Source of the DNA: Coriobacteriia bacterium
Lineage (GTDB): Bacteria; Actinomycetota; Coriobacteriia; Anaerosomatales; Anaerosomataceae
Direction of reading: 5' to 3'
Length of the DNA stretch: 33,906 nt
Assembly (NCBI GenBank): GCA_030651765.1
Contig: JAUSBY010000013.1
Coordinates: 1-33,906 of the forward strand
Positions within the stretch are counted from its first letter, which is position 1, and each line of letters opens with the position of its first letter. Position numbers and translations under genes: made by a program. Positions 1-33,906 of the stretch are shown here, one piece after another. Under the pieces are notes generated by a model, which saw only the letters and a program-made list of their open reading frames with translations, did no database searches and was not told the origin of the DNA.

Positions 1-46
1 CCTTGTGCATCGAGACGATGTCCACCCATTCCTCCAGCCGAATCAA
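1..46 (-). CDS. istA: IS21-family transposase IstA, N-terminal 15 codons (partial)
   Basis: A TTG start at 46-44 opens a frame reading MIRLEEWVDIVSMHK and continuing off the left edge. An ideal AGGAGG (minus strand, 57-52) sits 5 bases upstream. The sequence resembles the start of IstA proteins, where a short segment of this kind precedes the helix-turn-helix that recognises the element ends. IstA is the DDE transposase that works with the AAA+ helper IstB. Only 15 residues are visible, so the call rests on the N-terminal resemblance, the ribosome-binding site and the IS21-like terminal repeats next to it. Confidence 0.6.
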   Translation of the reverse strand, partial: MIRLEEWVDIVSMHK

Positions 47-140
47 CTGACCCTCCTCGCCACGTCGCCGTGACAAGGAGCCTACAGGGTGGTCAGTTTT
101 CAATCGTCACAGGGTGGTCATTATTGCGTCGTCAGCGACA
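1..140 (-). mobile_element. End of an IS21-family insertion sequence (istA-proximal end)
   Basis: The element runs off the left edge of the window. Read on the minus strand, the terminus starts TGTCGCTGACGACGC at position 140, matching the 5'-TG tip typical of IS21 ends. Two exact copies of ACAGGGTGGTCA lie at 84-95 and 109-120, 25 bp apart, with similar sequence between and beyond them. Such repeated motifs inside the terminus are characteristic of IS21-family ends. The istA start codon follows inside. The outer boundary at 140 is inferred from where nitrite-reductase coding sequence resumes on the plus strand. The other end and istB are outside the window, so the target duplication cannot be checked. 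Confidence 0.72.
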
Positions 141-933
141 CGTGGACGTCGACCTCCCCTGGGAAGGTGGCCAGTGGGGTGCTCTCAGCGTCGAAACCAT
201 CATCAACAACCTGGAGACGAACCCCTCGCGGCTCGAGTGGACGCAGGAAGTCACCGGCTTGAAGATAGCTTTCATCCGTCACCCGGACGTGGAGTTCTTC
301 ACCGCAGGCTCGCCTCACATGAACGTGGGAATGGCATGCAACGACTGCCACATGCCCGATGTGAAGATTCGCAACAGGACCTTCAGCAGCCATAACCTGA
401 TGAGCCCGCTCAAGGCCGACATGGCGGCGTGCAAGCGCTGCCACTACGACACGACCGAAGAGCTGCGCACCACGGTACTCGAGATCCAGAATGCCAATGC
501 GAGTGCACTCATCACCGCCGGCTACAAGACCGCTACCGCTGCCAAGCTCATCGAGCTGGCAAAGGCCTCCGTGGAGACCAGCGCGGCCGACGTTCAACCT
601 GCTTACGAGCAGGCTGTGGGACACTATCGGGGCGCGCTGTACCGGGTGATCTTCATGGGAGCCGAGAACTCCATGGGCTTCCATAATCCCGCTGAGGGTC
701 AGCGGATCCTGGCCGACGCGGCCGCGGAGGCCGACGCCACCGCGGCCATCCTGCGCGACCTCCTCACCAGCAGAGGCGTGGAGGTGCCCGCCGAAGTACC
801 GCTGCAGCTGCGCACGTACCTCGACAACCGCGGAGCGCACCAGAAGGGTTTCGCCGCGGCGCAGTACATCCCCGACCCCGCTGGCATAGCGCAAACGACG
901 TGGCCGGTCAGCCTGGCGGCTCTCCTCCAGTAG
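141..933 (+). pseudogene. nrfA: Ammonia-forming cytochrome c nitrite reductase NrfA, C-terminal part, interrupted by IS21
   Basis: NrfA is a penta-haem enzyme outside the membrane that reduces nitrite to ammonium with six electrons, normally fed by NrfH. The frame here begins inside the protein (DVDLPWEGG..., matching the PWD.G segment that follows the third haem in the family) and runs about 264 residues to a stop at 931-933. It keeps two CxxCH haem sites, CNDCHMP (337-351) and CKRCH (430-444), and the conserved SSHNLMSP histidine (391-393). The family's QHP active-site motif appears as RHP. The catalytic lysine- or histidine-ligated first haem and haems 2-3 are absent; they should lie beyond the IS element. 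An ATG at 108 and a possible start at 70 fall within the IS end and are not native starts. The remaining sequence has no internal stop, so the insertion looks recent. Confidence 0.8.
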
Positions 934-968
934 CGGCTACCCGCGCGACATGCTCTCCCCGGAACGCA

Positions 969-998
969 CGAAGGGCGACCCGTGTGGGTCGCCCTTCG
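969..998. terminator. Bidirectional hairpin terminator between nrfA and cspA
   Basis: A perfect 13-bp stem, CGAAGGGCGACCC / GGGTCGCCCTTCG, with a GTGT loop lies between the convergent nrfA and cspA genes. No long T-tract follows on either strand. The position between two gene ends makes a shared terminator the best reading. Confidence 0.7.
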
Positions 999-1024
999 CT
1001 GCTAACCTTGAAGCGCTCTGGAAA

Positions 1025-1228
1025 CTAGAGAGCGCGAACGTTGGTCGCCTGCTGCTTGCCGTTGTTGCCGGTTGCCTCGTCGAACGAGACGCGCTGGCCC
1101 TCGTCGAGGGTCTTGAAGCCCTCGGTCTGGATCTCAGAGAAGTGGACGAACAGATCGTCGCCGCCCTCACGTGAGATGAAGCCATAGCCCTTGTCCGCGT
1201 TGAACCACTTGACGGTACCTTCAGCCAT
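1025..1228 (-). CDS. cspA: Cold-shock protein, CspA family
   Basis: This 67-residue protein is a single cold-shock domain, an OB fold that binds single-stranded RNA or DNA and acts as an RNA chaperone. It begins [18 protein letters not shown] and carries both nucleic-acid-binding motifs, RNP1-like KGYGFI and RNP2-like DLFVHFSEI, ending in the usual QATNVRAL. The length equals that of standard bacterial Csp proteins. The ATG at 1228 was chosen because MAEGTVKWF is the conserved N-terminus; an upstream in-frame extension to 1324 has no family counterpart. It is preceded by a structured leader with a terminator-like hairpin (1269-1306) and a good -10 box at 1344-1339. Expression is therefore probably controlled after initiation, as for other cspA genes. 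Confidence 0.95.
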
Positions 1229-1268
1229 TTTCGAACCCTTCTTCCTCGCCCCATCGGGGCAAAACAAA

Positions 1269-1306
1269 CGACGTGACTGCCGCTGGAAATGCGGTGTGTC
1301 ACGTCG
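1269..1306 (-). terminator. Terminator-like hairpin in the cspA leader (attenuator or upstream terminator)
   Basis: On the minus strand CGACGTGAC pairs perfectly with GTCACGTCG, with an inner CCGC/GCGG stem, and is followed at once by TTTGTTTTG. This is the architecture of an intrinsic terminator. It lies 40 bases before the cspA start and about 75 bases after the stop of the upstream cysteine-rich gene. It could end that gene's transcript. It could also be an attenuator in the cspA leader, because a -10-like TATACT lies upstream of it. Confidence 0.65.
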
Positions 1307-1338
1307 CAATCCTTCGGACCCCATCGGCCCGCCCGCGC

Positions 1339-1344
1339 AGTATA
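1339..1344 (-). promoter_or_regulatory. Candidate -10 box for cspA
   Basis: TATACT on the minus strand (one mismatch to TATAAT) stands in GC-rich sequence between the upstream stop codon and the leader hairpin. No convincing -35 hexamer is visible at 16-18 bp. If used, the transcript would start near 1332 and have a leader of about 100 nt. Confidence 0.4.
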
Positions 1345-1381
1345 GCAGGTTATCGGCCAGAATGCACCAGCCGGGTGCCCT

Positions 1382-1801
1382 CTATGCCCGCCAGAGCTCG
1401 CACACCCACTCGCGACAGATGTCGGCGCGATAGGCGCGAGGCAGCAGGCACCCCGTGTCCGGATGGCAGAACTGGCACTTGCGGACGTCCACCCACTCGG
1501 GAAGCGTGGCGCGGTACGCCTCGCCCCCGGGCGTGGGCAGATGGCTCAGCCGCGGGTCGTGAAGGGGCTCGATGTCGGCCTGACCCGCGCGGTACTCGGA
1601 GTCCGTGACGACCAGAGCTCCGCTCGCCTGCAGGCGCTCAAGCCACAGATCGATGTACTCGGGCAGCCACTCGTCGCCGATGTATGCGCCGTTCTCGTCG
1701 TGGGCCAGGTAGAGACAGCAGCACAGGCCGCCGCACTCGTTGCAGAGGTCATAGTCCTCGGCGTCGGACATCTTCACGGCGATGCGGTTCTCATGCGTCA
1801 T
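1382..1801 (-). CDS. Cysteine-rich YkgJ-like (zinc/iron-chelating) protein
   Basis: The 139-residue protein has an N-terminal cluster CNECGGLCCC (C20, C23, C27-C29) and a C-terminal group at C109, C112, C118, C129 and C134 ending CREWVC. This spacing resembles the YkgJ/UPF0153 family, small proteins thought to chelate zinc or iron through clustered cysteines; no reaction is established. There is no signal peptide or membrane segment, so it is probably cytoplasmic. The start at 1801 has GGGAGGGG about 7 bases upstream; a second ATG ten codons later is possible. It lies 80 bases downstream of ppk2 on the same strand and may belong to that transcript. Confidence 0.6.
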   Translation of the reverse strand: MTHENRIAVKMSDAEDYDLCNECGGLCCCLYLAHDENGAYIGDEWLPEYIDLWLERLQASGALVVTDSEYRAGQADIEPLHDPRLSHLPTPGGEAYRATLPEWVDVRKCQFCHPDTGCLLPRAYRADICREWVCELWRA

Positions 1802-1883
1802 GGAGTATCCCCTCCCGGGGAGGTGGATGCATCCGGCAGCCCCGGGTGGCGGGTCGCATGACAGTCGAAGATGCGAAGAGGCC

Positions 1884-2723
1884 TCAGTACACCTCTGGCA
1901 CGTAGGTCTGTGAGTCGATCGGCGGACGGATGTAGCCTTCGGCCGACTGCTTGCGCGGTGGAAGCTTGAACGGCTCGTCCAGCACGTCCTCGTACGGGAT
2001 CAGCGTGAGCAGATGGCTGATGCAGTTGAGCCGGGCCCGCTTCTTGACGTCGCCCTCCACCACCCACCAGGGCGACTCCTTGGTGTCGGTGTACTTGAAC
2101 ATCTCGTCTTTCGCCCGTGAGAACTCCTCCCAGCGGTCGCGGCCGTCGAGATCGATCGTCGAGAACTTCCAGCTCTTCATCGGATCGTCGATACGGTCCT
2201 GGAAGCGGCGGTCCTGCTCCTCGTCCGAGATGGACAGCCAGTACTTGATCAGGATGATGCCGCTGCGCTTGAGCATGCGCTCGAACTCGGGACAGTCCCG
2301 GAAGAACTCCTGTACCTGCTCCGCGGCAGCCCAGCCCATGACACGCTCGACCACAGCGCGGTTGTACCAGGAGCGGTCGAAGAGCACGATCTCACCGGCG
2401 GCGGGAAGCTGCGCCGCATAGCGCTGGAAGTACCACTGCGTCGCCTCGCGCTCCGTGGGGACCGGCAACGCGACCACGCGGCAGATACGGGGGTTGAGCG
2501 CCTCGGTGATGCGCTTGATGACGCCGCCCTTGCCGGCGGCATCGCGCCCCTCGAACACCACCACCACGCGAAGGCCCTCCTGCTTGACCCACTCCTGCAG
2601 CTTCACCAGCTCGAGCTGCAGTCGGCTCAGCTCAGTCTCATACGTCTTGCGATCGAGCTTGACCGGACCACCCGAGGTCTCGTCGCCCGCTGCTGCCTTC
2701 TTGCCCGAGCCGTTCTTGCTCAT
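1884..2723 (-). CDS. ppk2: Polyphosphate kinase 2 (class I PPK2)
   Basis: PPK2 transfers phosphate between polyphosphate and nucleoside diphosphates, usually running toward GTP or ATP synthesis. The 279-residue length fits single-domain class I enzymes. A Walker A-like loop FEGRDAAGKGG is at residues 57-67 and the Walker B/lid sequence FDRSWYNR at 115-122. KSWKFS and the conserved SPWWVVEGDVKKRARLN segment follow. The N-terminal 20 residues are low-complexity and polar. The gene starts 3 bases after the ppk1 stop, so the two are almost certainly co-transcribed. Together they could make polyphosphate from ATP (PPK1) and spend it on NDP phosphorylation (PPK2). Confidence 0.95.
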   Translation of the reverse strand: MSKNGSGKKAAAGDETSGGPVKLDRKTYETELSRLQLELVKLQEWVKQEGLRVVVVFEGRDAAGKGGVIKRITEALNPRICRVVALPVPTEREATQWYFQRYAAQLPAAGEIVLFDRSWYNRAVVERVMGWAAAEQVQEFFRDCPEFERMLKRSGIILIKYWLSISDEEQDRRFQDRIDDPMKSWKFSTIDLDGRDRWEEFSRAKDEMFKYTDTKESPWWVVEGDVKKRARLNCISHLLTLIPYEDVLDEPFKLPPRKQSAEGYIRPPIDSQTYVPEVY

Positions 2724-2726
2724 CGT

Positions 2727-4877
2727 CTACCCCTTGCTTCGGGAGCCCTTCTTGCGCACGACCGTCCCCGTCTTGGCCTTCTTGCGTCTCTTCGGCTCCA
2801 CTGCCCGACGAATGGCCAGAAGCGCCGCCTGCGAGTCGACGGCATCCTCACCCTTGGCAGGCACGAGGCGTTCGTAGGTGCCATCGGGCAACATGCGTCG
2901 CGTGCGCACGTTGTCGGCCAGATACGTGCCGAGTATCTCGTCGCGCAGACGGGCGACGAGACCCGGATCCTCGACCGGCGCGAGCACCTCGACCCGTCGG
3001 TCCAGGTTCCGCGGCATGAGGTCGGCGCTGCCGATGTAGACGCACGGCTCGCCGCCGTTTGCGAAGTAGAACACGCGGCTGTGCTCGAGGAACCGGCCGA
3101 CGACGCTTCTGACCGTGATGTTCTCGCTCACGCCCGGCACTCCGGGCCGCAGGCAACAGATGCCACGCACGACCAGATCGATCTTCACACCCGCGTTCGA
3201 GGCCTCGTACAGGAGCGTGATGAGCTGCCGGTCCACAAGCGAGTTCATCTTGAAGATGATGTGCGCCGCGACCCCGTCGGCGGCGTGCTGCATCTCCCGG
3301 CGGATGAGTTCGGCCAGGCGGTGACGCATCTCCACCGGCGCCACAAGGAACCTGCGGTGGCTGCTCTTGGCCGCATAGCCGGTGATCAGGTTGAACAGTT
3401 CCGAGGCGTCGGCGCCGACCTTGGCGTTGCTCGTGAGCAGCCCGAGATCGGTGTAGAGCGTCGCAGTGACCGGATTGTAGTTGCCCGTGCCGATATGCAC
3501 GTACCGCCTGATCTTCGACCCCTCGCGTCGCACGACAAGCGCGACCTTGCTGTGCGTCTTCAGGCCGACGAGTCCGTAGACCACGTGCACACCTGCACGT
3601 TCGAGGGCTCGAGCCCACTCGATGTTGCTCTCCTCGTCAAAACGCGCCTTGAGCTCCAGCAGGCAGGCAACCTCCTTGCCCGCCAGCGCGGCGTCCATGA
3701 GCGCTTCGACGATCGGAGAGTCCCTGCCCACGCGATAGAGAGTCATCTTGATCGCAAGCACGTCGGGGTCGTGCGCGGCCTGACGTATGAACGAGATCAC
3801 CGGCTGGAACGACTCGAACGGATGATGCAGCAAGATGTCCCGCTCGCGGATCGCCGTGAAGATGTCGATGTCGTCGCCATCGCCGAGGTCCACGGTGAGC
3901 TCCGGCACGAACGTGGGGTACTTCAGGTCGGGACGATCGAGACCCGCCAGCCCGAACAGCTCGCTCATCCCGAGCGGCGGGTCGATCGTGACGACATCTG
4001 CGGCATCCATCTTCAGGTTCTCCACGAGGATGTCGCGAATGAGCGAGGGCATGGTGGGGTCCACCGTCATGCGGACCACCGAGCCAAACCGCCGCTGACG
4101 TACACCCGCCTCGATCGTCTCGAGCAGGTCGTCGGCCTCGAGCTCCTGGATCACCATCTCGGCGTCGCGCGTGATGCGGAACGGATGAGCCTCGGTCACC
4201 TCGAAACCCGGGAAGAGCGTGTCGATATGCGCAACCACAAGTTGCTCGAGCCACACGAACGCACGCGTGCGCGTGCCGCGGGTCGCCTGGGTCACGATGG
4301 GCACGAACCTCGGAAGGGCCTTCGGGATCTTGACGCGCGCGAACCGCTCCTGCCCGTCCGGGCCCTTGACCACGACCGCAAGGTTCATGCTCAGGTTCGA
4401 GATGTGCGGGAACGGTCGACCGGGGTCGAACGCAAGCGGCGTAAGAACCGGGAACACGTCGATCGCGAAGTACTCGTAGGCGGCGGCGCGCTGGTCCTCG
4501 TCAAGATTGGCATAGTCGAGCAGGTGGACGCCGACGTCAGCGAGATCGGCGCGGAGGGCGCCGAACGCCTCCCGTGCACGGTGCAGCATGTCCGGCACGC
4601 GCTCGCGCACCGCGGCGAGCTGCTCGGCGGCGGTCAGCCCGTCGTCAGAGACCCCGGTCACGCCCGCGGCTATCTGCTGACGCAGACCGGCCACGCGGAC
4701 CATGTAGAACTCGGAGATGTTCGAACTGAAGATCGCGAGGTACTTGGCGCGCTCGAGGAGCGGGTTTCGGGTGTCCAGGGCTTCCTCGAGGACGCGCTCC
4801 TGGAACGCGAGCAGTGCGAGTTCGCGATTGACGAACAGCGTCGGTTCGTCGAGATCCAGCTCGCGCTTCGTCGTCAT
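2727..4877 (-). CDS. ppk1: Polyphosphate kinase PPK1
   Basis: PPK1 polymerises the gamma-phosphate of ATP into inorganic polyphosphate. The 716-residue protein has the full N-terminal, head and two phospholipase-D-like catalytic domains. The autophosphorylated histidine is H461 in YVHIGTGNYN, and the second catalytic segment is GSADLMPRNLDRRVEV. The ATG at 4877 gives the canonical start ...EPTLFVNRELALLAFQERVLEEA, and GGGGGAG lies just upstream. An extension of 12 codons to 4913 is unsupported. The C-terminus is a lysine/arginine-rich tail (RRKKAKTG..KKGSRSKG), which may help bind the polyanionic product. It is the first gene of the ppk1-ppk2 pair. Confidence 0.95.
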   Translation of the reverse strand: MTTKRELDLDEPTLFVNRELALLAFQERVLEEALDTRNPLLERAKYLAIFSSNISEFYMVRVAGLRQQIAAGVTGVSDDGLTAAEQLAAVRERVPDMLHRAREAFGALRADLADVGVHLLDYANLDEDQRAAAYEYFAIDVFPVLTPLAFDPGRPFPHISNLSMNLAVVVKGPDGQERFARVKIPKALPRFVPIVTQATRGTRTRAFVWLEQLVVAHIDTLFPGFEVTEAHPFRITRDAEMVIQELEADDLLETIEAGVRQRRFGSVVRMTVDPTMPSLIRDILVENLKMDAADVVTIDPPLGMSELFGLAGLDRPDLKYPTFVPELTVDLGDGDDIDIFTAIRERDILLHHPFESFQPVISFIRQAAHDPDVLAIKMTLYRVGRDSPIVEALMDAALAGKEVACLLELKARFDEESNIEWARALERAGVHVVYGLVGLKTHSKVALVVRREGSKIRRYVHIGTGNYNPVTATLYTDLGLLTSNAKVGADASELFNLITGYAAKSSHRRFLVAPVEMRHRLAELIRREMQHAADGVAAHIIFKMNSLVDRQLITLLYEASNAGVKIDLVVRGICCLRPGVPGVSENITVRSVVGRFLEHSRVFYFANGGEPCVYIGSADLMPRNLDRRVEVLAPVEDPGLVARLRDEILGTYLADNVRTRRMLPDGTYERLVPAKGEDAVDSQAALLAIRRAVEPKRRKKAKTGTVVRKKGSRSKG

Positions 4878-5003
4878 CGCTCCCCCATGTTTGTAGTCGA
4901 ATGGCCAGCGCACGCTTGCTGTGGACAGTGTAGCGCGACACGACGTTCATACCCGACGGGAAGCGTGACGCCGGCCGAGCACGTCCCCACGAAGCGGCGG
5001 CGG

Positions 5004-5765
5004 CTACGGTATCTCGACGTACTCGGCCGTCTCCCAGATGGTCCCGACGACGTGGACACCCTCGTCGGTGACCTGAAGGGCTTCGATGCCGAACTCCGGG
5101 ATACGGGCGAGACGTGGGTTGACCACGTCTTCGAGGAAGTCCGCGCCGAGCGGCAGGTAATCGGCGGGCACGTCGACCCCTGCCACAGTCGCCGAAGCGA
5201 CGTCCACATCGAGCGCAGAGTCGCTGATGCCCGCCCGGCCGGACGCTGACACCGCCCAATCCCGACCGGCGTAGGTGACGACAGCCGACGCGCGCGCCGT
5301 GTCGCCGCCGGTCAGGTCGATCTGCATCGTCTTGATCGGCCAGTACGCCGAGCTGTGCCGGTAGGACATCAACGCCGAGAGTTCGGCCTCGGTGAGGGTC
5401 GCATCAAAGGGCTTGGTCCCGCTGTACACCCGCTCGTAATCGTCCGGATCGGCTCCCTCCGGCAGCTCGGGCCAGACCACGCCCATCTTGACGACCGCGC
5501 TGTCGAAGTCGGCTTCAGTGAACGCGACGCCGTTATCCTCCGGCTTGCTGAGCTGCCCGACAACGAAAGCGACACCGATGATCGCCAGTATCACGATCAC
5601 AACCGCGACGACGAGAGCGACGAGGCATCCTCTCCGCTTGTGCCGCGGTCCGGGACTGCCGGCCACCTGTCCGGACAACGGTGGCACCCGCGGGGGTGCG
5701 CCTGCAGGCGGCGCATCGACTACAGCAGTCCCGGCGGCTGTGCCGGATCCGTTCTCGTCACTCAT
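5004..5765 (-). CDS. Single-pass membrane-anchored protein of unknown function
   Basis: I do not recognise this 253-residue protein. It has a proline/alanine/glycine-rich cytoplasmic N-terminus of about 40 residues, a basic stop (RHKRR), and one strong membrane segment at about 47-70 (CLVALVVAVVIVILAIIGVAFVVG). An extracytoplasmic domain of about 180 residues rich in acidic and beta-prone sequence follows. It has no cysteines beyond one at the membrane boundary. The ATG at 5765 was chosen because GAAGGGG lies about 6-8 bases upstream; an extension to 5849 reads through likely promoter sequence. The topology resembles Gram-positive proteins with a short proline-rich tail and an exported sensor or binding domain. 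Confidence 0.6.
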   Translation of the reverse strand: MSDENGSGTAAGTAVVDAPPAGAPPRVPPLSGQVAGSPGPRHKRRGCLVALVVAVVIVILAIIGVAFVVGQLSKPEDNGVAFTEADFDSAVVKMGVVWPELPEGADPDDYERVYSGTKPFDATLTEAELSALMSYRHSSAYWPIKTMQIDLTGGDTARASAVVTYAGRDWAVSASGRAGISDSALDVDVASATVAGVDVPADYLPLGADFLEDVVNPRLARIPEFGIEALQVTDEGVHVVGTIWETAEYVEIP

Positions 5766-5920
5766 CACGCGCCCCTTCCGCTCCGATGCCGTGCATGCTG
5801 ACTGTAGAGCCCGGCGCGGCGTGACTGCAAGGCGCGCGCACCCCGACATCGCGATTCGCAGAGTCAGGCGCCCGGTAGCGGGTACACACTGACCAAACGC
5901 CGCAGTCCCCGGAGACTCAC

Positions 5921-6067
5921 ATGACTGTCAAGAATCCCGAACTCCTGGCCACACTCAAGGGAAAGTCGTGCTTCCACATCAAGCACATGACGCCGGAGAC
6001 CCGCGCTCAGATCGCTGACGCGCTCTCCCGGGGGTACGAACTGTACGTGAAGCGCGGTTGGGCCTGA
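5921..6067 (+). CDS. 48-residue basic hypothetical protein
   Basis: An ATG at 5921 with GGAG six bases upstream opens a 48-codon frame ending at TGA 6065-6067. It begins MTVKNPELLATLKGKSC and contains HIKHMTPETRAQIADAL and ELYVKRGWA. The predicted product is a small soluble helical protein with one cysteine. No function is recognised. The next small gene starts 13 bases downstream with its own GGAGGG, so the two form a mini-operon. Support comes from the ribosome-binding site, the coding-like composition and the coupling. Confidence 0.6.
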   Translation: MTVKNPELLATLKGKSCFHIKHMTPETRAQIADALSRGYELYVKRGWA

Positions 6068-6080
6068 CGGAGGGTCGACG

Positions 6081-6296
6081 ATGACGTGCTACCTGCGCCA
6101 CATGAGCTGGCTGTTCAGAGTCCTCGAGATCGAGAACGATGCCGGAACCCGCCATCAGGTGGACCGCGCCATCAGAAGCGCGCTCGGCCTTCCCGCCGAC
6201 GCGCCATGCCCGGACGTGGAGGCATACCTCAAGGCACTCTCCGGCGAAGAACGCTTCGCACTCATCGACGCCGTCGAGCGTGAGATCGCCGAGTAG
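6081..6296 (+). CDS. 71-residue hypothetical protein
   Basis: The frame starts at ATG 6081 with GGAGGG upstream and encodes a short soluble protein, MTCYLRHMSWLFRVLEI... with AEAY-like and ALSGEERFALIDAVEREIAE helices. Its shape (an aromatic, histidine-containing N-terminal segment and a helical C-terminus) looks like a conserved small actinobacterial family, but I cannot name it. It is co-directional with the 48-residue gene 13 bases upstream, and a strong terminator follows at 6316-6344. Confidence 0.6.
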   Translation: MTCYLRHMSWLFRVLEIENDAGTRHQVDRAIRSALGLPADAPCPDVEAYLKALSGEERFALIDAVEREIAE

Positions 6297-6315
6297 CGAG
6301 CGCACCAGGTACGCC

Positions 6316-6344
6316 CGGAGGGCCGCCCAGGGGGCGGCCCTCCG
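6316..6344. terminator. Terminator hairpin after the two small genes
   Basis: CGGAGGGCCGCCC pairs over 13 bp with GGGCGGCCCTCCG around a three-base loop. It lies between the convergent small-gene pair and the SDR gene, so it can serve both. No T-tract follows. Confidence 0.7.
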
Positions 6345-6369
6345 ATGCTGCGGATGTGTGGAACCGTGC

Positions 6370-7134
6370 TTATGCGGCGCTCCAACCGGCATCGGCTGAA
6401 ACGAGAGCGCCGTTGATCATCTTGGACTCGTCGGAGGCGAGGAACAGCGCGAGGTTCGCGATGTCGATCGCTTTCAGCATCGCCGGAATGATGCCACCGT
6501 AGATGCCTGCCTGCTGGGCACCGGCGCCGTCGATCTTCGAGGGGTCGACACTCGCCATGATGTTGGTCTCGACGCCGCCGGCGATGATCGCGTTGCAGCG
6601 CACGCCCTGCTTCGTGTAGAACCACGCGGTGTTCTTGGTGAGGCCCACGCATGCGTGCTTGCTCGCGGTGTACACCACGCCAGCCGCGCCACCGTGCGTT
6701 CCGGCCACAGACGCGGTGTTCACGATCGAACCGCCGCCCTGGGCGATCATGATCGGCACAGCCAGGCGCGAGAGATACATCGGCCCGTGCACGTTCACGC
6801 CGAACACTCGCGTCAGCAGTTCGTCGGAGAAGTTGGCCACGCCGGCGAAGTTGTCCATGATGCCGGCGTTGTTGCAGAGCACATCGAGCCGTCCGTAGGT
6901 CTCTGTCGCCGTCTCGATGATGCGCTGGCAGTCCTCCGCCTTGGACACATCGCCCTGAACACCGACGATCTCGCCGCCTGCCGCTTTGACCTCGTCGACC
7001 ACCTCGGCGAGCGTCGTCTCGTTCCACTCGGCCGCGACGACCTTGGCGCCCTCCGCGGCGAAGAGATTCGCCATTGCCCGGCCCATTCCCGAGCCGGCCC
7101 CCGTGATTACCGCTACCTTACCCTCGAGACGCAT
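6370..7134 (-). CDS. Short-chain dehydrogenase/reductase (SDR family)
   Basis: This 254-residue classical SDR has the cofactor motif TGAGSGMG (11-18), NNAG (88-91), a catalytic serine in NTASVAG (S142) and YTASK (Y155, K159). An NAD(P)-dependent alcohol/ketone oxidoreduction is expected; the substrate cannot be deduced. An acidic or neutral residue at the end of strand 2 (AAEWNE) leans toward NAD. The start at 7134 gives the canonical MRLEGKVAVITGAG; upstream in-frame sequence to 7290 crosses a likely operator. An inverted repeat, GTAAC-N4-GTTAC, at 7184-7197 lies about 50 bases upstream and may bind a TetR-type regulator. Confidence 0.88.
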   Translation of the reverse strand: MRLEGKVAVITGAGSGMGRAMANLFAAEGAKVVAAEWNETTLAEVVDEVKAAGGEIVGVQGDVSKAEDCQRIIETATETYGRLDVLCNNAGIMDNFAGVANFSDELLTRVFGVNVHGPMYLSRLAVPIMIAQGGGSIVNTASVAGTHGGAAGVVYTASKHACVGLTKNTAWFYTKQGVRCNAIIAGGVETNIMASVDPSKIDGAGAQQAGIYGGIIPAMLKAIDIANLALFLASDESKMINGALVSADAGWSAA

Positions 7135-7183
7135 GGACAACACCCCTCTCGTAGAGCGCGGGGCACCGGACCTCGCGCTACTT

Positions 7184-7197
7184 GTAACAAACGTTAC
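7184..7197. promoter_or_regulatory. Palindromic operator candidate between the SDR and DUF4345 genes
   Basis: GTAACAAACGTTAC is a perfect 5-bp inverted repeat with a 4-bp spacer in an otherwise GC-rich divergent intergenic region. Short palindromes of this form are common TetR-family sites upstream of SDR genes. No regulator gene is adjacent. Confidence 0.35.
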
Positions 7198-7290
7198 GGT
7201 ACCCGTTCCCGAGAGGCGCCAACCGCGCGCCGCGCGGGGCCGCGCGGGGTACGTAGGCCATGTACAGCCGTCGCGCAACAAGGAGGACAC

Positions 7291-7647
7291 ATGGACTGGA
7301 CGCTCGCTCCCGCACTCGCGGCCTCCGCGGTCATGACGCTCTTCGGCATCGGCGCACTCATGCGCCCGACATCGCTTCGCGCGGTGGGGCTCAGCGCTGA
7401 GACACCGCTCGGCACCTCGGAGATCAGGGCTGTCTTTGGCGGCATGTTCGTGGCGCTCGGGGTCGCCTGCATCGTCACGAGGGAGCCCGTGGTCTTCGCC
7501 GTGGTGGGCGCGGCGTGGCTCGCCGACTTCGCGGTGCGGCTCGTGTCCGTCTTCATCGACCGGGTGCCTGTGGGACAGGCCCTCACCGTGCTCGGCATCG
7601 CGCTCGTGATGGGGTTGTTGCTCGCGAGCGGCTACGTCCTGTCCTAG
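7291..7647 (+). CDS. DUF4345-like small integral membrane protein
   Basis: The 118-residue protein is almost entirely hydrophobic, with about four membrane segments, and carries the family-like LFGIGALMRPTSL...GTSEIRAVFGGMFVALG pattern. DUF4345 proteins are small inner-membrane proteins without an established activity. The ATG at 7291 has a perfect AGGAGG four bases upstream. The stop is 3 bases from the end of the convergent YaiI-like gene. Confidence 0.7.
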   Translation: MDWTLAPALAASAVMTLFGIGALMRPTSLRAVGLSAETPLGTSEIRAVFGGMFVALGVACIVTREPVVFAVVGAAWLADFAVRLVSVFIDRVPVGQALTVLGIALVMGLLLASGYVLS

Positions 7648-7650
7648 ACG

Positions 7651-8106
7651 CTACCTGACGCTCCCACCGAGGAGCCGCTCGAGCTGTTCGACGAAGTGCT
7701 CGCGGTCCTCGTCGGTGAACTTGGGCGGACCTCCGTGGCGGCCGCCAGCGCGCCGCAAGCGCGCCTCGGCATGACGAACAGCGAGCTCGGCATCGATCGT
7801 GGCCATGTGGAAGATCCGCCCGCGCGGGCTGATGGCGCCAGCCCCCTTGCCAAGCGCCATCGCGGCAAGGCCGATGTCCTGGGTCACCACCACATCCCCT
7901 GCGGCGAGCCGCTCTATGACGGCGAAGTCCGCGGCGTCGCGTCCGCCACTCACCTGAACGGCCTCGACACCGCTGCGCCCAAGGTGGCGGTCGAGGTTCT
8001 GGGTGCCATTGGCGACCAGCACGACGGACCAGCCCCGCGCCCTACTGGCCGAGATGGCCTCGCGCGTCACGGGGCACGCATCGGCGTCTATGAAGAGCGT
8101 GCTCAT
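7651..8106 (-). CDS. YaiI/YqxD family protein (UPF0178)
   Basis: The 151-residue length and sequence match the UPF0178 family. It has an N-terminal FIDADACPV (D7, D9, C11), DRHLGRSG, SGGRDAADFAVIERLAAGDVVVTQDIGLA and the C-terminal RRAGGRHGGPPKFTDEDREHF block. The acidic residues resemble a PIN/NYN-like nuclease core, but the biological role is not established. It is cytoplasmic by sequence. It sits alone between convergent and co-directional neighbours, 34 bases after the citrate synthase stop. Confidence 0.9.
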   Translation of the reverse strand: MSTLFIDADACPVTREAISASRARGWSVVLVANGTQNLDRHLGRSGVEAVQVSGGRDAADFAVIERLAAGDVVVTQDIGLAAMALGKGAGAISPRGRIFHMATIDAELAVRHAEARLRRAGGRHGGPPKFTDEDREHFVEQLERLLGGSVR

Positions 8107-8139
8107 GGATGGAGCGTACCCGCGCGAGGCGCGACCGCT

Positions 8140-9528
8140 CTACCGCTCATCGAGCGGCAGGTACTCGCGACGTGACGCGACGCTCTTGTACGCCGGCCGG
8201 ATGATCTTGCCACCGTTGGACAGCTCCTCGATGCGGTGTGCGCACCAGCCGACGACGCGGGAGACCGCGAACAGCGGCGTGTACAGCTCCTCGGGGATGT
8301 CGAGCATCCGGTAGATGTAGCCCGAGTAGAAGTCCACGTTGGCGGACACGCCCTTGTACACCTTGCGCGCCTTGCCTATGGCCCCCGGTGCCAGTTCCTC
8401 GACCTTGGTGAGCAGCCGGTACTCATCGGTGAGTCCCTTCATCTCGGCAAGGTCTCGCGCGTACTCGCGCAAGATGATCGTGCGCGGATCGGAGACCGAG
8501 TAGACGGGATGGCCCATCCCGTAGATGAGGCCGGAGCCGTCGAACGCTTCTCGTGCAAGCACGCGCAACAGGTACGCCTCAATCGCCTCGTCATCGTCCC
8601 AATCGGAGACGGTGGTGCGCAGATCGTCGAACATGCGGACCATCTTGATGTTGGCGCCGCCGTGCTTGGGACCCTTGAGCGAGCCGAGCGAGGCCGCGAT
8701 CGTCGCGTACGTGTCGGTGCCGCTCGAGGAGACCACGTGAGCGGTGAACGACGAGTTGTTGCCGCCGCCGTGCTCGGCGTGCAGGACGAGCGACAGATCG
8801 AGCACCCTGGCCTCGAGGTCGGTGAAGTGGCTGTCGGGGCGCAGCATGTGCAAGATGTTCTCGGCGGTGGAGAGGTCCGGCCGTGGGTCGTGGATCACGA
8901 GGCTCCGGCCGAGGAACTGGTTGGCGTGCGCCTGGAAGGCGTAGACCGCAAGCACCGGGAACGTGGCGATGAGCTTCAGGCTCTGGCGCAGGACCTCGGG
9001 GATCGTGGTGTTGTCGGGATCGGGATCGCGCGTGTAGAGCGCGAGCACTGCGCGGGACATCGCGTTCATGATATCGCGGCTCGGCATCCGCAGGACCGAG
9101 TCGTTGATGAAGTGCCGCGGGAGGATCCGGTCGGTCGCGAGGTAGCGCTCGAACACCGCGAGCTCCTCGGCGTTGGGAAGCTCGCCGAACAGGATCAGGT
9201 AGCAGGTCTCCTCGAAGCCGAAACGGCCGGCGGTCTGGAACCCCTCGACGAGCGTGTTGATCTCGATGCCGCGGTAGACGAGCTCGCCGGGGATCGGGAC
9301 GTAGGTGTCGCCTTCGGCTGCCGAGCCGACAACATCGCCGATCTGCGTGAGGCCCGCGAGGACACCCTTGCCCGAGACATCGCGCAGGCCGCGCTTGACC
9401 TCGAAGCGGGAGTAGAGCTCTCCGTCGACGATGCTGCTCGAATGGGCCAGCTCGGCCCAGCGCTCGAGCGGCGGAGCCGTGATCTCATCTGCGGGCGGCG
9501 TACCCGCGCAGTCACTTGCTGCTGTCAT
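8140..9528 (-). CDS. gltA: Citrate synthase
   Basis: Citrate synthase condenses acetyl-CoA and oxaloacetate to citrate, the entry step of the TCA cycle. The 462-residue protein shows the catalytic motifs LHAEHGGGNNSSF, GPKHGGAN, GMGHPVYSVSDPR and the aspartate-containing ANVDFYSGYIYRML. It is somewhat longer than the 370-430 residue bacterial norm because of an N-terminal extension of about 40 residues. A 2-methylcitrate synthase cannot be excluded from sequence alone. The ATG at 9528 has AAAGGA upstream. About 290 bases without a gene separate it from tRNA-Asp and hold its promoter. Confidence 0.9.
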   Translation of the reverse strand: MTAASDCAGTPPADEITAPPLERWAELAHSSSIVDGELYSRFEVKRGLRDVSGKGVLAGLTQIGDVVGSAAEGDTYVPIPGELVYRGIEINTLVEGFQTAGRFGFEETCYLILFGELPNAEELAVFERYLATDRILPRHFINDSVLRMPSRDIMNAMSRAVLALYTRDPDPDNTTIPEVLRQSLKLIATFPVLAVYAFQAHANQFLGRSLVIHDPRPDLSTAENILHMLRPDSHFTDLEARVLDLSLVLHAEHGGGNNSSFTAHVVSSSGTDTYATIAASLGSLKGPKHGGANIKMVRMFDDLRTTVSDWDDDEAIEAYLLRVLAREAFDGSGLIYGMGHPVYSVSDPRTIILREYARDLAEMKGLTDEYRLLTKVEELAPGAIGKARKVYKGVSANVDFYSGYIYRMLDIPEELYTPLFAVSRVVGWCAHRIEELSNGGKIIRPAYKSVASRREYLPLDER

Positions 9529-9776
9529 ACCGTGTCCTTTCGCCGGTGAGTCTGGCGGTAAGCGGCGGGGCCGCTCGGGATTCTGATCGGTGGCTTCCCG
9601 GCTGCAGACGGTCCGCTTGACGGCGGCCGCCGTGTCCTACGGCGCTCGAACAGCCTGAGAAGTCGCACGGTCATTCTACCTGAACGACACCTGCACCGAC
9701 CGCGCTAATCGATCCCCAGCATCGTCCGGGTCTGGCGGGGCGACGCGAGAGGGCGCCGGAACACCGGGAAATGGAC

Positions 9777-9801
9777 AGGTCGCGGCATCGTGCCGCGACC
9801 T
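9777..9801 (-). terminator. Terminator of tRNA-Asp
   Basis: AGGTCGCGGCA pairs perfectly over 11 bp with TGCCGCGACCT around a TCG loop, 14 bases beyond the tRNA 3' end on the minus strand. The tail (GTCCATTTCC) is only weakly T-rich. Confidence 0.65.
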
Positions 9802-9814
9802 GGTGTGCGTTCTA

Positions 9815-9892
9815 TGGCGGGAGTGACGGGGCTCGAACCCGCGACCTCTGGCTTGACAGGCCAGCGCTCTAACCAAACTGAGCTACACCCCC
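9815..9892 (-). tRNA. tRNA-Asp (GTC)
   Basis: On the minus strand the gene begins GGGGGTGTAGCTCAG and folds into a full cloverleaf. The acceptor stem GGGGGTG/CACTCCC has one G-U pair. The anticodon stem CTGGC/GCCAG frames CTGTCAA, giving anticodon GTC, and the T arm is CGCGGGTTCGAGCCCCG. The discriminator is G, as expected for Asp, and CCA is encoded (9817-9815). Confidence 0.97.
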
Positions 9893-10027
9893 GGATGGGG
9901 CATCCGCCTCGGCGGACAGCATACGGATTCTAACGAGCGCGGCGCGCGTTGTCTACTGACGGTGTCGTACCCACCCGCAGTTGCGAACCAGAACCGCTAT
10001 GCTGGTGCAGTCCGAAGGGAGTCACGC

Positions 10028-10663
10028 ATGCCGTCCGCCGCCGAAGAACTGCACAGCACCCTCGTTGAGAGGATCGACGCACACGATCGCGCAGGCGCCG
10101 TGAACGTCGCGCTCGGCACGGTGCGAAGCGGCGCACTCGACATCCCGCAGCTTCACGACATGCTCGCCGGTCTCCTGGCCGACATAGGCGCGTCGTGGAA
10201 GGCCGGCGAGACCAGGGTCTGGCAGGAACACTACGCCACCGCCGTCATCCGCACGATCGTCGAGGCATGCCACCCGCTCGTGGCCGAGCATGCCGCCGCA
10301 CCGGTCGACCGCACGGTCGTGCTGGCCACGCCGCCGGAGGAGTACCACGACCTCGGACTCCGCATGATCGCAGACCGGTTCGCGCTCGCCGGGTGGACCG
10401 CGCACCTCCTCGGCGCCTGTCTGCCGCTCGCCGAACTGCTCGCCGCAGTCGACGAACTGCGAGCCGATGCCGTCGTGCTCTCGGCGTACACGCACTTCCA
10501 CCGCCTGGCACTCAGGCTCTACGTGGACGAACTCATGGCGGCGCGCCCGGCGCTGCAGGTGTGGGTGGGCGGTGCGGCCTTCGCGCGCGAGCACGACGGC
10601 TGGACCGACGAGATGGTGCTCGACATCGCCACCATCCCCGCCCTCGCCGGGAAGGTGAGCTGA
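10028..10663 (+). CDS. Stand-alone CarH-like adenosylcobalamin-binding protein
   Basis: The 211-residue protein consists of a helical cap followed by a B12-binding Rossmann domain. The cap contains W57-x9-E67-H68, exactly the Wx9EH signature that shields adenosylcobalamin in CarH/LitR photoreceptors. The cobalamin domain has E105-Y-H107-D-L-G110, matching the ExHxxG lower-ligand motif, with H107 as the likely axial ligand. The MerR-type DNA-binding domain that normally precedes these parts is missing, so it cannot be a direct repressor. The ATG at 10028 has GAAGGGA seven bases upstream; an extension to 9962 lacks one. The stop is one base from the GTG start of an FtsX-like permease, implying translational coupling. 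Its function may be light- or B12-dependent control of that ABC system. Confidence 0.8.
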   Translation: MPSAAEELHSTLVERIDAHDRAGAVNVALGTVRSGALDIPQLHDMLAGLLADIGASWKAGETRVWQEHYATAVIRTIVEACHPLVAEHAAAPVDRTVVLATPPEEYHDLGLRMIADRFALAGWTAHLLGACLPLAELLAAVDELRADAVVLSAYTHFHRLALRLYVDELMAARPALQVWVGGAAFAREHDGWTDEMVLDIATIPALAGKVS

Positions 10664-10664
10664 G

Positions 10665-11792
10665 GTGCTCAGCCTCAAGATCGCCGCGCGCTTCCTCAAG
10701 AGCTCGCCCGGGCAGTCGGCGCTCATCATCGCCGGCATCGCCGTGGGGATCGCCACGCAGATCTTCGTCGGCTCACTCATCACAAGCCTGCAGGCCGATC
10801 TCATTGACGCGGCCGTCGGCTCGAGTCCGCATATCACGCTGCTTCCGGGCGACGGCGCGTCCACGGTGCCGGGCACGGCTGCAACGACGGCGTCGAAGTC
10901 CGAGCTTCTGGTAGCGACCGCCATCCCCGTGCGCACGCTCTCGGCGATCTACACCAGCGGAGAGGACAGCGTGCCGCTCTCGATCGCGGGCGGCGACGCC
11001 ACCGATCTTGGCCTCATCTACAATCTCGAAGACCGCATGGTCTCGGGCACGTATCGCCTGGGTGCCGGAGAGGCGCTCGTGGGCACGGTGTTCGCCGCGA
11101 AGTACGACGTTGGGCCTGGCGATCCGCTCGAGTTGCTCCTGCCTGACGGTACGATGGCCGAGTTCACCGTGAGTGGCGTCTTCGACCTCGGCCAGGCGAC
11201 CGCGAACGAGCGCGTCGCGTTCGTAGATGCCGCATCCGCCGCGGATGCACTGGGCCTCGCCGACGATGAGTACACGGCGATCCAGATCCAGCTCACGGAT
11301 GTCTTCGCCTCCACCGAGGTGGCAGACCGGCTCGGGAGCGACAACGACGTCACGGCGACCGACTGGCAGGAGGAGAACGCCGAGTTGCTCTCCGGCCTGG
11401 CAGCGCAGTCGGGATCCTCGATCATGATCCAGGTCTTCGTGCTCGTCGCCGTGGCACTCGGCATCGCCTCCACACTCGCCATCAGCGCGGTCCAGAAGAC
11501 GCGACAGATCGGCATCCTGAAGGCCATCGGCATGGGCGACGGCGCTGCGGGCCGCATCTTCTTGTGGCAGGCAGCGCTCCTGGGCGCCGGCGGCACGCTC
11601 GGCGGCATCGCGCTCGGCTACGCGCTCATCTGGGGCTTCAGCTTCGCGCCGGTGCCGTTCTCGATCCGTCCGGAGCCGACGTTCATCGCGATCTCGGCAG
11701 GCATCGGCATCACGGTGGCGCTGCTCTCCTCGATCATCCCCGCGCGATCGACCTCGCGCCTCGATCCCATCGAGGTGATCCAGAATGGCTGA
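10665..11792 (+). CDS. FtsX/LolC-like ABC transporter permease
   Basis: The 375-residue protein has one N-terminal membrane helix (about 17-40), a periplasm-facing domain of about 200 residues, and three C-terminal helices (about 252-275, 300-330, 338-362). This is the MacB/LolC/FtsX fold. The C-terminal segment carries KTRQIGILKAIGMGDG..., the coupling motif of this superfamily. Such permeases extract or sense substrates at the membrane surface rather than move them through a channel. It starts with GTG one base after the B12-protein stop and overlaps the ATPase gene by 8 bases. The three genes form one operon. Confidence 0.88.
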   Translation: MLSLKIAARFLKSSPGQSALIIAGIAVGIATQIFVGSLITSLQADLIDAAVGSSPHITLLPGDGASTVPGTAATTASKSELLVATAIPVRTLSAIYTSGEDSVPLSIAGGDATDLGLIYNLEDRMVSGTYRLGAGEALVGTVFAAKYDVGPGDPLELLLPDGTMAEFTVSGVFDLGQATANERVAFVDAASAADALGLADDEYTAIQIQLTDVFASTEVADRLGSDNDVTATDWQEENAELLSGLAAQSGSSIMIQVFVLVAVALGIASTLAISAVQKTRQIGILKAIGMGDGAAGRIFLWQAALLGAGGTLGGIALGYALIWGFSFAPVPFSIRPEPTFIAISAGIGITVALLSSIIPARSTSRLDPIEVIQNG

Positions 11793-12486
11793 CCTGCTGG
11801 TGGTAGACGCCATCGAGAAGGTCTACGGCGAAGGGTCCGCCGCGACCCGCGCGCTTTCCGGCGTGAGCTTCACGGTGGCCGAGGGCGAGTTCGCCTCAAT
11901 CGTGGGGCAGTCCGGCTCGGGCAAGTCGACGCTTCTGAACCTCATCGGCCTGCTCGACACCCCCACGAGCGGTCGCGTCACGCTCACCGGCGAGAACACG
12001 ACCGCACTCGGGCGGGCGGGCCGCGCACGCTTGCGCAACGAGGCGCTCGGCTTCGTGTTCCAGTTCCACTACCTGCTGCCCGAGTTCAGCGTGTGGGAGA
12101 ACCTCACCATGCCGGTGCAGATCGCACGGCGCACGGTGTCGGGCGAGGAGCGGGACCGCGCGCTTGAGACGCTCGCGCTCCTCGGCCTGGAGGGGCTCGA
12201 GCGCAAGAACGCCAACCAACTATCCGGTGGACAGAAGCAGCGTGTGGCGATCGGACGGGCGCTCATGAACCGCCCGAAGCTGATCCTGGCCGACGAACCC
12301 ACCGGCAACCTCGACACCGCCAACACCGAGGCGGTCTACGAGCTCTTCCGCACGATCAACGCCGAGCTCGGCACGACGTTCCTCATCGTCACGCACGATC
12401 GCGTCGTGGCGCAGCAGACCGACCGTATCCTCGAGGTGCGCGACGGCGAGCTCGTGCAAGACGTGCGCAACGACTACGCCGGGTGA
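11785..12486 (+). CDS. LolD/MacB-type ABC transporter ATP-binding protein
   Basis: This 233-residue ATPase powers the adjacent permease. It has Walker [10 protein letters not shown], the Q-loop phenylalanine context [13 protein letters not shown], signature LSGGQ, Walker [13 protein letters not shown] and the H-loop THD. The sequence [16 protein letters not shown] is typical of the LolD/lipoprotein-export branch. The ATG overlaps the permease stop. The gene ends tail to tail with a second ABC ATPase on the opposite strand; the two coding ends overlap by 13 bases. Confidence 0.92.
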
Positions 12487-13187
12487 GCCGGGGAGCCTGC
12501 GGTCACGGCCTGGCCTTCGACCACGCCGTCACGCATGCGGATCGTGCGGTCACACGCCGTCGCGACCTCCGGGTTGTGCGTGACGATCACGAAGGTCGTA
12601 CCGCGCTCACGATTGACTGCGCGCATCACGTCGACGATCTCGGCCGACGTGGCCGTATCCAGATCGCCGGTTGGCTCGTCGCCCATCACGATCGCCGGCG
12701 CGTTGACGAGCGATCGCGCGATCGCGACACGCTGCTGCTGGCCACCCGAAAGCTCGGTCGGCACGTGCCTGACCCGATCGGCCAGTCCGACGAGTTCGAG
12801 CAGCACCGCGGCCTTGCGGGCGGCCTCGGTGCGGGACGAGCCCGCGTACTCGGCGGCGAGTGCGACGTTCTCGAGCGCGCTCATCGTCGGGATCAGATTG
12901 AAGCCCTGGAAGATGAAGCCGATCTCGTGGGCGCGCAGCCGCGTGAGTGCGCGGCCGCGCAGGCCGTCGACGCGCTCGCCCGCCAGCCACACCTCGCCCG
13001 AGTCCGGAACGTCCAGGCATCCCGCGATGTGCATGAGCGTTGACTTCCCCGACCCCGAGGGGCCCATGATCGCGGCCATCTCGCCCTCCTCGATCTCGAG
13101 GGTGGCGCCCCGCAGCGCGTCAACGAAGTTGTTCTTGCCGAGGCGGTAGCGCTTGGTGAGCTCCGCCACTCGTACGATCGATGCCAT
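12474..13187 (-). CDS. MacB-type ABC transporter ATP-binding protein
   Basis: The 237-residue ATPase carries Walker A GPSGSGKST, IGFIFQGFNLIPTMSALENV, LSGGQQQRVAIARSLV, Walker B IVMGDEPTGDLD and the H-loop THN. It differs clearly from the convergent ATPase, so the two are not a recent duplication. The ATG at 13187 (MASIVRVAELTKRY) has AAAGGA about 6 bases upstream. It lies 28 bases downstream of its permease gene on the minus strand. Confidence 0.92.
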   Translation of the reverse strand: MASIVRVAELTKRYRLGKNNFVDALRGATLEIEEGEMAAIMGPSGSGKSTLMHIAGCLDVPDSGEVWLAGERVDGLRGRALTRLRAHEIGFIFQGFNLIPTMSALENVALAAEYAGSSRTEAARKAAVLLELVGLADRVRHVPTELSGGQQQRVAIARSLVNAPAIVMGDEPTGDLDTATSAEIVDVMRAVNRERGTTFVIVTHNPEVATACDRTIRMRDGVVEGQAVTAGSPAHPA

Positions 13188-13215
13188 GATGTGTCCTTTC
13201 GAGTGCGTGAACCGG

Positions 13216-14379
13216 CTACTCGTAGCGAAGCGCGGTGACGGGATCGAGACGCGCCGCGTGCCAGGCCGGATAGAGTCCGGAGAGCACGCCGAGAACGAGT
13301 GCGAAGGCGACCGAGCCGATGGCGAGCCGCGGCGTGACGAGGAACAGTTCCGTGGCCGAGGCCGCACCGGCCTGATTGCCGCCGGCCGCGATCAGCGCGC
13401 CAAGGCCAAGTCCCAGCAGTCCGCCGATGAGCCCCATGACCGCCGACTCCGCGATGAACTGCCGCATGATGGCCCCGTCCGACGCTCCGATCGCCTTGCG
13501 CACGCCGATCTCACGGGTGCGCTCGGCAACCGACATCGTCATGGTGTTGATGACCGACAGGCCCCCGACGAGTAGCGAGACGGCCGCGATGGCGTAGATG
13601 ATCTGGTTGAAGATCTTGAGCGGCTCCTTGACCGACGTCTCGAAGCCCTGGGGTCCCATCGCCTTGATGTTGTCGATCTCATGCTGGATGACTTCGGCCA
13701 TCTCGTCCGGGTCCTCGCCCGGTTCAAGGTAGACCGCTATCGACGTGATGAGCGTCCGGGGCTCGATGCTATCGCGGATGGCGGCCGGCAGGTCGGCCAC
13801 GAGCAGGTCCTGTGCGTCTTCGAGCGACATCTGCACGGCCTTGTCGGGCGCGGTGAGCGTCTTGCCGAGGATGCCGATGACCTCGAAATCCTCCCCGCGG
13901 ACGTCGATGGTGCCACCGACCTCGGCCTCGAGGCTGGAGACGAGATCCGAGCCGATGACGACCACGCCCCGATCGTCAGGCGCGAGCGCACGGCCCGACA
14001 CGACGTCGGACTCGAACGTCTCGTAGCCCTGCTCGCGGAAGTCGCTCGCCTGGATGTTGGCGGGCACGCCGATGTTCACAGACGACTGCTCGGTATCGAG
14101 CAGCATCATGATGGATCCCGCAGCGCGCGTGACGCCGTCTACAGCCTCGATCTCCGCGATCAGATCGGTGGAGATCGGCTCGGTCGAGAAACCCGCCATC
14201 CCGCTTGAACCGCTGACGATCACCTTGTCGGCGTAGTAGTCGCTACCGCCGTCGACCAGCAGGCTCAGCTTCTCGGCGATCGATCCCATCACGACGAGCG
14301 CGAGCACGCCGATGGTGATGCCGAAGATGGTGAGGAATGCCCGGAGCTTCCTCCGGAAGATCGTACGTAACACTCTCAT
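13216..14379 (-). CDS. MacB-like ABC transporter permease
   Basis: The 387-residue permease begins MRVLRTIFRRKLRAFLTIFGITIGVLALVVMG, the usual MacB N-terminal helix. It has a large extracytoplasmic MacB core domain, then three C-terminal helices with ERTREIGVRKAIGAS in the cytoplasmic loop and ending ...WHAARLDPVTALRYE. It is predicted to work as a dimer with the downstream ATPase, probably exporting an amphipathic compound or lipoprotein-like substrate. The start at 14379 was chosen over upstream frames because it gives the conserved N-terminus. A palindrome at 14418-14434 lies about 40 bases upstream. Confidence 0.9.
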   Translation of the reverse strand: MRVLRTIFRRKLRAFLTIFGITIGVLALVVMGSIAEKLSLLVDGGSDYYADKVIVSGSSGMAGFSTEPISTDLIAEIEAVDGVTRAAGSIMMLLDTEQSSVNIGVPANIQASDFREQGYETFESDVVSGRALAPDDRGVVVIGSDLVSSLEAEVGGTIDVRGEDFEVIGILGKTLTAPDKAVQMSLEDAQDLLVADLPAAIRDSIEPRTLITSIAVYLEPGEDPDEMAEVIQHEIDNIKAMGPQGFETSVKEPLKIFNQIIYAIAAVSLLVGGLSVINTMTMSVAERTREIGVRKAIGASDGAIMRQFIAESAVMGLIGGLLGLGLGALIAAGGNQAGAASATELFLVTPRLAIGSVAFALVLGVLSGLYPAWHAARLDPVTALRYE

Positions 14380-14417
14380 TGTGGACCCCCGTGAATGGCA
14401 CTCAGACTTGACGATGT

Positions 14418-14434
14418 TTACTGACACACGGTAA
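14418..14434. promoter_or_regulatory. Imperfect palindrome upstream of the MacB-like operon
   Basis: TTACTG-ACACA-CGGTAA is an inverted repeat with one mismatch in each half, inside an AT-rich pocket 40-55 bases before the permease start. The form is that of a TetR-type operator; drug-efflux ABC operons are often controlled this way. No regulator is adjacent. Confidence 0.3.
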
Positions 14435-14483
14435 CCCAAGTGTCCGCCGCGCGCTGCTGCCGATGTGCGCTCCCGCCCGGCTC

Positions 14484-15437
14484 CTACACGCCGAGTCCGA
14501 GCTGCTCGTCGCCGGGCGGCTGCGTCACCGGCTCCACCAGTTCGGGGCCGAGGATTTCGGCGAGTTCGAGCGCGTTTCTCGGCGCGTAGTCGTACTTGCA
14601 GTTGTTGAACATCACGTAGGTGACGTCCGTCTCCCCGGCAAGCTCGCGCACCTTCGGCGACCACTCTTCGAGTTCGTCGCGCCGGTAGAGGTAGTCGAAC
14701 CTGTCGGCCGCCGAGACGTTGCGCGCGAAGTACGTGTCGCGATTGCGCCCGTGCAGGCGCACGTAGCCCATCCCACTCGTAGCTGCCACAAGCGGGGGCA
14801 TCGTCGTGCGCGTGGGGAACTGTGGGGCGTCGACGCTCACGTAGGTCATGTCGCGGTCGCCCAGGAACTTGAGCGTATCGCGCACGTGGCCCTCGTCCAC
14901 CCACGACGGATGCCGGAACTCCACGAGCATCCGGTGCGAGCCGAGCTTGCCGCGCGCGTACTCGAGGTAGGCAAGATTGTCGTCGAGTAGTGCGGCATCG
15001 AGCGTGGTGAAGAACGGAGGGAACTGCATGAGGATCCCGCCGAGCTTGCCCGCCTCCGCGAGCGGCTCCATCGCTTCGAGGAACAGATCGAACGCCAGAT
15101 CGACCATCTCCGGCGAGGGCCGCTTCACGCGGCCGCGTTCCACGGCGTGAGGATACTCGCGCAGCTCGGGATGGAGCGCGCGCTCATCGACCGCATGCTG
15201 CGTCATCATGCCGAAGGCCTTCACGTGGAACAGGAACCCCGGCGGCGTCCGCTTCGCCCAGTTCTCCACGACACGGCGGTCAGGGATGGCGTAAAACGGT
15301 GCGTCGGCCTCGACGGTATCGAAGCGTCCCGCGTAGTAGCGCAGCCGCGCGGCGGGCGTGGCGATATCCGACGGGTACCAGGCCTCGATCATGGTCCGGT
15401 CCGCCCACGAGCAGGTGCCGACGTGCACCCTTCCCAC
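14484..15437 (-). CDS. DUF72 (YecE-like) protein
   Basis: The 317-residue length and motifs match DUF72, a TIM-barrel family of unknown reaction. It has the N-terminal VHVGTCSWAD...WYP, RLRYYAGRFDTVEADAPFYAIP, WAKRTPPGFLFHVKAFG, LVEFRHPSW and YVMFNNCKYDYAPRNA. A nucleic-acid-processing role has been suggested for the family by context, not shown. The GTG start at 15437 has GGGAGG upstream and gives the conserved N-terminus. It is cytoplasmic by sequence. Confidence 0.88.
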   Translation of the reverse strand: MGRVHVGTCSWADRTMIEAWYPSDIATPAARLRYYAGRFDTVEADAPFYAIPDRRVVENWAKRTPPGFLFHVKAFGMMTQHAVDERALHPELREYPHAVERGRVKRPSPEMVDLAFDLFLEAMEPLAEAGKLGGILMQFPPFFTTLDAALLDDNLAYLEYARGKLGSHRMLVEFRHPSWVDEGHVRDTLKFLGDRDMTYVSVDAPQFPTRTTMPPLVAATSGMGYVRLHGRNRDTYFARNVSAADRFDYLYRRDELEEWSPKVRELAGETDVTYVMFNNCKYDYAPRNALELAEILGPELVEPVTQPPGDEQLGLGV

Positions 15438-15455
15438 GTGCCCGCCCTCCCCGAC

Positions 15456-15752
15456 CTACTGGAGGGACAGGTGCTCGGCGATGGCCGCAGCCTCGTCGTC
15501 GGTGACCTGCGCCCCCTTGGCGATCATCTCATCGATGATCGCCGCCCAACCCACGGCGTCCGCGTCCTCGGCCATAACGCGATCAAGGTTGTGACAGACC
15601 GTGCACTTGGTCTGCAGAAGCGCCCCGCCGTCCAGCCCGGTCGCCTCACCAGGCGTAGGCTCCGGAGCGGGAGCGGGCTCGTCGGCTGCGCAGGCCGCGC
15701 CGGTGGCGAGCACTGCGACCAGAAGCAGCGTCATCACGAGTCGGTTCAGCAT
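15456..15752 (-). CDS. Small mono-haem c-type cytochrome lipoprotein
   Basis: The 98-residue precursor has a signal peptide ending ATGAAC (C21 as the probable lipidated cysteine, although -3 is glycine rather than leucine) and then an Ala/Pro/Glu linker. A compact c-type domain with a single haem site CTVCH (50-54) follows, and M60 or M76 is the candidate distal ligand. It is predicted to be tethered outside the membrane and to shuttle electrons. The ATG at 15752 has AGGGA upstream; a longer frame to 15800 lacks a better signal. It starts 51 bases after the hydrolase stop and ends 18 bases before the DUF72 start. Confidence 0.85.
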   Translation of the reverse strand: MLNRLVMTLLLVAVLATGAACAADEPAPAPEPTPGEATGLDGGALLQTKCTVCHNLDRVMAEDADAVGWAAIIDEMIAKGAQVTDDEAAAIAEHLSLQ

Positions 15753-15803
15753 CGGTGTTCCCTTCACTCTCGAGCGACCGCCAAAACTGACGGCCGACAC
15801 CCG

Positions 15804-16733
15804 TTAGATACCCCTGCCGGAATCGGCCGACACGCGCACGGCGTCGGCATCGAGCAGGCTACCGTAGTCACGCACGTAGTCGTCGAAGGTAGGCGGCACG
15901 GGCGGCGCATGGTATGACCAGTCGAACCGCTCTGAGATCAGATCGGCGAAGTTCTCACGCACGAATCGCTCGGTACACACGTAGTCGAGCAGCGGGTCAT
16001 GCTCGGACATGCCGAAGAAGCACGGTTGCGGGTACGGCCCGGCGAGATCCTCCTCGGTCACTGTGAGAATCTCACGAACCTGCGCCACGAGGACCGCGAG
16101 TGTGGATGCCGAGTAGGACATGAGGCGGCCGCGAAGGTCGGTGGGGGTCTCGAAGCCACCGATGTCGCACATGAACCACACCACGAGTCGCACCGCGCGC
16201 TCGTTACCGAGCAGCCACGCGAGTGCGCGCCGCGGCAGACGGTGTTCGAGCGCCGATACCGCGGCCGAGATGAGCGCGCGGTCGATGGGCGGCCGCATGA
16301 GCGCACGGCTGCTCACACACGGCGACAGCAGCCCGACCTTGTCCACACGCTCCCCGAGCTGCTGCAACGCGCGCAGCGCCAGGATTCCGCCGAACGAGAA
16401 CCCCATGAGCGCGAACCGCTCGGCACCGAGGTGGTCGGCGAAGTCGCCGATCACCTGCGCGAGACGGGTGCTCGAGTAGCCCTCGGCAAGCGGCGTACTG
16501 CCGCCATGACCGGGCATCTCGAAGAAGTGCGTATGGTAGCGCTGGCCCATGAACTGGATCATGGGAGCCCAGTCCTCGGCAAGCGAGACCGTTGCGGGCA
16601 CGATGATGAGCGGCGGACCGTCGCCACACTCGGCATAGCGCAGTCGCGTACCGGGAAGCTCGACTTCGCGCAGGATGACGTCGCAGGGGTGAGGCACGAG
16701 ACTCCTCGTTTGGACAGCGGACGGACGTATCAT
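15804..16733 (-). CDS. Alpha/beta hydrolase
   Basis: The protein (309 residues from the ATG at 16733) has the alpha/beta hydrolase core. The oxyanion-side strand is PPLIIVPATVS, the second motif is FFEMPGHGGST, and the nucleophile elbow is GFSFGG with S113 and the LALRALQQLG helix after it. A late FFGMSEHDPLLDY probably supplies the acid; the catalytic histidine is not obvious, perhaps in the YHAPP segment. An ester, thioester or lipid-like substrate is possible but not deducible. The ATG at 16733 has GAAGG upstream; a TTG start at 16775 is the alternative. Confidence 0.75.
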   Translation of the reverse strand: MIRPSAVQTRSLVPHPCDVILREVELPGTRLRYAECGDGPPLIIVPATVSLAEDWAPMIQFMGQRYHTHFFEMPGHGGSTPLAEGYSSTRLAQVIGDFADHLGAERFALMGFSFGGILALRALQQLGERVDKVGLLSPCVSSRALMRPPIDRALISAAVSALEHRLPRRALAWLLGNERAVRLVVWFMCDIGGFETPTDLRGRLMSYSASTLAVLVAQVREILTVTEEDLAGPYPQPCFFGMSEHDPLLDYVCTERFVRENFADLISERFDWSYHAPPVPPTFDDYVRDYGSLLDADAVRVSADSGRGI

Positions 16734-17181
16734 CGCGCCTTCGGCTGCGCGCGGCAACAGCCGGTCCGTGACCAAGCGGGCGTGCGTGCGCTATAGTGAG
16801 GCCGATGGGGCACACGTCTACTCGACATCCCCGCCCGGCACGCCGGCAGCGCTCACGAGCCACCGGCCAGGTGCCCTTCTCACCCCTCTGGCAGCCTACG
16901 TGCGCATCTCGCGCGCGCGTATCCGAGCTCGTCCACGTCCGCGGATGTGGAGACCCGACCGGAGAACAGGCAGGTGAGCGTATGCGCAGGCTGGCATCGA
17001 CGCATCCGAGGAAGCGCCGCCGGAGATACGCGATGGCGGTGGTCCTCCAGCGTCAGATGTGCGCTATGGGAACCGTCGTGCACATCAGGCCGGTCAAGCG
17101 GATATTCGGCTCGGCCACCCCGTTCCACTTCTAGATAACGGCACCATCGCACCAGGCCCGCCGGTCTGCGAGAATCACGAC
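16734..17181. other. Intergenic region of about 450 bp between hydrolase and GNAT genes
   Basis: This stretch carries no recognisable conserved gene. A TATAGT box on the plus strand at 16793-16798 could be a -10 element. A 50-codon basic frame occupies 16982-17134 and is listed separately. I see no RNA gene or repeat in the rest. Confidence 0.5.
16982..17134 (+). CDS. Possible 50-residue basic protein
   Basis: A frame starts at ATG 16982 with AGGTGAG three bases upstream and stops at TAG 17134. The product is very basic in its first half (HPRKRRRRYAMAVVLQRQMC) and ends RIFGSATPFHF. No family is recognised. The good ribosome-binding site and the isolated position favour a real gene, while the arginine-rich composition is also what GC-rich noncoding DNA gives. 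Treat as tentative. Confidence 0.3.
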   Translation: MRRLASTHPRKRRRRYAMAVVLQRQMCAMGTVVHIRPVKRIFGSATPFHF

Positions 17182-17652
17182 ATGACCGAAGGGATAACCA
17201 TCATCCGCGCCACCGTGAGCGACGCTCACGAGATACTCGGCCTCATCAGGCGTGCGTTCGCCGCCGCAGCCAGGCTCTACGACGAGCCCGACCTGCCGCC
17301 GCTTGTCGAGTCGATCGACGAGCACGAAGCGCGGTACGCCACGCACGTCGTTCTCAAGGCGGTCGATCCGGATGGCACGATCGTAGGTAGCGTACAGGGT
17401 GAGGATCGCGCCGATGGCACGTGCTACGTCGCCCGGCTGGCAGTCGAGCCCTCACGGCGCAGGCAGGGCATCGGGCTGGCGCTGACAGCCGCCATCGAGG
17501 CCGAGTTCCCGGAGGCGCAGCGTTTCGAGCTGTTCACGGGACACCTGAACGAGTCGTCGCTGCACCTGTATGCGTCACTCGGCTACCGGGAGATTCGAAG
17601 GCAGCGCGAGAACGACCGTCTCACGCTGGTGTGGCTCGAGAAGGTTCGGTAG
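17182..17652 (+). CDS. GNAT-family N-acetyltransferase
   Basis: The 156-residue protein fits a single GNAT domain. Motif A is VARLAVEPSRRRQGIGLALTAAIE with the acetyl-CoA pyrophosphate loop RRQGIG (93-98), and motif B is LNESSLHLYASLGYREI. It transfers an acetyl group from acetyl-CoA to an amine; the substrate is unknown. The ATG at 17182 was chosen because the domain begins directly after it; its ribosome-binding site is weak, and upstream in-frame sequence to 17059 has no homology-like features. Confidence 0.85.
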   Translation: MTEGITIIRATVSDAHEILGLIRRAFAAAARLYDEPDLPPLVESIDEHEARYATHVVLKAVDPDGTIVGSVQGEDRADGTCYVARLAVEPSRRRQGIGLALTAAIEAEFPEAQRFELFTGHLNESSLHLYASLGYREIRRQRENDRLTLVWLEKVR

Positions 17653-17666
17653 CCGCGCTCCGGCGT

Positions 17667-18101
17667 CTACTCCGGGGGCACGAACCCGCTGCCCACGCCG
17701 ATCCCGCGCTCGGCGGCCCAGCCTTGCGGGAGCTCCACGACATACGCACTCGGACCGGGGCTGGTCGCCAGGCGGGACTCACCGGGGGACAGCGGCTCGA
17801 TCGCGCTCACCGTGAGGTCCTGGCCGATGAAGACGACGTCGATGGGAAACGAGACCTCCTTCATGGCGAAGGTCCGCACCCCGGCGTCCTCGAAGACGAA
17901 GAGCATGCCCTCGCCCGGCGCGAGCGGCTCATGGTCCTGCAGGCCGCGCGAACGGTCCCCGGGGTTCTCGGCGATCTCGACACGGACCTCGATGCCGTCC
18001 AGCACCACGACAGCTCGCTCGGCAGACATGGCACACCCGGTCATGACCATCGAAAGGACGAGCACTGCGGCCACCCGCACGGGCCACCGAAGCGCTACCA
18101 T
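17667..18101 (-). CDS. DUF192 lipoprotein
   Basis: The 144-residue precursor has a lipoprotein signal ending VMTGC (C23) and one DUF192 domain. That domain has ...NPGDRSRGLQDHEPLAPGEGMLFVFE, MKEVSFPIDVVFIGQDLTV and VVELPQGWAAERGIGVGS. DUF192 proteins are small beta-rich extracytoplasmic proteins of unknown activity; the RGL...GMLFVF and MK..PIDVVFI motifs are diagnostic. The ATG at 18101 is favoured, although GTG at 18128 is possible. It is convergent with the GNAT gene and divergent from the glycosyltransferase remnant, whose ATG is only eight bases away. Confidence 0.85.
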   Translation of the reverse strand: MVALRWPVRVAAVLVLSMVMTGCAMSAERAVVVLDGIEVRVEIAENPGDRSRGLQDHEPLAPGEGMLFVFEDAGVRTFAMKEVSFPIDVVFIGQDLTVSAIEPLSPGESRLATSPGPSAYVVELPQGWAAERGIGVGSGFVPPE

Positions 18102-18108
18102 CGTCCGT

Positions 18109-18213
18109 ATGAGGATCGGATGTGTCACGGATACCTATCTGCCCGAGACGAACGGCATCGTCACGGCTGGCGGACGACGCACGCGCCGGCTGGTCGAGAA
18201 CCGGCACCACTGA
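18109..18213 (+). pseudogene. N-terminal remnant of a GT4-type glycosyltransferase
   Basis: The frame from ATG 18109 reads MRIGCVTDTYLPETNGIV..., the hallmark N-terminus of GT4 mannosyl/glucosyltransferases that act on lipid carriers. After about 20 residues the similarity breaks into GGRRTRRLVENRHH and stops at TGA 18211. Only 34 codons of a protein normally near 380 residues long remain. The break and the LVEN segment, which resembles the next conserved helix, suggest an internal deletion. The stop lies just before the ribosome-binding site of the CDF gene, so the remnant may now act as a leader. Confidence 0.6.
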
Positions 18214-18225
18214 CGAAGGAGCATG

Positions 18226-19155
18226 ATGGCGACGCACGGGGGTTCGAAGATGGCAGTGGTGGCAGCGGTGGTCGCCAACCTCGCTGTGGCCATCATCAAG
18301 TTCATCGCGGCCGGGATCACCGGCTCGTCGGCGATGATCTCGGAAGGCATCCACTCACTCGTGGATACGGGCAACGGCGGACTGCTGCTCCTCGGCATGG
18401 ACAGGTCTCAACGGCCCGCCGATGCGGGACACCCGTTCGGGCACGGCAAGGCGCTCTACTTCTGGAGCCTCGTGGTGGCCGTTTCGATCTTCGGCATCGG
18501 CGGCGGCATGTCGCTGTACGAGGGCATCGCGCACATCCGGCACGTCGCGCCGAACGCCGAGCTCTCGAATCCCACCGTGAACTACATCGTGCTCGGAATC
18601 GCGTTCATCGTCGAAGGCATCTCGTTCTCGGTGGCGATGAAGGAGTTCCGGAAGGCGAAGGGCTCGCGTGGCGCCTGGGAGTTCATCCGCGAGTCGAAGG
18701 ATCCGAGTCTGTACACCGTGGTGCTCGAGGACTCGGCGGCCATGACCGGTCTCGTCTTCGCGTTCCTCGGCGTGTTCTTTGGCCACCTACTCAACAACCC
18801 GTACCTGGACGGCGTGGCATCGATCGCCATCGGCCTGCTGCTGATGTCCGTCGCGTTCGTGCTCGCCGCCGAGACGAAGGGGCTGTTGCTGGGCGAAGGT
18901 ATGAGCGAAAAGGACCTCGCCGAGCTCAGAGCGATTGTCGAGGCCGATGCGGACGTAGCACGGGCGGGAGACATCCTGACGATGTACATGGGCCCGCACG
19001 ACCTGCTGGTGAACCTGGGCGTGACGTTCAAGCCTGGTCTGCGTGCCGAGGCCATGCACGAATCGATCCGACGCATCGAGACCGCGATCAGAACGCGACA
19101 CCCGGAGTGCACGCGCGTCTATATCGAGGCCGAGTCGCTGCCGGTCACTCCGTGA
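18226..19155 (+). CDS. Cation diffusion facilitator (CDF) metal transporter
   Basis: This 309-residue membrane protein has six predicted helices and a C-terminal cytoplasmic domain, the CDF layout of proton-coupled divalent-metal efflux. Metal-site residues are H43-SLV-D47 in helix 2 and the LEDSAAMTG segment (E168/D169) in helix 5. The conserved HPFGHGKALYFW follows helix 2. The E/D variant in helix 5 resembles the ZnT9-like branch rather than YiiP, so the metal is uncertain (Zn, Mn or Fe). AAGGAG lies four bases before the ATG at 18226 and only one base before the ATG at 18223, so 18226 is preferred. Confidence 0.9.
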   Translation: MATHGGSKMAVVAAVVANLAVAIIKFIAAGITGSSAMISEGIHSLVDTGNGGLLLLGMDRSQRPADAGHPFGHGKALYFWSLVVAVSIFGIGGGMSLYEGIAHIRHVAPNAELSNPTVNYIVLGIAFIVEGISFSVAMKEFRKAKGSRGAWEFIRESKDPSLYTVVLEDSAAMTGLVFAFLGVFFGHLLNNPYLDGVASIAIGLLLMSVAFVLAAETKGLLLGEGMSEKDLAELRAIVEADADVARAGDILTMYMGPHDLLVNLGVTFKPGLRAEAMHESIRRIETAIRTRHPECTRVYIEAESLPVTP

Positions 19156-19159
19156 AATG

Positions 19160-19197
19160 ACTCGGCCCGCCAACGGAGAACCCGTGACGGGCCGAGT
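19160..19197. terminator. Terminator hairpin after the CDF gene
   Basis: ACTCGGCCCG pairs with CGGGCCGAGT over 10 bp across an 18-base loop. It lies between the CDF stop and the convergent gene ending at 19225 and can serve both. There is no clear T-tract. Confidence 0.6.
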
Positions 19198-19224
19198 GCG
19201 GGGGCATCGCGGTCGAACCGGGGC

Positions 19225-19620
19225 TCAGTACGCGAAAGAGGCCCCGTCGAGAGCCTGGCCCGTGCCTGCGGCCAACTCCCGGACACCCATCACTATCGCG
19301 CGCACTGCATCGATGGTCGCCATGCGCTGCGTACCGTGCCGACGCAGACGGTCTCCCAGACTCACGATCTGGCGGGTGTGCTCGAAGTCGAGCTTGCTGA
19401 AGTGCAACTCGTCCCACTCGGCGCGCGTGCTCACAGCCCAGAGTTCGCCGAGAAGCCAGCGCAGGCTCACCAGATCTTCCTGCGTGAGGTAGTACCAGTC
19501 GGCCCGAAGACCATGCCGGAGACGCTCGAGCGCACGCTCGACGGCGCGCTGCCGGTTGACCTCGTACAGACGCATGCCGAGGTCCTCATCGGTCATATCC
19601 GGGCGGATGACGGTACCCAT
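19225..19620 (-). CDS. Hypothetical helical protein
   Basis: The 131-residue product is rich in arginine, leucine and glutamate. It is predicted to be helical and soluble, with no cysteine and no membrane segment. Segments such as NRQRAVERALERLRHGLRADWYYLTQEDLVSLRWLL look like long amphipathic helices. I do not recognise a family. ATG 19620 has AGGGAT about 8 bases upstream, whereas the ATG at 19629 has AAGGG directly abutting it, so 19620 is preferred. It stands alone between the CDF gene and a membrane-protein gene. Confidence 0.55.
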   Translation of the reverse strand: MGTVIRPDMTDEDLGMRLYEVNRQRAVERALERLRHGLRADWYYLTQEDLVSLRWLLGELWAVSTRAEWDELHFSKLDFEHTRQIVSLGDRLRRHGTQRMATIDAVRAIVMGVRELAAGTGQALDGASFAY

Positions 19621-19739
19621 GCGATTCATCCCTTCACGTGGGGCATGGGTGACCTATTCGGTGCGAAGAGTATCCATCCTGCCGCCATGAAGAAGCCCGC
19701 TGCGACCTGAGCCTTGGTTAACGGGCTGGACGGCTTCGC

Positions 19740-20447
19740 TCAATCACCATTGCTCATCAGCCGCGCCGCCATCGAGTCGGCCTCGTGACGCAGCATGACG
19801 ACCTCGGGATCGAGGTCGAGCGCGTGCTCGAGACGCTCAAGCAGCCGGTCGCCGCCGCGGAACGCCGTCCATCGCAGACGACGGGCGAGAGGCTCCCACG
19901 GACTCAGCCGGTTCCGGAACCACAGCCAGGACATCACGAGTGCCAGCGCGCCGAGCGGGATGGCAACCACCCAATCGTGCTCCGGGGACAGCGCTGCAGC
20001 AGTCACACCAAGCGCCATCGCGGTGATGGGCCACACGAGCGGCGTCGGCTGGTTCATCACGAGGAACATGAGCTTGGGTACCTCGATGACGCCACCCTTG
20101 GGCTCGAAGTTGATCTCCGCCCGCCTGAGTCGGATGTAGACCGCAAGCGCACCTCTCCGGCGACGCATGTCCCACATCGTCGCGAGCAGGAAGGTCGCAA
20201 ACGACACGCCCACGGCCCACCGCACGACCGCCCGTGCCTCGGGAACACCGAGCACGACCCCCGCGCCGGCAAGCAGCGCCGCGAGGATGTAGAGCATCGG
20301 CATACCGAACGCGGGCTCGTCCAGGCGCGCATCGGCCACATCGGCGACATCGGTGGAGAGCAGGTAACCCCAGCCGATAGGATCGCGCGCGGACGCCACC
20401 GCGACGACAAGCGCGAATCCCATGAGCCCGAGCGCGATCGGCAGCAT
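19740..20447 (-). CDS. Multi-pass membrane protein of unknown function
   Basis: The 235-residue protein has about five hydrophobic segments (near 3-20, 49-67, 75-91, 135-152 and 160-177) and a charged cytoplasmic C-terminus. The tail, LLERLEHALDLDPEVVMLRHEADSMAARL, could form a short coiled coil. A conserved-looking loop, RRAEINFEPKGGVIEVPKL, separates helices 3 and 4. I cannot name it. The ATG at 20447 has AAGGAA upstream. It is co-directional with the CWB2 adhesin gene, 255 bases downstream of it. Confidence 0.6.
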   Translation of the reverse strand: MLPIALGLMGFALVVAVASARDPIGWGYLLSTDVADVADARLDEPAFGMPMLYILAALLAGAGVVLGVPEARAVVRWAVGVSFATFLLATMWDMRRRRGALAVYIRLRRAEINFEPKGGVIEVPKLMFLVMNQPTPLVWPITAMALGVTAAALSPEHDWVVAIPLGALALVMSWLWFRNRLSPWEPLARRLRWTAFRGGDRLLERLEHALDLDPEVVMLRHEADSMAARLMSNGD

Positions 20448-20553
20448 CCGGAGTGTTCCTTCTTAGGCGCGTCGTGGAGCGGACGTGACGTACGTGTGGA
20501 ATACGCCGCGGCAGCGCGTATCCCTGCCGGACTCGCCCGCCGAAGGTCGGACC

Positions 20554-20591
20554 ACCCGTGCCCCGCTCCGATGTGCGGGCGGGGCACGGGT
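20554..20591. terminator. Strong hairpin downstream of the beta-roll surface-protein gene
   Basis: ACCCGTGCCCCGC pairs perfectly over 13 bp with GCGGGGCACGGGT across a 12-base loop. A second small hairpin, CGTCCT-CGA-AGGACG (20685-20699), lies directly after the stop codon of the surface-protein gene. Neither has a T-tract. One or both probably end the surface-protein transcript. Confidence 0.5.
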
Positions 20592-20702
20592 GTCTGATGG
20601 TGGGCGATAGTTGACACGCTCCGAACGCCGTGAAGAACGGCCATCCACTCAGCCGGCACACCGGAATCCTGGGCCCGGTCCAGCCGTCCTCGAAGGACGC
20701 CG

Positions 20703-21746
20703 CTACTCGTCCTGGAAGAGGCCGCCCGCTCGCCAGTCGTAGGCTCCGGTGACCGTCCTGTCTAAGCCGCCGCTCACGGAGCTGTAGCTGCCCACGGCGG
20801 CGTTATTGCTGCCGCCGTTCACCGAGCTATAGCTGCCCGAGGCAGCGTTGAGGCGGCCGCCACTCACCGAGCCATAGCTGCCAGAAGCGGCGTTATTGCT
20901 GCCGCCGCTTACTGAGCTACGTTCACCCAAGGCGATGTTGCTGAACCCGCCGTTCACCGAGCTATACAATCCCGAGGCAGTGTTGGAAAAGCCGCCGTTC
21001 ACCGAGCTATACGAACCCGAGGCGGTGTTGTTGTAGCCCCCGCTCACCGAGCTATGGCTGCCCGAGACGGTGTTACGCGAGCCTGCGACGAGCCCGCCCC
21101 AGCTCGTCCAATTGTGCCCCGGTCCGACCACGAGAGTATGCGAGCCGGTGCGCTCGGTCTCGGCTGACGCGCGCATCTCGTTGTAGCCGAGAATGAGGTT
21201 GCCGCGTCCGTTGGCGTTGAAGGTCTGGCCGGCGCCAGAACGCACGTGCACGTTGGCGCCGGTGAAGATGACGTGGGGTCCTGCAAGCCCTCCGACCGTA
21301 CCAGGCTCGACCGTGACGTAGGGCGCGAGGTCGAGCACACCGGCCATCCCCGTCTCTAGAAACGCAGCGTCTGCCCGCTTGGCTACGAGGGCTGCGGTCT
21401 CGTAGCGGTCCTTACCGCCGATGCGCTCGATGTCGGTGACGCCGAGCGTGCTCAAGGCGCTGACGACCGCCGGGCCGACGGCGCCCTCGCCACCTAAGAT
21501 GATCACCTTGGGCTTCACGCGGCGCGAGATCTCTGCGGCCGTCGCAGATGGGATACTGTCCTTCCCGGTCAGCAGGATGGGCGCCGCGTAGGCCTGGGAC
21601 AGGATCCCTCCCGCAAGCGCGTCGGGGAAGCTGGTACCCGTTGCCAGTATGACCATATTCGTGGGCCCTGCGGCCTGTGCCGCATCTGGTGCGACCAGGA
21701 AGACCATCGCGAGCGCGAGTGCGGCGATGACGAGTGTCGTTCTCAT
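20703..21746 (-). CDS. Secreted CWB2 cell-wall protein with beta-roll (Hep/Hag-like) repeats
   Basis: The 347-residue precursor has a signal peptide (cleavage near AQA-A, residue 26). One CWB2 cell-wall-binding unit follows at about 30-127 (ATGTSFPDALAGGILS...APILLTGKD...VIILGGEGAVGP...RYETA). A spacer comes next, then eight tandem 15-residue repeats at 217-336 with consensus SSVSGGxNNxASGSY. CWB2 normally occurs as three units and binds cell-wall polymers; here there is one. The 15-residue repeats resemble the left-handed beta-roll motifs of trimeric autotransporter heads (YadA, Hep/Hag), unusual in a Gram-positive protein. The last 11 residues (DWRAGGLFQDE) carry no sorting signal. The ATG at 21746 is preferred because it gives the signal peptide. 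Confidence 0.82.
   Translation of the reverse strand: MRTTLVIAALALAMVFLVAPDAAQAAGPTNMVILATGTSFPDALAGGILSQAYAAPILLTGKDSIPSATAAEISRRVKPKVIILGGEGAVGPAVVSALSTLGVTDIERIGGKDRYETAALVAKRADAAFLETGMAGVLDLAPYVTVEPGTVGGLAGPHVIFTGANVHVRSGAGQTFNANGRGNLILGYNEMRASAETERTGSHTLVVGPGHNWTSWGGLVAGSRNTVSGSHSSVSGGYNNTASGSYSSVNGGFSNTASGLYSSVNGGFSNIALGERSSVSGGSNNAASGSYGSVSGGRLNAASGSYSSVNGGSNNAAVGSYSSVSGGLDRTVTGAYDWRAGGLFQDE
20739..21098 (-). repeat. Eight tandem 45-bp repeats encoding the beta-roll
   Basis: Eight consecutive 45-bp units encode 15 residues each. Positions V-S/N-G-G and A-S-G-S-Y are the most conserved, and the first unit (21054-21098) and last unit (20739-20783) are most diverged. Nucleotide similarity between inner units, for example those at 20964-21053, is high, so copy number could vary between strains. 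Confidence 0.85.
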
Positions 21747-21908
21747 GACGTTTCCCCCTCGGAGAGAGTGGCGATGTCCCGAGTATACCCGCCAAGGTGG
21801 GCCATCGAAGGGAGGGGCATGCACACCGGTGGAGCTCGTTCCCGTGCTTCATGCATACCGACGACTGCCGGGAACGCAACAGCCCCGCAACGCAGGGTGC
21901 CAACGAAC

Positions 21909-21937
21909 AGAGGCCGGTCCTGATCGGGCCCGGCCTC
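21909..21937 (-). terminator. Terminator of tRNA-Val
   Basis: AGAGGCCGG pairs with CCGGCCTCT over 9 bp across an 11-base loop, 9 bases past the tRNA 3' end on the minus strand. The following GTTCGTTGG is mildly T-rich. Confidence 0.6.
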
Positions 21938-21945
21938 TCTGTTGC

Positions 21946-22020
21946 TGGTGGGCGATGAGGGATTTGAACCCCCGACCTCCTCCTTGTAAGGGAGGCACTC
22001 TCCCGCTGAGTTAATCGCCC
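21946..22020 (-). tRNA. tRNA-Val (TAC)
   Basis: On the minus strand the gene begins GGGCGATTAACTCAG. Acceptor stem GGGCGAT/ATCGCCC, anticodon stem CCTCC/GGAGG around CTTACAA (anticodon TAC), T arm CGGGGGTTCAAATCCCT, discriminator A and an encoded CCA (21948-21946) all fit a complete valine tRNA. Confidence 0.96.
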
Positions 22021-22074
22021 GAACGACGTGCGAGGCACATTCTAGCAGCTTAACGCCGGGGAAGCCCCGGGCGG

Positions 22075-23685
22075 CTAGAGGACCGCTGCAGAGTCTGCGT
22101 CGGCGACGAGTACGTCAGCCTCCGGCGGCTCCGGAGGGAGAACGAGCGTGAACACGGAGCCGACGCCGACCTCACTGGTCGCCGAGATCGTCCCGCCGAT
22201 GGCCTCGGCCAGTCGTCGCGAGATCGCCAACCCGAGACCGGTCCCTGCATGCACCCTCGAGGCGTCGGGTCGTGCCTGGTGAAAGTGGTCGAAGATCGCC
22301 TCGATCTCGGATGCCGGTATACCGATCCCAGTGTCGCGGACCTCGAATGCGACGGACCCGTCCGAGCTACCGCTGACCATGACCTCCACCGCGCCTTCAT
22401 TCGTGAACTTCACCGCATTGGAAAGCAGATTGAGCATGATCTGCTCCAGCTTGCCGCGATCGGTGCTGATGATCTCCGGCGCATCCTCCGCAACGATCCA
22501 GTTCAGGGCTATCCGCTGGCCGGCCGCGATCGGCGACATCATATCCATGAGCATGCCGATCGCCTCGGCAACGTGAAACGACGTCACGTCGATCCGCGCC
22601 CGCCCGGCCTCCAACCGCGCAAGGTCGAGAACGTCGTCGATGAGCGACAGCAACTGCTGTCCGGAGTGGAGCACCATCGTCAGCTGCCGCTCCTGCTCGT
22701 CGGTCAGGTCACCTGCCATCCGTTTGAGCATGATGTCCGTGAAGCCGATGATCGAGTTGAGCGGCGTACGCAACTCGTGGCTCATCGACGCCATGAAGTC
22801 GTCCTTGGCGCGTGTCGCCTGCCGCAGGTTGTCGTTGAGCGCAAGCAACTCGCCTGTGCGCGCCTCCACCAGCTGTTCAAGGTGATCGCGATACTCGCTC
22901 AGTTCGCGCTCGGCGCGACGGCGGTCGGTTACCTCGTGTTCGAGCATCGTGTGTGACTGCTGCAACTCGGCTACCATACCGTCGAAGGTGGTCGCCAGTT
23001 CGCCGACCTCGTCCGAGCTCCTGATCCCGCTCCGTGCGGAGAGTCTGCCGCGCCCGACCTCCCGGGCGGTATCACGCAGCGCGCGGATCGGCGTCACGAT
23101 CGTGCGGTTCGTCGACACCCCGATGATGACCATCACCGACACGCCCGAAAGCGCGATCGCAAGCACGAGAGCGAACGTGCGCTGCTGGGTGGTGATCGCG
23201 TCCAGGCTCGAACGCTCACCGAGCGTCACCGAGTCCGACACCATGGACTGCATGACGACAAGCAGGCGTGCAGCGAGCCGGGACTGATACTCCCGGGAGA
23301 TCACGGGGTCGACTTCACCGAGCGCGCCCTGCTCGTGGGCGACCGTGATCTCGTCGAACAACAGGTACGCCTCGGCACTGCTCTCTCGCACATGGTCGAG
23401 GAGTGGCTCATCGGCACCGGAGACGAGCGCAAGCCCGCTAAGCACATGCTCGAGTTCGGCGTGCATCGCACGCCACTGCCGCTCGGCACGAGGTTCGTAG
23501 TGGATGAGGTAGTCGGTGGTGAGCATCGAGAGCTCGAAGATCTGATTGAGCGACTCGGCGACCTTGTCGTTGCGATCGATCGCGCGCTCAACGGCATGCA
23601 TGCCAAGAACCAGCACGAACGTCACGCTGAGCGCGATCAAGACTGCAAGGAGAGCGCTCAGCTGTATGCGGGTCCTGATCCTCAT
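22075..23685 (-). CDS. Membrane-bound sensor histidine kinase (HAMP, HisKA, HATPase)
   Basis: The 536-residue kinase has helix 1 (about 8-28), an extracytoplasmic helical domain of about 140 residues, helix 2 (about 171-192), HAMP (193-245) and a coiled coil. The H-box SHELRTPLNS follows (H303 phosphorylated), then N-box LLSNAVKF, G1 DTGIGI (451-456) and G2 GTGLGL (481-486). The C-terminus, EADVLVADADSAAVL, looks like the first strand of a receiver domain but stops after the DAD motif, so no receiver is present. The ATG at 23685 overlaps the stop of the substrate-binding gene (ATGA), a sign of coupling. No response regulator is in the window. Confidence 0.93.
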   Translation of the reverse strand: MRIRTRIQLSALLAVLIALSVTFVLVLGMHAVERAIDRNDKVAESLNQIFELSMLTTDYLIHYEPRAERQWRAMHAELEHVLSGLALVSGADEPLLDHVRESSAEAYLLFDEITVAHEQGALGEVDPVISREYQSRLAARLLVVMQSMVSDSVTLGERSSLDAITTQQRTFALVLAIALSGVSVMVIIGVSTNRTIVTPIRALRDTAREVGRGRLSARSGIRSSDEVGELATTFDGMVAELQQSHTMLEHEVTDRRRAERELSEYRDHLEQLVEARTGELLALNDNLRQATRAKDDFMASMSHELRTPLNSIIGFTDIMLKRMAGDLTDEQERQLTMVLHSGQQLLSLIDDVLDLARLEAGRARIDVTSFHVAEAIGMLMDMMSPIAAGQRIALNWIVAEDAPEIISTDRGKLEQIMLNLLSNAVKFTNEGAVEVMVSGSSDGSVAFEVRDTGIGIPASEIEAIFDHFHQARPDASRVHAGTGLGLAISRRLAEAIGGTISATSEVGVGSVFTLVLPPEPPEADVLVADADSAAVL

Positions 23686-24713
23686 CGGATGACTGTCACG
23701 CGCTCGGGAGCCACCGCGTCGAGCAGCCGGGTGTCGAGCAGACGCAGGAAGTCGAAGTGCACGCCGGGATCCACGATGCCTGCCCCGGCCGCCCAGCGTG
23801 CCTGATCCTCGAGGGTCATGACAAGCGACTGCCGGAGTCCCACGGCCCCCTCGGAGATGATGCAGTCGCACAGCTGATCCGTGCTGATGCCGAGCGCGTC
23901 GGCGAGCTCCTCCCGCGTTCGGCCGGTGGTGTCGGCGACACCCACACGCTCCGCTTCCAGCAAGGCCTCGATGAGCCGCTGAAGCGTCTCGGCAGCAGGG
24001 GACGCGTCATCGGGACGCACGCACAGGTTCATGGTCTTCTCGTACAGGCCGTGTTCCTCGAACAGGACGAAATCGTCGCCGAGGGCATCCTCAAGCTCCG
24101 AGACGAACGGCTGGCGGAGCGAGACGGCATCGAGCCGGCCGTCGATCAGCGCAGCTGTGACAGCTTCAAAAGAGTCGAAACTGATCTCGACGTCGCTTTC
24201 GGACATCCCATGCTTGATGAGGAACCCGTGCAGGAAGAAGTGGGCGGCCGTACCCTCCCGCGTGCCGACGCGCTTGCCGCGCAAGTCCGCCGGCTCGCTG
24301 ATGCCTGCATCCGAGCGTGCGACGATCCTGATGTCGCTCTGATCGGATGCAGCGGTCGCTACGATGCGTACCGGTTTGCCGCCGAGCGACGTGAGAACGA
24401 TCGGCGTGTCCGCGCATAGAGCCGCGTCGACCTCACCGGCAAGCAGCGCCTCGAGTGCGAGCTGGCTGCTGGAGTACTCCTTGAAGTCCACCTCGAGACC
24501 CGCGCCTGCGAAGAGACCCTCGGCGCGCGCGATGTAGGCCAGCGCGGAGAGTTCCTCGCGGCTCACACCCAGCGACACGGGAATCGGTGCGACGTCCGGC
24601 TCGGGGGACAGACGGTCGCACCCGCCGAGCGTGGGCATGACGGCGCACGCCAGCGACACAACGATCAGTGCCGTGGTCGCGCGATCGCGCTTCCATCGCC
24701 CCAATCGGCTCAC
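23682..24713 (-). CDS. NMT1/ThiY-like substrate-binding lipoprotein
   Basis: The 343-residue precursor has a signal peptide with lipobox LGGC (C32) and an NMT1-type periplasmic-binding fold. It carries PVSLGVSREELSALAYIARAEGLFAGAGLEVDFKEY, ALLAGEVDAALCADTPIV, LRGKRVGTREGTAAHFFLHGFLIKHG and LIDGRLDAVSLRQPFV. Family members bind small ligands such as pyrimidine thiamine precursors, nitrate, sulfonates or aromatic compounds. No ABC permease or ATPase is nearby; instead the gene is fused by overlap to a histidine kinase, so a sensory role is more likely than import. The start is GTG at 24713, overlapping the upstream stop by four bases. Confidence 0.85.
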   Translation of the reverse strand: MSRLGRWKRDRATTALIVVSLACAVMPTLGGCDRLSPEPDVAPIPVSLGVSREELSALAYIARAEGLFAGAGLEVDFKEYSSSQLALEALLAGEVDAALCADTPIVLTSLGGKPVRIVATAASDQSDIRIVARSDAGISEPADLRGKRVGTREGTAAHFFLHGFLIKHGMSESDVEISFDSFEAVTAALIDGRLDAVSLRQPFVSELEDALGDDFVLFEEHGLYEKTMNLCVRPDDASPAAETLQRLIEALLEAERVGVADTTGRTREELADALGISTDQLCDCIISEGAVGLRQSLVMTLEDQARWAAGAGIVDPGVHFDFLRLLDTRLLDAVAPERVTVIR

Positions 24714-25156
24714 ATGAGCTCCTCTGGCGTTTCGGCATCAAGCAGGGTCTTCAGCTGGTCCAGGTCCTCATCCACGATGTGCTCGAGCGCCTGGTGCAGA
24801 TAGCGCTCGAGCATCCGCTGATCACCCTTGAGTTCGAGCGTCATGGAGACCTCGAGCAAGGTGCCGGGCCCGTCCGGCCTCGCATCATAGCTGCCGTGCG
24901 CCCGCACACCGCCGTGCACGCGGTAGCAGATCCGCTCCCCCGGCGTGATGTCGGTGACCTCCAGGTTGAGCTCCGCGCTCCTGCCCTGATACGAAACCGC
25001 CTGATGCATGCGCAGCCCCACGCCCTCCCGTACATCGCCCACGAACTCGTGCGTATCCAGTTCACGCCTCCACCGGCGATCGTTGGCATGATCACCGACG
25101 AACGCCAGGACGACATCGGGGGGCTGGCCGATATAGACCGTCCGCCGCACGCGCAT
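24710..25156 (-). CDS. SRPBCC (START-like) domain protein, second of a pair
   Basis: The 148-residue protein has the SRPBCC ligand-binding fold. It has an N-terminal strand RRTVYIGQPPDVVLAFVGDHANDRRW, a beta-sheet region with VTDITPGERICYRVHGGVRAHGSYDARP, and a long C-terminal helix KGDQRMLERYLHQALEHIVDEDLDQLKTLLDAE. Such folds hold hydrophobic ligands in a deep cavity. ATG 25156 has AGGAGG nine bases upstream; the ATG at 25165 directly abuts AGGAGG and is less likely. It is paralogous to the gene immediately upstream and its stop overlaps the GTG of the binding-protein gene. Confidence 0.82.
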   Translation of the reverse strand: MRVRRTVYIGQPPDVVLAFVGDHANDRRWRRELDTHEFVGDVREGVGLRMHQAVSYQGRSAELNLEVTDITPGERICYRVHGGVRAHGSYDARPDGPGTLLEVSMTLELKGDQRMLERYLHQALEHIVDEDLDQLKTLLDAETPEELM

Positions 25157-25186
25157 CGGATGCATCCTCCTCTGCCCTACAGAGGA

Positions 25187-25609
25187 TTATCCCACGGATT
25201 CCATGACTCGTCTGAGCTGTTCGAGATCGGTCCGCGCAAGCTTGACCACCTCGGCCTCGACACGACCCGACACGAGAGCGGCCACACCACCCACATCTGC
25301 CGAGAGGGCCATGCTGACGCGCGTACCGCCGTCCTCGGGCCGGCATTGGAACGACAGCCGCGCCCGGATGGGACCGTGCATGCGGTACGAGAGCCGCTCG
25401 GGTGGCTGGTACTCGGTGACCTCGAGCTCCACGGTCTTGGTCTTCCCTTGCGCCGAGTAGACCTGCGTGACGCGGTCTCCGACACCGGTGACCTGTCCGC
25501 GCGATGAGGTGAGATGGCTTCGCCAGACACGGTCGTTGGCCGGATCCGCGATGAACGCGAACACCTCGGCCGGCTCCCGCTTGATGAGGATGCTCGCGCG
25601 CGCGTTCAT
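25187..25609 (-). CDS. SRPBCC (START-like) domain protein, first of a pair
   Basis: The 140-residue protein shares the layout of its neighbour: NARASILIKREPAEVFAFIADPANDRVWRSHL, VTQVYSAQGKTKTVELEVTEYQPPERLSYRMHGPIRARLSFQCRP and a C-terminal helix ending LARTDLEQLRRVMESVG. Matching segments (DPANDRVWR / DHANDRRWR; YQPPERLSYRMHG / ITPGERICYRVHG) show they arose by tandem duplication. ATG 25609 has AAGGGG five bases upstream. It is the first gene of a four-gene minus-strand operon ending with a histidine kinase. Confidence 0.82.
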   Translation of the reverse strand: MNARASILIKREPAEVFAFIADPANDRVWRSHLTSSRGQVTGVGDRVTQVYSAQGKTKTVELEVTEYQPPERLSYRMHGPIRARLSFQCRPEDGGTRVSMALSADVGGVAALVSGRVEAEVVKLARTDLEQLRRVMESVG

Positions 25610-25713
25610 GGTCACCCCTTCCGCAGACTGCGGACGCCTGCGGAACGACGGTAGCCCCGGAAGCCACAGCAGTCAACGCGGCCAACGTTCGGCCGAGCCC
25701 CGCCGCATGCGAA

Positions 25714-25743
25714 GGCGGCGGCCCGCTTGCGCGAACCGCCGCC
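25714..25743 (-). terminator. Terminator after the multicopper oxidase fusion gene
   Basis: GGCGGCGG pairs with CCGCCGCC across a 14-base loop, about 25-50 bases beyond the stop of the large gene and before the SRPBCC operon. There is no T-tract. Confidence 0.55.
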
Positions 25744-25766
25744 CCACGCGCTCAGCAGCGCGAAAG

Positions 25767-28700
25767 CTACGGTGCCGGTGGCACGAAGCCGTCGCTGAGC
25801 GTCTGCATGAACGCCACGATCGCGTCCTCCTGCATATCGCTGAGCCCGAGGTTACCCATGTTCACGGTGTCAAGGTTGCTCGCCACCTCCGGCTCGGGCC
25901 AGCCCGCGTCGGGCACGTCCCTCGTGTTGTAGAAGTGGACGACCTCCTTCAGCGTCTTGAAGTACCCGTTATGCCCGTACGGTGCCGTGAGTGCGACGTT
26001 GCGCAGACTCGGCGTCTTGAACAGGCCGTCGAGCTCCGGATTGGCCGCCACTCCTCCCGGCATCACCGCTGCAAGTCCGTGATCGATCCAGGCCGCGCCG
26101 TCAGGATTGAGGTCCGGCGGCAGGCTATAGAACGGATTGTCAGGGTTCTTCGGGGTGCCGATGTTCGAGTAGCGATAGTCGCTGAACAGGATGGTCTGGT
26201 CGGGCAGGTACGCCATCCCATCGCCCATCCCGGTCATGCCGCCCATCGGCGTCGTATGGCAGACCCAGCACTTGGCCACGCCGTTGAAGAGCATCATGCC
26301 CTGCATCTCCTGCATGGTGAACACACCCATGCGCTCAGGTCCGACGAACTTCATAGCGTAGTCGTGCTTCGAACTGAACGGATTGACCTCGGCGGTGCGC
26401 TCGAACGCGGCGATGACCGAGGCGATCCGATCGAACGCGGCAGCAGCATCACCCGTGTCCAGACTGTCGGGGCCGAACGCGGCCAGGAAGTCGGGCGCGT
26501 ACGCCGAGGCGGCAACCGCATCTACAACGGCTACGTCGTCGGCCATGTGCATCTCGAGAGGATTGAGGAACGGGCCCTTCGCCTGCTCCTCGAGCGTATC
26601 GACCCGGCCGTCCAGGAACTGACCACCGGTGAACTCACCGATAAGTTCGTCGAAGCCGAACGGCGGGATGAACGCCGCGTACGAGGCCATCGGCGCGTTG
26701 CGGTTGCCGAACACACCGGGCACCGCCCCTGGCGAGATCGCATCGCCGTCTGGATCGGCGAAGCCCGTTGCCGGGTCGTGACACGACGCGCACGACTGCC
26801 CGACGGGATCCGACAGGTTGGTGTCGAAGAAGATCTCCCTGCCGAGCGCGCGGAATGCATCGGCACCCACACCGTCGTTGAGCATCGAGACGACGTTGGA
26901 CGGCGCCGAATCGAACGTCTTGGTCGGGAACCCTATCGCTGCAGGGGTCGCCGGGTACTCGGTCGGATCGCCGATGACGTTCGTGGCGTAGACGCGGTAG
27001 AAGTACGTCACGCCCGGCACCGCCGTGTCATCTCCGTACGCGGTCTCGTTCTCACCCACGGAGAAGGTCACCGGCGCGCTCGTGAACTCGGAGTCCTCGG
27101 CGCGCTCGATCACAAACCCGGTCTCGTTGGCCGAGTTGTCCGTCCAGGTGAGGTTCATCACGCCCAGGTCGAGCGTTGCGGCCAGATCACTGGGTGGGCG
27201 CGGTGACACGCCGAACGCGATCGGGCGCATCATGTCCATCTCCTCGTGACTGAGGATGTGGCAGTGCCACATGTACTCCCAGCCGAAGTTGATGACCCTG
27301 TTGATGACCGGGAAGACCGACTCGCCCAGCGGGTCGAAGATCTCGCCGGCTTCCCACAGGATGGCGCCCTCCGGCATCGTCGGGTCGAGCGGCCGAACGC
27401 TGTTGGGCAGATCGAACGGCACCTGCGGCACAACCGGACGCAGCGCGACGATCGTGTCCTCGAGCGGGTTGACCTTCACCGTGTCCTTCCAGCCCAACTC
27501 GTTGGGCAGTGGCAACATCACTCTGTTGTCCCACGCCACACGATTGAGCAGCTGCACCTCGAACAGATGGAAGTGCATCGGGTGGGTGTCGACGCCGTTT
27601 TGGGTGATCTTCCAGATCTGCGTCCCGTCTCCCAGCTCACCGATCTTGGTACCCTCCACCGATTCACCGACGAGCTCCGTCGGCGGCGCCCCATAGTCGT
27701 ACAGGTTGAAGTTCTGCAGACCCGCGACCGTGTTAGGGACCTCGAGGCCGAGCTTGCCGGCCATGCGACCGTACGTCTTGTCGAAGGTCTCTCCCATCTC
27801 GTCCTGGATAGCCTTGGGCTCCAGCGGCAGGGTCACCACTGAGCCGTCGAGGGTCTTGAAGGTGAGTTCGTTGTCGAAGATCCGCACGATGCCCCAGTAC
27901 GGCCATATAGCCGAGAACTGCTGATTATACGCCGCGCTGTACGGGGCCTGCGTGACGATGATGTCTTCCTGCGACGAGGCGAACACGCCTTCCTGCGTGT
28001 CGGTTGACACGAACGCAGCTTCGAGGGCGGCGAGATCGAAGGCCGGCGCGGCAGGCGCATCGGCTACCTTGATCTGCATGACGGTGCGCACGTTGGGCCC
28101 GTAGCCGGGTCGCGTGCTCTCGTGACCGCCTTCCTCGGTGAAGTCTTCGTTGTCGGTGTAGTAGTCGTAGCGCGGGTCGGGAGCCGGCCACGGCGCGGGT
28201 GCGTCGTTGTAGACGATCAGCGTCTTGCCCGCCCATTTCGAGAAGTCGACGATGACATCCGCCCGCTCGGCGGGACCGAGCATCAGCGTCCCGTTGTTGA
28301 CGTTGCCCGCGTTGAATGTGGTCACATCGACGTTCCAGTCGATCGGCTGATTGGCCAGCACGACCGGCGCGGGAAGGAATCCTCCCTCGGTGGCGATCTG
28401 GATCATCTCGGGACCTGCGGTCGCGGGATCCGGGACGCCACCATCTCGGCCGTCTACCGGCCAGCCCTCCGGATACCGTGCATTCTTGTCGGCAGGCACC
28501 ATCTTGACTTCGGTGTCGTTCGGGGTGGCCTCAAGCACCAACGCGAACACGGCATCGCTTACCGCCACGTTTCCGCCAAACACATAGACCCGGAGGATGT
28601 CGAGCTTGTACGTTGCCAGGAAGTCGGCCGTCTCGGTTGGTAGGGAACCGGGCCACGTGAGAAGCATCGGGCCGCTCAGATGGCCGAGTGAGACACCACC

Positions 28701-31040
28701 GGACAGCGCGTCGATGGTGCTCGCGGCGATGCCGACATCGTCGAAGCGCAGCCAGCCCTCGGCGAGAGCCCGCTCGGCGAACGCGACTGCGGTCCCGAAG
28801 CGGTTCACACCCCAGATGCGATCGCTGGCGGCCACGCCGAGCTCCGTCGCCACCGAGTCACTGACCGCCGCAGGCCCACCGACGATGTAGCGATCGGTGA
28901 GACCGAGTGACGTGAGTGCCGTGAGTGTCGGCGCTGGGACCGAGGTGTTGCGCACCAACAGTATCGGATAGTGGGTCTGCACTGAGGCCGGTCCTGCGAT
29001 CAGGCTGTCGTAGAAGTTGGCGGGCGTGGAGCCGTTGACGATGAAGGCGCCCGTGGGGAACTCGGTGCCCAGGACGGACTTCATCCGGGTGGCCACCGCC
29101 GCCGCGGTCTCGTAGCGATCGGCGCCGGCAACGCGATCGACGCTTGCCACGTTTGGCAGGGCGTTGATCGCCGAGGCCACCGCAGGTGTGACGGCTACGG
29201 GACCACCGACGATGTGCACGACGACTCCGTCAGGCAACGCTTCGAGCGCGGCCTTTGTGACGGTGGGCAGGGCTCCGCGTCTGGTCAGCAGCAGCGGCGC
29301 ATTGTAGACGCCCGCAAGGCCCGCGCCGGAAAGCGCGTCCACCTGTGAGATATCCTCGCCGGAGGTGACCACGACGTGCGCAACGCCTTCCCAGCCGGGA
29401 AACGCCATCTCGGCGGACTCGGCAGCCGTGGCGTAGCGATCCGGACCAAAGACCCGTACGGCTCCGGGAGTAGGATCGCTCTCGTAGAGCTGCAGGTTCC
29501 AGAAGCGGTCGTTCCCGGAGTTGAGGACGCGGAAGCGGTACGACTTGGGATCGACCTCGAGCGTCGGATACGCCGTGCCGTTCACGACCGGCGTGTCAAA
29601 GAACGCCTCCATGCCCATCGAGGGATGCGGCACGCCGGGAATCATCGGCGGCTGGCCGGGAGTCTCCTCGGGGCTGACGTAGTAGGGGTTGGGAACCGGC
29701 CCGACCTCTACCGCTGTCGGCGGCCAGAACCACGGACCGTAGTGCCAGCGGCCCATCGCGTTGTAGCCGCTGATGTCATACGGGTTCTGCGCAGGCATGT
29801 AGACGTGCGGCAACCACAGATCACCCGTGTTAGGCGTACCGGGCGTCGTCCCCCAGTTCCAGGTGGGGTCGGTCTGGCCGATGGTGTCAGCGTCAACGAA
29901 CGTCTTATCCTGGAAGATCAGCGGAATCTGCTCCTCGGGGATGAGCCCCCGATCGAGGAGATCGAGTTCGGTCTCGTCTTGCAGAATGTAGCCGGCCGCC
30001 TCACCCGCGTACACGTTCAGGCGCGTGATGCCGAACGAGTGGTCGTGGTAGAACATCAGGCGCGCGCTCTGCTGGTTGGTGTAGTAGAAGGTCATCGAGC
30101 CGTCGCCCGGATCCGGCATGTCCGGTACGTCTACGACGCTGACACCCTCGGGGTACGGGGTGTTCTCGCCCGCAGGCGTGATCCACTGATGCGGCGTGCC
30201 GTCACTGATCCACGGGCTGCGTCCGCCATGCAGGTGCAGCGTGGCGCGGTTCTCCGTGTAGTTCACCGGCATGCCCTCGGGCACCATCTCCATCAGCGGC
30301 CCCATACCGGCGCCCATCACCGACGTGTCGACCGGGATGAACAGGTCGCCGTCCTCGCCGATGGGTAGTCTGTTCGTGAACTTGATGCGTACTGGACGGT
30401 CCTTCGAGGCGATGATGGTCGGCCCGAGGTAGTGGATCGGATCGGGCTCGATGGTGTTGTTGCCCTCGGCGTCGGTCCCGTTGTTGACCTGAACGTAGCC
30501 CCTGAGCGTGGTCGGCGGCAGATCCGAGTGCATCTGCTCCTCGTACTCATACAGATCGATCTCGTAGTAGTCCGAGCCGGGATAGGTGGTCGTGTCCGGC
30601 TTGGCCACCGACAGGTACTGGCCGAGGTTGTTCGCGTTGTCCGGGCCGAGACCAGGCAGCCCGTCGACGAACTTCCGGAGCGGCGGCGTGTAGGCCCAGT
30701 TAGGCGTCATGCCCGAGTAGTCGGGGACATCGCCGGGGCCCGGCGCTTCGAGCGCCATCGCCTCGAAGTACTCCTCGGGTCCCGCATCGGACGACAGCCC
30801 GAGGGTCTCGAGCTTCTTGGCCAGGTTGGACACCGCGATGTCCCGGTCCTCCTGGGTCACCACGCGATCCTGGCGCTCCCGCGCCTTCTCCACCTTCTGC
30901 GCGTATCGGTCCCGCGCGCTGACCACGCTGTCCTTCTCGCCGGAAACGGCGGCTGCGATACCGCCGCTCGATACAGCGAGCAGGGCAAGCGCGATCGTCA
31001 GCATCAGCAGACGATTCGGTCTTCCTCTCACGCCCCTCAC
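25767..31040 (-). CDS. Secreted multicopper oxidase with nested CWB2 anchor, FN3 and di-haem MauG/peroxidase domain
   Basis: The 1757-residue protein has a signal peptide (about 1-31) and a helical linker, then a multicopper oxidase. Copper motifs are HLHG (269-272), HDH (332-334), HPMHFH (1153-1158) and HCHILSHEEMDM (1259-1270), so type 1, 2 and 3 sites are all complete. Between NLQLYES (515-521) and TEVKMVPAD (843-851) of the second cupredoxin domain lie about 318 residues of three CWB2 repeats (RYATA 535, RYETA 642, RFGTA 747). An FN3 domain follows (about 1280-1375), then a MauG/cytochrome c peroxidase domain (about 1390-1750) with haems CASCH (1417-1421) and CWVCH (1591-1595). Oxidases of this large class include Geobacter OmpB-type proteins linked to metal-oxide reduction. 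A wall-held metal- or phenol-redox enzyme is inferred. The start is GTG 31040; GTG 31031, three codons in, has better ribosome-binding-site spacing. Confidence 0.92.
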   Translation of the reverse strand: MRGVRGRPNRLLMLTIALALLAVSSGGIAAAVSGEKDSVVSARDRYAQKVEKARERQDRVVTQEDRDIAVSNLAKKLETLGLSSDAGPEEYFEAMALEAPGPGDVPDYSGMTPNWAYTPPLRKFVDGLPGLGPDNANNLGQYLSVAKPDTTTYPGSDYYEIDLYEYEEQMHSDLPPTTLRGYVQVNNGTDAEGNNTIEPDPIHYLGPTIIASKDRPVRIKFTNRLPIGEDGDLFIPVDTSVMGAGMGPLMEMVPEGMPVNYTENRATLHLHGGRSPWISDGTPHQWITPAGENTPYPEGVSVVDVPDMPDPGDGSMTFYYTNQQSARLMFYHDHSFGITRLNVYAGEAAGYILQDETELDLLDRGLIPEEQIPLIFQDKTFVDADTIGQTDPTWNWGTTPGTPNTGDLWLPHVYMPAQNPYDISGYNAMGRWHYGPWFWPPTAVEVGPVPNPYYVSPEETPGQPPMIPGVPHPSMGMEAFFDTPVVNGTAYPTLEVDPKSYRFRVLNSGNDRFWNLQLYESDPTPGAVRVFGPDRYATAAESAEMAFPGWEGVAHVVVTSGEDISQVDALSGAGLAGVYNAPLLLTRRGALPTVTKAALEALPDGVVVHIVGGPVAVTPAVASAINALPNVASVDRVAGADRYETAAAVATRMKSVLGTEFPTGAFIVNGSTPANFYDSLIAGPASVQTHYPILLVRNTSVPAPTLTALTSLGLTDRYIVGGPAAVSDSVATELGVAASDRIWGVNRFGTAVAFAERALAEGWLRFDDVGIAASTIDALSGGVSLGHLSGPMLLTWPGSLPTETADFLATYKLDILRVYVFGGNVAVSDAVFALVLEATPNDTEVKMVPADKNARYPEGWPVDGRDGGVPDPATAGPEMIQIATEGGFLPAPVVLANQPIDWNVDVTTFNAGNVNNGTLMLGPAERADVIVDFSKWAGKTLIVYNDAPAPWPAPDPRYDYYTDNEDFTEEGGHESTRPGYGPNVRTVMQIKVADAPAAPAFDLAALEAAFVSTDTQEGVFASSQEDIIVTQAPYSAAYNQQFSAIWPYWGIVRIFDNELTFKTLDGSVVTLPLEPKAIQDEMGETFDKTYGRMAGKLGLEVPNTVAGLQNFNLYDYGAPPTELVGESVEGTKIGELGDGTQIWKITQNGVDTHPMHFHLFEVQLLNRVAWDNRVMLPLPNELGWKDTVKVNPLEDTIVALRPVVPQVPFDLPNSVRPLDPTMPEGAILWEAGEIFDPLGESVFPVINRVINFGWEYMWHCHILSHEEMDMMRPIAFGVSPRPPSDLAATLDLGVMNLTWTDNSANETGFVIERAEDSEFTSAPVTFSVGENETAYGDDTAVPGVTYFYRVYATNVIGDPTEYPATPAAIGFPTKTFDSAPSNVVSMLNDGVGADAFRALGREIFFDTNLSDPVGQSCASCHDPATGFADPDGDAISPGAVPGVFGNRNAPMASYAAFIPPFGFDELIGEFTGGQFLDGRVDTLEEQAKGPFLNPLEMHMADDVAVVDAVAASAYAPDFLAAFGPDSLDTGDAAAAFDRIASVIAAFERTAEVNPFSSKHDYAMKFVGPERMGVFTMQEMQGMMLFNGVAKCWVCHTTPMGGMTGMGDGMAYLPDQTILFSDYRYSNIGTPKNPDNPFYSLPPDLNPDGAAWIDHGLAAVMPGGVAANPELDGLFKTPSLRNVALTAPYGHNGYFKTLKEVVHFYNTRDVPDAGWPEPEVASNLDTVNMGNLGLSDMQEDAIVAFMQTLSDGFVPPAP
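28521..29474 (-). other. CWB2 triple-repeat insertion inside the multicopper oxidase coding sequence
   Basis: This segment encodes about residues 523-840. It contains three CWB2 units with the RYxTA signatures, VDALSGAGLAG/YDSLIAGPAS/IDALSGGVSLG blocks and the VGGPVAV/VGGPAAV/FGGNVAV strands. Removing it would rejoin the cupredoxin sequence LQLYESDP...NDTEVKMVPA without loss, so it is an in-frame domain insertion. Confidence 0.85.
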
Positions 31041-31197
31041 TCCTCCAGTTGGATGACTCTACGTTGCATGTCCTTGAGCGGATTGCCGTGATCCCGACTC
31101 CCTCGTCGCCCTGCGAGGCACAGCAGGCTCCCGATCGCCGCGATGCCACCGTCCCGTGCTCAACGACCGCCGGGAGGACTTCGCCCGAACAACGAAC

Positions 31198-31238
31198 GAC
31201 CCCCCGGCATCCAGTCTTGGGAACTGGCCCGGAGGGTC
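31198..31238 (-). terminator. Terminator-like two-part hairpin in the leader of the multicopper oxidase gene
   Basis: On the minus strand GACCCTCCGG pairs with CCGGGGGGTC (one G-U) and an inner CCAGT pairs with ACTGG around TCCCAAG; GTTCGTTGTTC follows. It could be an attenuator in the leader or the terminator of the DUF1266 gene, which ends 250 bases upstream. Confidence 0.5.
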
Positions 31239-31346
31239 ATCGGCTCATGTGCGAGCGGCGTCAGGTGAAGCATGTTCGTGCGCATCTGCATCGCGGGTCG
31301 CCTCTGCCGGGGGGCGAATGTACGGCATCTACCCACATTCTGACGA

Positions 31347-31352
31347 ATTATA
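31347..31352 (-). promoter_or_regulatory. Candidate -10 box for the multicopper oxidase gene
   Basis: A perfect TATAAT on the minus strand stands in a short AT-rich patch of otherwise GC-rich DNA, 300 bases before the start codon. No clear -35 hexamer is seen. An inverted repeat (31316-31340) begins right at the expected transcription start and could be an operator. Confidence 0.45.
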
Positions 31353-31489
31353 AACGCCGGCCGTCGCACCGAGCGCTGCGGGGCGCATGCGAACACGCCG
31401 CGCTCATGAGTCTAGCGCGTGCGCCGTCGGCCGGATACGCTTGGTGGACGGCTCTTGGTCGCTCATCCTGGGTTAGGCACAGCTCGATC

Positions 31490-32560
31490 TCATTGGCGTG
31501 CGGATTGCCCGAGGTCGGTGTCCCACGGTATTCGCACCCAGGGGCTATCGGAACTCGTCAACAGCTCACGTTCGGCATCTCGCCAGGTCGCGCTTTCCCG
31601 AGACTGCTGCAGCGACCAGAACATTCGCCCGGTTAAGTAGTTGTCACCGAGATCATCCCATGATGAGAACGAATCCTGCATGAGCCGGGCTGCGGGCATG
31701 ATTCTCTCCCACGCCTCCTGCTCACTCAGATATCCGACCAAGAAACCGCGTCGGCAGAGGAAGACATACCGGGAGAAGTCCCAGCCTGCGATGCTCTTCG
31801 AACCCAGGCGCGTACCGTACTGCTGCGCGATCTCCACCTTGTTTGCGGCCTCGGGGTCGTTAGCTGTTTCGGCAGCTATCGCAGAGAGCTCGTCCGGGGT
31901 GGCCACTGCTAACACGTATACGACGCTGTCGAAGTCCCGGCGGTGGCCACCCTGTTCAATCCACGAGAGGGAGCCGAGGAGATCTTCCCGACTCTCGATG
32001 CCCCACCACTGCGCCAGTACCTGTTTCGCGGTCGCCACATTCGACGCGTTCATATCGCATCCGCCCAGAAGGTCGTGACGCTCGCCATTGACTTCCATGA
32101 GCAGCGCGCTCGTGGCGAGCGCCCACGACTTCTGCTGCTGAGAGGGGGCTGTGTATGACGCATCCGGCATGAGCGTTGGCGGGTACGATCCATCGGGGTT
32201 CGCTACGATTCGCTCGGGCAACGTCGCCACAGGCGTGGCGGTGGTGACTGTGGAGACCGCGACTTCGGAGGCGCTTGTCTTGGTACTCAGATTGCGCGCA
32301 AGCATCACTCCGCCGACGACCAGGAAGGCGACCACAACCAGGGAAATCGACCCGAGGATCAGCCAGAGTCTCATATTGGTTGCCGGTGCCGCGATCGCAG
32401 GCGACCCCGGGAGAGTCGATGAAGCCATGGTCGGGTTGGTCGACGGGCCTGTGCTGTCTCGGACATCGCGGTAGCAGGGCTTGGGATGATTGAGCGGACA
32501 GGCCCCACTCTCATCCAACGGTACGTAGGAGCCACACTCACTGCAGAATGCCTGTTTCAT
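31490..32560 (-). CDS. Zinc-ribbon, membrane-anchored DUF1266 protein
   Basis: The 356-residue protein starts with a zinc-ribbon-like segment (CSECG, C6/C9, then C21 and C29), a flexible linker, one membrane helix (about 64-87) and a C-terminal domain of about 200 residues. That domain carries WGIESREDLLGSLSWIEQGGHRRDF, AGWDFSRYVFLCRRGFLVGYLSEQEAWE and SWDDLGDNYLTGRMFW, which match DUF1266. DUF1266 has no known reaction; here it would lie outside the membrane. The ATG at 32560 has GGGGG six bases upstream. Downstream of an RDD-family gene on the same strand, it may share a transcript. Confidence 0.75.
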   Translation of the reverse strand: MKQAFCSECGSYVPLDESGACPLNHPKPCYRDVRDSTGPSTNPTMASSTLPGSPAIAAPATNMRLWLILGSISLVVVAFLVVGGVMLARNLSTKTSASEVAVSTVTTATPVATLPERIVANPDGSYPPTLMPDASYTAPSQQQKSWALATSALLMEVNGERHDLLGGCDMNASNVATAKQVLAQWWGIESREDLLGSLSWIEQGGHRRDFDSVVYVLAVATPDELSAIAAETANDPEAANKVEIAQQYGTRLGSKSIAGWDFSRYVFLCRRGFLVGYLSEQEAWERIMPAARLMQDSFSSWDDLGDNYLTGRMFWSLQQSRESATWRDAERELLTSSDSPWVRIPWDTDLGQSARQ

Positions 32561-32681
32561 TCATGCCCCCCATGCATTCGGTTCCCCGTCGAAGTGCCTG
32601 GCGTCTTGGGCGTGAACCGCTACCGCCTACGCCCGTCCCCCGCCCAAGTCTAGCGCACACGGGCGCGCTTTCTGCCCGACG

Positions 32682-33707
32682 CTAGTTCACTCCGAGACGC
32701 TCGCGCCACGTCTCAACAGACTCGTCCTCTACGCTGAAGGTCTGGTAGCTGGCAAGACCCAGGTCATAGGCGGACGTCACGCTGACGATGATTCCCTCGA
32801 AGTTGTCTATCTCGTCCATGGCTAGTGCTGCCCTCACGATGTCGTTGACGGCAGAACGACGCTCGGCATCTGTGGGCTTCCCCTTGTGCCAGACGCTCAC
32901 CACGAGCACGTGGCTGGTCTCTTCCCCACCCTGGAAGTACGTCCGGTCCATGATGCTTGCCGAGAAGAACCGGTCGTCCGCCAACAGCTGCTGCTGGACA
33001 TCTCGCATGTACTCGAACTGCCCGCCCGGGTTGAGCATCGTGATGAGCACGCCAGAGATCAGTGTCACCAGGAGAACTGCCCCCGCGAGTATCCAGGGAA
33101 GTCTCGTCGCGCTTGGCATGGACTCGACAGGCTGACCATTCAGGCGCACGACATACGAACGCGTCAACAGGTCGTGGATACCCTGGCGGCTCCTGCGATT
33201 GAACACGAGCGTGACGACGACCGCACCGCCGACGCCGAAGATCAGGAAACTCGCGACCCACGCTGCGACCGGGTGGTGCATGAGCGGTATCGCCCACCCG
33301 TTGATGGAGGCCGGTACAAGCCAGATGAGCGTACGCACGACCGACACGCCCTCATCGATCGGCTGGCCGTCCGCCCCGCGGACGGCGATCTTCATGAGCC
33401 GCTTGCCGAGTGTCTGGCCGCCTCCCGCACGTGAATCGAGCACGCCGAAGTAGCCGAGTGCGATCAAGAAACCAACGATTCGCCCGTACGGTCCGAATTC
33501 GAACCACACGAACGACAGCGGGAGGGCGATGATCTGCAAGAAGATGCCGAGTGCAAGTCCGTCGATCAAGAAGGCGGCGAACCGACGCCAGAATCCCGAT
33601 ACGGGAGGCATGGTGTACACCGGTTGAGGCGGAACCTCGAGTGCTGACTGACCCGGCACCGCCTCAACCGAAGGCGGGCCTACTACCTCAGCTTCCGGAT
33701 CCGACAT
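32682..33707 (-). CDS. RDD-family membrane protein with C-terminal extracytoplasmic domain
   Basis: The 341-residue protein has a proline-rich N-terminus and an RDD domain starting FWRRFAAFLIDGLALGIFL (R41/R42, D49), with GQTLGKRLMKIAVRGADG and SRQGIHDLLTRSYVV, typical of the family. A further membrane helix (ILAGAVLLVTLISGVLITML) and a C-terminal domain of about 120 residues without recognised homology follow. RDD proteins are membrane proteins of uncertain function; some act as ion antiporters. The ATG at 33707 (MSDPEAEVVG) is preferred over an extension to 33722; the upstream GGGGGG spacing supports it. Confidence 0.82.
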   Translation of the reverse strand: MSDPEAEVVGPPSVEAVPGQSALEVPPQPVYTMPPVSGFWRRFAAFLIDGLALGIFLQIIALPLSFVWFEFGPYGRIVGFLIALGYFGVLDSRAGGGQTLGKRLMKIAVRGADGQPIDEGVSVVRTLIWLVPASINGWAIPLMHHPVAAWVASFLIFGVGGAVVVTLVFNRRSRQGIHDLLTRSYVVRLNGQPVESMPSATRLPWILAGAVLLVTLISGVLITMLNPGGQFEYMRDVQQQLLADDRFFSASIMDRTYFQGGEETSHVLVVSVWHKGKPTDAERRSAVNDIVRAALAMDEIDNFEGIIVSVTSAYDLGLASYQTFSVEDESVETWRERLGVN

Positions 33708-33776
33708 CCAGCGTCCCCCCAACGTCTCCGGGCGCGAACTGAAGCGCGCACCCGTCCTCCCCCGCCCGAGATGCTC

Positions 33777-33906
33777 CTATATCGTGTCAATCCCCCTCAG
33801 TGCGCGCAAGTCCGCCACCAGGTCGGCGTAGACCTCGCGTGCCAGGTAGCGCTTGAGGCATCGGATGATCTCTGACTTCGAGAGACCTTCGGCCGTTCGT
33901 CGCTCA
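33777..33906 (-). CDS. Probable IS110-family transposase, C-terminal end (partial)
   Basis: Forty-two codons are visible, ending RRTAEGLSKSEIIRCLKRY, LAREVYADL and RALRGIDTI with a TAG at 33779-33777; the rest lies off the right edge. The EGxSKxEIIRCLKRYLAREVY block is like the tail of IS110/IS116 transposases, DEDD-type enzymes that act with a structured RNA from the element end. With this little sequence the family call is provisional. Whether the element is intact cannot be seen. Confidence 0.5.
   Translation of the reverse strand, partial: ERRTAEGLSKSEIIRCLKRYLAREVYADLVADLRALRGIDTI

Follow-up and report, generated by a model that had tools for sequence, protein, structure and literature searches.

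One gene joins a copper oxidase, wall-binding repeats and a di-haem domain

The window, by which we mean the whole 33,906-nucleotide stretch analysed, contains on its reverse strand a gene (25767..31040, (-)) that encodes a protein of 1757 amino acids and runs as an open frame with no internal stop from a predicted GTG start at 31040; all features of this gene given below lie on the same strand. The protein begins with a putative Sec-type secretion signal (residues ~1–32; 30945..31040), predicted by eye from a basic N-terminus and a hydrophobic core. One orthologue (L029:171-4562, (-)) carries a twin-arginine-like signal (SRRKF); the signals of other orthologues look Sec-type. The signal is followed by a multicopper oxidase (MCO), whose first part comprises cupredoxin domain 1 and the first strands of domain 2 (residues ~116–524; 29469..30695), recognised by a phmmer match to CotA and by structural match. 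Next come three CWB2 repeats (525–840; 28521..29468; individual Pfam repeats at 29178–29456, 28851–29135 and 28548–28820), then the rest of domain 2 and domain 3 of the MCO (841–1285; 27186..28520), an FN3-like spacer (1286–1378; 26907..27185) and a MauG-class di-haem domain (1391–1757; 25770..26870).

Three Pfam families exceeded their cut-offs, namely CW_binding_2, three times (E 1.9e-41), CCP_MauG (E 1.8e-31) and Cu-oxidase_2 (E 1.7e-9), the last of these covering the second MCO part. In phmmer comparison with the PDB, the protein matched CotA laccase (E 1e-32), Cwp6 (E 6e-22) and MauG (E 3e-59 to 7e-58). The fn3 match itself lies under the Pfam cut-off (E 0.05); three copies homologous to this stretch are present in the relative L034, where fn3 is over the cut-off. 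These searches uphold the domains that an earlier note had read from the DNA (MCO, three CWB2 repeats, FN3 and a two-haem MauG/CCP domain), with FN3 identified by way of L034.

We consider it hardly credible that an assembly error or a frameshift fused separate genes. The genomes are metagenome-type assemblies, and the Aminicenantes relative of the fusion does contain a frameshift, but here the frame is open over 5.3 kb. Moreover, a separately assembled genome from the same genus, the UBA2272 MAG G001, encodes the same domain order in 1756 amino acids at 91% identity, making a chimeric assembly very unlikely. Identity to G001 is 83–95% per domain (85–92% in blocks of the first MCO part), with every junction covered and with substitutions on either side of each, so the earlier description of one gene stands. 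The dN/dS ratio between the two genes is 0.125 overall (MCO parts, 0.08 and 0.09; CWB2 and FN3, 0.15 each; MauG, 0.14), and all modules are under purifying selection.

Complete copper sites surround a wall-binding block in a surface loop

Every copper ligand could be located, as the claim of four copper-binding motifs had implied. H269 and H271 lie in HLHGG (269–273; 30222..30236), H332 and H334 in YHDH (331–334; 30039..30050), H1153, H1156 and H1158 in HPMHFH (1153–1158; 27567..27584), and H1259, C1260, H1261 and H1265 in HCHILSHEEMDM, which ends in the axial Met1270 (1259–1270; 27231..27266). Across an alignment of 31 homologues these ligands are invariant, except for the axial Met, which is nearly so. 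Membership of the MCOs is given by the ten His, the Cys and the axial ligand of the T1, T2 and T3 copper sites, all of which are present, and in relatives without a CWB2 insert the two MCO halves are contiguous.

The CWB2 repeats had been placed inside the second cupredoxin domain at about residues 522–840, and our mapping puts the insert at ~525–840. In an AlphaFold2 model of residues 95–1290 (mean pLDDT 71, mostly 75–95 in the CWB2 block; three rows of the underlying alignment spanned the insert), the insert (model 430–747, residues 524–841) superposes on Cwp6 with Z 36.7 and 2.2 Å over 299 residues, and the MCO residues flanking it (model 26..1185) superpose on CotA with Z 21.4 and 3.2 Å over 446 of 490 residues, with which Foldseek agrees. 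The model thus shows the CWB2 triad branching off to the side of a CotA-like three-cupredoxin fold, which the two MCO halves build between them; the predicted structure answers the question, raised in the earlier note, of whether the block leaves the cupredoxin core intact. This arrangement agrees with what is known of the CWB2 triad, whose interlocking strands make up a closed triangular prism (PMC8881574), and the fold suggests that the termini of the triad are near enough to be joined to a hairpin loop. Three CWB2 repeats, here with a predicted Cwp6 fold, are likewise found in C. difficile SlpA, Cwp6 and Cwp8; in contrast to those triads, the one in the window lies inside a loop of a catalytic domain and not at a chain end. 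The protein is probably attached to the wall through this block, CWB2 being the generic anchor of the window's genome, in which we counted 95 CWB2 repeat matches. A second CWB2-anchored protein is encoded in the window at 20703-21824 (-), and its C-terminal part matches a grass antifreeze beta-roll family (PF21300, E 3e-7).

In relatives without CWB2, the insertion site is a β-hairpin loop of mostly ~8–12 amino acids, in the context ..FWNLQLYEADP-xxxxDGR-TEVKMVPA... The same loop is occupied in eight homologues (L037, L038, L053, L084, L085, L096, L103 and L104, from Methanothrix, Nitrospirae, Chloroflexi and proteobacterial MAGs) by unrelated Gly-rich repeat inserts of ~75–159 amino acids with the pattern GGxGYTxxPxV..GGGGxGATAxA, the two tested of which matched no Pfam family. 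The CWB2 triad is a closed module, and the surface loop of cupredoxin domain 2 that receives it tolerates insertion. The C-terminal tails of these MCOs vary as well, and include CWB2, DUF5648 with Flg_new_2, FN3 repeats and MauG.

The haem domain resembles the MauG/BthA class

The C-terminal domain scores 110.2 bits against CCP_MauG (PF03150; gathering score 25.6) and has two CXXCH motifs, CASCH (1417–1421; 26778..26792) and CWVCH (1591–1595; 26256..26270). Alignment with MauG shows that the positions of Tyr294, the axial ligand (Tyr1704, in HFYN; 25929..25931), Glu113 (in NPLEM), Gln103, Asn66, Thr275 and Pro277 are kept, so that the likeness to MauG and BthA takes in both haem motifs, the Tyr ligand, Glu113, Gln103 and the Ca-site residues. 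The domain differs from these enzymes in being fused to an oxidase and in having Leu1476 (26613..26615) at the position of the inter-haem Trp93, a replacement found in the window's genus, and no Trp at position 199. Elsewhere the Trp93 position is Trp in L034, L056, L073 and L098 and Tyr in L094. The score against the NCBIfam MauG equivalog TIGR03791 is far under the cut-off (80.9 against 443.85 bits).

MauG uses peroxide to oxidise residues of methylamine dehydrogenase, and its inter-haem Trp93 is required for TTQ synthesis. In BthA the Trp93 position is Ser, yet the enzyme still reaches a bis-Fe(IV) state and catalyses H2O2 turnover (PMC6405878). From the kept residues, this precedent and the missed equivalog cut-off, we assign the domain to the MauG/BthA class by the position of its putative Tyr axial ligand, as plausibly active but not as MauG proper. 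Since Leu stands in for Trp93 and position 199 is not a Trp, no obvious relay for hopping is apparent. The wall-held redox relay envisaged in the earlier note is therefore possible but not specifically supported, the loss of the inter-haem Trp being mild evidence against its simplest form, though BthA works without Trp93 (PMC6405878).

The haem tail has a history of its own

A scan of species genomes supplied 79 loci, which we checked for MauG beside the MCO. A di-haem MauG gene lies directly downstream on the same strand in four of them (L034 at 120 bp, L073 at 64, L094 at 96 and L098 at 63; from Coriobacteriia, Nitrospiraceae, Anaerolineaceae and Chloroflexi), and no other ORF with at least two CXXCH motifs was found on the strand of the MCO in the 79 loci. 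Fusion of MauG to the MCO occurs in two lineages, that of G001 (L047) and an Aminicenantes UBA2190 MAG (L056). L056 shares the MCO-FN3-MauG order, with FN3 80% and MauG 85% identical to the window protein (the separate MauG of L034 is 70% identical); it differs in being without CWB2 and in its MCO, which is only ~60% identical and is broken by one frameshift (L056:5747-9748, (+); also L167), so that this fusion may or may not be functional. Along the protein, identity to L056 rises from 38–85% in MCO blocks to 75–98% from residue ~1281, the start of FN3, which is where identity to L016 falls, and this shift shows that the history of the FN3-MauG cassette is its own and crosses phyla.

The fusion is limited to the window's genus among 248 genomes of the Coriobacteriia class and was not found in any of 79 further genomes searched that are related to the Aminicenantes genome; a search for the L098-type MauG in 251 Chloroflexota genomes added a single genome (G939), where no MCO adjoins the gene. 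In the order, MauG is missing from the surroundings of most MCOs of the family, which implies that it is not required for the oxidase.

This distribution bears on what the haem domain does. Restriction of the fusion to one genus of the class, together with the lost inter-haem Trp, might suggest that the haem domain, or its fusion, has little function and came along by accident in this lineage with a recombined FN3-MauG cassette. We regard this as improbable, as the MauG part has a dN/dS of 0.14 with intact haem and axial-ligand motifs, and FN3-MauG has been joined to an MCO in another phylum too. Alternatively, the domain might be a BthA-like peroxidase that clears H2O2 from around the oxidase or the wall while the copper chemistry runs alongside, with no electrons passing between the two. 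The closest PDB matches include BthA structures, and BthA, also without the inter-haem Trp, turns over H2O2 (PMC6405878), but this explanation is quite unlikely in our judgement, since it leaves the fixed MCO neighbour in several phyla unexplained and little peroxide is expected for strict anaerobes.

A third possibility is that the haem domain is an in-cis maturation enzyme, which, with peroxide as oxidant, would convert Trp or Tyr residues in the attached oxidase into an amino-acid-derived cofactor, the fusion guaranteeing the modification. The Trp93 needed for TTQ synthesis is Leu, the Trp199 position is not Trp, and the many family MCOs without a nearby MauG must work alone, which together make maturation unlikely; nevertheless, the MauG-type Tyr ligand, Glu113 and Gln103 positions are kept, the MCO is a recurrent neighbour of MauG in these loci, and MauG-class enzymes act on partners encoded nearby, as MauG does and as has been suggested for BthA on PhosA (PMC6405878).

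The wall anchor moved between oxidase genes or was repeatedly lost

In genomes of the order, the MCO mostly has a C-terminal CWB2 block or none, and the nested form was found only in G000, G001, G005 (the Anaerosomatales MAG Yes46-06) and G026. The C-terminally anchored MCOs of Anaerosomatales-like genomes (L018, L020 and L030) belong to the same family and have the same kind of anchor; they differ from the window protein in the position of that anchor, in their uninterrupted domain 2 and in being without MauG. In the CWB2 tree, the four nested blocks group together in a single clade (98/94), whose sister is the C-terminal CWB2 of L030. The same is not true of their MCO hosts: three changes are needed on the host tree, a single host clade is rejected (AU p 1.5e-10), and the window's MCO pairs with L016 and L034 (100/100), which have no CWB2. 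It follows that the block was either passed from one MCO gene to another as a unit or lost more than once.

The nested anchor occurs without MauG in G005 and G026, members of two related genera, and the MauG fusion occurs without the anchor in L056, indicating that nesting and fusion are separable traits, which could not be seen from the window alone. The combination described in the earlier note is present in the window's gene and in G001. The possibility that the anchor is nested because MauG fills the C-terminus is not supported, as the nested anchors of G005 and G026 occur without MauG. No MauG remnant was detected downstream of the FN3 of G005, and we do not read the end of that FN3 as a trace of a lost MauG, since the shared linker resembles an ordinary FN3 end and is followed by a stop and a G+C-rich inverted repeat. 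Taken together, trees and module comparison show, at the level of sequence, that recombination brought together three parts with separate histories: the nested anchor, the FN3-MauG tail and the MCO core.

Discussion

Reduction of Fe(III) oxides depends on OmpB, and OmpB and MofA are large MCOs with FN3 for which a role in surface Fe/Mn redox has been proposed (PMC5566968). The resemblance to such oxidases suggested in the earlier note is borne out by this published description: like OmpB (Geobacter GSU1394) and MofA (Leptothrix), compared here by description, the window protein is a large, putatively secreted MCO with FN3, weak in the window (PMC5566968). In addition, a Geobacter MAG homologue (L093) is 60% identical over the second MCO part, and a Methanoperedens homologue was also found. 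The window protein differs from OmpB and MofA in the anchor nested in domain 2 and in the MauG-class tail; MofC, the neighbour of MofA and OmpB, is described as having a cytochrome c domain and a periplasmic binding domain, and not as a MauG (PMC5566968).

The genome offers a setting for such an enzyme. It contains 107 matches to a CXXCH-pair pattern, against 1 in a reversed control, and five matches to a cytochrome c assembly family, and cultured Anaerosomatales encode 17–18 multihaem cytochromes, and one cultured member reduces ferrihydrite (PMC9686372). Separately, very dense, internally repeated CXXCH arrays at G000 C8:59658-61076, C9:28-1164 and C15:66067-67482 appear to encode large repeat multihaem cytochromes.

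We give about an even chance to the reading that the protein is a secreted, wall-held MCO of the OmpB/MofA type from a subsurface actinobacterium like those of Anaerosomatales (OPB41), and that the FN3 spacer tethers a MauG-class partner to this oxidase. It would presumably be loaded with copper and haem and would serve a surface redox role of the OmpB/MofA kind with the MauG-class domain as its dedicated partner. The nested CWB2 block would anchor the protein while leaving the copper sites unbroken and the C-terminus free; the type 1 copper might exchange electrons with extracellular reductants or metal (Fe/Mn) species at the wall surface, as proposed for OmpB and MofA; and the MauG-type domain, activated by peroxide, would be a redox partner of the same-chain oxidase at fixed stoichiometry, doing in cis the job of a separate adjoining gene in other lineages.

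The reading as a wall-held redox enzyme draws on the full copper and haem motifs, the CotA-like core with its Cwp6-like insert, purifying selection, the recurrent MCO-MauG pairing (four downstream, two fused), the generic nature of the CWB2 anchor, the multihaem-rich genome and order, and the need for OmpB in Fe(III) oxide reduction. Counted against it are Leu at Trp93 and the absent Trp199, which weaken simple electron hopping, the MauG-free MCOs of the family, and the lack of an adjoining electron-transfer gene, none being found next to the MCO within the window. A bolder extension, unlikely though conceivable, is that the domain-2 hairpin loop is a general plug-in site, filled by CWB2 here and by Gly-rich beta repeats elsewhere, and that the tail enzyme of the window's genus has the oxidase of its own chain as its target, which would give a self-maturing or peroxide-switched, wall-held copper-haem oxidase.

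The single chain unites two groups that have been investigated apart from each other, the OmpB/MofA-type oxidases, whose metal-cycling roles are unsettled, and the MauG-class enzymes, whose partners are mostly unknown, and the repeated MCO-MauG pairing across phyla offers a testable partner for these MauG-class proteins. Our search of the literature for an MCO with MauG or a CWB2 insertion, with most subscription papers outside its coverage, returned no description of this arrangement, nor of a wall-binding triad that lies within a catalytic fold and is shared between genes as a unit. The nested anchor also suggests a route to displaying enzymes on Gram-positive walls with both ends free.

Two further loci of the window may be recorded. 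At the contig edge, 70-933 (+) encodes the C-terminal part of a cytochrome c552 (NrfA-type nitrite reductase), and at 1884-4913 (-) the polyphosphate kinases PPK2 and PPK1 are encoded side by side.
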